From Phycisphaerales bacterium (GTDB lineage Bacteria > Planctomycetota > Phycisphaerae > Phycisphaerales > UBA1924), in the NCBI GenBank assembly GCA_020853975.1, contig JADYXW010000090.1, forward strand, positions 1 through 64,000: 64,000 nucleotides of DNA. Direction: 5' to 3'. The notes beneath the pieces were generated by a model. The model was not told where the DNA came from, searched no databases, and worked only from the letters and a program-made list of their open reading frames with translations. The position numbers and the translations under genes are program-made. Shown piece by piece: positions 1 through 64,000 of this stretch (positions are counted from its first letter, which is position 1; each line of letters begins with the position of its first letter).

Positions 1-3000
1 CCGCCCCCGCCGGTCCCGCCCCCGCCGGTCCCGCCACTCATCGGCGTGACCCGCAGGATGCGGCCGCCCGACAGGTCGACCGCGATGCGACCGACCGCCA
101 CGCCCTGCGATCCGTCGATCGGCATGAACGTGACCTGCCCGATCAGCACGTCCGGGGGGGCTCCCTCGACGTCGATGGTGTACGCCACGCCGCTGTCGTC
201 CACGATCTGGAGAGGCCGGTCGCCGATGATCGGCAGCGTGACGTTCACGCTGTTCGAGAGGTCGAGCTGGATCAAGTCGACGAACTTCACATCGGAGCCG
301 AAGCCCGAGTTGATGTTCAGCCCGTCGAGGCCGAGGTAGATGCCCGAGCGCGGATTGGTGTCGAAGTACGCCTCTTGGCTCGTGAGGAGGGCGCCGATCG
401 TGGAGCCGGGCGAGGTCGTGATGCTCGTCGAATCCCCGTAGACGTGGAAGCCCGTGCGGATCATCCCGATGTCGCCGTTCCCGCCCGAAACGCCGGACCG
501 GATGTTCACGATGCCGGCCCCGCGGCTGCCGCGCGGGTCGGCCGCGTCCTGGTCCATGCCGACGCCGCCCCGCACGTCGATGAGCGCGATCCGCCCACCA
601 ACCGCGAGGTTCAGGAAGTTCAGGTCGCCCTCGCCCGGGCCGCCCCCCACCACGGGGCTCATGCCGACGAAGAGCGTGCCCAGATCTCCCCCGATCTGGA
701 AGACCACGTCCGGAGGCGTCTGCTGCGTGTGCGGCGCGCCGAAGTCGGACCCCGCCGTGATGTTGTAGAGCGACCCGGAGATCGAGAACGTGCCGCCCTG
801 GAACGACAGCGAGTCGTCGTCGTTCTGCACGGTGTTGTACGTCTCGAGGGGAGAGGCATCCTCGCCCCCACCATCCACCAGCCCGGTGCCGACGCGGACC
901 GAGCCCACACTGCCCGAGAGCACCGTGATGGAGTTGCCCTCGCCCGAGTTGATGTCGGTGAAGCCGAAGCCGCCCGCGGAGCGGACGGCGCCCAGGGTCA
1001 CGGGCGCCATGCCGGTCACCACGACCGAGTACGGGGTGTTGCCCGTCGCGGTATCGTTCCCGTTCGGGTCGGACAGGACGAGGTAGTACACGCCGGGACC
1101 GGTGGGCTTGAAGCGGAGCTGGGTCGCGTTGAACCGCCCCGCCGTGAGGGGGAGTTCGGGCGCCGCGAGCGTCCGACCGTCCTGGTCCATAATGCGGAAG
1201 TAGGGCGAGATGTTCGGGAGCGAGTTCGCGCCCTCGACCACGACCTCCGAGGTGCCGTCGACCGCGAACGCGAAGACGTCCGCGCGGTCCTCGCCGTTGA
1301 ACAGGTCCACGCCCGAGAGCTCGCCCCTCAGGTGCACGCCGCCGGACACCGACCCGATGAACTCCGCCCCGATGAGGGTGTCGTTCCGCAGGTAGTTGCT
1401 CAGGCCAAACAGCACGCCCTGGTCGGAGTTGCGGAAGAGGTCCGCGGCGTTCCGCGCGACGAAGTTCGTCGCGTTCATCTGGTTCCGCGTCATCTGGAGC
1501 GCGGTGGTGCCCGTCGTGCCCGTCCCGAAGTTGCGCTCCTTCTCCCAATAGTTGAAGACGTCGCGCGCGGGCCGTGTCGTCGGAGAGTTCAGATCGCCGA
1601 CCACCGTCACGTCCATCAGCATGCGCCCGCCGACGAGGATTTCGCCAACCGTGCGCCCGACCGTGAGCGAGCCGTTGGTCTTGTTCACGGCGTCGAGCTG
1701 GATGTCGGGCGGGGGCTGGAAGTCGGGGTCGGGGGCCCACATGCCGGCGTCGCTGCCCACCGCCAGGTAGCCCAGGTCGCCGTCCACGCTCAGCGAGCCC
1801 ACGAGGTACCCGATGTTCACCCGCTGCGCGGCGCCCGCGATGCTCGACGAGCCGTGCACCACGCCGTGGATCATGATGCTGTTGATGTCGCCATCGACGA
1901 AGATGCCCTGGTTGGGGTTCGTGAACCCGGAGATGACCGGGTTGGCCGCGCCCGCGGCGTTGCCGTTCGGGTTGTAGTTGTTCAACGGGCGGACGAACGG
2001 CGAGCCGATGATCACCGAGCCCGGGCCGCCCGGCAGCCCCGCGACCTCCGCCTGATTGTTCTGCACGCGCAGGACGTAGCCGAAGCCCTTGCCCTCGAAG
2101 TCGTCGTACAGCCCCTCCAGCCCGTCGGCCAGCGTGAACGCGAACTGCCCGTCCCACGTGTCCGCGTCCTGCGGCTGCGTCGTGGACGCGCTGACCGTTC
2201 CCCCCCACATCGACAGCGCCGTGCGCGAATCCGTTCCCGTGAGCCGGATCGCGCCGATGCCGTCGTTGAAGTCCGGGATGCCGTCGTCGTTCAGGTCGAC
2301 CAGCAGGCCCTGCCCGCCGGGCAGAGTTCCGGTCCGGAGCGTCTGCACCATGTCCCGGCCGTACAGATCCGTGAGCGTCACGCTCGCGCCCACCGGCCCC
2401 GCCAGCGTGATGCGCGCGCCGAAGTCCGCCGGGATCGTCGGTGCGAAGACCGCCGGCGGGATGTCGAACGCCAGGTTGTCGAGCTGGAAGTCGGGCCGGC
2501 CGGAAACGTTCGAGAGCGCCCGCACGCGGATCGTGTCGAAGCCGGGGTTGTTCGCCGGCGCGTCAAACGTGAAATCGCCCACGCCCTGGTTCGGGTTGCC
2601 GTTCTGGATCGCAGCCCGGATCTGGTTGCCCGTGAACGTCGCGACGATGTTGTTGTTGGAGAGCAGTTCCACCACGTGCAGGTCGGGCAGGATCCCGGTC
2701 ACGTCCGTCACCGGGCCGCCGGGCACGTTGTTGGGCCTGACCGTAAACCGCACCGTCCGCGCCTGGATCGGCACCGTCGGGTTGTCCGCGTCGTCCCAGA
2801 GGCGGAACGCAAAGAACTCGCCGGCGCGATCCATCGAGATCTTCATCCAACGGTCGTTGGTCTGTCCGCCCGTCGCCAGGGGCTCTACCGCAAAGTCCTG
2901 GGGGGGCGCGATGGCGTGAAGCACCTGGATCTGCGACTCGGCGTAGAACTGACCGGAGCCGCGGGCCCCGGGGGGCTGCTGGTCGAACGACTCGGTGACC

Positions 3001-3275
3001 GTCTGTCCCGTCTGATTCTGCTGCGCCTCGCCGCTCCGGATCAGGTGCGGGATCACGTAGGCGAAGTAGCCCGTGACCTGCCCGATGCCCGTGTTCGGGT
3101 CCACCGAATCCGCCGTCACGGTCAGCGTGAACAGCAGCTCTCGCTTCTCGAGCTGGTCCATCGAGGGGACTTCGGCAAGGCCCGCCCACGCCGCCAGGCG
3201 GCTGAAGAGCCCGGGCTTCTTGCCATTGTCGTGAGTGCGGACGACGGACTTGCTGCTCACGCGAGATTGAACCAT
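1..3275 (-). CDS. Large secreted/surface protein with N-terminal LEPR-XLL-like motif (C-terminus truncated by window start)
   Basis: Manual minus-strand translation is open from the ATG at 3275 to the window edge: MVQSRVSSKSVVRTHDNGKKPGLFSRLAAWAGLAEVPSMDQLEKRELLFTLTVTADS... The 'LEKRELL' resembles the planctomycete LEPR-XLL motif. The remainder is Gly/Asp/Asn-rich beta-type sequence ending in Gly/Thr repeats. The frame is absent from the ORF track because its stop lies outside the window. Confidence 0.8.
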   Translation of the reverse strand, partial: MVQSRVSSKSVVRTHDNGKKPGLFSRLAAWAGLAEVPSMDQLEKRELLFTLTVTADSVDPNTGIGQVTGYFAYVIPHLIRSGEAQQNQTGQTVTESFDQQPPGARGSGQFYAESQIQVLHAIAPPQDFAVEPLATGGQTNDRWMKISMDRAGEFFAFRLWDDADNPTVPIQARTVRFTVRPNNVPGGPVTDVTGILPDLHVVELLSNNNIVATFTGNQIRAAIQNGNPNQGVGDFTFDAPANNPGFDTIRVRALSNVSGRPDFQLDNLAFDIPPAVFAPTIPADFGARITLAGPVGASVTLTDLYGRDMVQTLRTGTLPGGQGLLVDLNDDGIPDFNDGIGAIRLTGTDSRTALSMWGGTVSASTTQPQDADTWDGQFAFTLADGLEGLYDDFEGKGFGYVLRVQNNQAEVAGLPGGPGSVIIGSPFVRPLNNYNPNGNAAGAANPVISGFTNPNQGIFVDGDINSIMIHGVVHGSSSIAGAAQRVNIGYLVGSLSVDGDLGYLAVGSDAGMWAPDPDFQPPPDIQLDAVNKTNGSLTVGRTVGEILVGGRMLMDVTVVGDLNSPTTRPARDVFNYWEKERNFGTGTTGTTALQMTRNQMNATNFVARNAADLFRNSDQGVLFGLSNYLRNDTLIGAEFIGSVSGGVHLRGELSGVDLFNGEDRADVFAFAVDGTSEVVVEGANSLPNISPYFRIMDQDGRTLAAPELPLTAGRFNATQLRFKPTGPGVYYLVLSDPNGNDTATGNTPYSVVVTGMAPVTLGAVRSAGGFGFTDINSGEGNSITVLSGSVGSVRVGTGLVDGGGEDASPLETYNTVQNDDDSLSFQGGTFSISGSLYNITAGSDFGAPHTQQTPPDVVFQIGGDLGTLFVGMSPVVGGGPGEGDLNFLNLAVGGRIALIDVRGGVGMDQDAADPRGSRGAGIVNIRSGVSGGNGDIGMIRTGFHVYGDSTSITTSPGSTIGALLTSQEAYFDTNPRSGIYLGLDGLNINSGFGSDVKFVDLIQLDLSNSVNVTLPIIGDRPLQIVDDSGVAYTIDVEGAPPDVLIGQVTFMPIDGSQGVAVGRIAVDLSGGRILRVTPMSGGTGGGGTGGG

Positions 3276-3796
3276 GACTACTCCTCGATCTGTTTCGCCA
3301 TCCGGCAGGACGGCCAACATCCATGCTCCCCGATCCTGCGAGCCTCACGCCAGCGGGCCGCGGCTTGCTTCCGCGTCCGCCACGTGCTGTCCCGCATGAC
3401 CGCGGCTGGTAGCGTGCGACACACGACTTGCGTGGTCTCACGCCCCACATTTCCACGCGTCGCCGGTGGCGACTGGCGCGGCGTGTGCTCCCCGGTCCCC
3501 GGGCTCGCGCCCAGTCCCCGAGAAACTTCACACCAGAGTACCGACCTTCCCGCCAACTTACAACTCGGGGGGCTCACAGATACCTGCCAGACTCCATCCC
3601 CCGGTAGTTCTGTAAACGTTCGGGTTGCTCGATTCGGGCGCCTCTCCGGTGCCTTCGCTGTACGCGGCCCAGCCCCGCCGGTTGCGGCGGAGCCTGGGTA
3701 CGGTCTCATAGCCCAACCTCGTCCGCAAACATCTTCCCCCTTAGCCCGAAACCGACCCCGCCTCGGCCCGAAAGCTGGATAGCACCGCCTCGTTCC

Positions 3797-4624
3797 ATGG
3801 CCACCATCCTGCCCCAACTCCCCGACCCCGACGCGCTCGCCGCGTTCGCGACCCAGCCCTGGCCTTGGCTGTGCCTTGCGCTCGTGGGCGCCGTGCTGCT
3901 CTTCGGGGGCGAAAGGCTCCTGAGGCCGGGCGCCGTCGTGCTCGCCGTCGGCCTCGGCTCGATCGGCGGGGGCCTGCTGGCCTCGCGCATCGCCCCCAGC
4001 GGCATCGCCGGAGCGCCCTCCTGGCTCGTAGGCGGCATCGCCGGCGTTGTTCTGGGTGTGGTCGTCGCGGCGGCGCTCTGGAGAGCCGCCGTCGCCGCCG
4101 CTTCCTGCGCCGTTGTCGCGATCGCGTGCGTGCTTGGCACCGCTGTGCACCTTGGCCTCGGCGCCGAAACGGTGCAGCCGTCGGAAGAGGCCTTGGCTGC
4201 GTACACGGACACCGCACGGGGAAGCCTGATGTCCAGCGATCCCGACGCCGCGGCGCTGCGCGTCGCCAGCCGTCGCGCCGCCGCCATCACCGGCGCCGAA
4301 GCCGCCCGGGCGTGGTCGAGCCTTCCCGCCGAGAGCCGCGCGTCGCTCGCCGGCTCGTTGATCTTGGGTGGCTTGGCGGGCCTGCTTGTCGGCGGCCTGA
4401 TGCCCCGCGTCAGCGGCGCCGCCATGACCGCCGCCACGGGCGGTGCGGTGCTGCTGGGCTCACTCGCCGCACTCTGGAACTCCCAGGGTTGGCAGGTGCC
4501 CATGCACCCCTCCGCCGGCGTGGTGCTCGCCGCCTGGGCCGGTGTCACGCTCGTCGGCCTCACCTCACAGATCGCGATGAGCCGGAAGAAGGCACCCGCA
4601 CCAGCTCCGGCCACGGCAGCGTAG
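3797..4624 (+). CDS. Conserved hypothetical multi-pass membrane protein
   Basis: ORF of 275 aa with several hydrophobic Ala/Gly/Val/Leu segments (LCLALVGAVLLFGGERLL, WLVGGIAGVVLGVVVAAALW, ILGGLAGLLVGGLMP). Confidence 0.6.
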   Translation: MATILPQLPDPDALAAFATQPWPWLCLALVGAVLLFGGERLLRPGAVVLAVGLGSIGGGLLASRIAPSGIAGAPSWLVGGIAGVVLGVVVAAALWRAAVAAASCAVVAIACVLGTAVHLGLGAETVQPSEEALAAYTDTARGSLMSSDPDAAALRVASRRAAAITGAEAARAWSSLPAESRASLAGSLILGGLAGLLVGGLMPRVSGAAMTAATGGAVLLGSLAALWNSQGWQVPMHPSAGVVLAAWAGVTLVGLTSQIAMSRKKAPAPAPATAA

Positions 4625-4757
4625 GTCCGCGGGCACCTCCCCCGACCTGAAGCGACGCCTCCGGCACAGACCCCGCCTGCCGCACCAGGACAAACCACCT
4701 CCGCCGCACCCCAAGTGTGCGCCGTTGAATCCGGCTGCGATCAACCATCCGACGTGC

Positions 4758-6431
4758 TCAGTGCCCTTCAGCGGTCACCGCCGCGGCTCCCGACACCTTC
4801 GCGGCGTCAAAGGCGTGGCCCATGGCCCACCCACCCACCGCCGAAAGCACCAGCACCCCCACCGCCGCGATCACCGCGCCGGCTGCCCGCGACCTGAACG
4901 GCGCGAGCACCGGTGCGGGCGTGCCCTCGTCCCTGCTCTCAAGCAGTGGCGTGAAGGCGAGCCTCAGGTAGTAGAACGCCGCGATCGCGGAGTTGAGTCC
5001 CAATACGACCACCAGCGTGATCTGCCCGGCCGCGATGCCGGAGGTGAACAGGGGCAGCTTCCCGAAAAAGCCGAGCAGGGGCGGGAGCCCCAGCAGACTC
5101 AGGGAGCACACCACCATCGTCCAGCCCAGCAGCGGGTGGCTCGCACACAGGCCGCGCAGATCATCCAGCGTCTCGACCTCGATGCGCTCACCCTCCGCGT
5201 CCGTCCCACGCTCGAGCGCCGCAAGGACCGCGAAGGTGCCCGCATTCATCACGCCATAGGCCAGCAGGTAGAAGAGCACCGCCGACACCCCGCTGGTGGA
5301 CGCGGAGTCGCCCGGCCCGGCCAGCACACCGACGAGCATGTACCCGGAGTGAGCGATCGACGAATACGCGAGCATCCGCTTCACGCTGCGCTGCAGGAGC
5401 GCGAGCACGTTTCCGATCGTCATCGTCAGCGCCGCGATGACCCAGATCATGAGCCACAGCAGGTAGGGCAGTCGCTTGCCGGTGCCCTGCACCAGGGGGT
5501 CCGCGGAGACTGCGTGCAGCAGCGAGCCCACGCCCGACTCGGCGTGCGAATAGCCCCAGCCCACCGCGGCACACAGGAGCAGGATGGCGATGAATCCGGC
5601 GGTCTTGGGCACAAACGCCAGGAAGCCCGAGACCTGCGGCGCCGCGCCCTCGTACACGTCGGGCGTGTAAAAGTGCATCGGGGCCGCCGCGATCTTGAAG
5701 CACAGGCCCAGGATGCTCACGACCATGCCCAGCAGCGTGATCGTGTTCAGCCCGCCCGTGCTGATCGAGTGCGCGATCGCGTTGAGGTTCGTCGTCCCCG
5801 TGCCGCCATACACCAGCGCGAACCCGTACAGGAACACCGCCGCCCCCAGCGCGCCCAGGAAGAAGTACTTCACGCCCGCCTCGCGGCTGCGGTTCCGCGA
5901 AGTCGAGATCGCCACCATGATGTAGGTCGGAAGGCTCGTCAGCTCCAGCGCCAGGAACAGCCAGATCAGGTCGTCCGCGCTCGCGCAGAGCATCAGCCCC
6001 GTCAGCGAGAACAGATAGAACGCGTAGAACTCCGCGCGGTTGCTGCGGAGCGGGTCAAACCCCGCGCGGCCCGACGCGATCTTCGCCTCGTCCGAGCGGT
6101 CCACCGTCCCCGCCAGGGGCAGCAGCAGCAGCGCGCCGACCAGCGCGATCACCGCCTTGGCGTACGGCGCCAGCTCGGGCAGCAGCACCTGCCCCATCTC
6201 TGGAGTCATCGCGTGGCTGAACACGACGCCCGAGAGCGGGCACGACGCGTCCCCCGATGCGCGGGGCGTGCTTACCACCGCCAGGAACCCCGCGACGAGC
6301 ACCGAAAGGCCCGCGACCACCGCGGACGACTTCCTCGCGCGAAGGCTCTTCGAGAGTCCCAACACCATCACCACGCACGTGGCGACGAAGAGCACGATCT
6401 CCGGATACAGGAACGCCAGACGCTCCGTCAT
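4758..6431 (-). CDS. nuoN: NADH-quinone oxidoreductase subunit N
   Basis: Translation is NuoN-like (LALELTSLPTYIMVA, VKYFFLGALGAAVFLYGFALVYGGTGTTNL, KRMLAYSSIAHSGYMLVG). Start overlaps the nuoM stop (ATGA). Confidence 0.95.
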   Translation of the reverse strand: MTERLAFLYPEIVLFVATCVVMVLGLSKSLRARKSSAVVAGLSVLVAGFLAVVSTPRASGDASCPLSGVVFSHAMTPEMGQVLLPELAPYAKAVIALVGALLLLPLAGTVDRSDEAKIASGRAGFDPLRSNRAEFYAFYLFSLTGLMLCASADDLIWLFLALELTSLPTYIMVAISTSRNRSREAGVKYFFLGALGAAVFLYGFALVYGGTGTTNLNAIAHSISTGGLNTITLLGMVVSILGLCFKIAAAPMHFYTPDVYEGAAPQVSGFLAFVPKTAGFIAILLLCAAVGWGYSHAESGVGSLLHAVSADPLVQGTGKRLPYLLWLMIWVIAALTMTIGNVLALLQRSVKRMLAYSSIAHSGYMLVGVLAGPGDSASTSGVSAVLFYLLAYGVMNAGTFAVLAALERGTDAEGERIEVETLDDLRGLCASHPLLGWTMVVCSLSLLGLPPLLGFFGKLPLFTSGIAAGQITLVVVLGLNSAIAAFYYLRLAFTPLLESRDEGTPAPVLAPFRSRAAGAVIAAVGVLVLSAVGGWAMGHAFDAAKVSGAAAVTAEGH

Positions 6432-8191
6432 TGGGCGCCCTCCCCGTGGGTCTTGGCCGGGTTCGTGGGCTGCGGCGCGTGCCTGGCCGGCGCCGGGGTC
6501 GCCCCCTGCGACCGCAGAGGCGTCCGCACCACAGCCACCGTCTGATCAACCGATCCCTGAACCGCCTGCATCAGTGGCTTCGGATACACGCCGAGAACAA
6601 CGCACAGCACCGCCAGCGGCACCAGCGTCGCGATCTCTCGCCCCGAAAGGTCCGTGGGCAGGCCGTGAGCGTGCTCGTCTTCAGTCCCATGCCCGCCCGA
6701 GCCGTGCGACGCCCCGTGCCCGGAATGCTCGGCGTGCCCCGCCGAGTGCCCGTGCGGCGTCTTGAGCGGCCCCCAGACGACCTTCCCCACCATGTAAAGA
6801 AGGTACATCGCCGCGATGATCATGCCCGTGCCGGCGATCATCGCGAACCACGGCCCGAGGGCGCCGGGGGTCGCCGCCGCGACCGGCTCGATGTCGCTCC
6901 CCCACGCCCCCGAGCCCCACGAACTCGACGCCTGGAACGCGCCCAGCAGGCACAGGAACTCGCTTACAAAGCCGTTGAGCCCGGGCAGACCGACCGACGC
7001 CATGGTGAAGAACACCATGAAGGTGGCCCAGACCGGCATCTTCGCGGCCAGCCCGCCGAGCTGGTTCATGTCCCGCGTGTGGTACCGCTCGTAGATCATG
7101 CCGATGAGCAGGAACAGCGCGCCCGTCGACAGGCCGTGGTTGACCATGTAGAGGATCGAGCCGGTGATTCCGGTGTTGTTGAGCGCGAACATGCCGAGCA
7201 TGCAGAAGCCCAGGTGCGCGACCGAGGAGTACGCCACCAGCTTCTTCACGTCGGTCTGTACCCAGCAGATCAGCCCGCCGTAGATGATGCCCACCACGCA
7301 CAGCATCGACAGGTGGGGCGCATAGGTCGCCACCGCCTCTGGCACCATCGGGAGCGCAAACCTGTAGATCGCGTACGTGCCCAGCTTGAGCAGGACGCCG
7401 GCGAGGATCACCGACCCCGCCGTCGGGGCTTCCGTATGGGCGAGCGGCAGCCATGTGTGGACGGGGAACAGGGGCACCTTGACCGCGAAGCCCGCCATCA
7501 GGGCCAGCAGCACCCAGGCCTGCTCGCCGGCCGACATGAGCTGCCCCGCGGTGATCAGCGTCGAGACGTCGAACGTCCAGGTCCCCAGCAGCTCGTGCTG
7601 CGACAGGATGACCGCCGGCACCGAGGCCCGGTCCAGGGTCGCGTTGAACCACGTCACATAGACCAGCCCCGCGAGGGCCACGACCGAGCCCGTGAACGTG
7701 AACAGGAAGAACTTGATGGCGGCCCTGCGCCGGTTGGTCGAGCCCCACAGGCTGATCAGGATGAACATGGGGATCAGGGTGAACTCGAAGCAGATGTAGA
7801 AGAGGATCACGTCCCGGGCCGCGAACACGCCCGCCATCGCCGCCTGCAGCACCACCAGCCAGGCGTAGTAGGTGCGCACGCGCGTCGTGATCGCGGTCGA
7901 CGACGCCAGGACGCACACCGGCCCCAGGAGCCCGGTGAGCAGGATCAGCACCATCGACACGCCGTCCGCGCCCAGCGAGAGGTTCACCCCGAGCCCCTCG
8001 AACCACGCGAGGGACATCCCGAGCTGGGCCCGCGAGGAGAACGACCAGTCGAACACGGTCGCCGCGTAGCACGCGACGACGAGCTGCGTCAGCGTCCCCA
8101 GGAGCGCGATGGTCTTCGCGCGCGCCTCCGGGGCCAGGGCGATAAGCACCGCCGACACGAGGGGAATCAGGATCGCCGCCATCAGCAGCAC
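6428..8191 (-). CDS. nuoM: NADH-quinone oxidoreductase subunit M
   Basis: NuoM signatures: FICFEFTLIPMFILISLWG, FPVHTWLPLAHTEAPTAGSVILAGVLLKLGTY, KKLVAYSSVAHLGFCMLG. Contains a His-rich insertion near the C-terminus. Confidence 0.95.
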   Translation of the reverse strand: MLLMAAILIPLVSAVLIALAPEARAKTIALLGTLTQLVVACYAATVFDWSFSSRAQLGMSLAWFEGLGVNLSLGADGVSMVLILLTGLLGPVCVLASSTAITTRVRTYYAWLVVLQAAMAGVFAARDVILFYICFEFTLIPMFILISLWGSTNRRRAAIKFFLFTFTGSVVALAGLVYVTWFNATLDRASVPAVILSQHELLGTWTFDVSTLITAGQLMSAGEQAWVLLALMAGFAVKVPLFPVHTWLPLAHTEAPTAGSVILAGVLLKLGTYAIYRFALPMVPEAVATYAPHLSMLCVVGIIYGGLICWVQTDVKKLVAYSSVAHLGFCMLGMFALNNTGITGSILYMVNHGLSTGALFLLIGMIYERYHTRDMNQLGGLAAKMPVWATFMVFFTMASVGLPGLNGFVSEFLCLLGAFQASSSWGSGAWGSDIEPVAAATPGALGPWFAMIAGTGMIIAAMYLLYMVGKVVWGPLKTPHGHSAGHAEHSGHGASHGSGGHGTEDEHAHGLPTDLSGREIATLVPLAVLCVVLGVYPKPLMQAVQGSVDQTVAVVRTPLRSQGATPAPARHAPQPTNPAKTHGEGAQ

Positions 8192-8204
8192 GTCAGGCTC
8201 CTCT

Positions 8205-10529
<2,325 letters not shown>

Positions 10530-10544
10530 GAGTCGTCCCGGGGC

Positions 10545-10898
10545 TCAGCCCTTTAGGTCCTGCCATTCCTCGGCGTTCAGGCTCTCCTTGCGTCGGAAGA
10601 GCAGCACCACAAGCGCCAGCGCCATCGCGGCCTCCGCCGCCGCCACCGTCAGGATGAAGATCACCAGCGTCTGCCCCGTCAGATTCAGGTGATACCGCCC
10701 GAACGCGACCGCCGCCAGCCCCGCCGCCTGGAACATCAGCTCGGTGCAGAGGAACATGATGATCAGGTTCCGCCTGGTCACAAACCCGATGAGCCCGATC
10801 ACCAGCAACAGGGCCGAGACCAGCAGATAGTGAGCCAGCGTAGAGGCCGCCATCGGCGCGGGGGACCCCGCCTGGGCGAGTACCGCCATCAGGCTCAT
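10545..10898 (-). CDS. nuoK: NADH-quinone oxidoreductase subunit K
   Basis: 117 aa; GLIGFVTRRNLIIMFLCTELMFQAAGLAAVAF and AAAEAAMALALVVLLFR match NuoK, with the conserved TM Glu residues present. Confidence 0.94.
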   Translation of the reverse strand: MSLMAVLAQAGSPAPMAASTLAHYLLVSALLLVIGLIGFVTRRNLIIMFLCTELMFQAAGLAAVAFGRYHLNLTGQTLVIFILTVAAAEAAMALALVVLLFRRKESLNAEEWQDLKG

Positions 10899-11854
10899 GA
10901 CTCACCCCCGATCGGCCCGGTGACGTCCGAGATGCCCCCCGTCGTCTGGCCGAGCTTCTGCGCCTGCCGACGCTTCGCCTCTTCGTCCATTTCAACCTGC
11001 TTGCGGCTCAGCACCACCGCGCCCAGCATCGCCATCAGCAGAATCACACCCGCGATCTCGATCGCGCCCGGGTGCTCCCTCAGCAGGTTGAACCCCAGAG
11101 CCTCGACGTTGCTCACGGACAGCCCCTCGGGCCACTCCGCCCTCGGGATCTCCCGGAGCGACTCGCCCGAGGCCACGCGCACGACGCCCAAGGCCGTATC
11201 GATCTCGCGGACGGTCTCACCCTCGCGCAGCAGGCCCGCCACCCTCAGGGAGGTCTCGACCTTCCGGGGCATCTCGGCCAGCAGGGCCTGGTCGTCCGAG
11301 GCCCCGGGCGCGGGCAGCCTGTCCACGCCCCTGAAGAACAGCGTCGTCAGCACCGCGAGCAGCAGGAAACCGATCACCGACGCCGCCACGGGCTCCCGCG
11401 CTCGCGTGTCGTACGAAGCCAGCACCTCTGTCTGGTCTTCCTGCGGGGCCTGGGTCGCCAGCATGATCACGAACAGGTAGGTGATCAGGATCGCGCCCGC
11501 GTACACGATGATCAGCGCAAACGCCATGAACTCCGCCGATAGCAGCACGAACAGCCCGCCCGTGGAGATCACGGTCAGGATGAAGTACAGCGCGGCGTAC
11601 ACCGGCCTGGGGTGCGTGATCACCCTCAGCGCCGCCCCAACCCCGATCAGCGAAAAGATGTAGAAGTAGACGTTGGGCAGCACCGGCGCAAACTTGATGG
11701 CCAGCGCCAGCAGCGCCAGCCCGGCGATCAGCGCACCCGCCAGCGCCCCCAGCACCTGCGGCGAGCGCCCGCCCCTGGGCAGCGCCAGGCACACCGCCGC
11801 GCCGCCGAGCACGCAGAACCCGTACACGATGAAAGGGTGAATCAGTTCGCCCAA
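10895..11854 (-). CDS. nuoJ: NADH-quinone oxidoreductase subunit J (probable TTG start)
   Basis: LGELIHPFIVYGFCVLGGAAVCLALP...HPRPVYAALYFILTVISTGGLFVLLSAEFMAFALIIVYAGAILITYLFVIML is NuoJ-like. Overlaps nuoK by 4 bp. No ATG precedes the first TM helix in a sensible position; TTG at 11854 is inferred. Confidence 0.88.
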   Translation of the reverse strand: MGELIHPFIVYGFCVLGGAAVCLALPRGGRSPQVLGALAGALIAGLALLALAIKFAPVLPNVYFYIFSLIGVGAALRVITHPRPVYAALYFILTVISTGGLFVLLSAEFMAFALIIVYAGAILITYLFVIMLATQAPQEDQTEVLASYDTRAREPVAASVIGFLLLAVLTTLFFRGVDRLPAPGASDDQALLAEMPRKVETSLRVAGLLREGETVREIDTALGVVRVASGESLREIPRAEWPEGLSVSNVEALGFNLLREHPGAIEIAGVILLMAMLGAVVLSRKQVEMDEEAKRRQAQKLGQTTGGISDVTGPIGGES

Positions 11855-12152
11855 GTTCGATCCGTCCTGTGCGCGCCGCCTGACGCAACCCCGACGACGC
11901 CGGGGCAGTGAGCCGTCAGGATAGAAGCCGCGTGGCCCTTCTTCAACCGGCCTCCCGGCCGAGCGACAGGCGACGCGCGTCACTCCCTCCCCGTTTCCCG
12001 TACCCTCTCCTCGCGCGCCGCACTCCGAACCCGGGCACCCCGCACGCTTTGCGCTCGTGCGCCAATCTCCACGGACCGCCGCACGCCTCGCACGCCCCTC
12101 CACTACACTCCGGGCGGTGCCTCAAAGTCCCGCGCCCACATCTCCGGAGGAC

Positions 12153-12812
12153 ATGATCTCCGACCGGCACCGGCGTTGGATCCCCAACGCCCTCACCGCG
12201 GCGCGCCTCGTCATCGCGACCGCCTTCTTCATCCTCCTCGCCGAGTGGAACTACCCGCCCCGCTTTCTCGTCGACGAGGCCAAGATCATGCCCCTGCGGC
12301 CCCTCTGGCCATACCTCATCGAGGCCGCCCTCTTCGGCCTCGCCGCCATCACCGACGCCATCGACGGCCCGCTCGCTCGCCGCTGGAAGGTTGTCTCCCG
12401 CTTCGGCCGCGTGATGGACCCCTTCGCCGACAAGGTTCTGGTCATCGGCGCGTTCGTCATGCTCGCGGGCCCCACCTTCGGCGTCGACATCGAGGGCAAG
12501 CCCACCTACCAAGTCTCGGGCGTCGCCTCTTGGATGGTCGTCGTCATCCTGGGCCGTGAACTCCTCGTCACCTCTATCCGCGCGGTGGTCGAGGGCGAGG
12601 GCAAGGACTTCTCCGCAGACTGGACCGGCAAGGCCAAAATGGTCCTGCAGGCGTGCGTCATCCCGTTCATCCTCGTCATGCTCGGCATCATGGACGTGCG
12701 CCCGGGCTCGATGGGACGCGCCCTCATCGACATCGCGGTCTGGCTCACCGTGGGGGTCACGGTCCTCTCGGGCGTCCCGTACGTCCGGCGGGGCTTTGCG
12801 ATGATGTCGTAG
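12153..12812 (+). CDS. pgsA: CDP-diacylglycerol--glycerol-3-phosphate 3-phosphatidyltransferase (CDP-alcohol phosphotransferase family)
   Basis: WIPNALTAARLVIATAFF...AITDAIDGPLARRWKVVSRFGRVMDPFADKVLVIGAFVML; D..DG..AR..G...D...D motif. Start placed at ATG 12153, preceded by GGAGG. Confidence 0.92.
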   Translation: MISDRHRRWIPNALTAARLVIATAFFILLAEWNYPPRFLVDEAKIMPLRPLWPYLIEAALFGLAAITDAIDGPLARRWKVVSRFGRVMDPFADKVLVIGAFVMLAGPTFGVDIEGKPTYQVSGVASWMVVVILGRELLVTSIRAVVEGEGKDFSADWTGKAKMVLQACVIPFILVMLGIMDVRPGSMGRALIDIAVWLTVGVTVLSGVPYVRRGFAMMS

Positions 12813-12903
12813 CACCCCCCGCCCGCTCTCGCGCCGGCAACGCCCTCCCGGTGCCGCGCTGCTCCGGAGCCCGGGCCGCCCACCTCTCCTCATACAGTTC
12901 CGA

Positions 12904-13830
12904 ATGACCGGCAACCCCGACGCCGCCACGCCCGCCGCCCTCTGGGAGCGCCTCGCCTCCGGCGGCCTGATCCATCGGCTCATCGACCTCGCCCACGACG
13001 AAGACCTGGGCGCCGGGGGTGACGTCACTTCCGCCGCCTGCCTCTCACCCGCCACGCCCGGCCGGGCCCGCATCATCGCCCGCGCCCCGGGAGTCATCAG
13101 CGGCCTGGCCGCCCTTCCCATCATCATGCCGCGTTTCGCGCCGGGCTCCACGTTCACCGTCCATTGCCAGGACGGAACCAATGTGCGTGCCCGCACCGAC
13201 CTCGCGACGCTCACCGGGCCGCTCACGGAACTTCTCGCCGCCGAACGCACCATCCTCAACCTGTTGGGCCGCCTCTCCGGCGTCGCGACCCTCACCGCCA
13301 CGCACGTCGCCGCCCTCCCCCCGGGCTGCCGGGCACGCGTCTACGACACCCGCAAAACGACACCCGGCCTGCGCGTGCTCGAGAAATACGCGGTCCGCTG
13401 CGGCGGGGGGCTTTCGCACCGCCTCGGTCTCCACGACGCCGTCCTCATCAAGGACAATCACATCGCCTCGGTTCCCTGCGCCCAACTCGCCCGATTCGTT
13501 GCCGACGCCGCGGCCCGCGCACGGGCCAACTCACGCATCGACTTCGTGCAGGTCGAAGCCGACACCCTCGACCAGTTCGAATCGCTCCTCTCCCTCCCCC
13601 GGGGCACTATCGACATCGTCCTCCTTGACAACATGACCACGCACCAGCTCCGCCACGCGTGCACGCGCCGCGACCAGGTCAACCCGGGCCTGGAACTCGA
13701 AGCCAGCGGCGGGGTCACGCTCTCCACGCTCCCCGCCATCGCCTCCACCGGCGTCGACCGCATCAGCATCGGCGCTCTCACCCATCACGCCGTCTCCCTC
13801 GACGTCGCCATGGACGTGGACGCCGCGTGA
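12904..13830 (+). CDS. nadC: Nicotinate-nucleotide pyrophosphorylase (carboxylating)
   Basis: EDLGAGGDVTSAACL, ERTILNLLGRLSGVATLT, YDTRKTTPGLRVLEKYAVRCGGGLSHRLGLHDAVLIKDNHI, LEASGGVTLSTLPAIASTGVDRISIGALTH. Confidence 0.96.
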   Translation: MTGNPDAATPAALWERLASGGLIHRLIDLAHDEDLGAGGDVTSAACLSPATPGRARIIARAPGVISGLAALPIIMPRFAPGSTFTVHCQDGTNVRARTDLATLTGPLTELLAAERTILNLLGRLSGVATLTATHVAALPPGCRARVYDTRKTTPGLRVLEKYAVRCGGGLSHRLGLHDAVLIKDNHIASVPCAQLARFVADAAARARANSRIDFVQVEADTLDQFESLLSLPRGTIDIVLLDNMTTHQLRHACTRRDQVNPGLELEASGGVTLSTLPAIASTGVDRISIGALTHHAVSLDVAMDVDAA

Positions 13831-14612
13831 GCGGCGCACCGGCAGATCTCGACGCCCTCCGCCGCGCCGCGGACTCGGCCCTCGCTCGCCCCGGCTGCCG
13901 CTGGCGCCGCGCACTCGTGTTCGAAGCGTGCGCCAGCACGCAGGACGCCGCGCTCGACGCCTGCGCCGGCGAGCCCGGCCTCGTCGTCGTTGCGGGCCGG
14001 CAGACCTCGGGCCGCGGCAGGCTGGGACGCACATGGCACGACGAGTCGGGCCTCGGTCTCGCCCTCACGTGCGTTCTCCCCGCGGGAGCCGGCGCGATCT
14101 CGCTCGCCGCCGGTGTCGCTGCCTTCCGGACCGTGACGTCCCTCGGCGCTCCCCGTATCGGCCTCAAGTGGCCGAACGATGTCGTCGAGCGCGACGGGCT
14201 CCGCCGCAAACTCGCCGGAGTGCTGATAGAGGTCAGGGCGGGCGTGGCCCTGCTGGGTGTCGGACTCAACGTCCTTCAACGGGGCGCGGACTGGCCCCGC
14301 CCTCTCGACGGCCGCGCGGTCTCGCTCCGAGAACTCGGTCTGGCAGTCACCCGCGCGGAGGCGCTGGTCGCCCTGCTCGCCTCGCTCGACGACGCGCTCT
14401 CGTCATCCGAATCACCCGAAGGCGAGCGCTCGATCCTCGCCGAATGGGCCGCGGCCGACGTCCTCACCGGCACCGAGCAGGAGTTCGAGCACGACGGCAC
14501 GCGCGTGCGCGGCATCGTCCGCTCCATCGATCCGCTGCGGGCACTCGTCGTCGCGGCGCCGTCGGGCGACGTTTCGCTCCCCGCGTCAAGCACCTCGCTC
14601 GTGAAGCAGTGA
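13827..14612 (+). CDS. birA: Biotin--[acetyl-CoA-carboxylase] ligase
   Basis: ACASTQDAALDA, VVAGRQTSGRGRLGRTWHDESGLGLALTCVLP, IGLKWPNDVVERDGLRRKLAGVLIEVR. GTG start overlaps the nadC stop (GTGA). Confidence 0.92.
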   Translation: MSGAPADLDALRRAADSALARPGCRWRRALVFEACASTQDAALDACAGEPGLVVVAGRQTSGRGRLGRTWHDESGLGLALTCVLPAGAGAISLAAGVAAFRTVTSLGAPRIGLKWPNDVVERDGLRRKLAGVLIEVRAGVALLGVGLNVLQRGADWPRPLDGRAVSLRELGLAVTRAEALVALLASLDDALSSSESPEGERSILAEWAAADVLTGTEQEFEHDGTRVRGIVRSIDPLRALVVAAPSGDVSLPASSTSLVKQ

Positions 14613-16100
14613 CTGGCCCGGCGCCGTCGGCCCCTCCGCGAGCAGGCGAGGCACCACCTCCACCTGCGCCACCTCCGGAAGGTCCTTCGCCCCGCGCGCC
14701 CCCGCGTCCTCGAACCGCCTGAGCGTGGGCTCCAGCCGCGACTTGTACGACCCCACGAACTCGTTGTACCGCCTGACCGCGGTCTCCAGGGCCCCGCCCA
14801 GGTCCGCCGCCTTCTCCATGGCCACCCGCGCGCGCTCGTGCAGCGTGCGTCCGAGCTCGAGCAGTTCCGCCGCCTCCGCCGCCAGGTGCTTCTCTCGCCA
14901 GCCCAGCGCCACGGCGCGGAGCAGGCCGATGAGCGTCGCCGGCGTCACGAGGATGACGTTCGCCGCCGCCGCCGCCTCCATCAGCCCGGGCCTGCGGGCC
15001 AGCGCCGCGTCCAGAAACTGGTCGCCCGGCACGAACATCACCGTGAAATCAATCGCGCCGTCAAAGCCCGACCAGTACCGTTTCCGCGACAGCACCGTCA
15101 CCTGCTCCGCAACGTGCCGCGCAAAGTTCTCCAGGTGCGCCTCGGCCTCCGAGGGCGCCTCGGCCCGCGCCGCCTCCAGGTACTCCATCGTGTTCGTCTT
15201 CGCGTCCACGATGATCACCCGTTCGTTGGGCAGCCTCACCACCATGTCCGGACGGATCGCGCCCTCTTCCCCCGGTCGCGAGGCCGTCACCTGCTCCGCA
15301 AAGTCGCAGTACGCCGTCATCCCCGCGAGCTCCGCCACGCGCTTGAGCTGCCACTCGCCCCACGCCCCGCGCACCTCCGGACGGCTCAGCGCCCGTACCA
15401 ACTTCACCGTCTCCGCGCGCAGCGTCGTCCCCGCTTCCCCCACCGCCCGGACCTGCTCGCTGATGGTCCCCCGATCCATCGCCCACTGCTGCTGCATCTG
15501 CGAGAGCTTCTCGTCCGTCTTCTTCAGCGTCTCGCTGATCGGCGCCACGATCGACTGCACCTCCAGCTTCTGCTTCTCCTGCTCGCCCGCCAGCCGCGTG
15601 CGCTCCGCGCTCCAGTTCTCCTTCGCCGCCTTCAGCAGCTCGGCGCTCGACTGCTTCAGCGCCTCCGCCGCGAGCGATCCGAACGTGTCCCGCAGCGACT
15701 GCTGGCTCGCGGTGCGCTCCCTCTCGTACTGCTGCTTGGCCTCCTCGAACGCTCCGATCTGCGCCCGCAGCTCGCGCCGCGTCGCATCCACCGCCTCGCG
15801 CAGCCTCTGCTCCGCGCTCGCCCGGTCGCCCTCTCGCTCCTGGCGCTGGTTCGCCGCGTCACGGCGCATCTCCGCCGCTTCGGCCTCCGCCCTTGTCAGC
15901 GCCGCACGCACCTGGCTCAGGTCCGCGCCCGCCCGCTCCAGCGCCCGCACCGCCTGATCGCGCGACGTCGCCAGCCCGGTGGCCTCCGCCCGCAGCGCGG
16001 CCTCCGACGCCAGCGACTTCCCTCGCTGCAGCAGCAGGACCACGCAGCCCACCCCCAGCGCCGCGCCCAGCACCGCCAGCACAATGACCGCCGTAAGCAT
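14586..16100 (-). CDS. rmuC: DNA recombination protein RmuC family
   Basis: N-terminal TM, long coiled coil, then RGAWGEWQLKRVAELAGM...IRPDMVVRLPNERVIIVDAKTNTMEYLEAA...YWSGFDGAIDFTVMFVPGDQFLDAAL. Confidence 0.92.
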   Translation of the reverse strand: MLTAVIVLAVLGAALGVGCVVLLLQRGKSLASEAALRAEATGLATSRDQAVRALERAGADLSQVRAALTRAEAEAAEMRRDAANQRQEREGDRASAEQRLREAVDATRRELRAQIGAFEEAKQQYERERTASQQSLRDTFGSLAAEALKQSSAELLKAAKENWSAERTRLAGEQEKQKLEVQSIVAPISETLKKTDEKLSQMQQQWAMDRGTISEQVRAVGEAGTTLRAETVKLVRALSRPEVRGAWGEWQLKRVAELAGMTAYCDFAEQVTASRPGEEGAIRPDMVVRLPNERVIIVDAKTNTMEYLEAARAEAPSEAEAHLENFARHVAEQVTVLSRKRYWSGFDGAIDFTVMFVPGDQFLDAALARRPGLMEAAAAANVILVTPATLIGLLRAVALGWREKHLAAEAAELLELGRTLHERARVAMEKAADLGGALETAVRRYNEFVGSYKSRLEPTLRRFEDAGARGAKDLPEVAQVEVVPRLLAEGPTAPGQSLLHERGA

Positions 16101-16294
16101 GGCCGGAGTGTACCGCGCGCCCTCGCCGACGTCAGGGTTTTATCCGGTCGGCCAACCAGTTCCTTCCACCTGCCAACTTGGCACCTCCCGCGGCCCCAGA
16201 CACCGGCGCGGGCCCCGTTCGACCATCCCCACCCCGCCCTCACCCCGACCAACCCCGTCTCGGTTCGGCACGGCAGTTGCCCATTGCCCTCCCA

Positions 16295-16816
16295 GTGAGG
16301 AACGTGCGCGCCAACTCCCCCGAGTCTCCCACCACCCCCGAGACCTCCCTCGGCGGGCGCCTCAACCTCCTGCTCTCCTACGCCGGCTGGCACCGGGAAT
16401 CCTGGGTCGACCGCCTCCCCTCCCTCCTCTCCCCCATGGGCATCCAGTCGCTCCGCGCCAGCTCAGGGGCCCAGGCCCAGCGCGTGATGACCGACAACCG
16501 CATCCACATCGCCGTCGTCGACCTCGGCCTCCCGATCGACGACCACGCCTATGCGCAGGGCGGCAGCCCGGAGTTCGCCGAGGGCGGCCCGCGCCTTCTC
16601 GAAATCCTCTCCCGGCTCGACGCCCCGCCACCCGTCGTCGCCGTCAAGCGCTCCCGCACCTCGCGCGACGACTGCCGCGACCTCGCCGCCGCCCTGCGCC
16701 TGGGCGCCTTCGCCGTCGTCGACCGCCCCAAGGAACTCTCGGACCTCGAGGTCATCCTCGGCGTCCTGCGTCGCATCCTCGAACGTCACTACGAGGGCCG
16801 CTGGCCCGTCGCCTGA
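16295..16816 (+). CDS. Receiver-domain-like protein upstream of groES
   Basis: GTG start inferred at 16295. RIHIAVVDLGLPID ... PPPVVAVKRSRTSRDDCRDLAAALRLGAFAVVDRPKELSDLEVILGVLRRIL has a response-regulator-like layout. Confidence 0.6.
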   Translation: MRNVRANSPESPTTPETSLGGRLNLLLSYAGWHRESWVDRLPSLLSPMGIQSLRASSGAQAQRVMTDNRIHIAVVDLGLPIDDHAYAQGGSPEFAEGGPRLLEILSRLDAPPPVVAVKRSRTSRDDCRDLAAALRLGAFAVVDRPKELSDLEVILGVLRRILERHYEGRWPVA

Positions 16817-16851
16817 TCACACACCTGTTTCCACCTTTGGAGCCTTTGCAT

Positions 16852-17160
16852 ATGAGCAAGAACAGCAAGTTCGCCGTCCGCCCCCTCCACGACAAGATCC
16901 TCGTCCGCCGCGACGAGGCCCAGTCCAAGACCGACTCGGGCATCTTCCTCCCCGAGACCAGCAAGGACAAGCCCAAGACCGGCACCATCGAGGCCGTCGG
17001 CACCGGCGCCCTCAACACCGACACCGGCGAGCGCATCCCCCTCTCCGTCCGCAAGGGCGACAAGATCATCTTCACCTCCTACGCCGGCACGGAGGTCAAG
17101 ATCGACGGCCAGGACCTCCTCATCATGTCTGAGGACGACATCCTCGCCGTCATCGACTGA
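16852..17160 (+). CDS. groES: Co-chaperonin GroES
   Basis: [52 protein letters not shown]... [37 protein letters not shown]. Confidence 0.96.
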
Positions 17161-17178
17161 CCCCCCCCGAGCCCGCCG

Positions 17179-17415
17179 ATGACACCAGAGCAACTCCGCA
17201 CCGCCCTCAAAGAGCTCAACGGCGAGCGCGACGCCACCTTCGCCTTCACCGGCCTCGCCGATCACGCCGCGCAGCTCACCGTCCACGGCGCCATGCTCAT
17301 CCCCGTCGAGCCCGATCACCTCGTCAAGGTCACCGACGGCCACTCCGTCTACATCGTCGAAGCCGAACGCGTAGCCTGGATCCGAATCTCCCTCGGCCGC
17401 AAGGCCAACCACTGA
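17179..17415 (+). CDS. Small conserved-looking hypothetical protein between groES and groEL
   Basis: 78-aa ORF starting 18 bp after the groES stop and ending 32 bp before the groEL start; same strand and codon style. Confidence 0.65.
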
Positions 17416-17447
17416 TCCCAAGCCTCTCCTCAGAAAGGAAAGTTCTC

Positions 17448-19082
<1,635 letters not shown>

Positions 19083-19287
19083 ACCGAACTTCTCCTCCTC
19101 CTGTGCCGAGAGGCGCCGGAGGGGCTTTGGGGGAACTTCGCCGACCATCCAAACGCGACGTCGACCTGTATCTGTCCTGCATGGAACAGATCAAGTTCCG
19201 TGTCAACGGCATTGGAAGGGCACTCTCAGAAATGCTCTGTCCAGAACTAGCGCAACTTGACGGGCTGACCATCCGCGGTAGCGCCCT

Positions 19288-20079
19288 CTACAGGTCCCTG
19301 CCCTTCACCGTCAACTTCGCCGCGCGACCGAACCACGCATTCTCCTTCGACCCGGGCGGATAGTGCCGTTCGAGCGTCGCCGCGACGTCCGCCATGCCGG
19401 CATCCGCCGGCACCCATCCCCCGTTCACATCCGGGAAGTCGATGGAGCAGTTGTCGCACTTCTTCCCGTCATAGAACCTGATCGGGCACCAGAACGACTC
19501 CACGTTCCGCAGCATTTCGGTGCCCAGCGACCACACCCCCGTCATCCAGTCGCAGTACAGGCACCAGATCAGGTCATGCCCCACCAGCCCCTCGAACTTG
19601 TGCCGCGACACCGTCACCCACTCCCCCGACTTGTACCGCGGAAACCGCACCAGCATCGCGATCCCGGGCCAGACGAACACCTCCGCCACCCGCACGATCC
19701 AAAAAAGGGGCACCACCAGCGCCGTCAGCCACACCGCCCCGTGGTTCCGAAATCGCCCCACCGCCCGGTTCAGTTGCTTCACGATCCGTGGCCCGCGCAC
19801 CGCCTTCAGGTTCGCCAGCTCGTGCAGCCACCCCCACACCAGCACCGACACAGCCTGCCCAGTCACCGCCCCCGCCAGCCCGACCCACCCCCCCACGATC
19901 GGCCCCGCGATCAGCGGCGCCACCGTGAAATACGTGATCGGCACGTCCAGCAGCGGCGCCCGGCACAACGCGTCCGAGACGGACCTCAGCCCGAGCTTCG
20001 GAATCACGTGCAGCACGCCCGCCGCCAGCAGCAGCGCCGCCATGGTCCCACCGGCAACGAGAAGGTACGTGTGGAGCAT
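19288..20079 (-). CDS. Membrane protein with Cys-rich C-terminal domain, unknown function
   Basis: MLHTYLLVAGGTMAALLLAAGVLHVIPKLG..., TM segments, then WCLYCDWMTGVWSLGTEMLRNVESFWCPIRFYDGKKCDNCSIDFPDVNGGW. Confidence 0.7.
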   Translation of the reverse strand: MLHTYLLVAGGTMAALLLAAGVLHVIPKLGLRSVSDALCRAPLLDVPITYFTVAPLIAGPIVGGWVGLAGAVTGQAVSVLVWGWLHELANLKAVRGPRIVKQLNRAVGRFRNHGAVWLTALVVPLFWIVRVAEVFVWPGIAMLVRFPRYKSGEWVTVSRHKFEGLVGHDLIWCLYCDWMTGVWSLGTEMLRNVESFWCPIRFYDGKKCDNCSIDFPDVNGGWVPADAGMADVAATLERHYPPGSKENAWFGRAAKLTVKGRDL

Positions 20080-20156
20080 CCCAGAATGTACGGCGCCCCG
20101 GCGTCCGCCCGTCAGCAACCCCCACCGGCCGTCGGCTCCCAAAGCGCGCCGTCTCA

Positions 20157-20276
20157 TCAGCCCGAGGCAAGGTGTGCCGCGACCATCCGGTAGGTGACGT
20201 AGAGCAGGATCACCCCGCCGATGGCAACCGCCACCCAGGCAGGAGTCGGCTGCGACCTTGGCTCCTTGCGGGTCAT
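20157..20276 (-). CDS. Possible 39-aa single-TM peptide
   Basis: MTRKEPRSQPTPAWVAVAIGGVILLYVTYRMVAAHLASG, just upstream of the minus-strand gene ending at 19288. Confidence 0.35.
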   Translation of the reverse strand: MTRKEPRSQPTPAWVAVAIGGVILLYVTYRMVAAHLASG

Positions 20277-20463
20277 TTCGTCAGGGCGCGTGGTCCTCGA
20301 GGGGTGCGCCCCGGCCCGATAATGCCCGCGGTCGGCTATCCCGCGGCCAAACACACCCCGCGAGCGATCCCCACGCTAGACCCCCGCCCGCAGCCGGCTA
20401 GAGTTTCTTCCTCGTCGCCAACGCTGGCGCCGATGTGTACCCGGAGAGAGAGGAGACTACTTG

Positions 20464-21144
20464 ATGCCCCGTGTTGTTGCCCTTGTCGGCGCCTGCGCCG
20501 CCGCTGTTGCCTCGCACGCCACGCCCATCGTCTACGACCCGTCGCTCGGCACCCTCCCTCAGGCCCAGGGCTGGACCTTCCCGGGCTCCACCCTCGCCGG
20601 CGCCGCGGTCTCCGGCGGCGTGCTCTCCTACGGCCCCACCGCCACCAGCGGCACCACGTTCTGGCGTGCGGACCCCGGCTCCCTCGACTTCTCGCTGCAG
20701 ACCGTCACCATCTCCGCACTCGTCCGCCTCAACGGCTCCACCTTCGGAAACGTCAGCGGCTACCGCCGGGGAGGGTTCAACCTCAGCCTCCGCGACGATG
20801 CCGGCCGCTGGATCCACTCCGAGTTCGGCGACACCATGGCCGACATCCGAAACGACGACAACGGCACCTCCGATCCCACCTTCGCCGTCACCCTCGATGA
20901 CGCCTTCCACCTCCTCACCCTCGAAGCCGGCCCCGCGGGCGGCAAGCTCTACATCGACGGCACCCTGCGGCTCTCACTCCCCCTCGGCGGCAGCCCCGGA
21001 GTCGCCGGCGGCGCTTTCGGCGAGAGTTCCGTCCTCGCCAGCGCCGTGGGGACAGACATCGCGCGCGTCGTGCTCACTCCCACCCCGGGCACCCTCGCGC
21101 TGGCCAGCGTCGGACTGTTCGTGGCGGCACGCCGCCGTCGCTGA
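20464..21144 (+). CDS. Secreted protein with PEP-CTERM-like C-terminal sorting signal
   Basis: N-terminal signal (MPRVVALVGACAAAVASHATPIVYD) and C-terminus VLTPTPGTLALASVGLFVAARRRR (PxP, hydrophobic helix, Arg cluster). Confidence 0.75.
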   Translation: MPRVVALVGACAAAVASHATPIVYDPSLGTLPQAQGWTFPGSTLAGAAVSGGVLSYGPTATSGTTFWRADPGSLDFSLQTVTISALVRLNGSTFGNVSGYRRGGFNLSLRDDAGRWIHSEFGDTMADIRNDDNGTSDPTFAVTLDDAFHLLTLEAGPAGGKLYIDGTLRLSLPLGGSPGVAGGAFGESSVLASAVGTDIARVVLTPTPGTLALASVGLFVAARRRR

Positions 21145-21357
21145 ACTGGACTCCGGCACGACGATCTCCCGCTGGGTGCGGCGCTCGCTCGAAAGCGGAT
21201 GAGCCTCCCGTGGCGACCACGCTCAGGGCCATCAGGGGCGGGGCGCAGAGCGTGATTCCCCCGTCCAAGAACCGGCCCTTACCCCACCGGGGAGAGAGTC
21301 GCGCGGAAGGGCTGGCTTGACGGGGGTGATAGGATCGGTCGGAGGAGGATTCTTTGC

Positions 21358-22545
21358 ATGCGCAGCATTCTCGCCGGGTGTGTCTCACTGTCCCTGCTCG
21401 CCGTGGCCGGCCCAGCCCTGGGCCAGCCGTTTACGTATCAGGGCGAGCTCAAGCTCGGAAGCGTGCCCGTCACCACTCCCCAGGACTTTGAGTTCAGGCT
21501 CTTTCTGACCGACGCAGGCCCGACGCAGATCGGCCTCACTTCCACCGCCTCCGACCTGCCCCTCGACGCCGGCCGGTTTACCGCGACCATCGATCCCGGC
21601 CCCGGCGTGCTGACCGGGCAGGACCTGTGGCTCGAGATCTCGGTCCGGCCCGGTGACTCCTCCGGGGCGTTCACGGTGCTCGAACCCCGGCAGAAACTCG
21701 CGCCCACGCCCTACGCCGCCCGCGCGCTCGCGGAGTGGTGGCAGCCCGCGCCGAACGCGAGCGTCCTGACCAACGACCCGCTGCGCCAGCGCGTCCTCAT
21801 CAACCGCGAGAACCCGCTCACCGGCGCGGAGTACTTCGGGTTCTCGGCGCCCGTCAGCGACGGCTCCTTCGGCGGCATGTACATCAACACGCCGGGAGTC
21901 AACTCCATCCCGTTCTACGGCTACAGCACCGGCAACGGCGCCCGGGCCTGTTGGACCTTCTACAAGGGCGACTCCCAGACCTGGGGCGTGTACAACTTCG
22001 GCGAGCGGCTCCTCATCGACTCCGGGGGCAACGTCGGCATCGGCGTCACCCCCATCGTGAAGCTCGACGTCGCAGGCGCGGTGCGGGCCAGCTCCTTCGC
22101 GTACTCCAGCCCTGTGCAACGCACCATCTCGATCCCCGGCGCGGCGTTCCAGCCCACCACCGCCGGGAACCTGCTGACCGTCGAGAACGCGATCTCGGGG
22201 ACGTTCTTCGACGCCTCCGTCGGCGCCGCCGGACTGGTCGCCCCGGTGCAACTACCCCAGGGCGCCACGCTGCAGTTCGCGACCGTCTGGGTCTTTGAGA
22301 ACGGCCCCGGCGCCTTCACCCTCAAGCTGCAGAGGCGTGTCCACGGCCAGTTCGGGTCGGTCAACGTCGTCACGTCGGCGCCGAGCGCCAACTCCGGGAA
22401 CATCCAGACCCTCTCGGTGGGCACGCCCGTCACGATCGACAACACCCTCAACTCGTACTACCTGCTCGTGGAGAACGGCGACTGGCAGGGCTCCGGGAGC
22501 AGCCTCTACAGCGCCACAGTCACCTACACACAGACATCGCCCTGA
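21358..22545 (+). CDS. Exported hypothetical protein
   Basis: Signal peptide MRSILAGCVSLSLLAVAGPALGQPFTYQGELKLGSVPVTTPQDFEFRLF; beta-rich body. Confidence 0.75.
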   Translation: MRSILAGCVSLSLLAVAGPALGQPFTYQGELKLGSVPVTTPQDFEFRLFLTDAGPTQIGLTSTASDLPLDAGRFTATIDPGPGVLTGQDLWLEISVRPGDSSGAFTVLEPRQKLAPTPYAARALAEWWQPAPNASVLTNDPLRQRVLINRENPLTGAEYFGFSAPVSDGSFGGMYINTPGVNSIPFYGYSTGNGARACWTFYKGDSQTWGVYNFGERLLIDSGGNVGIGVTPIVKLDVAGAVRASSFAYSSPVQRTISIPGAAFQPTTAGNLLTVENAISGTFFDASVGAAGLVAPVQLPQGATLQFATVWVFENGPGAFTLKLQRRVHGQFGSVNVVTSAPSANSGNIQTLSVGTPVTIDNTLNSYYLLVENGDWQGSGSSLYSATVTYTQTSP

Positions 22546-22560
22546 GACGTATCCTCACGC

Positions 22561-24294
22561 ATGATGCGAGCGGGCGTCCTCCTCACAGTGCTCTCGGCCC
22601 TCTGCGGCGATGTATCGGCGGAGCCGGACCCGCTGGTGCTGGAACCGGTCGCGCGGCTCGCGCCCGGGGCCCGGGACGAGACGTCGGGAATCGTGCGGAG
22701 CCGGCGTGATCCGGACGTGTTCTGGGTGGCGGGCGACTCGGGCAACCCGGCGAGGGTCTATCCGGTGCGGGCGGACGGTTCGCTCGCGTGGGCCGCGAAG
22801 GGCGTGGAGGTGCTCGCCTCGCGGAACACGGACTGGGAGGACCTGGCGATCGATGCGTCCGGGAGGCTGATCATCGCGGACCTCGGGAACAACGCGCAGG
22901 GACGGACGGACCTGAGGCTGTACGTGCTCCCCGAGCCACGGACGGGAACGGAGAGCGCCCCCGCCGCCGAAGAGTGGCACGTTTTCTACCCCGATCAGGC
23001 CCGGAAGGACGGGAAGCCAGCGGGACCGGCGAACTTCGATTGCGAGGCGATCTTCACCATCGCCGACGGCGTGTACCTGCTGACGAAGCACCGATCTGAC
23101 ACGCGGACGAAGATGTACCGCGTGGATCGCGGGGAGGACGGCGGGATGGAGCGGCGGGACACGCTGCCCCCATGGTCGATGCTGACGTACATCGACTCGT
23201 TCGACGCGGGCGGGATGGTGACGGCGGCGGACGCGAGCGAGGACGGCCTGCGTCTCGCGGTGTTGACCTATGGGCGTGTGTGGGTGTTCGAGAGGGCGGA
23301 CGTGCTCACGCCTTTCTTCGCGGGCCGCGTGCTGAGCAGGCGCATTGAGGCCGAACGCAGCGGGGGCGTGCTGGAATCGATCTGCTTCGGGGCGGACGGC
23401 ACGCTGGTGCTGGCGGCGGAGAACGGACACATGTACCGGTTGCCGTCCACAGAGCTGGCGGAGACACGCCCGGCGCGGGCGGTTCCCGCCGGGCCGGCCG
23501 AGCGCGACCTTGTGGTGATGTCGTTCAACATCCGGTACGCGGGCGGGGACAAGGGGCCGAACGCGTGGGACAGGCGGCGGGAACTGGTGCTGGGCGAGAT
23601 CGAGCGCGAGTCGCCGGACCTGCTGGGGCTTCAGGAGGTGGAGGAGGTGCAGGCCGAATGGCTGCGCGGCGCGCTGCCCGCGTACGGGTTCCATGGCGTC
23701 GGGCGCGCGGATGGGGATCGAAAGGGGGAGTTCGCCCCGGTGATGTTCCGCACGGAGCGGTTCGAAGTGCTCGAAGGTGGGCACTTCTGGCTGAGCGAGA
23801 CGCCGGAGGTCCCCGGCAGCAACGGATGGGACGGCGCGTGCGAACGGATGGCCTCGTGGGTGAGGCTGCGCGACAAGAGGACGTCCGGCACGCTGCTGGT
23901 GCTCAACACGCACCTGGACCACGTGGGCGTGCGAGCGCGCGCGGAGGGCCTGACGCTGGTCCGCGAGCGGCTCAGGACGCTCCGGCGCGAGGGCGACGGC
24001 GTGATCGTCACCGGGGACTTCAACACGGGCGCGGAGGGCGAGCAGGCGCCCTTGCTCATCGGGGGAGAAGGTCCGATGCGGCTGGCCGATACCTTCCGCG
24101 AGGTCTTCCCGACGCGCGACGATGACGAAGCATCCTTCAACGCCTGGTCTTTCACGCTGAGGGGAGCGAGGATCGACTGGGTGCTGGCGTCGCTCGACCT
24201 GTGCCCCGTGAGCGCGGCGATCGACCGACGCGTGCCGGGTGGACGGCATCCCTCGGACCACTACCCGGTAACGGCTCGGCTGCGGCGGCGGTGA
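22561..24294 (+). CDS. Exported two-domain protein: beta-propeller-like N-terminal region fused to endonuclease/exonuclease/phosphatase domain
   Basis: Signal-like N-terminus. The C-terminal half, VMSFNIRYAGGDKGPNAWDRRRELVLGEIERESPDLLGLQEVEEVQ ... LNTHLDHVG ... GDFNTG ... HPSDHYPVTA, gives EEP motifs. Confidence 0.85.
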   Translation: MMRAGVLLTVLSALCGDVSAEPDPLVLEPVARLAPGARDETSGIVRSRRDPDVFWVAGDSGNPARVYPVRADGSLAWAAKGVEVLASRNTDWEDLAIDASGRLIIADLGNNAQGRTDLRLYVLPEPRTGTESAPAAEEWHVFYPDQARKDGKPAGPANFDCEAIFTIADGVYLLTKHRSDTRTKMYRVDRGEDGGMERRDTLPPWSMLTYIDSFDAGGMVTAADASEDGLRLAVLTYGRVWVFERADVLTPFFAGRVLSRRIEAERSGGVLESICFGADGTLVLAAENGHMYRLPSTELAETRPARAVPAGPAERDLVVMSFNIRYAGGDKGPNAWDRRRELVLGEIERESPDLLGLQEVEEVQAEWLRGALPAYGFHGVGRADGDRKGEFAPVMFRTERFEVLEGGHFWLSETPEVPGSNGWDGACERMASWVRLRDKRTSGTLLVLNTHLDHVGVRARAEGLTLVRERLRTLRREGDGVIVTGDFNTGAEGEQAPLLIGGEGPMRLADTFREVFPTRDDDEASFNAWSFTLRGARIDWVLASLDLCPVSAAIDRRVPGGRHPSDHYPVTARLRRR

Positions 24295-24566
24295 GTGGCC
24301 AGCATCGCCGGCCCACGGCAGCGCTTCGGCCGCCGGCACGGCTTGCGTTGGTGCTCCGCTGGCTGAGGCCGAGCAGGCCGGCCGGGGGAACAGACGCTGA
24401 CCTCGGGGCGCAACGCGAAAGAAGAGCGTTGGGAGTGGAGGCCCGTCGAGGGGCCCCGGCCGCACCGTTCGGTGACTTTCAGGGGCTTGCGGCCTATGCT
24501 TTCCTCCCGCAAAACGGGCGTCCATTCGGGGCGTCCGGGGCGGGGAGCACGACAAGGACACGCAGC

Positions 24567-25121
24567 ATGCAGGCGAGCAACCTCAGGCCCGGCCAGGGCG
24601 TTCGGATGGACGGCAAGGTGTACGTGATCACGGGCATCGAGCACCGCACGCCGGGCAACCTGCGGGCGTTCGTGCAACTCAAGTACCGCGACGTGCTGAA
24701 GGGCCTGACGAACGAGAAGCGCTTTGCCCCCACCGCCGAGATGGAGCTGGTGGAGCTGGACCGGCGCGAGATGGAGTATCTGTACTCCGACAACACGGGC
24801 GCCACGTTCATGGACAGCGAGTCCTACGAGCAGTATGTGCTGAACGAGGGCGTGCTGGGTGACTCGCTGCTATTCCTGAAGCCGAACACCAAGGCCATCG
24901 TGCTGATGCAGGACGGCAACCCGCTGATGGTGGAACTGCCCCCCACGGTGGAGCTGGCGGTGAAGGACTGCCCGCCCGAGGTGAAGGGCGCGACCGTGAC
25001 GAACCAGCTCAAGGACGCGGAGATGGAGACGGGGCTCAAGATTCGCGTGCCGGGGTTCATCAAGGTGGGTGAGACGCTGCGTATCTCGACGGTGACCCGC
25101 GAGTATCAGTCCCGCGCCTGA
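24567..25121 (+). CDS. efp: Elongation factor P (Asn at tip position)
   Basis: MQASNLRPGQGVRMDGKVYVITGIEHRTPGNLRAFVQLKYRDVLKGLTNEKRF...YMDSE-like and C-terminal KDAEMETGLKIRVPGFIKVGETLRISTVTREYQSRA. Confidence 0.93.
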   Translation: MQASNLRPGQGVRMDGKVYVITGIEHRTPGNLRAFVQLKYRDVLKGLTNEKRFAPTAEMELVELDRREMEYLYSDNTGATFMDSESYEQYVLNEGVLGDSLLFLKPNTKAIVLMQDGNPLMVELPPTVELAVKDCPPEVKGATVTNQLKDAEMETGLKIRVPGFIKVGETLRISTVTREYQSRA

Positions 25122-25148
25122 GCCTCTGGAACTTGGAGCGATCGCACC

Positions 25149-25180
25149 GCCCCGGGCCGTCCCGGGGCGTGTTTGTTTTT
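25149..25180 (+). terminator. Rho-independent terminator downstream of efp
   Basis: Perfect 8-bp stem GCCCCGGG-CCGT-CCCGGGGC followed by GTGTTTGTTTTT, 27 bp after the efp stop. Confidence 0.85.
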
Positions 25181-25258
25181 GGGGCGCCGCGGGCGGCGGG
25201 GCGGGGCATGCGGTAGGATGCGGATCGCGGCGGACAGCCGCGTGGAGAACGAGGCGCT

Positions 25259-28200
25259 ATGACCAAGTCACCGGGAATTGTGAAGGTGGGACTTGCCCGT
25301 TGGCCCCTGATGCTCGCGCTGCTGGCGGGGGGCGTGCACGCGGCGCCGACGCAGGAGCAGCCGGCGAAGCAGGGCCAGCCGGAGACGGCGAAGGGCGAGG
25401 GGACGCAGGCCGCGGATGCCACGCCGACGGATGCACAGCCGGCTGATGCGAAGCCGGAGGAGACCAAGAAGCCAGAGCCCCGCATGAAGGCGGATTTGCT
25501 GGGCGCGTTCTCGGCGAGGTCGATCGGCCCGGCGCTGACAGGCGGGCGCATCGGGGACATTGTGGTGAACCCCGCGAACAGGGCCGAGATCTACGCGGCG
25601 GCGGCCTCGGGGGGCGTGTGGAAGAGCACGAGCGGCGGGGTGACCTGGAGCCCGATCTTCGAGGGCGAAGGGTCGTACTCGATCGGGTGCCTGGCGCTCG
25701 ACCCGTCGAACCCGAGCGTGCTCTGGGTGGGCTCGGGAGAGAACAACAGCCAGCGGAGCGTCTCGTGGGGGGACGGTGTGTACGTGTCGCGCGACTCGGG
25801 GAAGTCGTTCACGAACATGGGGCTCAGGGAGAGCGAGCACATCGGGATGGTCCGCGTGGACCCGCGGAACAGCGACGTGGTGTTCGTCGCGGCCCAGGGG
25901 CCGCTGTGGAAGACGGGGGGCGAGCGCGGGCTGTACCGGACCGCCGACGGCGGGAAGACGTGGGAGCGAGTGCTGCACGTGGACGACGACACGGGCGTGA
26001 GCGAGGTGCACCTGGACCCCAGGAACCCGGACGTGATGTACGCGTCGTCGTACCAGCGACGGCGGCACGTGTGGACGCTGATCAACGGCGGGCCCGGGAG
26101 CGGGGTGCATAAGTCAACGGACGGGGGAAAGACCTGGCGGGCGATCAACAAGGGGCTGCCTGGGGGCGACCGGGGACGCATCGGGCTGGCGGTGTCGCCC
26201 GCGAACCCGGACGTGCTCTACGCGATCGTGGAAGCGCCCGAGGGTGCGGGCGGGGTTTTCCGGTCGCTGGACCGGGGCGAGTCCTGGGAGAAGCGGTCGT
26301 CGTACATGACCAGCAGCCCGCAGTATTACAACGAGCTGGTGCCGCACCCGACCAACGCCGACACGCTGTACTTCCTCGACACGGTCGTGCAGATCAGCAC
26401 CGACGGCGGGGCGAGCGTGCGGGCGACGCCCCTGCCCAACAAGCACGTGGACAGCCACGCGCTGTGGATCGACCCGACCAACCCGGCGCACATGCTGGAG
26501 GGGAACGACGGCGGGCTCTACGAGACCTGGGACACGGGCGAGACCTGGCGGATGTTCACGAACATCTCGGTCACGCAGTTCTACAAGATCGCCGTGGACA
26601 ACTCCGAGCCCTTCTATTGGGTGTACGGCGGGACGCAGGACAACAACACCGTGGGCGGGCCGAGCCGGACGTTCGACGACGCGGGCGTGCGGAACGAGGA
26701 CTGGTTCGTGACCACGGGAGGGGACGGCTTTGACCCCGCGGTGGACCCGACGAACCCCGACGTCGTGTACTCCCAGTGGCAGCACGGGGGGCTGGTGCGG
26801 TTTGACCGGCGCAGCGGCGAGGCGATCGACATCAAGCCCCGCGAGCGTGAGGGCGACGAGCCGAACGTGTGGAACTGGGACAGCCCGCTCTTGATCAGCC
26901 CGCACGACCCGGCGAGGCTGTACTTCGCGGGGAGGAAGCTCTTCCGGAGCGACGACCGCGGGAACTCGTGGCGGGCGGTCTCTCCACAGTTGCACCGCGG
27001 GCTCGACCGAAACACGCTGGAGGTGATGGGGAAGGTGCAGACGCCCGAGGCGACGGCGAAGCACATGTCTACGTCGATCTATGGCAACTGCGTGGCGCTG
27101 AGCGAATCACCCCGCGTCGAGGGGCTGCTCTACGTCGGGACCGACGACGGGCTGGTGCAGGTGAGCGAGAACGGCGGGGAGTCATGGCGGAGGATCGAGA
27201 ACTTCCCGGTGGTGCCCGAGCGGACCTACGTGAGCTGCCTGACCGCCTCGCCGATCTCGCCCGACACGGTCTTTGCGACGTTCGACAACCACAAGATGGG
27301 CGACTTCAAGCCCTATGTCCTGCGGAGCGATGACCGGGGCGTGACGTGGAAGCCGATCACAGGGGACCTGCCCGAGCGGAACACGTGCTACAGCATCCGG
27401 CAGGACCCGGTGAAGGCCGAGATGCTCTTCGTGGGGACCGAGTACGGCGCGTTCGTGACGCTGGACGGCGGTGAGAAGTGGTGGAAGGTGCCCGGTCTGC
27501 CCACCATCAGCGTGAAGGATGTCGAGCTGCAGACGCGCGAGTGCGACCTGGTGCTCGGAACGTTCGGGCGGGGGGTCTACATCGCGGAGAACTACGCGCC
27601 GCTGCGGGAGCTGAGCGAGGAGCTGCTGGCGGAGGAGGCGCACCTGTTCGCGGCCCGGGACGCCGTGAGTTATGTGCCCTGGGCGAGATTGGGGAGCGCG
27701 AAGGGCTGTCAGGGGTCGGCGTATTACGCGGCGGCGAACCCGCCCGTGGCGGCGACATTTACGTACTACCTCAAGGAGGGGCTCAAGGGCCGCAAGCAGC
27801 AGAGGAAGGACGACAAGGACCGCGACCTCAAGGCGAACTATCCGTCGATCGAGGAACTGCGGGCGGAGGACCGGGAGCTGGAGCCCAAGGTCTTCATGGA
27901 GGTGCGGGACGCGGAGGGCGGGCTGGTGACGGCCTTTGGCGTGGGCTCGGGGGCGGGGCTGCAGCGGGCGACCTGGAACCTCAGGTACCCGTCCGCCAGG
28001 CCGGCGAGCAGCGGCGACCTGCCCGACGGCATGGCGGGGGCCGGGCCCCTGGCCCCGGCGGGGGACTACAGCGTGACGCTGCTCAGGCGCGTGGAGGGCG
28101 TGAACACCGTCATCGCCGCGCCGGTGCCGTTCCGCGTGAAGACGCTGGACCGCGCGGCGTTTGCGGCGAGGGGAGAGGCGGCGGCGGAAAAGTTCGCCTA

Positions 28201-28660
28201 TCAGCGCGAAGTGCAGGGGCTGCAGCGAGCGGTCGAGGCGGCGGCGATGTTCGTGGGCGAGGTACAGGAGCGCATCGGCCACATCCGACGTGCGCTGGCG
28301 ACCACGCCCGGCCTCGCGCACGACTGGTCGGCGGATATCGAGAGACTGCGCCTGGCGGCGGAAGATGCGAGGATCGCGCTGCGGGGCGACCCGGTGCTCG
28401 CGAAGCGTGCCGAGCCCGAGCCGCCATCGATCGCGGAGCGCGTGTCCATCGCGCTGGATGAAACACTGGGCAATACTCAGCCCCCTACCGGGACGATGCG
28501 CGAGCAGCACACCATCGCGAAGAAGGAGTTTGAGGGGGTGATGGAGCAGCTCGCCGTGCTGCGGGACGACCTGAAGACCCTCGAGGCGGGGCTGGACGCG
28601 GCGGGGGCCCCACCCACGCCCGGGAGGTTCCCGGTGTGGCCGGTGGCCTCCGGAAAGTAG
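25259..28660 (+). CDS. Exported BNR/sortilin-VPS10-like beta-propeller protein (glycosyl-hydrolase / sialidase-like annotation class)
   Basis: Repeated 'S.D.G.TW' propeller motifs (GVWKSTSGGVTWSPIFE, GLYRTADGGKTWERVLH, GVHKSTDGGKTWRAIN, VQVSENGGESWRRIE), with a signal peptide. Confidence 0.85.
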   Translation: MTKSPGIVKVGLARWPLMLALLAGGVHAAPTQEQPAKQGQPETAKGEGTQAADATPTDAQPADAKPEETKKPEPRMKADLLGAFSARSIGPALTGGRIGDIVVNPANRAEIYAAAASGGVWKSTSGGVTWSPIFEGEGSYSIGCLALDPSNPSVLWVGSGENNSQRSVSWGDGVYVSRDSGKSFTNMGLRESEHIGMVRVDPRNSDVVFVAAQGPLWKTGGERGLYRTADGGKTWERVLHVDDDTGVSEVHLDPRNPDVMYASSYQRRRHVWTLINGGPGSGVHKSTDGGKTWRAINKGLPGGDRGRIGLAVSPANPDVLYAIVEAPEGAGGVFRSLDRGESWEKRSSYMTSSPQYYNELVPHPTNADTLYFLDTVVQISTDGGASVRATPLPNKHVDSHALWIDPTNPAHMLEGNDGGLYETWDTGETWRMFTNISVTQFYKIAVDNSEPFYWVYGGTQDNNTVGGPSRTFDDAGVRNEDWFVTTGGDGFDPAVDPTNPDVVYSQWQHGGLVRFDRRSGEAIDIKPREREGDEPNVWNWDSPLLISPHDPARLYFAGRKLFRSDDRGNSWRAVSPQLHRGLDRNTLEVMGKVQTPEATAKHMSTSIYGNCVALSESPRVEGLLYVGTDDGLVQVSENGGESWRRIENFPVVPERTYVSCLTASPISPDTVFATFDNHKMGDFKPYVLRSDDRGVTWKPITGDLPERNTCYSIRQDPVKAEMLFVGTEYGAFVTLDGGEKWWKVPGLPTISVKDVELQTRECDLVLGTFGRGVYIAENYAPLRELSEELLAEEAHLFAARDAVSYVPWARLGSAKGCQGSAYYAAANPPVAATFTYYLKEGLKGRKQQRKDDKDRDLKANYPSIEELRAEDRELEPKVFMEVRDAEGGLVTAFGVGSGAGLQRATWNLRYPSARPASSGDLPDGMAGAGPLAPAGDYSVTLLRRVEGVNTVIAAPVPFRVKTLDRAAFAARGEAAAEKFAYQREVQGLQRAVEAAAMFVGEVQERIGHIRRALATTPGLAHDWSADIERLRLAAEDARIALRGDPVLAKRAEPEPPSIAERVSIALDETLGNTQPPTGTMREQHTIAKKEFEGVMEQLAVLRDDLKTLEAGLDAAGAPPTPGRFPVWPVASGK

Positions 28661-28697
28661 CGCGTGGGCGACCGAGAAGCGGGCACTGGACAAAAAA

Positions 28698-28717
28698 GGC
28701 CCCGCCGATGCGGGGCC
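28698..28717 (-). terminator. Rho-independent terminator for the minus-strand CvpA-like gene
   Basis: Perfect 8-bp stem GGCCCCGC-CGAT-GCGGGGCC immediately preceded on + by AAAAAA (T6 on the minus strand). Confidence 0.85.
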
Positions 28718-28768
28718 CTGGTGCGGGGCTGGACGGGTTGCGGAGCGCCGCGGTCCGGGCCGCTCGGG

Positions 28769-30544
28769 TCAGTTGGTGCGCTGCGTCACGTCGCAGGGGA
28801 TGGGCGGGTTGAAGTCGTACATGACCTTCTGGCCCTTGTTGAAGGACTTGATGCTGCGGCCGAAGCTCACCTGGAAGATGAGGATGAGGCGTTGCTGCGG
28901 GCGGCTGCGGCTGAGGTTGGGCATCTCGCTCATGGCGCGGATGGGACGGGCGGGGTCGAACCGCAGCTTGTACATCGTCTCGTCCTCGTAGATGTAGCCC
29001 ACTGGCTCGTAGGTCTCACCCTGGGTGTCGACAAGCAGGGGCGGGAGGATGGCCTCCGCGGCGTCGAGCGTTCGGCCCAGCAGGCTGACGCGGCTGGTGC
29101 TGTCCACGCGGATCTGGACCATCACCCGGTCGCTGCTGGCGGCGAACTGGGTGATGCGGAGCTTGCGTTCCGTCACGTTCTGCCACTTGCGAGCCTCTTC
29201 GACAGTTGCGGTGAGCTCTCCGGAGACCACGTGCCACTGGCTGCCCTCGCCGAGCTGAAGGGTGCCGTGCTGGCCCTCCTGCAGGTTGTACATCGGGATG
29301 GCGTTGGAGACGCTGACATCGGGGATCTGCACGGGCTGGCCTGGGCGGGCCTGGGTCTGGACCGTGGTGTCGTTGCCGGTGGTGCCGGTGGGGAGCGCGG
29401 CAGGGTTGCCCACGCCCATGGCGGCGAGGCCGCCCGCGTCACGCTCGCGGAAGGTGGCGAAGGTCTTGGAGGCGGGCGTCGTGAGCTCGAGGCGAGCACC
29501 CTTGACGTAGACCGCGACGGGGTTGAAGCCGCTGCGGCAGGGGAACTCGAAGGCCATGGTGGCCTCGGAAGCGGATCCGATGGAGGCGATGAAGGTGCCG
29601 CCGGAGTCGAAGCGGAAGCGGGCGGCGCCGGGCGTGGCGGGGTCGGCCTGAGTGGTGACGGCAAAGGGGAAGGAGATATCCCGCTCGCCGGCGCTGTTCT
29701 CGGAGACCATCATGATCTGCGGGGCGCCGATGGCGACGCGGCCATCCTTTTCTCGGGCGGGCGCCTGGAACGTGATGATGACACCCTCGATGCGCGTGTC
29801 GGGCGGGTACGCGTCGCCCTGGGGGTCCACGACGCTCTGGACGCCGTTGTTCCAGGTGTCCTTGAGGACCTCGGAGAACTGGTGGCCCTCGCCGCCAACG
29901 ACGAAGCGGCCCCGGAGCTCAAAGTCGCCCGGGCGGAAGGTGTTTCTGCCCGCGTTGTCGAAGGGGGAGATGCGCATACCGCTGCCCATTTCATGGATGG
30001 CGGGGTGCCACTTGGCGAGGCTCTCGTCGGAGCGGAGGGCCCGCTCGGAGAGGTGGCCATAGAGGCGTGCGGTCATCTTGTCGAAGGGGACCCAGAGCGC
30101 GGAGTTGCGGACGACGCTGCCCGTGGGGGAGTAGTCGAACGACTGGGGGCCGACGAAATCGACGCGGAGGTATGAAAGGGAGATGACAGCGATGCCGACT
30201 GAGATGGCGCCGGACATAGCGCCGAGGAGTGCGCCGCCCGCGTAGTTGGCGCCGCCGCTGACGATGACGTTGGAACGGAGGACGCGGTCCGCGATGAAAC
30301 GGAAGAGGACGAGGGAGACGGCGAAGGGAACGATGAGGGCGAGCCCCCAGGCGGAGCCGTCGATGAAGCCGACGCTGCTGGTGCCGCCAAGGATCGCGTA
30401 GCCCAGGGGCTCCCAGAGGGCGAAGGCGAAGGCTCCGGCGATGATGGTGCAGAGGAAGTGGATGAGGGCGGAGAAGAAGCCTCTGGTCAGCCAGATGTAG
30501 GCGATGAGGAAGACCAGAAAGATGGACACAGCGGAAAGGATCAT
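28769..30544 (-). CDS. CvpA-like membrane protein with large C-terminal soluble region
   Basis: N-terminus MILSAVSIFLVFLIAYIWLTRGFFSALIHFLCTIIAGAFAFALWEPLGYAIL plus further TM segments (YAGGALLGAMSGAISVGIAVISL) resembles CvpA/colicin V production family topology; about 400-aa soluble extension. Confidence 0.65.
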   Translation of the reverse strand: MILSAVSIFLVFLIAYIWLTRGFFSALIHFLCTIIAGAFAFALWEPLGYAILGGTSSVGFIDGSAWGLALIVPFAVSLVLFRFIADRVLRSNVIVSGGANYAGGALLGAMSGAISVGIAVISLSYLRVDFVGPQSFDYSPTGSVVRNSALWVPFDKMTARLYGHLSERALRSDESLAKWHPAIHEMGSGMRISPFDNAGRNTFRPGDFELRGRFVVGGEGHQFSEVLKDTWNNGVQSVVDPQGDAYPPDTRIEGVIITFQAPAREKDGRVAIGAPQIMMVSENSAGERDISFPFAVTTQADPATPGAARFRFDSGGTFIASIGSASEATMAFEFPCRSGFNPVAVYVKGARLELTTPASKTFATFRERDAGGLAAMGVGNPAALPTGTTGNDTTVQTQARPGQPVQIPDVSVSNAIPMYNLQEGQHGTLQLGEGSQWHVVSGELTATVEEARKWQNVTERKLRITQFAASSDRVMVQIRVDSTSRVSLLGRTLDAAEAILPPLLVDTQGETYEPVGYIYEDETMYKLRFDPARPIRAMSEMPNLSRSRPQQRLILIFQVSFGRSIKSFNKGQKVMYDFNPPIPCDVTQRTN

Positions 30545-30562
30545 TGGGCCGGTCTCCTGGAG

Positions 30563-32491
30563 TTAGGCCTTCTGCTCGGTGGTGGCGGGCTTGGCGGGGG
30601 CGGGCGTGGAGGCTGGCTTGGCCTGCTCCTGCTCGGTGGTGACGCGGACGAGTTCCTCGATGCTGGTGGTGCCATCGAGGGCCTTGCGGAGCGCGGCCTG
30701 CTGGATGTCGGGGAGCTGCTTCTTTCGGAACTCCTGGCGGAGGCCCTGGAGGTTCCCGGCCTTGATGAGCGCTCGCTCGGCGTCGCCGATGGGGTAGACC
30801 TCGAAGCAGCCCTCGAGGCCGACGAAGCCGATGCCGCCGCAGGCCGGGCAGGTCTCGGGCTTGTTCTTGACGAGGACCTGGCCACCCTTCTTGAAGAGCT
30901 GCTTGATCTTGTCCGGCGGGAGGCCGAACTTCTTAAGCATGTCGGGGGAGGGCTGGTAGGCGACGCGGCAGTTGGTGCAGAGCTTGCGGATGAGCCTCTG
31001 GGCGACGGCGCCGCGAAGGTTCTTGACCGCGGCCTCCGGATCGCCCGCGAGCTTGTACCACTGGGCGATGGCCTGGAGCGCACCCTCCGCCTTCAGGCAG
31101 GCGTAGACGCGGGTGCGTTCCGCGTCGGCACGGCAGATTTCCTTGGCCGTGTTCGTGTCGGGGACCTCCGCCACTCCCAGCACGTTGGGGTCACGGCGGA
31201 GCATCGAGCGGACGGTGGTGGAGAACTCCGCGCCGTCGGCGAAGGGATCGAAGATGTTCTGGCGGACGCCCTCGATGCTGTCCTGCACATCGATCTCGAC
31301 GGTCTGGACGTTGCTGGTGTAGGCGTCGTGCATCTTGACGACGGTGTAGAGCGTGGTGGTACGGCCCTGGTCCGGCGGGGCGGCGAGGAGGACCAGGCCC
31401 TTGCCGTCCTCCACGAGGGCCCGCATCTCCTTGGCCTGGGGCTCGAGGAGGCCGAGGCCGTCGAACTTGCGGCGAACAGCGCCTTCGGGGTCAAAGAGCA
31501 TGGTGGCGCGGAGGCCGCCCTGGGCGCCGATCGCGGAGACGCGGATCTTGGATCGCTGGGTGCCGCGCTCGATGATGACGTCGGCGGACTGCTTCTTGCG
31601 ACGCTCGGCGAGGTCGAGCTTGGCGGCGCCGCGCCAGAAGTCGATGACCTTGGCGGCTTCGGGGCCGGCCATGACGCCCGGGGGCGGCGGGGGCGGCACG
31701 CCATCCTTCGGTGGGACGGGGTCGTGCAGGACCGCGGGGACGCGCACGCCGTCCACGAGGAACGTGACGCGGTAGGTGTTGCCCGCGGGGTCGAAATCGA
31801 TCTGGCTTGCCCGAGAAGCCTGGGCGCGGAGGACGACGTTTTCCGCGGCGACGCGGAGGTCGTATTCGGGGGTGCCGGCGTCGGGAACCGCGACGAGGGA
31901 CTTGTCCGGCCCCCGGACCGCGAGCTCGGACTTGCCCGCAACCGCCTTGGCCTTGGGGTCCTTGGCCTTGGCCTGGTAGAAGAGCGTTGAGAACTTGAGG
32001 CGGAAGTTGTCGGGGACGCGGTCGTCCTTGTTCACGATGTTCATGAACACCGCGACGTCGGCGAAGAGGATGACGATCATGACACCGAAGCCGGCCCAGA
32101 ACGCGGCCTCGGACTTCATGGGCATGGAGACGGCGGCGAGGATCGCGACCACGCCGACCACCAGGTGAACGGTGCCCCACTGCTCCCGGGGAAGGTGGAA
32201 GCGGGCGCAGTGCTTGTCGAAGTTCTTGGAGATCAGCCAGGCCCAGGGGAGGAAGGGGATGAGCAGCAGCACGGGCTTCCACCACGCCACGAGGACGTGG
32301 GCGGTCGCGGCCAGGGTGAGATCGATCGGCAAGTGGCTTTGCACTGGGGGCACCTGGAGAACATTGGCGGGCAGCCCGCCTGGGTTACCGACAACCACGC
32401 CGCCCGGATGCACCGCAGCCGGGCTGGTCGGCGGGTTTTCGACCTGAGGGGTACAGGATATCAGAGTCGGGCGTTCCCGTCCCGTCACCAT
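30563..32491 (-). CDS. Membrane-anchored GspE/PilB-family ATPase homologue with degraded Walker A and His box
   Basis: Two or three N-terminal TM segments. C-terminal region aligns by eye to T2SS/T4P ATPases: AAPPDQGRTTTLYTVV (Walker A position), RRDPNVLGVAEVPDTNTAKEI (Walker B/DPDV), LRGAVAQRLIRKLCTNC...CPACGGIGFVGLEGCFEV (Zn tetrad). Start uncertain; ATG 32491 chosen. Confidence 0.8.
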   Translation of the reverse strand: MVTGRERPTLISCTPQVENPPTSPAAVHPGGVVVGNPGGLPANVLQVPPVQSHLPIDLTLAATAHVLVAWWKPVLLLIPFLPWAWLISKNFDKHCARFHLPREQWGTVHLVVGVVAILAAVSMPMKSEAAFWAGFGVMIVILFADVAVFMNIVNKDDRVPDNFRLKFSTLFYQAKAKDPKAKAVAGKSELAVRGPDKSLVAVPDAGTPEYDLRVAAENVVLRAQASRASQIDFDPAGNTYRVTFLVDGVRVPAVLHDPVPPKDGVPPPPPPGVMAGPEAAKVIDFWRGAAKLDLAERRKKQSADVIIERGTQRSKIRVSAIGAQGGLRATMLFDPEGAVRRKFDGLGLLEPQAKEMRALVEDGKGLVLLAAPPDQGRTTTLYTVVKMHDAYTSNVQTVEIDVQDSIEGVRQNIFDPFADGAEFSTTVRSMLRRDPNVLGVAEVPDTNTAKEICRADAERTRVYACLKAEGALQAIAQWYKLAGDPEAAVKNLRGAVAQRLIRKLCTNCRVAYQPSPDMLKKFGLPPDKIKQLFKKGGQVLVKNKPETCPACGGIGFVGLEGCFEVYPIGDAERALIKAGNLQGLRQEFRKKQLPDIQQAALRKALDGTTSIEELVRVTTEQEQAKPASTPAPAKPATTEQKA

Positions 32492-32558
32492 ACGCGCTGG
32501 GGGAGGGGGCGTTTCAGGTGCGGGGGCTGTCCGGGCCCGGACCTGCAAAAACACCGGA

Positions 32559-32580
32559 CCCCTCCCAGCGTTGGGAGGGG
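32559..32580 (-). terminator. Putative terminator between the exported-protein gene and the GspE-like gene
   Basis: Perfect 9-bp stem CCCCTCCCA-GCGT-TGGGAGGGG. On the minus strand it is followed, after a short spacer, by GTTTTTGC. Confidence 0.65.
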
Positions 32581-32610
32581 CCCAGCGTCATGGGGCTGTG
32601 AATGAGCGCG

Positions 32611-33300
32611 TCAATCGGTCGGAGGGACCGAGACCGTGATGTCCGCGGGCTCGCCCACCGCTGCCAATAGCACGGGGCTCTGCATGAGTTCAGAGGCGGA
32701 GGACAGGCGGCCCTGCGGGAGGCGCGAGAGGTCGAGGGACATCATGAGGGAGCGGGTGCCGTCCGGGGAGAGGAGGGCCCACTCGATGACGACGTGGTCG
32801 TTGTCGAGGACTCGAACGAGGTGCTGCATGGGCACGGGCTTGACGCCCGCGGGGGAGAGGGTGCCTCGGAACGAAAGGGACTTTGAGGCGGGGTCGGAAT
32901 CGAGGGAGGACTCCGCGGGGGCGTTAAGGGCGGTGGTGAAGCTGCGCATCTCAACGGCGCCGCTCCTGGGGTTGGAGCGGAGCCGGATCAGGCCCTCGAA
33001 GGGCTCGCCCCGCTCGAAGCCATCGAACGCGGCGAGGATGGAGCCGTCGGGCTGGGACCGGATGGACATGGAGGCGATGGAGCTTGACGCGCCGTCGGCG
33101 TGCTTGAGCGTGACGGCGCCGTCCCACTCGCCCTGGAGGCCGGAGAGCGCGGCGGGGAGCTTGGGCTGGCTCGGGGCTGGGGCCGCGGGCTGGGAGTTCT
33201 GGTCGGACGGCTGGGCCGGGGGCTCGCAGGCGCTGGCGTGACCGGCGGCGAGCACGAGAAGCGAAGCGGCGCACGCCGCGGCTTTGGAGAATATGTGCAT
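32611..33300 (-). CDS. Exported hypothetical protein (DUF1579-like)
   Basis: Signal peptide MHIFSKAAACAASLLVLAAGHASACEPP; LSGLQGEWDGAVTLKHADG... single beta-type domain. Confidence 0.72.
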   Translation of the reverse strand: MHIFSKAAACAASLLVLAAGHASACEPPAQPSDQNSQPAAPAPSQPKLPAALSGLQGEWDGAVTLKHADGASSSIASMSIRSQPDGSILAAFDGFERGEPFEGLIRLRSNPRSGAVEMRSFTTALNAPAESSLDSDPASKSLSFRGTLSPAGVKPVPMQHLVRVLDNDHVVIEWALLSPDGTRSLMMSLDLSRLPQGRLSSASELMQSPVLLAAVGEPADITVSVPPTD

Positions 33301-33502
33301 GCTGATTCCTCCCTCACCCTGGGACCCTCTCGGGCCCGGCCCTCCACGCACCGAGTAGAGATCGGATGCCCGGGACACTCGCCTGAGGGCGGGCGAGGCA
33401 AAGGGCATGGGGGCGGGACGGCGCAACCCCGGAGGCAGGCGTTGGCGGCAGACTCGGAGGAGTCATAATGCCGGCCCGCGCGGCTCGGCACTACTCTCGT
33501 GC

Positions 33503-33802
33503 ATGGCACTGACAGTCGGCGCATTTCAGAAGATCATCAGGGACCGGTATTACGCGACGGATTCCGCCCGCGGGACGCCCGGGACCTTCATGTGGCTCAT
33601 GGAAGAGGTGGGAGAGCTCGCGACGGCGCTGCAGAACAACGCGCCCGGAAAGAAGCCCACTCTCGACGAGCGTGCAAACCTGGATGAGGAGTTCGCCGAC
33701 GTGATCGCCTGGCTCACGACGCTGGCGAACATCAACGGCGTGGACCTGGAGGTCGCGCTGCGGAAGTACACCGAGGGCGGCGTCGAGGGAGTTAAGGACT
33801 GA
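33503..33802 (+). CDS. MazG-like nucleotide pyrophosphohydrolase
   Basis: 99 aa: FMWLMEEVGELATALQNN...LDEEFADVIAWLTTLANINGVDLEVALRKYTEGG; EExxE...ExxD MazG-type metal-binding pattern. Confidence 0.85.
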   Translation: MALTVGAFQKIIRDRYYATDSARGTPGTFMWLMEEVGELATALQNNAPGKKPTLDERANLDEEFADVIAWLTTLANINGVDLEVALRKYTEGGVEGVKD

Positions 33803-33814
33803 GGGGTTGGCGCG

Positions 33815-34045
33815 TCAGCGCGAGGGGCCGGGGATGTGGCCGCCGGCACGGGGATGGGTGCCGATGGGGATGGTGCCGTTGGGCGAGTGAGGCACCGGCG
33901 GGTCGGGGTCGGCGTAGGCCGTGCGGGGGACGCCCGTGACCATGCGAAGCTTGAACCAGATCAGCAGCGCGAAGCCGCCACAGGCCACGGCGAACAGGCT
34001 GAGCTCTCGGCGGTGGCGCACCGGGGTCTTGTGTGCGGCGTTCAT
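33815..34045 (-). CDS. Small single-TM protein at the end of the pseudopilin cluster
   Basis: MNAAHKTPVRHRRELSLFAVACGGFALLIWFKLRMVTG...; located 26 bp downstream of the GspH-like gene. Confidence 0.5.
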   Translation of the reverse strand: MNAAHKTPVRHRRELSLFAVACGGFALLIWFKLRMVTGVPRTAYADPDPPVPHSPNGTIPIGTHPRAGGHIPGPSR

Positions 34046-34071
34046 GGTGGCTCCGGGGGGGCGTCGCGGGA

Positions 34072-34623
34072 TCAGCCGGCCGGGGGGGTCTCGGGCGGGG
34101 GCGCGGTGAGCCGCTCGACGCGGACGCGGCCCGTGTATCCCTCGACGTGGATGCGGAAGGTCTGGTCGGACCCCATGATGTCGATGTAGCCGTCGCTGGC
34201 GGGAACGCCGCTGCCCGGGTCGGTGACGGGCCCGCCAAGTTCGTCGAAGACGAGGCGGTTGTTCGGGAAGTTGATGGCGACGATGGAGGTGTGGCCGAAG
34301 TCGTCGCCGTTGAGGACGCGGCGTTCGAGGGTGTTGAGTTCCTCGTCGATGGTGCTGCCGTTGACCTCGACGATGTTGTAGTAGGCCTCGCCCTCGTCGT
34401 TGTGAAAGACGATGGCGCGGCCCCGCTGAAGGGCGATGGCGTCGGACTGGGCGACGGTGAGGTCGGAGACGACGGATCGGACGGCGCCCTGGACGCGGAG
34501 GACGGCGGTGGACTGCATGTTCGGAATGACCATGGCCCCGGCGATGCCGAGGACGGTCACGACGATGAGCATCTCGATCAGGGTGTAGCCTGAGGCTGAG
34601 CGGGAGAGATTGGAACGACGCAT
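34072..34623 (-). CDS. GspH-like pseudopilin
   Basis: Class III prepilin signal MRRSNLSRSASG|YTLIEMLIVVTVLGIAGAMVIPNMQ, followed by a GspH/FimT-type beta-rich C-terminal domain. Confidence 0.85.
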   Translation of the reverse strand: MRRSNLSRSASGYTLIEMLIVVTVLGIAGAMVIPNMQSTAVLRVQGAVRSVVSDLTVAQSDAIALQRGRAIVFHNDEGEAYYNIVEVNGSTIDEELNTLERRVLNGDDFGHTSIVAINFPNNRLVFDELGGPVTDPGSGVPASDGYIDIMGSDQTFRIHVEGYTGRVRVERLTAPPPETPPAG

Positions 34624-34664
34624 CAGACTCCCTCCGGACCACGCCGGCGCCGAGGCCCGCCCGG

Positions 34665-34994
34665 TCACTTGGCGGGCTTGTCGGCGGCCTGCTTCATGGC
34701 GGGCATGTCGGTGACCTTGACGTTGATGCCGCGTGTGAGCGCGGACTCGATGCGCTCCATGCGAGCAGAGAGGCCGCGGAGCTCCTGGATCATCTGCTTT
34801 CGCTGTTCGGCGGCGCTGATGCGTCCGCTGGGGTCGTCGGTGACGAGCTCGATGTCATCGGCGGGCTGGGCGTTGGCCCTGCCCAGCAGGTCGGAGGGGG
34901 TGGCAAGCCAGTTGAGGACCAGCACCCCGGCGATGACGGTGAGCACGGCGTTGGCATACAGGCGGGGGCTGGGGCGGCGGATGGTCGTGGGCAT
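34665..34994 (-). CDS. Single-TM protein with predicted coiled-coil periplasmic region
   Basis: MPTTIRRPSPRLYANAVLTVIAGVLVLNWLA...AAEQRKQMIQELRGLSARMERIESALTRGINVKVTDMP; lies between pseudopilin genes. Confidence 0.6.
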   Translation of the reverse strand: MPTTIRRPSPRLYANAVLTVIAGVLVLNWLATPSDLLGRANAQPADDIELVTDDPSGRISAAEQRKQMIQELRGLSARMERIESALTRGINVKVTDMPAMKQAADKPAK

Positions 34995-35087
34995 GGGTTG
35001 CTCCTTCACGGGATTCCATCGGCCTTCGGAGCCCCCCGGGTCAGGGCCGGCGAGCATTTGGCCCGGAAACAAGCGGTGTGGTGCGTG

Positions 35088-35528
35088 TCAGGGGCGGAGC
35101 AGGGGCTGGTCCTGGGAGTCAAAGCCGGCGGCCCAGACGTCGCCCGTGTTTGGGTCGTAGATCCAGCCCCGGGTGGCGTCGAAGGAGGAGTCGGCGGTGT
35201 TGCCGAGGACGATGACATCCGCGTTGGCGCCCCCGACCCACTGGTTATCCGGAGCGCCGCGGAGGTACTGGCCGCTGTTGCCAAGGAGCCCGCCCCATGT
35301 GCCGGAGCCGGCGGTGACGTCGGGGTAGACCCCGCCGTTCTTGAAGTAGTAGACGGCGATGGCCCTGCGGAGCTTGGCGAGCTGGTCGAAGGTTGCGGAG
35401 CTGGTGGCCTGCTGGGTGGCGCTGGCGAACTGGGGGACGACGATGGCGGCGAGGATCCCAAGGATGACCACGACGATGAGGATCTCGACGAGGGTGAAGG
35501 CCTGACGGAGGCCTCGCTGGGTACGCAT
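35088..35528 (-). CDS. GspG-type major pseudopilin (paralogue 2)
   Basis: MRTQRGLRQAFTLVEILIVVVILGILAAIVVPQFASATQQA... Confidence 0.87.
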   Translation of the reverse strand: MRTQRGLRQAFTLVEILIVVVILGILAAIVVPQFASATQQATSSATFDQLAKLRRAIAVYYFKNGGVYPDVTAGSGTWGGLLGNSGQYLRGAPDNQWVGGANADVIVLGNTADSSFDATRGWIYDPNTGDVWAAGFDSQDQPLLRP

Positions 35529-35627
35529 CACTCCACCTCCTGAGGGGCCACCGGTCCGCCCTGAAAAGCCGAACGGCGTCCGTTGAGACGCCGTCCGGTC
35601 TTCGTCATGATTCACACCGATGCCCGA

Positions 35628-36053
35628 TCAGGGGTTGGCGGTGTCGAGGATCTGGTTGGCCTCGTCGTAGTAGCAGGCGGAGAACTCGCCGGTGGTGGCG
35701 TCGTAGACCCAGCCAGCGCCGGCGGTGCCCGCGACTTCACCGTTGGTGAAGGTGCCGGCGACGACGGAGGACTGGCTGTTGAAGGGGTTCTTGGGGGCGG
35801 CCTTGAGATACCCGCCGTTGATCATGTCGGTCCAGCCGGTGGTCACGAGGTCCGGATAGTTGTTGGTCCGGGCCTTGTAGAGCTCGATCTGGTTCTGGAT
35901 GCTCTTGATCTGCGAGCGGAGGTTGCCCGTCTGGGCGTCCTGCGTCGCGTTGGTGAACTGGGGCACGACGATGGCGGCCAGGATGCCCAGGATCACAACG
36001 ACGATCAGGATTTCGACCAGGGTGAAGGCCTTGTTCGAACGACGATTGCGCAT
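35628..36053 (-). CDS. GspG-type major pseudopilin (paralogue 1)
   Basis: MRNRRSNKAFTLVEILIVVVILGILAAIVVPQFTNATQDAQTGNLRSQIKSIQNQIELYKARTNNYPDL. Confidence 0.9.
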   Translation of the reverse strand: MRNRRSNKAFTLVEILIVVVILGILAAIVVPQFTNATQDAQTGNLRSQIKSIQNQIELYKARTNNYPDLVTTGWTDMINGGYLKAAPKNPFNSQSSVVAGTFTNGEVAGTAGAGWVYDATTGEFSACYYDEANQILDTANP

Positions 36054-36313
36054 GCACTGCTCCTTCCGGAAGGCTTGGACAAGAACCGGGGCGAACGTCG
36101 CCCCCGCACACAGCCGCGGGGCCCCTCCTCCGTGGGCCCGACGGCGTCCCCCCCGTGTCCAGGCTCGGGTGGGCAGTGGTTCATCGAGCGAACATGAGCG
36201 TTCGTTGAGCGCGTGCGGAGCCGGGGCGCGGGTTGGGTACGGTCTGCGCCGCCGGTGACGGCCCGGGAGGCACCGCGGGGCGTGGAGAGGCAGAGTTATG
36301 GCGCGAAGAAAAA

Positions 36314-36335
36314 CCCCGGGCAGGTGCGCCCGGGG
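36314..36335 (-). terminator. Rho-independent terminator for the minus-strand HEAT-repeat gene
   Basis: 8-bp stem CCCCGGGC-AGGTGC-GCCCGGGG preceded on + by GAAGAAAAA (T-tract on minus). Confidence 0.8.
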
Positions 36336-36376
36336 TCTGGTCCGCTAAGGGATGGCGATCCTGGCCGGGGAACGGC

Positions 36377-38650
36377 TCAGGGCTTCTTGAGGATGAGGGG
36401 GACCACGTCTGCGCTGGAGGTGTTGAGCGCTCCGAGCAGTGCGGCGGCGGCGGTGGCGTCCGCGTCGTTGCCGGTGGAGGCGAGCTCCATCACGCGCGTG
36501 GTGTGACGGGCCTCGAGCTGGTTGCCGAAGCGCTTCGCCGACTGGGCCGTGAGCCCGAGGATCGCAATGCGCTCTTCGCCAGAGGCGTTGAGGGCTGCGT
36601 CGGCGAGCGCAGCCTGTGCGGAGGCGGCGTTGATGCGGGCGAGGACTTCGCCCAGGTCGAGCTTGACCTGCCCCTGGGCCTCGGCGAAGGCGCCGACGAG
36701 GGGCAGAGTGGCGTCGGACACCTTCAGGACCTCGCCGCCGCTGACCGCGAGGTCACGGAGAGCACGGACGGACCGGGCGGCGTAGGCGCGGGCCTCGTCG
36801 GCGGAAATGGCCCCGCCGCTGGCGGTGTTGACGAGCCCGCTGACCGACGTGGTGATGGCCTCTGGCGTGATGCCGACCTGGCGGATCGCGACGCGGGGGT
36901 TGCCCTCGAAGCGGGTGCGGAGCTCGGCGTAGCCGTCGGAGGTGGAGAGGGCGAGGACGGGCGTGGCGGAGGTCTGGGGCGTGCCTCCTGCCTCGTTGAT
37001 CATGGCGGCGGCGCGCTCGGCACCGTGGCCAGCGAGGACAACGAGGTCCACCGCGGGGGACTCTGCGATGGGCGCCTCGAGGTCCGCGAGCGTGCGGCCC
37101 TGGGGCATGACGGTGTAGCCCTGAGCCTGGAGCAGGCCGCGGAGTATCTGGTACTGCTCGGTGTCGTCACAGACGACGGCGGCGTAGAGCGAGGATGCGC
37201 CGCGGAGGCTGGACGCGAGTGTGGGCACCACGCGGTCCGAGGCGGGGAAGGCGGTTGCGGGCTGAGCGGCGGCGATGGCGAGGGCCGCGTCGTACTGCAC
37301 GCGGCGGTTGGGATAGCCCAGGGCCTCCACGAGGGGCAGGCGGGCGGCGGTGCCATCGCCCAGAGCCTTTACGCCGGCGGTGCGTTCGACGGCGGCGAGG
37401 GCGAGGCGGGCGAGCGGAGTGTCCTTGGTGTCCAGGGCGCGGCCCAGCACGCGCTGGGAGATGTCGGCGCCTGAGGCGACGCCGAAGTACTCGGCACCAC
37501 GGCGGGGCGACATGCCGGGGCCTGCGGCGCCGCGCACGGGGTACGCGGGGTTCACGTAGCCGGCGGGCGTGTCGAGCTCGCGGGAGTAGTTCGAGGCGAC
37601 CCACAGGGCGACGGTGTCCGGGTTCGCGCCGCCCGAGGCGGACTGCAGCGACAGGGCGCGCTCCGCGAGGCGCATCGCGCGGGCCTCGTGGTAGACGGGC
37701 GTGCGGATCTCGGTCATCGTCAGACCGCCGGCGGGCGAGTATTCCCAGAGAAGCTGGAACTCTTCGCCGGGGAAGCTCATCACCTCGGGCTTCTCGGAGT
37801 AGAACGCCTCGGCGAGCTGGACGTAGAGGTCGGAGGTCGCGGCCTCGCTGCCACCCAGCGCCGTGATCGCGCGGTTGCACGCGGCGCGGACCGCGTCGGT
37901 GGAGGTGGCGTCGCGGCAGTCCGCGAGATAGGGGAGGCTCGTGCGCCACTGCAGGTCGCCCAGGAGCATCGCGACCTGCTCCTGCTGGGCGGGGGGCATG
38001 TTCATGAGGGCGGCGCACAGCGGGGTCACGGCGTTGCGGCCCATGCCCGCGATGACAAGCCGCGACTCGGCCCGGCGCGCGGGGTTCGACTGGTCGAGGA
38101 AGGCCTCGAGGAGCTGCGGCATGGCGTACTCGCCGGCGGCACGGAGGCGCTCCTGCGCGAGCAGCTTGCCGCGGAGGGTCCCGGTGAGCTCGGTGATGTT
38201 CCGGGCGATCTCGCTGGGGTGGCGCGCCCTGGAGAGCTTGCCCTTCTCGTACTTCTTCATCATCGCGGCGCCGACGTCGGAGAGGGCCGCGGTCCGGGAG
38301 GCCTTCTGGACGGCGTCGTCGAAGCGGGCGACATCGCCGCTGGTCTCGACGAGCTGGACAAACTCCACATCGGAGAGCTGGCGGCCCTGGATGCTGAGCC
38401 AGGCGGACTTGGCGGCGTCGTAGCGTGCGATCTTGACGTAGTGGACGAAGTCGGCCAGGTCGGAGAGATTCGCCCGCTTGGCCTCTTCATCCGCCTTCGC
38501 GGGGGTCTGCGCCAGAACCGGAGTGGCGAGCGCGCCGCCCGCGAACGCGAGGAGCCCCGCGATCAGGAAGCGGGAAGCGAGCCGGCTTGCCGAACCATTC
38601 CCGAACAACCGAGCGCGGGAAGGGGAAGGACGAGCGGGGGATTGGGTCAC
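36377..38650 (-). CDS. Exported HEAT-repeat-like protein with internal receiver-like domain
   Basis: Signal peptide FLIAGLLAFAGGALATPVLAQ; alpha-helical HEAT-like repeats (MPQLLEAFLDQSNPARRAESRLVIAGMGRNAVTPLCAAL); internal YAAVVCDDTEQYQILRGLLQAQGYTVM...VDLVVLAGHG. Confidence 0.78.
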   Translation of the reverse strand: MTQSPARPSPSRARLFGNGSASRLASRFLIAGLLAFAGGALATPVLAQTPAKADEEAKRANLSDLADFVHYVKIARYDAAKSAWLSIQGRQLSDVEFVQLVETSGDVARFDDAVQKASRTAALSDVGAAMMKKYEKGKLSRARHPSEIARNITELTGTLRGKLLAQERLRAAGEYAMPQLLEAFLDQSNPARRAESRLVIAGMGRNAVTPLCAALMNMPPAQQEQVAMLLGDLQWRTSLPYLADCRDATSTDAVRAACNRAITALGGSEAATSDLYVQLAEAFYSEKPEVMSFPGEEFQLLWEYSPAGGLTMTEIRTPVYHEARAMRLAERALSLQSASGGANPDTVALWVASNYSRELDTPAGYVNPAYPVRGAAGPGMSPRRGAEYFGVASGADISQRVLGRALDTKDTPLARLALAAVERTAGVKALGDGTAARLPLVEALGYPNRRVQYDAALAIAAAQPATAFPASDRVVPTLASSLRGASSLYAAVVCDDTEQYQILRGLLQAQGYTVMPQGRTLADLEAPIAESPAVDLVVLAGHGAERAAAMINEAGGTPQTSATPVLALSTSDGYAELRTRFEGNPRVAIRQVGITPEAITTSVSGLVNTASGGAISADEARAYAARSVRALRDLAVSGGEVLKVSDATLPLVGAFAEAQGQVKLDLGEVLARINAASAQAALADAALNASGEERIAILGLTAQSAKRFGNQLEARHTTRVMELASTGNDADATAAAALLGALNTSSADVVPLILKKP

Positions 38651-38975
38651 GATTCACTCCTGAGTTGCGTGGGCAAAGGGCCCCGGAAAGGCGAGCGATG
38701 ACAGGGACGACAGCCGCCGGGAGTCTGTTCCCGGACCGGTGGGCGTCCCTGACCTGCAAGCCCTCACTGTAACGGTCGGGAGGCGTCCGCGTCAACCGGG
38801 TGGGGAAGGGGGAAAGGGGGGTGCCCCGGAGCGTCCCAGAATGGGAATCTGGGGCGTCACAGTCGGCACGCCTGAATCAGGCGACGCGGGCGGACGATGA
38901 CGGAGGGCACACGGGCCTTGTTGGGCCGGATGAGTGAACGCGTTGTCCCCGGCACAGCCGCCGAGAGGTGAGACC

Positions 38976-39554
38976 ATGACGTTTGACAAGGAAGTGCTCA
39001 CGACAGGCGAGGTGGCGAAGATCTGCAACGTGGCGCCGCGGACGGTGTCGAAGTGGTTCGACTCGGGGGCCCTGAAGGGGTACCGGATCCCGGGGAGCCG
39101 GGATCGTCGGATCCCCTCGGGCGAGCTGATGAAGTTCATGCGAGCGCACGGCATTCCGCTGGAGGGGATGACCTCGGGCCGGACGCGGGTGCTGATCGTG
39201 GACGGCGAGCGCGAGGTGGTGGACACGCTGCAGCGGATTCTCACGGAGCAGACGAGCTACGAGATCCGGACGGCGACGTCTTCCTTCTCCGCGGGGATGG
39301 AGTGTGAGAAGTTCAAGCCGCACGTGGTGCTCATGGACATCCACCTGGGTGAGGCCGACGCGCGGGCGTTTGTCGAGAACATCCGCAAGAGCGAGCACCT
39401 GCAGTTCACGAAGGTCGTCGCGATGAGCGGCAAGCTGACGGACGGGCAGGCCCAGTCGCTGCGCGTGCAGGGCTTTGACAGCTTCCTGAAGAAGCCATTC
39501 CAGGTGCGGCAGGTGGTCGAGGCGATCGAGGCCGCGACGAACCTGGTGGCCTGA
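38976..39554 (+). CDS. Response regulator with N-terminal excisionase/MerR-type HTH and C-terminal receiver
   Basis: VLTTGEVAKICNVAPRTVSKWFDSGALKGYRIPGSRDRRIPSGELMKFMRAHGI (HTH_17-like), then TRVLIVDGEREVVDTLQRIL...PHVVLMDIHLG...VVAMSGK...SFLKKPF (receiver). Confidence 0.9.
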   Translation: MTFDKEVLTTGEVAKICNVAPRTVSKWFDSGALKGYRIPGSRDRRIPSGELMKFMRAHGIPLEGMTSGRTRVLIVDGEREVVDTLQRILTEQTSYEIRTATSSFSAGMECEKFKPHVVLMDIHLGEADARAFVENIRKSEHLQFTKVVAMSGKLTDGQAQSLRVQGFDSFLKKPFQVRQVVEAIEAATNLVA

Positions 39555-39575
39555 GCACCATCACGATGGGAACGC

Positions 39576-39617
39576 CGAGCCGGCGCACGCAAGGACGCGT
39601 GGGCCGGTTCGTCTTTT
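39576..39617 (+). terminator. Putative terminator downstream of the HTH-receiver gene
   Basis: About 15-bp stem with one mismatch (CGAGCCGGCGCACGC / GCGTGGGCCGGTTCG, loop AAGGAC) followed by TCTTTT. Confidence 0.7.
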
Positions 39618-39635
39618 GGGGGGGCGGAGTCGGCC

Positions 39636-39992
39636 TCAGCCCGTCCCGTCGAACAGGTGAGTCCAGGCAAAGACCTGCAGGAGCCCGATGCCCACCGGCA
39701 TGGCGGAGATGGCGATCGCGGCGACGGCGATCCGGCGGCCCAGCACGGGCCGGGAGCGCCCGACGAGCTCGCAGACCGCGACGACAAGGATGACGGTCGC
39801 GAACTTCAGCCCGATGAGGCCCCAGTGCCCGAAGAGCTCGAGGATGTTCCGGGCAACCTGGTTGACCTCGGAGCCCCCGAGCCGGTACACGATGACGTAG
39901 GTCACGAGAATGTCCAGGCACGAGGCGAGGATGTACCAGAGGTAGTGCTCGGGGTAGAGGACCGGGGAGCGCGGGACAAAGGCCTGGCTCAT
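39636..39992 (-). CDS. Small multi-TM protein (DUF5658-like)
   Basis: LWYILASCLDILVTYVIVYRLGGSEVNQVARNILELFGHWGLIGLKFATVILVVAVCE resembles the DUF5658 pattern. Confidence 0.7.
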   Translation of the reverse strand: MSQAFVPRSPVLYPEHYLWYILASCLDILVTYVIVYRLGGSEVNQVARNILELFGHWGLIGLKFATVILVVAVCELVGRSRPVLGRRIAVAAIAISAMPVGIGLLQVFAWTHLFDGTG

Positions 39993-41620
39993 GGCTCTGC
40001 ATCCGACGAAGCGAGGACCGACTCGAAGAGGCCCGGGGGCGGCTCGGCCCCGGTCCAGAAGCGGAACTGAGCACGCGCCTGGCGGATGAACATGCCCAGG
40101 CCGCCGATCGCGGGCCAGCCTCTGGCCGCGGCTTGTGATACCAGCGGCGTGGCGGCGGGGTTGTAGATGGTGTCGAGAATCGCGGGAGGGATGCCCTCGA
40201 ACGCCGCGGGGAGCGTGCAGGGGAGCGACCCTGGCGCCGGGCCACCCGCCATGCCGACGGGGGTGGCGTTGATGACCGCGGCGGGCTTCTCACCCCAGGG
40301 CAACGAGGGCAGCACGCGGATGTCCCCACCCAGCTCCGAGGCGAGCGCCCGCGCGTGCGCCTCCGTGCGGTTCACGATCACGACGCGCGCACCGAGGTTC
40401 TGGGCGGCCCACACGGCGGCGCGGGCGACACCCCCCGCCCCCACCACCACCACGGCGCGTCCGTGCAGCGGGCCGGCGAGCTCGGAGAGTTCGTCCCGCA
40501 GCGCGGGAGCGTCTGTGTTGCAGACACGGATGGCCCCGGGCTCGCCGGACGGGGCGCGATCAACCCTGAGTGTGTTGGCGGCCCCGAGCGACACGGACGC
40601 TTCGTCCAGGGCCCAGCCCTGCTCGCGGGCGAGCCTCGCCAGCGACTCCTTGTGCGGGAGCGTGATGCTCGCGCCGCGGAAGTTCAGGCCCGCGTGCCCG
40701 ACCAGTTCGAGCACCGTGGCCTTGAAACTGAGATACGAAGCCTCAGCATCGGCGCCTGCGGCGATGGGAAGCGGGAGGTAGACCGCGTCGAGGCGGGCGT
40801 GGTCGAAGCCCGCGTTGTGGAGGAGCGGAGAACGGGAGTGGCCCACGGGCCAGCCGATGACGCCGTAGATGGCGGTCGCCGGGTTGATGCTTCGGAAGCG
40901 GTAGAGGCCGAGCAGGTCGCGGATGGTGGGCTGACCCGGCGCCGTGGCGGCGGAGGGGCGGAGCGAGGCGAAGGTGAGAAAGCCCCCGAACTTCGGCGCG
41001 AGCACTCGGGTCAACAGGCCGAACTCACCCATGCCCAGCGAGATGGTCGGGCGGCGGAGCAGGGCGGGCAGGTCGAGGAGTTCGAGCGCATCGCGCAGCG
41101 AGCGAGCGCGGTATGCGACCTTGACAACGGCCGCGTCGGTCTCTGCCGCGAGGCGGCTCACACGGCGGTGAAGGTCCGCGGGGCGGCCTTGGAAGTCGTG
41201 CACGGAAAGGATGAGTGATGTCTTGAGGTCGCGCTGCTGCTCGGGATGGTCGATGGCCAGGCGGACTTTCTGTCGCAGGTTGGCGGAGCGGTGCCAGGAG
41301 GCGAGTTCGAGGTCGAGGTACCGGGGCGGCGACTCTCCCGCACCGAAGGCGTTGCCCAGGCGCTCGTAGATGGCCACGCGGTCGGCGTCCGGGCCGTCGT
41401 AGCCCCCACCCTCCGCCGCGGCGCGGCAGGTGACGATGCACGGGAGCGGGGACTCGGCGGGGAGGCGCAGGACCTGGGCCTCGGTCAGCGGGTCGTACCC
41501 CGAGAAGAACTCGTCGATGCGGAACTCGACGAGGTTGGCCCCGGCGTCTCTCGCGGCGGAAGCGTCGGCGAGCGCGGCGTCGATGTCGTGGACGAGGATC
41601 GGAACGCACACAAGGGTCAT
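39989..41620 (-). CDS. aroDE: Bifunctional 3-dehydroquinate dehydratase (type I) / shikimate dehydrogenase
   Basis: N-terminal VEFRIDEFFSGYDPL...IVTCR...VKVAYRARSLRDALELLDL (AroD type I), then IYGVIGWPVGHSRSPLLHNAGFDHARLDAVYLPLPI...GASITLPHKES...VVVGAGGVARAAVWAAQNLGARVVIVNRT (AroE). Confidence 0.93.
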   Translation of the reverse strand: MTLVCVPILVHDIDAALADASAARDAGANLVEFRIDEFFSGYDPLTEAQVLRLPAESPLPCIVTCRAAAEGGGYDGPDADRVAIYERLGNAFGAGESPPRYLDLELASWHRSANLRQKVRLAIDHPEQQRDLKTSLILSVHDFQGRPADLHRRVSRLAAETDAAVVKVAYRARSLRDALELLDLPALLRRPTISLGMGEFGLLTRVLAPKFGGFLTFASLRPSAATAPGQPTIRDLLGLYRFRSINPATAIYGVIGWPVGHSRSPLLHNAGFDHARLDAVYLPLPIAAGADAEASYLSFKATVLELVGHAGLNFRGASITLPHKESLARLAREQGWALDEASVSLGAANTLRVDRAPSGEPGAIRVCNTDAPALRDELSELAGPLHGRAVVVVGAGGVARAAVWAAQNLGARVVIVNRTEAHARALASELGGDIRVLPSLPWGEKPAAVINATPVGMAGGPAPGSLPCTLPAAFEGIPPAILDTIYNPAATPLVSQAAARGWPAIGGLGMFIRQARAQFRFWTGAEPPPGLFESVLASSDAEP

Positions 41621-41661
41621 CGCGTGCACTGTAACGCGTCCGCACGGGACGCCGTGCGGGG

Positions 41662-42951
41662 CTATTTCGCGGCGGCCGATCCGGCGGTGTGGCCGCTCGC
41701 CCATGCCCATTGGAAGTTGAAGCCCCCGATGCGCCCGTCGACATCGAGGATCTCGCCGCAGAGGTAGAGCCCGGGCGTGGCGCGGCTTTCCATGGAGTCG
41801 AGGCGGACCTGCGAGAGAGGGATTCCGCCCGCGGTGACTTCGGCGTAGGTGAAGCCCCGATCGCCGGTGATCGGGAGCGGGTGGCGGGAAATCGCGTCCA
41901 CGAGCGCGCGGCGCTGGTCGCGGGAGAGGGATGTAACGGGCGCCACAGGATCGATGCCCGCATGGCCCGCGATGAGGCGTGCGAAGCGTTCGGGCAGCCC
42001 CGGCGCGGCGAGGCCCGGGACGGGAGTGCCCCGGGGCAACTCGTGCGTGAGCCAGCGCAGCACCGAAAGGCCCCGCGTGGAGAGGAGCGCGGCGTCGAGC
42101 CGGTCCGGGGTGAGGCCGGGCACGAGGTTCATGGTGATGGTGACGCCCGGGCCGGAGAGCCGCGCGCCGATGACATGGCGGCTGATGTCCATGGGGCCCG
42201 GGCCGGAGAGCCCGAAGTGGGTGAGGAGCACCGCGTTGGTGAACTCTGCGAGAACCTTGCCCGAGGGGGCGCGGAGGGAGATCGTGGCGGGGAATGTGAT
42301 GCCCGCGAGCTGGGTGAGAGGGTGGCCCGCGGCGAGCGTGAGGGGCACGAGCGCGGGGAACACGCGGGGCGTGATGGTGTGACCGAGCGCGCGGGCGATG
42401 TCGTAGCCCGCGCCATCGGAGCCCGTGCGCGGCAAAGCCCTGCCACCGGTGGCGAGGATGACGCGCGGGGCGCGGAGGCTCCCCGGCTCGCCTTCGCGGC
42501 AGACCTCGAAGCCCCCGGCGATGGGGGAAATAGCTCCCACACGCCACGGGTGGCGGAGTTCGACGCGGGCGTCACGGGCGGCCCGCAGGAGGGCGTCGAG
42601 AACTGTGTGGGCGTCGTCGGAGACGGGGAAGAGTTTGCCCGTGTCCTCCTGCTTGAGGTCGACGCCCAGTCCGGCGAAGAACGCGCGCGTGCGTTCCACG
42701 CCGAAGCGGCCCAGCACGTTGCGGATGGCGTGGGGCGAGGAGCCGGCGTACTGGCGTTCGTCGACGGCGTGGTGGGTGACATTGCAGCGGCCGCCGCCGG
42801 CAACAAGGATCTTGGCGCCGAGCTTCTTCGCGCCGTCGAGCGCGATGACACACCGGCCCGCGCGGCCCGCGGTGATGGCGGCCATGAGCCCGGCGGCGCC
42901 CGCCCCCACCACCAGGATGTCGGCGTCTGGGTTGGGAGTGCCGGGAGTCAC
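41662..42951 (-). CDS. HI0933-like / BaiN-RdsA family NAD(P)/FAD-dependent oxidoreductase
   Basis: ADILVVGAGAAGLMAAITAGRAGRCVIALDGAKKLGAKILVAGGGRCNVTHHAV...FTYAEVTAGGIPLSQVRLDSMESRATPGLYLCGEILDVDGRIGGFNFQWAWASGHTAG. GTG start inferred. Confidence 0.92.
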   Translation of the reverse strand: MTPGTPNPDADILVVGAGAAGLMAAITAGRAGRCVIALDGAKKLGAKILVAGGGRCNVTHHAVDERQYAGSSPHAIRNVLGRFGVERTRAFFAGLGVDLKQEDTGKLFPVSDDAHTVLDALLRAARDARVELRHPWRVGAISPIAGGFEVCREGEPGSLRAPRVILATGGRALPRTGSDGAGYDIARALGHTITPRVFPALVPLTLAAGHPLTQLAGITFPATISLRAPSGKVLAEFTNAVLLTHFGLSGPGPMDISRHVIGARLSGPGVTITMNLVPGLTPDRLDAALLSTRGLSVLRWLTHELPRGTPVPGLAAPGLPERFARLIAGHAGIDPVAPVTSLSRDQRRALVDAISRHPLPITGDRGFTYAEVTAGGIPLSQVRLDSMESRATPGLYLCGEILDVDGRIGGFNFQWAWASGHTAGSAAAK

Positions 42952-42967
42952 GCCGGAGAGGGTACGG

Positions 42968-43525
42968 TCAGCCGACTGCGGCGCCGATGAGGGCCAGAAT
43001 GCCGAACGCGATGCCCAGCCCACCCATGATGATGCCGAAGATGGCGCGGCCCATGCCGTGGAGGCCGGGTGTCTTGCGGATGCGGATGACGGCGACGATG
43101 CCGCAGGCGAGCGCGGGGGGGGCGGGCACGAGGAGGACACTGCACAGCCCGAGGTATCCGGCGGCGATGGCCCATGGGCAGCGTCCGACTGGGAGCATCA
43201 TGCGCATGGCGAGATCGTCTTGGGAGTTCCCAACCGCGTAACCGGCGATCGGCCCGGGCTGCACGGGCGGGGAGCCGCCGCCGGGCGGGTCGGGCGGGAG
43301 CGTCGCGAAGACTGGTGTGAGCTCCGGGACGGAATCCGCGCGGGCCCAGTGGGTCATCCCCGCACGCCAGACGAGGGAGTCACGCCTCAGCAGGCCGGCT
43401 ACCGCGTGCTGCGAGAGGATCGGGAGGGTCGTTGGGCCGTGCGGCGTGCCCTGCTGCGCGACGAACCATCCGCCGTCGGTGGAGGCTTGATCTCCGGCGC
43501 CGGGCTGAGCTGAGAGATCGGTCAT
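42968..43525 (-). CDS. GYF_2 + DUF4190-like membrane protein (copy A)
   Basis: GGWFVAQQGTPHGPTTLPILSQHAVAGLLRRDSLVWRAGMTHWARADSVPEL (GYF_2-like), then AIAAGYLGLCSVLL...GIVAVIRIRKTPGLHGMGRAIFGIIMGGLGIAFGILALI. Confidence 0.75.
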   Translation of the reverse strand: MTDLSAQPGAGDQASTDGGWFVAQQGTPHGPTTLPILSQHAVAGLLRRDSLVWRAGMTHWARADSVPELTPVFATLPPDPPGGGSPPVQPGPIAGYAVGNSQDDLAMRMMLPVGRCPWAIAAGYLGLCSVLLVPAPPALACGIVAVIRIRKTPGLHGMGRAIFGIIMGGLGIAFGILALIGAAVG

Positions 43526-43574
43526 GGTGCGGGCCCTCCGGCGGGTGTGACTGGTCGGGCGTCACGGGGTGTGC

Positions 43575-44264
43575 TCAGGGGAACATGGACGAGTTTGAGG
43601 AGAGGCTCATGATGATGCCCACAATGCCAAAGAGCACGGTAAGTACAAGGCCCACGATGGAAGTGACGATCCCCGCGGTGCGGACGTTGCCCTTGGTTGC
43701 GCTCTTCGCGCCGCAGACGATCCCCGCGATGGCGAAGGGAATGCCGAGGAGGCCGAGGCAGAGTCCTATGGAACATGTAAAGCACCCAAGGACGAGGGAG
43801 GCGATGGCGAGGCCATCGGTGCCGGGGGTCGCAGGAGCGCGGACCATCCCCGGGTAGATCGGCGGCGCGGGAACCGCGGGGCCGGTCGCGTGAGGCGGGG
43901 TGCCGAAGGGAATCGCGACGGCCTGGGGTTGCGCGGGTTGGACCGACTGCGCCGCCATGGGCTGCGGCGTCTGCAGAGGCTGCGGGGCCTCCACCGGCTG
44001 ATGTGCCTGCATGGGCTGAGGGGGCGGCGGAGCGGGAGCCGCCTGGTAGGGGGCCGGCGCGAGAAGCCCCGCGAAGAAGGGGACGTCGCGTGCGGGCAAC
44101 CAGTCCGCCATGCCGGCGGTCCACACGAGCGTGTCGGCGTTGATGCGGCCCGCCGCGACAAACCCGGGCAGCGCGGCCTGCGGGACGGGCCCCTGGGGCG
44201 TGTCGTTCTGCTCGAAGAACCACGCCGGGTCCTGGTGCTGTGCTGTCGTGCTCACACGATCCAC
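43575..44264 (-). CDS. GYF_2 + DUF4190-like membrane protein (copy B)
   Basis: PAWFFEQNDTPQGPVPQAALPGFVAAGRINADTLVWTAGMADWLPARDVPFF, Pro-rich linker, then IASLVLGCFTCSIGLCLGLLGIPFAIAGIVCGAKSATKGNVRTAGIVTSIVGLVL. Confidence 0.78.
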   Translation of the reverse strand: MDRVSTTAQHQDPAWFFEQNDTPQGPVPQAALPGFVAAGRINADTLVWTAGMADWLPARDVPFFAGLLAPAPYQAAPAPPPPQPMQAHQPVEAPQPLQTPQPMAAQSVQPAQPQAVAIPFGTPPHATGPAVPAPPIYPGMVRAPATPGTDGLAIASLVLGCFTCSIGLCLGLLGIPFAIAGIVCGAKSATKGNVRTAGIVTSIVGLVLTVLFGIVGIIMSLSSNSSMFP

Positions 44265-44274
44265 CTTTCGACGG

Positions 44275-45399
44275 TCAAAGGTCCGCGAGGCGACGGGAGG
44301 TCTCCTGGGCCACGAGGTCCCTCATAAGCCGCGACATGTCGCCCGCGATGAGGTCGCGGAGCGGGTATTCCCCCGGGAGGCGCTCGTCGGCGGCGATGCC
44401 CTCCTTGTATCGGTAGGTGCGGATCTTCTCGCTGCGGCCTCCGGAGCCGATCTGGCTGTTGCGGGCCGCGGCACGCTCCGAGTTCTTGCGGTGCAGCTCG
44501 GCCTCGTAGAGCCGGGCCATGAGCAGCCGACGGGCGCGGTCGCGGTTCTGCTGCTGGCTCTTGGCCTCCATCATCTTGATGATGATGCCCGTGGGCTTGT
44601 GATGGATCTGCCAGGCGGTCTCGACCTTGTTGACGTTCTGGCCCCCGGGGCCCTGCGCGCGGGTGGCCTGCTCTTCCACGTCGTTGGCCCAGTCGATCTT
44701 CACCTCGACCTCCTCGGGCTCGGGCAGCACAGCCACGCTGGCGGTGCTGGTGTGGATGCGGCCCTGGGTCTCGGTCGCGGGAACGCGCTTCACGCTGTGC
44801 ACGCCCGCCTCGAAGAGCATCTCGCTCCAGACACCCACGCCGCGAAGGTTGACGACGGCGGAGCGCAGGCCCCCGGTGGATGGGTCGGCTGTGGCCTCGA
44901 GCGTCTCGGTCTGCCACCCCTTGCGGGACGCGTACTTCATGTACATTTCAAGAAGGTCACGGGCCCAGAGGCCGGCCTCGTCGCCCCCGGTGCCGGCGCG
45001 GACTTCGAGCATCACACTGGCGATGCGCCGGTCGTCCGCGGAGACCAGCGCCGCCAGGGCTTCGTCCAGCGTGGCGCGGGCCGAGTCCGTGACACGGGGG
45101 AGCTCGTCGCGGGCGAGCGCGACGAACTCTCGGTCTTCGTTGGCGTCGAGGATCGCGCGGAGGTCGCCCGCCTCGGCGTCGAACCGCACGAGCGTGTTCC
45201 ACGCGTCCGCGCCCGGGGCGAGGGCGGCCCGCTTGAGGGAGAGCTCGCGGACCTTCTTGTGGTCGGCAAGGATGTCGGGGTCTTCGAGGCGGGCGCCCAG
45301 CTCCGCGTGCTCCTGGGCGAGCGAGGCGAGCTTGGCGAGCACCCGTGGGGGCGTGCCCTCGCACACGTGCCTGAGTTGCGTGCCGGCCTCGGGCGTCAT
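44275..45399 (-). CDS. prfA: Peptide chain release factor 1
   Basis: GGQ motif (ARAQGPGGQNVNKVETAWQIHHKPTGI); PAT tripeptide in VKRVPATETQGRIHTSTASVAVLPE identifies RF1 rather than RF2. Confidence 0.95.
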   Translation of the reverse strand: MTPEAGTQLRHVCEGTPPRVLAKLASLAQEHAELGARLEDPDILADHKKVRELSLKRAALAPGADAWNTLVRFDAEAGDLRAILDANEDREFVALARDELPRVTDSARATLDEALAALVSADDRRIASVMLEVRAGTGGDEAGLWARDLLEMYMKYASRKGWQTETLEATADPSTGGLRSAVVNLRGVGVWSEMLFEAGVHSVKRVPATETQGRIHTSTASVAVLPEPEEVEVKIDWANDVEEQATRAQGPGGQNVNKVETAWQIHHKPTGIIIKMMEAKSQQQNRDRARRLLMARLYEAELHRKNSERAAARNSQIGSGGRSEKIRTYRYKEGIAADERLPGEYPLRDLIAGDMSRLMRDLVAQETSRRLADL

Positions 45400-45423
45400 G
45401 GGCCAAGCGTACGCGCGGGCCGG

Positions 45424-46383
45424 TCAGAGCATGACGCGGCGGACGAAGCCCTCCGCCACCATCGCGATGAGGATGAGCGGGAGGTGGGCGATGGACGCGA
45501 AGAAGACCGCGCGGGCCCGGGAGCGATCTCGCTTTGCAAGCAGACGCAGGGCCAGCAGGGCGTAACCAACCCCCGTGACACCCGCGAGGATGATGTACGG
45601 CAGGCCCAGGAGGTCCGGCGCAAGGAGCGCGGGGAGGAGCGTCGCGGGGATGAGCGAGAGCGCCCAGAGTGCCATCGTGGCCGCGGTGAACGTGCCGGCG
45701 CGGTCGATGACGGGGAGCACGGCGTAGCCACCACGCTCGTAGTCGTCCCGGTACATCCAGGCGATGGCGAGGAAGTGCGGTATCTGCCAGATGAGCATGA
45801 GCCCCACGAGCGACAGGCCCAGGGGCTCTGTGAGCGAGGCGAGGCCCTCGGTGCGGGTCGCGGCGGTCCAGCCGATGAGCGGGGGCAGCCCGCCCGGGAT
45901 CGCCCCGACAAATGTCGAGAGCGTGCTGAGGGGCTTCATGGGCGTGTAGAGGAAGACGTAGGACACGACGCAGGCCAGGGAGACCATCGCGGGCATGAGC
46001 CCGACCATGGAGAGCACGCTCACGCCCAACAGCGACAGGGTGACTCCCGCGATGAGCACCACGCGCGGCGTAAGGCGGCCCGAGGGAAGGGGCCGCTTCG
46101 AGGTGCGGTCCATCCGGGCGTCGCGGTCGCGCTCCATCCACTGGTTGATGGCGTTGGCACCCGCGGCGGAGAGGGCGGTGCCGACAAGGCAGATGACGGC
46201 CTGGAGGTAGAGGTGGGCGGGGTCCCAGGAGCGTTGGAGGGCGGCCATGGCGAAGCCGACCATCGAGGTGATGGTGACGAGGCGGGTGATTCCGGGCTTG
46301 GTGGTCTCGACAAGCGAAGCCCAGTCGCCGTGCTGGACGCGGAGGGGTCTGGGCTCATCGTGCGGGAGTGCCTGAGCGTTCAC
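45424..46383 (-). CDS. ctaB: Protoheme IX farnesyltransferase (heme O synthase)
   Basis: TTKPGITRLVTITSMVGFAMA, NAINQWMERDRDARMDRTSKRPLPSGRLTP, YTPMKPLSTLSTFVGAIPGGLPPLIGWTAA. Confidence 0.93.
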   Translation of the reverse strand: MNAQALPHDEPRPLRVQHGDWASLVETTKPGITRLVTITSMVGFAMAALQRSWDPAHLYLQAVICLVGTALSAAGANAINQWMERDRDARMDRTSKRPLPSGRLTPRVVLIAGVTLSLLGVSVLSMVGLMPAMVSLACVVSYVFLYTPMKPLSTLSTFVGAIPGGLPPLIGWTAATRTEGLASLTEPLGLSLVGLMLIWQIPHFLAIAWMYRDDYERGGYAVLPVIDRAGTFTAATMALWALSLIPATLLPALLAPDLLGLPYIILAGVTGVGYALLALRLLAKRDRSRARAVFFASIAHLPLILIAMVAEGFVRRVML

Positions 46384-46406
46384 GGGCGATGGTACGCGGA
46401 AAAAAG

Positions 46407-46433
46407 AAGGGCGAGCCCAGCGGGCCCGCCCTT
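46407..46433 (-). terminator. Rho-independent terminator for minus-strand dockerin-like gene A
   Basis: Stem AAGGGCG...CGCCCTT with additional internal pairing, preceded on + by GGAAAAAAG (T-tract on minus); 28 bp below the stop. Confidence 0.75.
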
Positions 46434-46460
46434 CCGAGGAAGCACGTTCAGGAACGGCTA

Positions 46461-46640
46461 TCAGGGGCAGCCGCCGCCGCCGACGGTGTTGATGAGGGCG
46501 GCGATGTCGTCCTGGTCGACGTTGCCGTCCTGGTTGAAGTCGGGGTCGATGCCGGTGGGGTTGTCACCGCCGCCGACGACGTTGATGAGGTAGGAGACGT
46601 CATCCTGGTCGACGTTGCCGTCCTGGTTGACGTCGGGATC
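46461..46640 (-). repeat. 180-bp near-identical dockerin-encoding cassette, copy A
   Basis: Aligns without gaps to 48795-48974; by eye 3 mismatches in 180 bp. Confidence 0.9.
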
Positions 46641-48455
46641 GCAGGTGGGCCCGCCGCCGTCGTTGCCGGCGTAGAGGTCGGCGCCGAGCTGGAGGCTGGA
46701 GCCGGAGGTGCCACGCAGGTGCCAACGGTTGGGGACGGGGAGGGTGTCGAGGTAGTCCACGGGGTAGAGGCCGGTGCCGAGGTAGTAGGTGCCGGCGGCG
46801 AGGGCGGGCATGCCGACCGGGGTGGCGCCGTCGAAGGCGACGGTGTTGGCGCCGTAGGTGCGGGCGCCGGCCATGCCGCTGGAGAACTGGGGCTGGAGGC
46901 CCTCGCCCTCGTCATCGGCGAAGGCGACGAGGTCGCCGTTGGAATCGAAGAGGAACGCCAAGCCGTCGGTGTTGGGGCCGGAGACACCGAAGAAGTCGAT
47001 GTCGAGGAAGTGGGTCGCGTCGGTGGGGTTGGCGAGAGTGAACTTGTGCCAGACCACGCCGAGGGGAGGAACCGCCGCGCCGGTGCCGGGGCGTGCGTCA
47101 CCGTTGACGTTGGGGTCGATGGGGCCGCCGAGGGTGTCGTAGTCCACACCGTTGATGACGGGGGGCGTGGTGGTGGGCAGAGGCCCGCCGTTGGTGTTGG
47201 TGGAGAAGTTCAGGTTGAAGGCGCCGCCGGGGTTGGCGGAGGGGGTGACGGTGTAGGCGCCCGCGAACGTGGAGCCCTGAGGAGCGACGGCGAGGTAGTA
47301 CTCGCCGGCGACGATCTCGCCGTCGCGGCCATCGAAGTCCTGCGCGTCCGCACCGGGGTTCGGGAGCGAGCGGACGCCGAAGGTGACCTTGTCGTTGGCC
47401 CCGATGCCGGCATCGTTGTTGGTGGCGACGAGGGCGCCGCCGTTGTCGTAGAAGCCGATGGAGACGTCGCCCGTGGTAAGCTCGGTCTCGGCGTTGAAGA
47501 ACTGGTTGACGAAGTCGAAGGCATCGCCGTTGAGGCAGACCTTGTACCAGGTCACGGCGCTGGCGCCGACGCTCCCGGCCGTCGTCAGGCCGGCGTCGGG
47601 GATGCAGCCGAGGTCAGTGGCCGGAGGCGGGGGCACGGTGACGTCAGCGCGGAGGCGGAACGCCATGGAGGCGTTGGTCGCCGCAGGCGTCGTAGCGAAG
47701 GCGTAGGCGCGGTGCTCGCTGGGGTTGGCGTTGGCCGGGACAGCGGAGCCGACGAAGATGCCGTCGCGGTTGTAGTCGTGGCCGTAGGGGATCTCGGGAG
47801 CGCCCGCGGTGGCGGGGTTGCCCGTGGCGCCCTGGGCGCCGGTGTTGGAGGCGATCCAGATGCGGAGATTGTCATCGGCCCAGGGGAGCGTGCCGCCGGG
47901 AGCGGTGATCATGCACTCAACCCAGACGTCCTGGGTTCCCGGGGGGAGGGAGACGGTGCCGCTGAGGGCGGGGGTGACCTGCCAGATGAACGCGCCGGTG
48001 GAGTCACCGAACTGGGTGTTGACAAAGCGCTGCTCGGTGATGGGGGTCGCACCGGAGGCAATCATCGTGGTCGTGTCGGTGCGGGTGACGTCGGCGGCAT
48101 TCCAGAAGCGGACGACGTAGTCGAAGTCCCAGAGCTGGCCCGCGCCCGTGCGCACGCCGTAGGAGAGCTGGTCGATGTCGATCTGGGACTGGCCGCAGGC
48201 GGGGCCGGGGCAGAAGTTGACATGGACGAGCTGGTGCTGGCTGTTGTTGCCCGCGAGGGAGCTCAGGAGGCCCACCGTGAAGGTGTTCGTCAGGTTGTCA
48301 TACACGAACTGGGGGGCGCGGCTGGAATAGGCGCCGCCCTGGTTCACGACACGGAAGCCGTCGATGTGCTCATCGGCGGTGATGGGGGTGACCTGCGCCA
48401 GAGCGGGCAGGGCCGAGCCGGCAAGAGCGGCCAGGATCAGAGACTTCTTCGCCAT
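46461..48455 (-). CDS. Large exported protein with C-terminal GC-type dockerin-like domain (A)
   Basis: Signal MAKKSLILAALAGSALPALAQ; C-terminus CDPDVNQDGNVDQDDVSYLINVVGGGDNPTGIDPDFNQDGNVDQDDIAALINTVGGGGCP (two DxNxDGxxxxxD Ca-loop repeats ending in Gly-Cys-Pro). Confidence 0.88.
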   Translation of the reverse strand: MAKKSLILAALAGSALPALAQVTPITADEHIDGFRVVNQGGAYSSRAPQFVYDNLTNTFTVGLLSSLAGNNSQHQLVHVNFCPGPACGQSQIDIDQLSYGVRTGAGQLWDFDYVVRFWNAADVTRTDTTTMIASGATPITEQRFVNTQFGDSTGAFIWQVTPALSGTVSLPPGTQDVWVECMITAPGGTLPWADDNLRIWIASNTGAQGATGNPATAGAPEIPYGHDYNRDGIFVGSAVPANANPSEHRAYAFATTPAATNASMAFRLRADVTVPPPPATDLGCIPDAGLTTAGSVGASAVTWYKVCLNGDAFDFVNQFFNAETELTTGDVSIGFYDNGGALVATNNDAGIGANDKVTFGVRSLPNPGADAQDFDGRDGEIVAGEYYLAVAPQGSTFAGAYTVTPSANPGGAFNLNFSTNTNGGPLPTTTPPVINGVDYDTLGGPIDPNVNGDARPGTGAAVPPLGVVWHKFTLANPTDATHFLDIDFFGVSGPNTDGLAFLFDSNGDLVAFADDEGEGLQPQFSSGMAGARTYGANTVAFDGATPVGMPALAAGTYYLGTGLYPVDYLDTLPVPNRWHLRGTSGSSLQLGADLYAGNDGGGPTCDPDVNQDGNVDQDDVSYLINVVGGGDNPTGIDPDFNQDGNVDQDDIAALINTVGGGGCP

Positions 48456-48735
48456 TTCTAGAACTCCTCTCGAGAGTGCGGGCCGAACACCGGCCGCCGA
48501 ACCAGAACGTACATCAGCGGTCGTCAAGACGGACGACCCCCGTTCCTCCACGAACAGATCGGACGCTGCCGACGCCAAATGTCGGCAAGCCGATAGTTTT
48601 TGCAGTCTACCACTCAATTATTGGGATGCAAGCAGATTCCGCGCAGGGTATACCGAGGAAATCGTTTCCCCTGTCCTGTACGGAAGTTGTGTGGGCGGCT
48701 CTCCCAAGCCAGCCAACACCCCAGAGCTTGAAAAA

Positions 48736-48763
48736 CGTGGGGCGGACGGTGGCCCGCCCCACG
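48736..48763 (-). terminator. Rho-independent terminator for minus-strand dockerin-like gene B
   Basis: Perfect 10-bp stem CGTGGGGCGG-ACGGTGGC-CCGCCCCACG preceded on + by GAAAAA (T-tract on minus). Confidence 0.85.
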
Positions 48764-48794
48764 CGCAAGTGGTTATCGGAGCATTGTCATGGGC

Positions 48795-48974
48795 TCAGGG
48801 GCAGCCGCCGCCGCCGACGGTGTTGATGAGGGCGGCGATGTCGTCCTGGTCGACGTTGCCGTCCTGGTTGAAGTCGGGGTCGATGCCGGTGGGGTTCTCA
48901 CCGCCGCCGACGACGTTGATGAGGTAGGAGACGTCGTCCTGGTCGACGTTGCCGTCCTGGTTGACGTCGGGGTC
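48795..48974 (-). repeat. 180-bp near-identical dockerin-encoding cassette, copy B
   Basis: Aligns without gaps to 46461-46640 (offset 2334 bp). Confidence 0.9.
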
Positions 48975-50729
48975 ACAGGGCGGGGCGATGTTGCAGTCAG
49001 CCCAGGAGGGGATGATGGTTCCGCCCTGCTGGAAGCCGTTGTTGCCCGAGGTGTTGCGGAGGTGCCAGCGGCCGTTGTTGGAGGGGTCGGGGGAGTACTG
49101 GTTGCCACCGGACCAGGTCTGGGCGAGGAAGTAGGTGCCCGCGGGGAGGGGGTTGGTGTCGTTGAAGATGACAGGGGCGGGGACTGAGGCGCCGCCGATG
49201 GCGGAGGTCACGAGGTTGCCGTTGGCGTCGAAGAGGTGCCAGGAGTGGCCGATGGTGACATCGGAGGTGTCCATATCGATCTGAAGGGTGTTGGTGGCGT
49301 CGGTGTCACGGCAGGAGGTGAACTTGTACCAGTCCACGCCATAGGGGACCTGGGCGCGGCTGCCGATGGGCACGCCGGGGGAGACCACGGCGCCGAAGTC
49401 GGGCTCGCGGAGGGCGGGCTCAACGGAGGGCTCGACGGTGTTGCCGAGGCCATCGACGGCGGCGTTGGTGCGGATGTTGAGGGTGAAGTTGCCGCCGGCG
49501 GCGGGGACGCAGGAGGTGAGGCAGGGCGTGGCGTGGAGGGCGCCCTCGGGGGCGACGATCACGACGTAGTCACCGGCAGGCAGGCCGGCTCCGCCCGAGT
49601 AGATGCGGCCGTCGTACTGCACGCCGTCACCGACGGCGGAACGGCGGCCCATGCCGGCGGAGAGCTGGGCGTTGTTGCCCGAGCCCGCGCTGGTGTCCTG
49701 CCAGATGAGGTTGCAGGTGTTGGCGTCAAAGAGGCCGATGTTGACGTTGGAGGTCGAGCCCTCGGTGTCGATGTCGAGGTAGCGCCAGTCGATGTCCATC
49801 GCGCCGTTGGGGAGCGTGAAGGTGACGACGTGCGTGCCGCCCGAGCCGGGGATGGTGCCGTTGACCTGGTAGGGGGTGTTGTCGGCGAGGGAGCCGAGGG
49901 AAGTGTTCACGGGCGGGGGGACGGCATCGCGGGTGGCCTGGAAGGCCATGTAGGCGCCGCGGAGGCCCGCGGTGGTGCCGGAGCGGCTCGCGCCCGGGAA
50001 GTAGGGGCACAGGCCGCCGGACTGGGCGGCGGCGAACCAGCGGAACTCGTCGGAGTTGCCGACGGGGATGCAGGTGTAGTTCGCGCGGCTGAAGGGCGCG
50101 AAGTAGCAGAGGGGGACGGTGCCCGCGGCGTCGGACCACAGCGACATCACCACGCTCCAGGTGTTGGGGGACGTAGAGCCGAGGTAGGGGAGGGTGACCT
50201 GCTCGGCGACGTCGAGACCGATGAAGACGGGGAAGAACTGGCCCGAGTTGGTGCCGGTGTTCCAGCCGGTGCCGAGGTTGACGATGGTGGTGATGGGCGT
50301 GCCGGAGCCGGGGTTGGTGCCGGCGGCGGTGGCGGTGTGGGTGGGGAAGAACTCGAGCTTCATGTAGATGGTGGGGTTGCCGGCGAGGGGGTCGGCGCTG
50401 GACCAGATGCCGAACTTGATGGCGTTGATGGTGAGGTCTTCGTTGGCGTTGTTGACGATGATCATGTCATCGGCGATGGCCTGGGCGCCGCCCGGGCCGC
50501 CGGGGCCGGCGAAGCCTCCGGTCGCCGTGACGCCGGAGACGGGGATGCCGATGTCGTAGATGGGGTAGTTGCCCGGGACGCGGCTGTCGTAGCCGACGGG
50601 GCGGGTCCAGTTGATGGACAGGTTGGGATTCATGGAGGCGTCGAGGGCCGGGCCGACATCGAGGTCGGTCTGGGCCATCGCGGGAGCGGCGAGGCCTGCG
50701 AGCAGCGCGAACATCAGCGTCTTCTTCAT
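48795..50729 (-). CDS. Large exported protein with C-terminal GC-type dockerin-like domain (B)
   Basis: Signal MKKTLMFALLAGLAAPAMAQ; C-terminus CDPDVNQDGNVDQDDVSYLINVVGGGENPTGIDPDFNQDGNVDQDDIAALINTVGGGGCP; the middle shares only loose similarity with protein A. Confidence 0.88.
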   Translation of the reverse strand: MKKTLMFALLAGLAAPAMAQTDLDVGPALDASMNPNLSINWTRPVGYDSRVPGNYPIYDIGIPVSGVTATGGFAGPGGPGGAQAIADDMIIVNNANEDLTINAIKFGIWSSADPLAGNPTIYMKLEFFPTHTATAAGTNPGSGTPITTIVNLGTGWNTGTNSGQFFPVFIGLDVAEQVTLPYLGSTSPNTWSVVMSLWSDAAGTVPLCYFAPFSRANYTCIPVGNSDEFRWFAAAQSGGLCPYFPGASRSGTTAGLRGAYMAFQATRDAVPPPVNTSLGSLADNTPYQVNGTIPGSGGTHVVTFTLPNGAMDIDWRYLDIDTEGSTSNVNIGLFDANTCNLIWQDTSAGSGNNAQLSAGMGRRSAVGDGVQYDGRIYSGGAGLPAGDYVVIVAPEGALHATPCLTSCVPAAGGNFTLNIRTNAAVDGLGNTVEPSVEPALREPDFGAVVSPGVPIGSRAQVPYGVDWYKFTSCRDTDATNTLQIDMDTSDVTIGHSWHLFDANGNLVTSAIGGASVPAPVIFNDTNPLPAGTYFLAQTWSGGNQYSPDPSNNGRWHLRNTSGNNGFQQGGTIIPSWADCNIAPPCDPDVNQDGNVDQDDVSYLINVVGGGENPTGIDPDFNQDGNVDQDDIAALINTVGGGGCP

Positions 50730-51153
50730 GACGAAAACTCCTCTCGAGAGTTGCGGGCCGAAAAAAGGCCCAAAGCGCGGACACGACGATCCTCGAACGT
50801 GAGCGATCAGCCCAAGGGCCACGCGCCCGAGGGAATGCGGTCACTCTGTTGTGCGAGAACCCCTGACTGGATCACGAAAACTCGATCACGAAACGTCGTC
50901 CGAGTGCGGCTCTGGCCGTTGGCGAGCCTCTTCGAGCGGAACCCGGACGAACCGGACACTCCGAACGGGACACTCCGTTGAGGCCGCTGCGAGAAACGCA
51001 GAGGCCAATACCCCTGATCGAAACCCCTTCGCACGACTCAACAGGCAGTCTAACGAAAGATTGACCCGCCGCAAGCGAATCTGCGGGGCGGGCGGGGTGA
51101 ATTCCCGGGGTCGGGCCGCAACCAACAGGTGTTCCCCCATGAACGGGGCAGCC

Positions 51154-52365
51154 TCAGCGGGAGGCGGGGGCCCGGCGGCTCATGGCCTCGACGAACTGAT
51201 CGAAGAGGTAGGAGGCGTCGTGGGGTCCGGGGGAGGCCTCGGGGTGGTACTGCACGCTGAAGACGGGCTTGGTCGCGTGGCGGAAGCCGGCCAGGGTGCC
51301 GTCGTTGAGGTGGGTGTGGGTGGGGACACCCCCCACTGCCCTGAGGGAGTCTGCCTCGACCGCGAAGCCGTGGTTCTGGCTGGTGATCTCGACCCGGCCC
51401 GACTCGGTGTTGAGGATGGGCTGGTTGGCGCCGCGGTGGCCGAACTTGAGCTTGTAGGTCTTGGCGCCGAGCGCGAGAGCGAGCAGCTGGTGTCCGAGGC
51501 AGATGCCGAAGGTGGGGATCGTCTCTGCCGCGGGCTGGTTCAGGATGGTGCGGAGGGTGGCGATGGTGGCGTCCACGGCGGCGGGGTCTCCCGGGCCGTT
51601 GGAGACGAACAGGCCATCGGCCTCGCCCGCGTTGAAGCGGCGGAGGATTTCGCTCGCGGGGGTGTTGTGCGGGATGACGACGAGCTCGCAGCCACGCTGG
51701 GCGAGGTTGCGGAGGATGTTCGCCTTAGCGCCGCAGTCCAGGGCGAGGACGCGGTAGGTGCGCGTGGGCTTGGGCTGGTTGAGCAGAGCCCAGTCGCCCA
51801 GGGTCGCTTCCCAGGAGTGGCCCGCGTTGCAGCCGACCCGTGGCACGAGGTTCTGCCCGGCCATGCTGGGTGCGGACTTCGCACGGGCGACCAGGTCGGC
51901 GTCGGAGAGGTCGGTGCGGTCGGTCAGCGCGCCGGGCATGGCGCCGCTGGTGCGGAGGATGCGGGTGAGCGCGCGGGTGTCGATGCCGGAGATGCCGAGC
52001 ACGCCCTCTCTGGCGAGGTAGTCGGAGAGGGAGGTGGTGGCGCGGAAGTTGGAGTGGCGGCGGGCGAGCTCGCGGACGACAAAGCCCGCGACCTGCACGC
52101 GCGTGGACTCGGTGTCGTCGGGGTTCACGCCATAGTTCCCGATCATGGGGAAGGTCTGGACGAGGATCTGGCCTGTGTAGGAGGGATCGGTGAGGGCTTC
52201 CTGGTAGCCGCACATGGCGGTGGTGAAGACAACCTCAGCGACGGAGACGATCCCCTTGCCGATGGCGCCGAAGGCGGAGCCTGTGAAGACGGTGCCGTTG
52301 GCGAGCGCGAGGCGCGCGGGGGGGGCGGCTACGGTCTTTGGCGACGGGGGGTTCGTGTTGGGCAT
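51154..52365 (-). CDS. carA: Carbamoyl-phosphate synthase small subunit
   Basis: LALANGTVFTGSAFGAIGKGIVSVAEVVFTTAMCGYQEALTDPSYTGQILVQTFPMIGNYGVN...PTFGICLGHQLLALALGAKTYKLKFGHRGANQPI...TSQNHGFAVEA. Confidence 0.96.
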   Translation of the reverse strand: MPNTNPPSPKTVAAPPARLALANGTVFTGSAFGAIGKGIVSVAEVVFTTAMCGYQEALTDPSYTGQILVQTFPMIGNYGVNPDDTESTRVQVAGFVVRELARRHSNFRATTSLSDYLAREGVLGISGIDTRALTRILRTSGAMPGALTDRTDLSDADLVARAKSAPSMAGQNLVPRVGCNAGHSWEATLGDWALLNQPKPTRTYRVLALDCGAKANILRNLAQRGCELVVIPHNTPASEILRRFNAGEADGLFVSNGPGDPAAVDATIATLRTILNQPAAETIPTFGICLGHQLLALALGAKTYKLKFGHRGANQPILNTESGRVEITSQNHGFAVEADSLRAVGGVPTHTHLNDGTLAGFRHATKPVFSVQYHPEASPGPHDASYLFDQFVEAMSRRAPASR

Positions 52366-52443
52366 CGAAAGTGGAGTGTAGCGCGCGTGCGCGATCGGAC
52401 TCTCTTCGCGGAGCAGGAAACAGCCGACAGAGGCGGGGTTTTT

Positions 52444-54753
52444 GTGCGCGTGGCGGTGGAGCGCGGCATCGATCGCGGGCCGGAGGACGCGGCGCTGACG
52501 TACCGGTGCGACCCCGTCGTGGGCGAGGCCGGCGTGCGCGTCGGGGAGCGGGTCGAGGTGCCCCTGGGCCGGGGTGGCACCTCGGCCGGGGGCATTGTCG
52601 TGGAGGTGGGCGGGCGGGAGCTGCTGGGGGACCTCGCGCCCTCGCGGGTGAAGCCGGTGCTGAGGCGGACGGGTGCGGTGCTGCCGGCGGGGCTGCTGGG
52701 TTTGGCGGCCTGGATGGCGGAGTACTACGTGTGCCCCCTTGGGATGGTGCTGACGGGGATGATGCCGGCGGCGGTGAAGGCGGGGACCGGGCGAAAGACC
52801 GAGGAGATCGTGACGCGCCTGGAGATGCCCTCCGGCGCAGCGCTCACAAAGGCCCAGGAGAAGTTGTGGGCCCGCGTGCGGGAGGTGGAGGCGGGCGAGT
52901 TTCCGCTGCCCCTGAAGTCGCTCGCGGGGCTTGTGGGCGCGCGGGGAGTGGCGGGCCTGAAGAAGCTCGCGGGGCTGGGAGCGTTGGGAATCGAGAAGCG
53001 GGAGGGCGTGAGCGCGGGCGAACCCCCGGGGTTTGATGGTGTCGAGGCCGGGAAGGGAGAGCGGCCGGAGCCGACGGCGGGGCAGGCTCGCGTGATTGAG
53101 GGGATCGGGGGGGCCGGGGGTGCGGGGGATGCGGGGGGGCGAGACGGCTTTGGCGTGCACCTGCTGCGGGGCGTGACGGGTTCCGGCAAGACGGAGGTGT
53201 ATCTGCGGCTGATCGGGCGCGTCCTTGGCGAGGGCGGGCGTGCGATCGTGCTGGTGCCGGAGATCGCGCTGACGCCCCAAACCTCGGCGCGGTTCACGAG
53301 GCGGTTCGGAGCGGCGCAGGTCGCGGTGCTGCACTCCGGATTGACGGCGGCGCAGCGGCACCGTGAGTGGAGGCGGATCGCGGGCGGAGAGGCGAGCGTC
53401 GTGGTCGGCGCCCGGTCCGCGGTCTTTGCGCCCGTCGAGGACCTTCGGCTGATCGTCGTGGACGAAGAGCACGACACGTCGTACAAGCAGGATCGGCTGC
53501 CCAGGTACAACGCGCGGGACGTGGCGGTGAAGCGGGGACAACTCGAGGGGGCGCCCGTGGTGCTGGGGTCCGCGACGCCTTCGCTGGAGAGCTGGGCCAA
53601 CGCCCGCGCGGGAAGGTATCGGCTGTGGGAACTGACGGAGCGCGTGGGCGGGGCGGTGCTGCCCGAGGTGCGCGTGGTGGACATGAAGCTGGAGCACCGC
53701 ACGCGGCGCGAGAGCGACCCCGACGACCGGCGGCTGCACCTGCTGGGGCCAACGCTGGAGCGGGAGTTCGAGGCCTCGCTGCGCGGGGGCGGGCAGGTGA
53801 TCCTGCTGCTGAACAGGCGCGGGTTCGCGAGCTATGTGTGGTGCCGCAACGCGGCGTGCGGGTTTGTGGCGGGGTGCGAGCAGTGCGACGCGAACCTGGT
53901 GGTGCACCGGCATGACGGGCTGCCGCCCGGGGGCATCGTGAGGTGCCACCACTGCGAGGCGGAGCAGCGGGTGCCGGTCCTGTGCCCGTCGTGCGGAGGG
54001 AAGGTGGCGCTGTGGGGCGGGGGCACGCAGCGGGCGGAGGAGGAGCTGGTCTCGAAGTTTTCATCGCTGGGGGTGGTGGAGGGGGAGACGCTGCTGCGTG
54101 TGGACTCGGACACAATGCACAGCGCGCGGGACTACTACGAGGCGCTGGGCCGCTTCGGGCGGGGAGAGGTGCGGGTGCTGATCGGCACGCAGATGCTGGC
54201 GAAGGGGCTGGACTATCCGAACGTGAGGCTGGTGGGCGTGCTGGACGCGGACCTGTCGCTGAACATCCCGGACTTCCGGTCGTCGGAGCGGACGTTCCAA
54301 CTGGTGAGCCAGGTGGCGGGTCGGGCGGGAAGGGGAACGCACCGGGGGCTGGTGATCGTACAGACGTACAACCCGGGCGCGGGGGCGATCCGGCATGCGG
54401 CGGCGCACGACTTTGAGGGCTTTGCGCGAACGGAGCTGGCGGTGCGGGAGCGGGCGGGCTTGCCCCCCGCGACGCGGATGGCGCGGGTGGTGTGCCGCGA
54501 CGAGCGGGCGGAGCGTGCGAAGGAGGCGGCGGGTCTGCTCGCGGCGCACCTGGGCGCCGGCGGGCTGGTGTCGGTCCGCGGGCCGATGGCGTGCGTGGTC
54601 GGGCGGGTGGCGGGGCAGTACCGTTACGCGGTGGAGATCGTGGGCGCCCGCGCGGGGCGGGTGCAGGCGGCGCTCGCGGGCGCGAGGCGCGAGGGGCTGC
54701 TGAAGAGCGACCCGAAGACGGCGGTGGATGTGGACCCGGTGGCGCTCATGTGA
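52444..54753 (+). CDS. priA: Primosomal replication protein N' (PriA helicase)
   Basis: GVTGSGKTEVYLRLIGRVL, EIALTPQT, VDEEHDTSYKQDRLPRYNARDVAVKR, Zn-binding CRNAACGFVAGCEQCDANLVVH...CHHCEAEQRVPVLCPSCGG. Start uncertain (GTG 52444 or GTG 52387). Confidence 0.94.
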   Translation: MRVAVERGIDRGPEDAALTYRCDPVVGEAGVRVGERVEVPLGRGGTSAGGIVVEVGGRELLGDLAPSRVKPVLRRTGAVLPAGLLGLAAWMAEYYVCPLGMVLTGMMPAAVKAGTGRKTEEIVTRLEMPSGAALTKAQEKLWARVREVEAGEFPLPLKSLAGLVGARGVAGLKKLAGLGALGIEKREGVSAGEPPGFDGVEAGKGERPEPTAGQARVIEGIGGAGGAGDAGGRDGFGVHLLRGVTGSGKTEVYLRLIGRVLGEGGRAIVLVPEIALTPQTSARFTRRFGAAQVAVLHSGLTAAQRHREWRRIAGGEASVVVGARSAVFAPVEDLRLIVVDEEHDTSYKQDRLPRYNARDVAVKRGQLEGAPVVLGSATPSLESWANARAGRYRLWELTERVGGAVLPEVRVVDMKLEHRTRRESDPDDRRLHLLGPTLEREFEASLRGGGQVILLLNRRGFASYVWCRNAACGFVAGCEQCDANLVVHRHDGLPPGGIVRCHHCEAEQRVPVLCPSCGGKVALWGGGTQRAEEELVSKFSSLGVVEGETLLRVDSDTMHSARDYYEALGRFGRGEVRVLIGTQMLAKGLDYPNVRLVGVLDADLSLNIPDFRSSERTFQLVSQVAGRAGRGTHRGLVIVQTYNPGAGAIRHAAAHDFEGFARTELAVRERAGLPPATRMARVVCRDERAERAKEAAGLLAAHLGAGGLVSVRGPMACVVGRVAGQYRYAVEIVGARAGRVQAALAGARREGLLKSDPKTAVDVDPVALM

Positions 54754-54795
54754 GCGGACCGGCGGGAGCGGGCGGAGAAGTCGGAGCGAGGGCGC

Positions 54796-56178
54796 ATGAG
54801 CCATTGGACGAGCGAGGACGGGCGGTTCGCGGGGAAGCGCGTCACGGTGATGGGACTCGGACGCTTCGGCGGCGGCGCGGGCGTGGCGGTGTGGCTGGCG
54901 GAGCGGGGCGCACGCGTGCTCGTGACGGACCTGGACCCCGCGGAAAAACTGGCGGCGTCGGTCCGCGGGGTCGAGTCGCTGGTAGGGCCCGGCGCCATCG
55001 AGTGGAAGCTGGGCGGGCATGACACAGGCGACTTTGTCAAGGCGGACCTGGTGGTGGCGGGCCCGGCGGTGCCCAAGCCCTGGGCGAACCGCTTTCTGCT
55101 CGCGGCGCGCGGAGCGGGCGTGCCGGTGACGACCGAAGTGCGCCTCGCGGTGCAGAGGCTGGACCGGGAGCGTGTGATCGGGGTGACGGGCTCGGCGGGA
55201 AAGAGCACGACATGCGCGATGACGGACCACCTGCTGCGGGCGCTGGGGGCCCGGAGCCACCTTGGCGGGAACATCGGCGGGAGCATGCTGCGGGAAGCCG
55301 CGTCCGTGCGCGCGGGCGGCTGGGTGGTGCTGGAACTGTCGAGTTTCATGCTGCACTGGCTGGGCGCGGGCGTGGGCTATGACGACGCTCCCGCATGGTC
55401 GCCCCGCGTCGCGGTCATCACCAACATCACGGACAACCACACGGACTGGCACGGCACGTTCGAGCACTACGCCGCGAGCAAGCTGGGGCTCGTGCGCCAC
55501 GCCGGGGCGGGGGACGTCGCGGTGCTCGCGTCGCGGGATCACGCGGGGGCGCTGTGGGAGCGGATGAGGGAGGCAGCGTCGGCGCGGCGGGTGGTCGAGG
55601 TCGCCCCGGCCACCCCGTGGGCGGGCATGGGGCTCTCGGTGCCGGGCGCGCACAACGAGCAGAACGCGCGGATGGCGATGGAGGCGGTTCGCGCGGCGCT
55701 GGGAGCGGACGCCCCGGACGAAGGCGTGATGCTGCGGGCGCTGCGCGGGTTCATGGGGCTGCCCCACCGGCTGTGCCTCGTGGGAGAGCGGGGCGGGGTG
55801 AGGTGGTACAACGACAGCAAGTCCACGACCCCTGGGAGCACGCTGCTCGCGGTGCGGGCGTTTGACAACGCTTCGAGGGTCCATCTGATTGCCGGCGGGT
55901 ACGACAAGGGGAGCGACCTATCGCCGGTCGCGGGCCTCGCTGCGTCGCTCGCGGGGCTGTACACGATCGGCAAGACCGGGCCTGTCATCGCGGCGGGGAG
56001 CGGAGGCCGCGCGATCGAGTGCGGCACGCTTGACCGTGCGGTGGCGGCGATCCGGGAACGGGCGCGGGCGGGCGACGTGGCACTGCTGAGCCCCGCGTGC
56101 GCCTCCTGGGACCAGTTTGAGCACTACGAGCAGCGGGGCGAGGTCTTTGCCGCACTCGCGGCGGGAGAGAAAAGATGA
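54796..56178 (+). CDS. murD: UDP-N-acetylmuramoylalanine--D-glutamate ligase
   Basis: [126 protein letters not shown]. Confidence 0.95.
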
Positions 56179-56999
56179 AGCGATCGGCCATGTGCTGCGC
56201 GCTGCTGATGACGGGCCTGGCGATGGTGGGCGGGTGCGCAGCGTCACGGAAGGAGGTGCGTGAAGAGCCGCCGACGCCGCCCGTGGCCCCCCCCACCACT
56301 GCACCCACGCCACCGGAGCCTCCCGCTGCTCCCGTTGCGCCGACCGCCTCGCCCCCCCCCGCCGCCCGCGAGGGCGCAAAGGAGGTCTTCCCGCACGTGC
56401 GAGTGGACGTCGCGGAGCGCGAGGTGGAGATCGACGCGTTCGTGCCGATCGATGCGCACAACGAGAAGACGCCGCGGGTGTACCTGGAGGTGGTGCTGTG
56501 CTCGACCGACACGAAGGAGCACGAGGCGCTGGTCGCGACAGAGGCGAAGCCCTCGCACGTGCATGCAGCACTGCTGCTCGCGGGGCTTCAGCCCGGAACA
56601 CCCGGGGCGTGGGACTGGGAGGGTGCGCAGATCCGACCCGTGCCCCCGACGGGCCCGCGGCTCGATGTGAGGCTCGAACGCCCAGACACCGGGGAGAGCT
56701 GGTCGCCCGCGGCGTGGGTGGTCTCGGCGAGGTCGGGGAAGGGGCTTGCGGAGCTTGAGCCGGAAGGGGGGTTCATGTTCACGGGCTCGCAGATGCTGAC
56801 ACGCCACGGCGTAGAGCACTATCGCGCCGACCGCGAGGGTTGCATCGTGGGCCTGGCGACGTTCGGCGGCGAGGTCGTTGGGTATACGAGGCTTCACAGC
56901 CCGGAGTCCTCGCTGGAGGAACCGGACTGGATGGCACGCGCGGACACGGTGCCCGCGTTCGGGACGAAGATGATCGTGAGGCTTCGGGCGCCGCGGTAG
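56175..56999 (+). CDS. Putative lipoprotein, unknown function
   Basis: [27 protein letters not shown] (lipobox VGGC); Pro/Thr-rich linker; ATG overlaps the murD stop. Confidence 0.75.
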
Positions 57000-57002
57000 G
57001 CG

Positions 57003-58379
57003 TCAGGGCTCGACGAGGATGCGAAGGGTGCTGGTGCGGGGCTTGTCGTCGACGACCTCGACGACCTCGATCTCCACGGGCCTGCCCAGGATGACGCCGG
57101 AGGCAACCATGGCCTCGGCGGCGGCGTCGGCGGACAGAACCTCCCGGCCCGCGACGGACCGCAGAAGCATGCCGGTCTTCAGGCCCGAGGTCTCGGCGGG
57201 CGAACCCGGAACAGTGAAGGCGACCGAGGGGCCTGACTGCGTGTCGCGAAGCATGAGCCCGAGCTCAGTGTGGATGGCTTGGTTGTACTGACGCGCGGCG
57301 AGGTCCTTGGGCATGGCCCCGAGGGTCACGGTGAGCGAGAGGGTCTCGCCATCCCGCAGGACCTGGAGCTCGAGTGTGTCGCCCGGCGAGGCGGAGTTGA
57401 TGACGCCCCGGAGCTGGTCGGCCTCGTGCACGGGCTGGCCCGACGCGCCCGTGATGCGATCCCCCGCCCTGAGCCCGGCGGCGGCGGCGGGCGAGTCCTC
57501 GACGACGCGCCCGACGCGGACAGAACCATGCACATCGTCGCCGAAGAAGATCCCGATGTAGCCCCCCACCGCGGGCTGGCCCGCGATGATCTGCGGGACG
57601 CGGGACTCGATGGCGGCAAGAGGGATGGCGAATGAGATGCCCGCGGACTGGCCCTCGCTGGTGCCCTGCGTGTCCTGGGCGGTGGCGATGGCGACGTTCA
57701 TGCCCACGAGGCGACCCCGGACGTCCACGAGCGGGCCGCCCGAGTTGCCGGGGTTGACGGCGGCGTCGGTCTGGATGAAGTTCGCCGGGCTGACAAAGCC
57801 GGTGGCGGTGCGGGCGGAGCGACCCAGCGCCGAGACGACACCCTCGGACATCGAGAACTTGAAGTTGAACGGAGAACCGAAGGCGAAGACGCGGTCGCCC
57901 TTGGTGAGGCGGGCGCCGGTGGCGCGGCGGAGGGGGATGAGGTGCGGGCCGGGGTCCACCCTGAGCACGGCGATGTCCCCCGTGAGGTCCATGCCCACCA
58001 CGTTCGCGCTCACCACGCGCGCATCGGCGAACTGGACGCGGATCTGCGTCGCGGCGGCGACGACGTGGGCGTTGGTGACCACGTGACCCTGCGAGTCAAA
58101 GACCCAGCCCGAGCCGGACGAGAACCGGCGGGTGTCGTCACGGTCGGCCTCCACCTGGATGTGGACGACAGAGGGCTCGACGCTGACCGCGACGTTGCGG
58201 ACCGCGCGGTTCAGCCGCTCGAGCACGTCGTCGTTGTCCAGCGACTGCTGGGCGAGGTGCACCGTCGCGCGGGTCTGCTCGCTGGCGATGCGACGGACCA
58301 TGTCGGGCAGCGCGAGCGTCACGACCCCGGCGCTCACGAGCACCACGAAGGCCGGACCGAAAGAGACGATGCGTCGCAT
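57003..58379 (-). CDS. HtrA/DegP-like trypsin-family protease with PDZ domains
   Basis: Membrane anchor, VVTNAHVVAAATQIRV (His), GDIAVLRVD (Asp), TDAAVNPGNSGGPLVDVRGRLVGMN (Ser), then PDZ-like GYIGIFFGDDVHGSVRVGRVVEDSPAAAAGLRAGDRITG. Confidence 0.93.
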   Translation of the reverse strand: MRRIVSFGPAFVVLVSAGVVTLALPDMVRRIASEQTRATVHLAQQSLDNDDVLERLNRAVRNVAVSVEPSVVHIQVEADRDDTRRFSSGSGWVFDSQGHVVTNAHVVAAATQIRVQFADARVVSANVVGMDLTGDIAVLRVDPGPHLIPLRRATGARLTKGDRVFAFGSPFNFKFSMSEGVVSALGRSARTATGFVSPANFIQTDAAVNPGNSGGPLVDVRGRLVGMNVAIATAQDTQGTSEGQSAGISFAIPLAAIESRVPQIIAGQPAVGGYIGIFFGDDVHGSVRVGRVVEDSPAAAAGLRAGDRITGASGQPVHEADQLRGVINSASPGDTLELQVLRDGETLSLTVTLGAMPKDLAARQYNQAIHTELGLMLRDTQSGPSVAFTVPGSPAETSGLKTGMLLRSVAGREVLSADAAAEAMVASGVILGRPVEIEVVEVVDDKPRTSTLRILVEP

Positions 58380-58413
58380 GCTGTGTCCTTCGCCGGCCCG
58401 GCCCGGCGGGGAT

Positions 58414-59307
58414 TCATCGGTTCCGGGGCGACGGGGGGGCGGGTGGCTTCGCGTCTTTGATCGACGGCGTGGTGGTTGGGAGAGGGGGCGTGCTTTCCGG
58501 ACCAGGCTGGGGGGGCCGGGTGGGTCCGATCTGCCTGGCGTCGACGCGGCGGACCCACTCCGAAGCCGCGGACTGGATCGCGGGGCCCAGCGACGCGACC
58601 GCCTCCGCAAAGACGGGGGGAGAGTCGGTCATGCCCAGCAGGTCCTGCAGCACGAGGACCTGGCCATGGCACCTGGGCCCGGCGCCGATGCCGATGACGG
58701 GCACGCGCGACTGCTCGATGATGCGGGAAGCGAGCACCTCCGGAACCGCCTCCACCAGGAGCATCACGGCGCCCGCGGCCTCGAGGGCGGCGGCGTCACG
58801 GGCGATGGCGTCGGCCTCCGCAGGGGAGCGGCCCGCGCCCGCGTAGCCGCCGGTAAGGGCGGCGCGCTGCGGGCGGCTGCCCACGTGCGCGCAGACCGGA
58901 ATGCCGGCGCGGGTCATCTTCTCGACCAGGGGCGCGAAGGAGGCGTCGGCCTCGATCTTCACGATGTCCGCCAGACCCTCGGTAAGGAAGCGGCCCGCGT
59001 TGCGCAGAGCGCTCGCGTCGTCCGCCTGGTAGGACATGAACGGCATGTCGCCCATGACCACGCGGCATGGGGCGCCACGCTTCACACCGGCGGTGAGCGC
59101 GAGCAGCACGTCCATGGGCATGTCGATCGTGCGCTCAAAGCCCAGGATGACCTCCGCGGCGGTGTCGCCCACCAGCAGCACGTGCACGCCCGCGCGGGCG
59201 AGCCACTTCGCGGTCGTCGCGTCGTAGCAGGTCAGGCAGGCGAAGGGCCGGCCCTCCTGCGCCATCCGGCGGATGGTCTTGATGGTGACACGGTCCGGGG
59301 TCGGCAT
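58414..59307 (-). CDS. panB: 3-methyl-2-oxobutanoate hydroxymethyltransferase
   Basis: MAQEGRPFACLTCYDATTAKWLARAGVHVLLVGDTAAEVILGFERTIDMPMD...VMGDMPFMSYQ...VKIEAD...IPVCAHVG...VIGIGAGPRCHGQVLVLQDLLGM. Confidence 0.95.
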   Translation of the reverse strand: MPTPDRVTIKTIRRMAQEGRPFACLTCYDATTAKWLARAGVHVLLVGDTAAEVILGFERTIDMPMDVLLALTAGVKRGAPCRVVMGDMPFMSYQADDASALRNAGRFLTEGLADIVKIEADASFAPLVEKMTRAGIPVCAHVGSRPQRAALTGGYAGAGRSPAEADAIARDAAALEAAGAVMLLVEAVPEVLASRIIEQSRVPVIGIGAGPRCHGQVLVLQDLLGMTDSPPVFAEAVASLGPAIQSAASEWVRRVDARQIGPTRPPQPGPESTPPLPTTTPSIKDAKPPAPPSPRNR

Positions 59308-59363
59308 GGCACCATCGTATTCGGCCCCGGCGGCCTGCGGGTTGCGGGTCTGTACCATCCGGG

Positions 59364-60077
59364 ATGCCCAGACTGGTCACCCCGGAGCACATGGACGACC
59401 CGGACGCCTCGCGGGAGGATCTCGTTGCCACGCTCCGGCACTTGGAGCGGCTGAACCGCTGGGTGGGGGGCGAGGCAGCGCTGCTGGACCACCTGAGAGT
59501 CTGGTCGCGGAGGTGGCCCAGGGGGAGAACGATCACTCTGCTGGACCTGGGAACGGGCGGCGCGGACCTGCCCGTGACGGCGCGGGCGTGGGCGGCCAGC
59601 CACGGGTTTGACCTGCGCGTCACGGGGATCGACGTGCACGAAAGGACGCTGGCGCTGGCCCGCGAGCGCGTGTCGGGCGTGGAGGGCGTGACGCTCGAGC
59701 GGTGCGACGCGCGGGAGATCAAGAGACGATTCGGCGCGGGGAGTTTCGACTACGTGCACGCGGGGCTGCTCCTGCACCACCTGCCCGAGATCGGCGTGCT
59801 GACGGTGATCGCGGGGATGGACCAGGTAGCGCGGGCGGGGATCATCTGGAGCGATCTCAACCGCTCATGGCTGGCGGCGGCGGGTGCGAGGATTCTCACG
59901 ATCGGGGCGCCGGCGCACGTGAAGCACGACGCGGTGGTGAGCGTGCGGGCGGCGTTCACGAAGCGGGAGGTGCTGGACATCGCGGGGCGGCTGGGGCTCT
60001 CGCACTGCCGGTACCGATTGAGCGTGTGCACGCAGCGGTTCACGCTGGCGGGGGAGCGCCCCGGCGCCTGGGCCTGA
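59364..60077 (+). CDS. Class I SAM-dependent methyltransferase
   Basis: TLLDLGTGGADLPVTARAWAASHGFDLRVTGIDVHERTLALARE ... DYVHAGLLLHHLPEI. Confidence 0.85.
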   Translation: MPRLVTPEHMDDPDASREDLVATLRHLERLNRWVGGEAALLDHLRVWSRRWPRGRTITLLDLGTGGADLPVTARAWAASHGFDLRVTGIDVHERTLALARERVSGVEGVTLERCDAREIKRRFGAGSFDYVHAGLLLHHLPEIGVLTVIAGMDQVARAGIIWSDLNRSWLAAAGARILTIGAPAHVKHDAVVSVRAAFTKREVLDIAGRLGLSHCRYRLSVCTQRFTLAGERPGAWA

Positions 60078-60148
60078 GCAGGCCGGAGTGCGGGGAGGCG
60101 GGCGAAGATCCGGGGGAAGAAGCAGGCGGCGCTTCCTACCCTCCGCCC

Positions 60149-62131
60149 GTGCCGATTCTGAGCTGCAACAACGTGCTGGTGAGATTCGGGGATGACATCA
60201 TCCTCGACGGGGTGTCGCTGAGCGTGGAGGCGACCGACCGCATCGGCCTTGTCGGGCGCAACGGCACGGGCAAGAGCACGCTGCTGCGCGTGCTCGCGGG
60301 CGTCCTCAAGCCGGACGCCGGGGGCTTGTCGCTGCAGAAGGGGGCCAGGCTCGGGTACCTGAAGCAGGACCCCCACTTTGACCCTGAGGAGATCCTGCTG
60401 GACGCGGCGGAGGGGGCCTTCGAGGAGCTGCACCGCCTGCACGCGGCCCAGCACGAGCTCTACGACCGCATGGCCGGCGCGACGGGCGACGAGCTCGACA
60501 AGCTGATGAAGCAGCAGGCGGCGCTGGAGGCGCAGGTGGAGGCAGCGGGCGGGTACGCGCTGGACCACCGGATCGAGGCGGTGCTGCACGGGCTGGGGTT
60601 CACGGACTCGCAGTTCTCGCTGAAGGTCGGGAACCTGTCCGGCGGGCAGCGGGGGCGGCTGGCGCTGGCGAGACTGCTGCTGGAGAGCCCGGACGTGCTG
60701 CTGCTGGACGAACCCACGAATCACCTCGACATCGACGGGCGCATCTGGCTGGAGAAGTTCCTGCGGGACGAGTACAAGGGCGCGGTGCTGATGGTGAGCC
60801 ACGACCGCTACCTGCTGGACGCGGTCGTCGGCAAGATCATCGAGACCGAGCAGGGGCGGCTCATCGACTACCCGGGGAACTACGCGAAGTTTCGCGAGCT
60901 GCGCGAGCAGAGGCGGCTGACGATGCTCCGCGCGTATGAGGCGCAGCAGGGCAAGTTCCGCAAGGAAGAGGAGTACATCCGGCGCTTCAAGGCCGGCCAG
61001 CGGGCCAGGCAGGCCAGGGGCAGAGAGACGCGGCTGGACCGCGAGAAACTGCAGAACACGCTCGAGCGACCGATGGAGCTGGACACGTTCGACTTTGAGC
61101 TGCCCAAGGCGCCGCGGAGCGGGGACATCGCGGTGAGCTGCCGCGGGCTGTCGAAGAAGTATCCGCGCGAGGGCGGCGGGCACAAGGTGCTGTTCCACGA
61201 GATGGACATTTCGATCCAGCGCGGGGAGCGCTGGGGCATCATCGGGCCAAACGGCGCGGGAAAGACGACCTTTGTGCGGTGCGTGCTGGGAGAGACGCCG
61301 ACGGACGAGGGCGTGGCAAGGCTGGGCTCGAACGTGGTGCTGGGGTACTACCGCCAGACGCACGAGGGTCTGGCGATGGACCTGCCGGTGTGGCGCTATC
61401 TGCAGAACGTGATCCTGAAGGAAGCACCGACGGCGGACATGAGCGAGCAGCGCGCGCGGGACCTGGCGGGCGCGTTCCTGTTCAGCGGGGACGAGCAGGA
61501 GAAGCTGCTCGGGATGCTGTCGGGCGGGGAGCGCAGCCGCGCGGTGATCGCCGGGCTGCTCGCGAGCGCGAAGAACGTTGTCATCCTGGACGAGCCCACG
61601 AACCACCTGGACATTCCGAGCGCGGAGCGGCTGGAGCAGGCGCTCTCGCCCGAGAAGGGGTTTACGGGCACGCTGCTGCTGATCAGCCACGACCGTGCGC
61701 TGATCGACGCCACCTGCGACCACCTGATCGTGCTCGACGGGCAGGGAGGGGTCCAGCTCTTCGCGGGGAACTACACGGAGTGGAGGCGGAAGGAGGACGG
61801 AAGGCGTGCGCACGAGCAGCACGCGCAGGCCCAGGTCAAGGCCCGCAGGGAGGAGCAGGAGCGCCGTCAGAAGCAGTCCCAGGAGGCTGCCAAACGCCGG
61901 GAACCGACCGGCGACCCCCAGCAGGATCGCCTGGCGCGGATGAAGACCGAGCAACTCGAAAAGCGGATCGAGGAGATCGAGACAAGGCTGCGCGCGATCG
62001 ATCTGGAGCTGGCCGACCCGGGCACGTGGAGGGATCAGCCCAGGAGCAACCGGCTCTCAAAGGAGCGGGAGAGGCTGGCGGGGGAACTGGAGCCCCTCGA
62101 GTTTGAGTGGGCGCGCCGGGCGGAAGATTGA
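60149..62131 (+). CDS. ABC-F family ATP-binding protein (two NBDs)
   Basis: NBD1: IGLVGRNGTGKSTLLRVLAGV...LSGGQRGRLALARLLLESPDVLLLDEPTNHLD. NBD2: WGIIGPNGAGKTTFVRCVLGE...LSGGERSRAVIAGLLASAKNVVILDEPTNHLD. C-terminal coiled coil. GTG start inferred. Confidence 0.94.
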   Translation: MPILSCNNVLVRFGDDIILDGVSLSVEATDRIGLVGRNGTGKSTLLRVLAGVLKPDAGGLSLQKGARLGYLKQDPHFDPEEILLDAAEGAFEELHRLHAAQHELYDRMAGATGDELDKLMKQQAALEAQVEAAGGYALDHRIEAVLHGLGFTDSQFSLKVGNLSGGQRGRLALARLLLESPDVLLLDEPTNHLDIDGRIWLEKFLRDEYKGAVLMVSHDRYLLDAVVGKIIETEQGRLIDYPGNYAKFRELREQRRLTMLRAYEAQQGKFRKEEEYIRRFKAGQRARQARGRETRLDREKLQNTLERPMELDTFDFELPKAPRSGDIAVSCRGLSKKYPREGGGHKVLFHEMDISIQRGERWGIIGPNGAGKTTFVRCVLGETPTDEGVARLGSNVVLGYYRQTHEGLAMDLPVWRYLQNVILKEAPTADMSEQRARDLAGAFLFSGDEQEKLLGMLSGGERSRAVIAGLLASAKNVVILDEPTNHLDIPSAERLEQALSPEKGFTGTLLLISHDRALIDATCDHLIVLDGQGGVQLFAGNYTEWRRKEDGRRAHEQHAQAQVKARREEQERRQKQSQEAAKRREPTGDPQQDRLARMKTEQLEKRIEEIETRLRAIDLELADPGTWRDQPRSNRLSKERERLAGELEPLEFEWARRAED

Positions 62132-62148
62132 GCGTGCGCACGCTCCGA

Positions 62149-62598
62149 TCAGCCCGCGGAGACCATCGCGACCAGCAGCGCGAAGATGGCGAGCCCCGCG
62201 ACGCCCGCGAAGGCCCACACGGCCCACGAGGCGGCGTCGGCACGGCCCGGCCTGGGAATCACGCGGAGCGTCGGATCGATGCTCGACACCGGCGCCTCGC
62301 GGCGGACGGCGTCCTGCACGACCGCGATGATCAGGTTGGCGTCGAACGGGCGAAGCCCCTTGCCCTGAGCTGCCTCCACGAGGCTGCGACGGACCTCTGG
62401 GCGCAGCAGCGCCGCTTTGCCCCCCTCGATGGCGCGGGCGACCTCGACCGCGAAGGCGGCGCGGGCGTCGTCGGCGGCGAGCGCGGCCTCGTGGTTCTCC
62501 CGGGCGATGTCCCGGCGGGCGGTGCGGGCCGGCTCGGGAAGGTCGTGCGCCCGGACAAGGCGCAGCGCGGGGGTGTGCATGGGCCGGGTCTGCGACAT
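62149..62598 (-). CDS. Hypothetical protein with C-terminal TM
   Basis: MSQTRPMHTPALRLVRAHDLPEPARTARRDIARENHEAALAADDARAAFAVEVARAIEGGKAALLRPEVRRSLVEAAQGKG...WAFAGVAGLAIFALLVAMVSAG. Confidence 0.65.
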   Translation of the reverse strand: MSQTRPMHTPALRLVRAHDLPEPARTARRDIARENHEAALAADDARAAFAVEVARAIEGGKAALLRPEVRRSLVEAAQGKGLRPFDANLIIAVVQDAVRREAPVSSIDPTLRVIPRPGRADAASWAVWAFAGVAGLAIFALLVAMVSAG

Positions 62599-62746
62599 CT
62601 GTAGAGACAATACGACGCATAGGCGGCGTGGTGGCGGGAATCGTGGAAGTGAATGCCGGTTGGGGTGGGGACGGGTCGATACAGTCGTCCCATCCCCCAC
62701 AGACCCCCGCGAGCCGCGAGGGCGGCGCGGGAGCGCCCAACACTGC

Positions 62747-63262
62747 ATGGCCGACAGCCAGAACAACCCGCCCGCCGTCGCACCCCAGGGGTTGACCGAG
62801 ATCGTCACGCCTCTGGAGAGGGAGGAAATACTGAAGAGGCTTGAGACGGCGGCAAGGCGCGGGCGTCTGCCCGGGTATCAGCCCGGGCGGGACGGGGAAC
62901 TGTTCGGGGCGGAGGAGCTGGGGCACCCCTTTGACTTCAGGCTGAGCGTGCGTGCCGAGGGGGTGAACGGGGGCACGAGGCTAACGTGGACCACGCGGAT
63001 GCTGCCCAAGATGCCGACGATCTTCGGTGCGGTGCTGGCGCTGTCGGTGTGGCCCGGGGTGTGGCTGACGGACTCGATGCTGCGGGCGTATTTCTCGGGG
63101 TATGACTACAGGACGTGGATGTGGTACCTGCCCGTGACGGTGCTGCCGATCCCGTGGATGTGGCGAGGGTTCGTGAGGCGCAGCCGCGAGAGCGCAGAGG
63201 GCCTGCGGGACGAACTGATGGCGGCTGTGTCGGCGGAGCTGAACGGGGAGAAGGCGGGGTGA
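62747..63262 (+). CDS. Hypothetical membrane protein
   Basis: MADSQNNPPAVAPQGLTEIVTPLEREEILKRLETAARRGRLPGY...two TM segments. Confidence 0.7.
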   Translation: MADSQNNPPAVAPQGLTEIVTPLEREEILKRLETAARRGRLPGYQPGRDGELFGAEELGHPFDFRLSVRAEGVNGGTRLTWTTRMLPKMPTIFGAVLALSVWPGVWLTDSMLRAYFSGYDYRTWMWYLPVTVLPIPWMWRGFVRRSRESAEGLRDELMAAVSAELNGEKAG

Positions 63263-63265
63263 GCG

Positions 63266-63964
63266 ATGTGGGACCCCGGCGAGGTGCTCGCCGCGGCGAG
63301 AGATGGGTTGGCGGCGCGCGAGGCGGAGGGGCGTGCGGAGCAGGCGGTGCGCGGGCTGGACTCGTTGAGCGAGGTTGAACTGCACGGGGTACTGGAGGCC
63401 GGGCTGCGCGGCGCGGGCTGGTGCGTGCTGCGCGAGCAGCCGTTTCCCGGGCCCGCGGGCTCGCGGGCGCTGCGGAGGGAGCGGGAGCGCTGCGACTTCG
63501 CGCTGCTGCCCGCGGGGCTGACGTGGCTGCGTGACGGGCCGGCCTCGCTGCGGGCGCAGGACGCGCGTGCGGGGACGCTGTTTGAGGGGATGGAGCCGGA
63601 CGAAGCGCCGGGGGCCGCGGACCCGGAGGATGCGTACTGGCTCGAGGTGAAGGTGGTGGGCCAGCACGCGCCCAGGCAGGGCGTGCCGGAGCCGAACGCG
63701 GCGTACGCGTCCGATCTGGTGCGGTCGATCACCGAGGACCTGCTGAAGTTGGCGAAGGAACCCCGCGCCACGCACGCGGGGGTGCTGCTGGTGCTCTTCA
63801 CGGAGGACGAGGCGACGGCGGCGCACGACCTCGACGCGGCGCTGCATAGGGCGCTGGACAGGGGCGCGGGGTTTCGCGGGTACCGGCGCGAGACGATCCC
63901 GGTGCTGGACCGTATCGGCAACGCGTGCTGCACCGCAGCGCTGGTCGAGCGGGCCTTGGCGTAG
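63266..63964 (+). CDS. Hypothetical protein, possible PD-(D/E)xK nuclease-like fold
   Basis: ERCDFALLPAG ... YWLEVKVVGQ gives a D...ExK spacing; starts 3 bp after the upstream stop. Confidence 0.6.
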   Translation: MWDPGEVLAAARDGLAAREAEGRAEQAVRGLDSLSEVELHGVLEAGLRGAGWCVLREQPFPGPAGSRALRRERERCDFALLPAGLTWLRDGPASLRAQDARAGTLFEGMEPDEAPGAADPEDAYWLEVKVVGQHAPRQGVPEPNAAYASDLVRSITEDLLKLAKEPRATHAGVLLVLFTEDEATAAHDLDAALHRALDRGAGFRGYRRETIPVLDRIGNACCTAALVERALA

Positions 63965-64000
63965 CCTCAGGTGAGGAGCGGCGCGACGCCGCCCGCATGC

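Follow-up and report, generated by a model that had tools for sequence, protein, structure and literature searches.

The GspE/PilB motor proteins (TIGR02533, TIGR02538, PF00437) are soluble and carry an N1 domain. In Vibrio and Pseudomonas, two proteins of the T2SSE superfamily, PilT and PilU, are encoded together, and the active protein may still need its partner when the latter has no ATPase activity; in Vibrio cholerae, a PilT with a dead Walker A still supported PilU-driven retraction and still bound PilU and PilC (PMC6821130, PMC6762196). A second extension-type member of the family beside the canonical one is also known in the case of TfpB (NF053534; PMC8213720), which is described as a second extension motor, that is, an active one. 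Multiple PilB homologues are discussed in a review on PilB (PMC11656802), in which we found no mention of a naturally dead one. In planctomycetes, an essential secretion-related cluster, Plim_0401-0410, has been reported in Planctopirus limnophila (PMC10632474), and a link between it and the unit presented here is conceivable. In the open-access literature on planctomycete pili, pseudo-ATPases, degenerate PilB/GspE proteins and CvpA together with pilT, we found no description of the gene unit presented here, and the open-access literature yielded no naturally dead or membrane-anchored member of the GspE/PilB/PilT motor family.

The window analyzed in this work is a stretch of 64,000 nucleotides from a Phycisphaerales bacterium (class Phycisphaerae). 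It encodes a protein, which we call pE (Table 1), that resembles GspE/PilB in its N2-like domain, RecA-like core, zinc-binding Cys tetrad and C-terminal fold, but has no Walker A Lys, no His box and only a degenerate Walker B. Predicted transmembrane (TM) helices stand in the place of the N1 domain, and no GspF or secretin gene is linked to it. It falls far under the GspE/PilB equivalog cut-offs (172 vs 630 bits), and, although it is likewise an additional extension-type member beside canonical ones, also under that of TfpB (137 vs 850 bits). In PilT-PilU, each protein is a PilT-family ATPase and a dead version occurs mainly as a laboratory mutant, whereas pE would be a natural, class-fixed, membrane-anchored dead protein of the PilB/GspE type.

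Table 1. Features of the pE locus, with positions in the window
Feature	Positions	Strand	Evidence
pE, putative membrane-anchored pseudo-ATPase of the GspE/PilB family, 642 aa	30563..32491	-	T2SSE match, AlphaFold/Foldseek, orthologues, dN/dS
Three predicted TM helices of pE (residues 71-155), replacing the GspE/PilB N1 domain	32027..32281	-	AlphaFold secondary structure; hydropathy in relatives
Degenerate Walker A, APPDQGRTT, Lys absent (Arg377)	31355..31381	-	Lys in 0/134 distinct Phycisphaerae sequences
ASP box remnant, Glu399 kept	31289..31303	-	Glu 100% in every group
Degenerate Walker B, GVAEVPD vs VGEIRD	31157..31177	-	Catalytic Glu in only 64% of Phycisphaerae
Lost HIS box, ERTRVYACLK vs TGHLVFSTLH	31091..31120	-	His uncommon at both positions (134 Phycisphaerae sequences)
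Intact zinc-binding Cys tetrad, CTNC...CPAC	30839..30979	-	99-100% conserved
CvpA-like partner: N-terminal CvpA-like TM domain and beta-rich C-terminal region (about 28793-29932)	28769..30544	-	Downstream of pE; Colicin_V; AlphaFold

Fold and membrane anchor of pE

The initial annotation had described the reading frame of pE as GspE-like with an N-terminal multi-TM module, and both statements were confirmed. Pfam T2SSE matches residues 217-616 with 134 bits, and the sequences of solved GspE/PilB structures align to the core of pE. This alignment runs only from N2 to the end, and no N1 domain, the part that binds GspL/PilM, was found. The AlphaFold model, computed with 50 orthologues as input (pLDDT 87.5), shows long N-terminal helices at residues 71-97, 102-122 and 128-155, followed by the GspE/PilB motor core; residues 1-66 are modelled with low confidence. 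When this model was compared by Foldseek, the top matches were PilF, PilB and EpsE, with E-values of about 1e-31 to 1e-28 (lowest 2e-31) and TM-scores to the target of up to 0.86. Given the odd number of predicted helices, the protein would have its N-terminus outside and its C-terminus inside. A Pfam domain search revealed no known sensor or effector domain in pE. It should be noted that a further in-frame GTG is present upstream of the reading frame, at 32554.

Catalytic motifs

The reference residues are those of Geobacter PilB (PMC5424180), to which we related pE by motif spacing. The Walker A, His-box and Cys-tetrad strings given in the initial annotation proved accurate, and the catalytic loss that they indicated is conserved: the Walker A Lys is missing in all sampled members of the class and the His box is lost. 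No GxxxxGK[ST] sequence is present in pE. The residue in place of this Lys is Arg in 71% of the 134 distinct Phycisphaerae sequences, Leu in 11%, Gly in 5% and another in the rest; Arg predominates in the order of the window, and elsewhere in the class Leu, Gly, Val, Gln, Ser, Ile or Ala is found. Lys appears in 13 of 199 aligned sequences, all 13 from outside Phycisphaerae. A sequencing error at this site is excluded, since the orthologue with 95% identity and all the other orthologues share the loss.

The Glu of Walker B is retained in the window (AEVPD), as had been pointed out, but the GE[IMV]RD motif is broken and the residue is not constant in the family (Glu 64%, Asp 20%). Instead of the two His of the HIS box, pE has Thr460 and Lys467, and the equivalent of Geobacter PilB Thr411 is lost in the Phycisphaerae orthologues. 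The phosphate-binding Arg finger is present in 7% of the Phycisphaerae sequences, and only 58% of them retain the partner Arg finger of the ASP-box Glu, so that the ring geometry may have changed. On the other hand, the last Gly of Walker A (100%), its Thr/Ser (98%) and the Arg of LRxDP (93%) are kept in the Phycisphaerae set, as are the final Asp of Walker B in the pE family, the ASP-box Glu (Glu399), whose role is to coordinate Mg (PMC5424180), and the zinc-binding Cys tetrad. Judged from these residues, pE probably lacks ATPase activity.

The zinc tetrad is also lost in one genus, g23 (loci L085 and L188-L191), where it reads AKSS ... CPES, and part of it is lost in the TM-anchored GspE-like copies of L290 and L302 (family f107). 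Since L302 has intact catalytic motifs, loss of zinc and loss of catalysis are separable.

Orthologues and selection

A profile search found pE in 198 of 198 genomes of the class, and nearly all of the best matches listed cover both the TM region and the core. Sequence identity of the orthologues is 43-95% within the family, where nearly all genomes have one, and 31-42% across the order. Between pE and an orthologue of the same genus, dN is 0.0196 and dS 0.447 (dN/dS ~0.04). The protein is under strong purifying selection and is not decaying.

A conserved gene unit

The gene of pE belongs to a conserved unit formed by an intact PilT-family ATPase, pE and a CvpA-like protein. In the order-level loci, the CvpA-like gene is immediately downstream of pE in 40 of 40 cases, and an intact PilT-family gene lies at the locus, usually just upstream, in 35; of the five others, two are cut by contig ends and three have no PilT-like gene in range, with no contig end as the cause. 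The same genes were observed in the class-level loci (CvpA-like 19/20, PilT-like 14/20) and in other planctomycete classes (PilT-like 20/20, CvpA-like 18/20). These counts are based on tblastn, blastp and HMM matches because a simple gene caller missed pE in 12 of the 40 order-level loci. Recurrent opposite-strand or frame-shifted clusters near pE turned out to be shadows of conserved genes and were discarded.

All four ATPase motifs are kept by the PilT-like partner in the order-level loci, and it evolves more slowly than pE (mean identity 56% vs 33% in 20 genome pairs). In the genome of the window this gene is located on another contig, C45 (L088:8854-10083), and not adjacent to pE, which indicates that the linkage was broken in this lineage. 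Its product is 77% identical to that of locus L074 and is above the NCBIfam PilT/PilU cut-off (TIGR01420; 372.7 vs 319.1 bits). As for the idea that the motor would be supplied from a second locus, an intact motor that is a conserved partner does exist elsewhere in the genome, but it belongs to the PilT family and is not a second gspE/pilB.

The N-terminal TM domain of the CvpA-like protein resembles CvpA, but its Colicin_V match (PF02674) is below the gathering score (21.5 vs 29.3 bits), and the protein adds ~380 beta-rich residues without a significant match in the PDB. Colicin_V matches 31 of 34 orthologues at E<=0.01. The AlphaFold model of the protein has a pLDDT of 86, and Foldseek against the PDB gave no significant fold (only E>0.001, with TM-scores of ~0.1). 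Its length is ~190-310 aa outside Phycisphaerae (L246-L258, L287-L306) and mostly ~400-600 aa or more inside, the extra length being the beta-rich C-terminal region. This protein may be the membrane partner of the unit.

The one clear additional neighbor shared by the unit is hisF, recognized by eye, which immediately precedes the PilT-like gene in 35 of 93 loci (L055-L306); we read this adjacency as an old synteny across planctomycete classes, in a housekeeping context. In L252-L254, L295-L298 and L300 (Lys-less, families f90 and f99), another conserved membrane protein, of ~250-300 aa, is encoded after the CvpA-like gene or after the site where that gene would lie.

Pseudopilins and other secretion genes

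The neighbors of pE are as originally described: the CvpA-like gene, two pseudopilins, of which one has a T2SSG match and the other N_methyl only, and a GspH-like gene. Their interpretation as one cluster with pE did not hold. Pilin-like ORFs, recognized by motif, are present in only 9 of 93 related loci, at scattered positions, and the pseudopilins of the window do not map near pE orthologues in the order-level loci, with the exception of one same-genus locus, where a GspH-like gene lies ~8 kb away on the other strand. We therefore consider the arrangement a chance or genus-level neighborhood. Moreover, a MazG-like gene on the opposite strand and a DUF1579-like gene separate pE from the pseudopilins; the former, at 33407-33802 (+), would encode a nucleotide pyrophosphohydrolase. 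At 39989-42547 (-) there is an ORF that by eye resembles a fused 3-dehydroquinate dehydratase/shikimate dehydrogenase (AroDE).

The search with family profiles gave no GspF, secretin or prepilin-peptidase match on the contig of pE, in agreement with what had been noted in the window, and PF00482 (GspF/PilC) was found neither on this contig nor on that of the PilT-like gene. The genome as a whole has 13 T2SSE matches above the cut-off, with eight or nine canonical GspE/PilB proteins, whose presence it had been proposed to check, and three PilT-like ones, together with seven GspF proteins (14 domain matches), five secretins and one sub-threshold prepilin peptidase; of all these, only pE itself is encoded on its contig.

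Possible role of pE

We propose, with a probability of about one half, that pE is a membrane-tethered pseudo-ATPase that serves as a structural adaptor or regulator of a PilT-like motor. The retention of the fold, the zinc module and the ASP-box Glu, together with the loss of the nucleotide-specific residues, argues for a structural role, and the repeated presence beside pE of an intact protein from its own superfamily suggests a partner motor; with the precedent of PilT/PilU in Vibrio, these features favor an ATPase-dead ring or collar. Its three N-terminal helices would tether the protein to the inner membrane, and its ATPase-like core would face the cytoplasm. Most likely it would assemble as a (hexameric) ring or docking collar without ATP turnover, and it would recruit, anchor or gate the co-conserved intact PilT-family ATPase, with the CvpA-like membrane protein. 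Against this proposal we counted the unlinked PilT-like gene of the window genome, its absence from 3 of 40 order-level loci, the fact that neither pE nor the PilT-like gene is accompanied by GspF/PilC, and the partial conservation of the Arg finger described above.

A distinctly less probable possibility is that pE, anchored in the membrane, serves in signalling or regulation, and that its core is a protein-binding or ligand-sensing module that reports the state of the pilus, of secretion or of the envelope, the PilT-like protein being independent. Such a role would agree with the drift of catalytic residues while the fold and the zinc domain are held, and with a TM anchor and a CvpA-like partner that has a large beta-rich C-terminal region; besides, the PilB review (PMC11656802) covers a proposal that PilB acts as a regulator in Myxococcus when it is free of nucleotide. 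However, pE has no known sensor or effector domain, and signalling alone does not account for a linkage to an intact PilT-like ATPase that extends through the phylum. It seems unlikely that pE keeps an unusual nucleotide binding or a non-canonical activity with Arg in place of the Walker A Lys. Of Walker A, the last Gly and the Thr survive, as do the ASP-box Glu and the Asp that closes Walker B, and Arg predominates as described above, but the other class members have different residues in its place, and the phosphate-binding Arg finger, the His box and often the Walker B Glu are also gone.

Still more doubtful is the suggestion of the initial annotation that pE would scaffold a non-canonical pseudopilus of its own, made from the neighboring GspG/GspH-like genes: the same-strand proximity in the window and the single same-genus locus would speak for it, but it is disfavored because the pseudopilins do not travel with pE and because other genes intervene. 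Finally, motif decay on its own might be taken as the sign of a decaying pseudogene or an assembly error; both readings are refuted by a reading frame that is open in nearly all genomes, the low dN/dS, the presence of pE in every genome of the class and the identical loss in independent assemblies.

Somewhat more tentatively than for the adaptor proposal, we suggest that planctomycetes may carry an undescribed three-part membrane machine, made of a PilT-family motor, a membrane-anchored GspE-type ring and a CvpA-like protein and independent of known pilus or type II secretion operons, in which the ring would have repeatedly lost its ATPase activity to become an obligatory structural pseudoenzyme. 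The unit appears to be a phylum-wide and unstudied planctomycete gene set, in a phylum whose envelope biology is poorly understood.

Ancestry and loss of catalysis

Outside the class, the trio includes a TM-anchored GspE-like protein. In families f49, f107, f108, f109, f56 and f70, the Walker A, ASP box, Walker B and His box are intact in most copies; f90, f99 and f111 have lost the Lys (with ARPEGGLST, APPGHGLTT and similar sequences), and in L287, L290, L301 and L306 the Lys is kept and other catalytic motifs are lost. Since units of other classes carry a TM-anchored protein with intact motifs, catalysis was lost secondarily in pE. Originally, the protein was probably a membrane-anchored ATPase that was active and belonged to the same operon; Phycisphaerae, and also some families of a second planctomycete class, would then have lost catalysis, leaving the PilT-like partner as the only motor. 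An apparently dead motor-family protein is fixed across a class, and elsewhere in the phylum the locus carries relatives that are catalytically intact or partly decayed. This natural series, from intact through decayed to dead, lets one ask what a motor ring does beyond ATP hydrolysis, and whether two different motor-family rings cooperate, which is an open question for PilT/PilU.

A maximum-likelihood tree was built from the core region, with the motif columns left out. In this tree, pE and its TM-anchored relatives, except L265, form one clade apart from canonical GspE/PilB (97/94), in which Phycisphaerae (100/100) and the Lys-less group (100/100) are recovered. On this tree two losses of the Walker A Lys have to be assumed, but the AU test does not reject a topology in which all Lys-less proteins group together (p=0.34), or one in which the second class is a single clade (p=0.15). 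In the taxonomy used, f49, f90, f99, f107 and others form a single class, separate from that of the window, and if the gene follows that taxonomy the Lys losses were independent. Long stems (0.66-0.68) lead to the Lys-less groups, as expected after relaxed constraint, and long-branch attraction among the decayed sequences is a concern.

Locus L261 (genome G462, family f49) contains at 6713-8014 a second, soluble GspE-like protein of ~434 aa, with no TM helix and a Lys-less Walker A (GPPNSGLTTTT), which, from its sequence, is possibly another pseudo-ATPase of the family. Its gene adjoins a dihydrodipicolinate-synthase-like gene, and matches of 438-442 aa to this protein were found in several f49 genomes.
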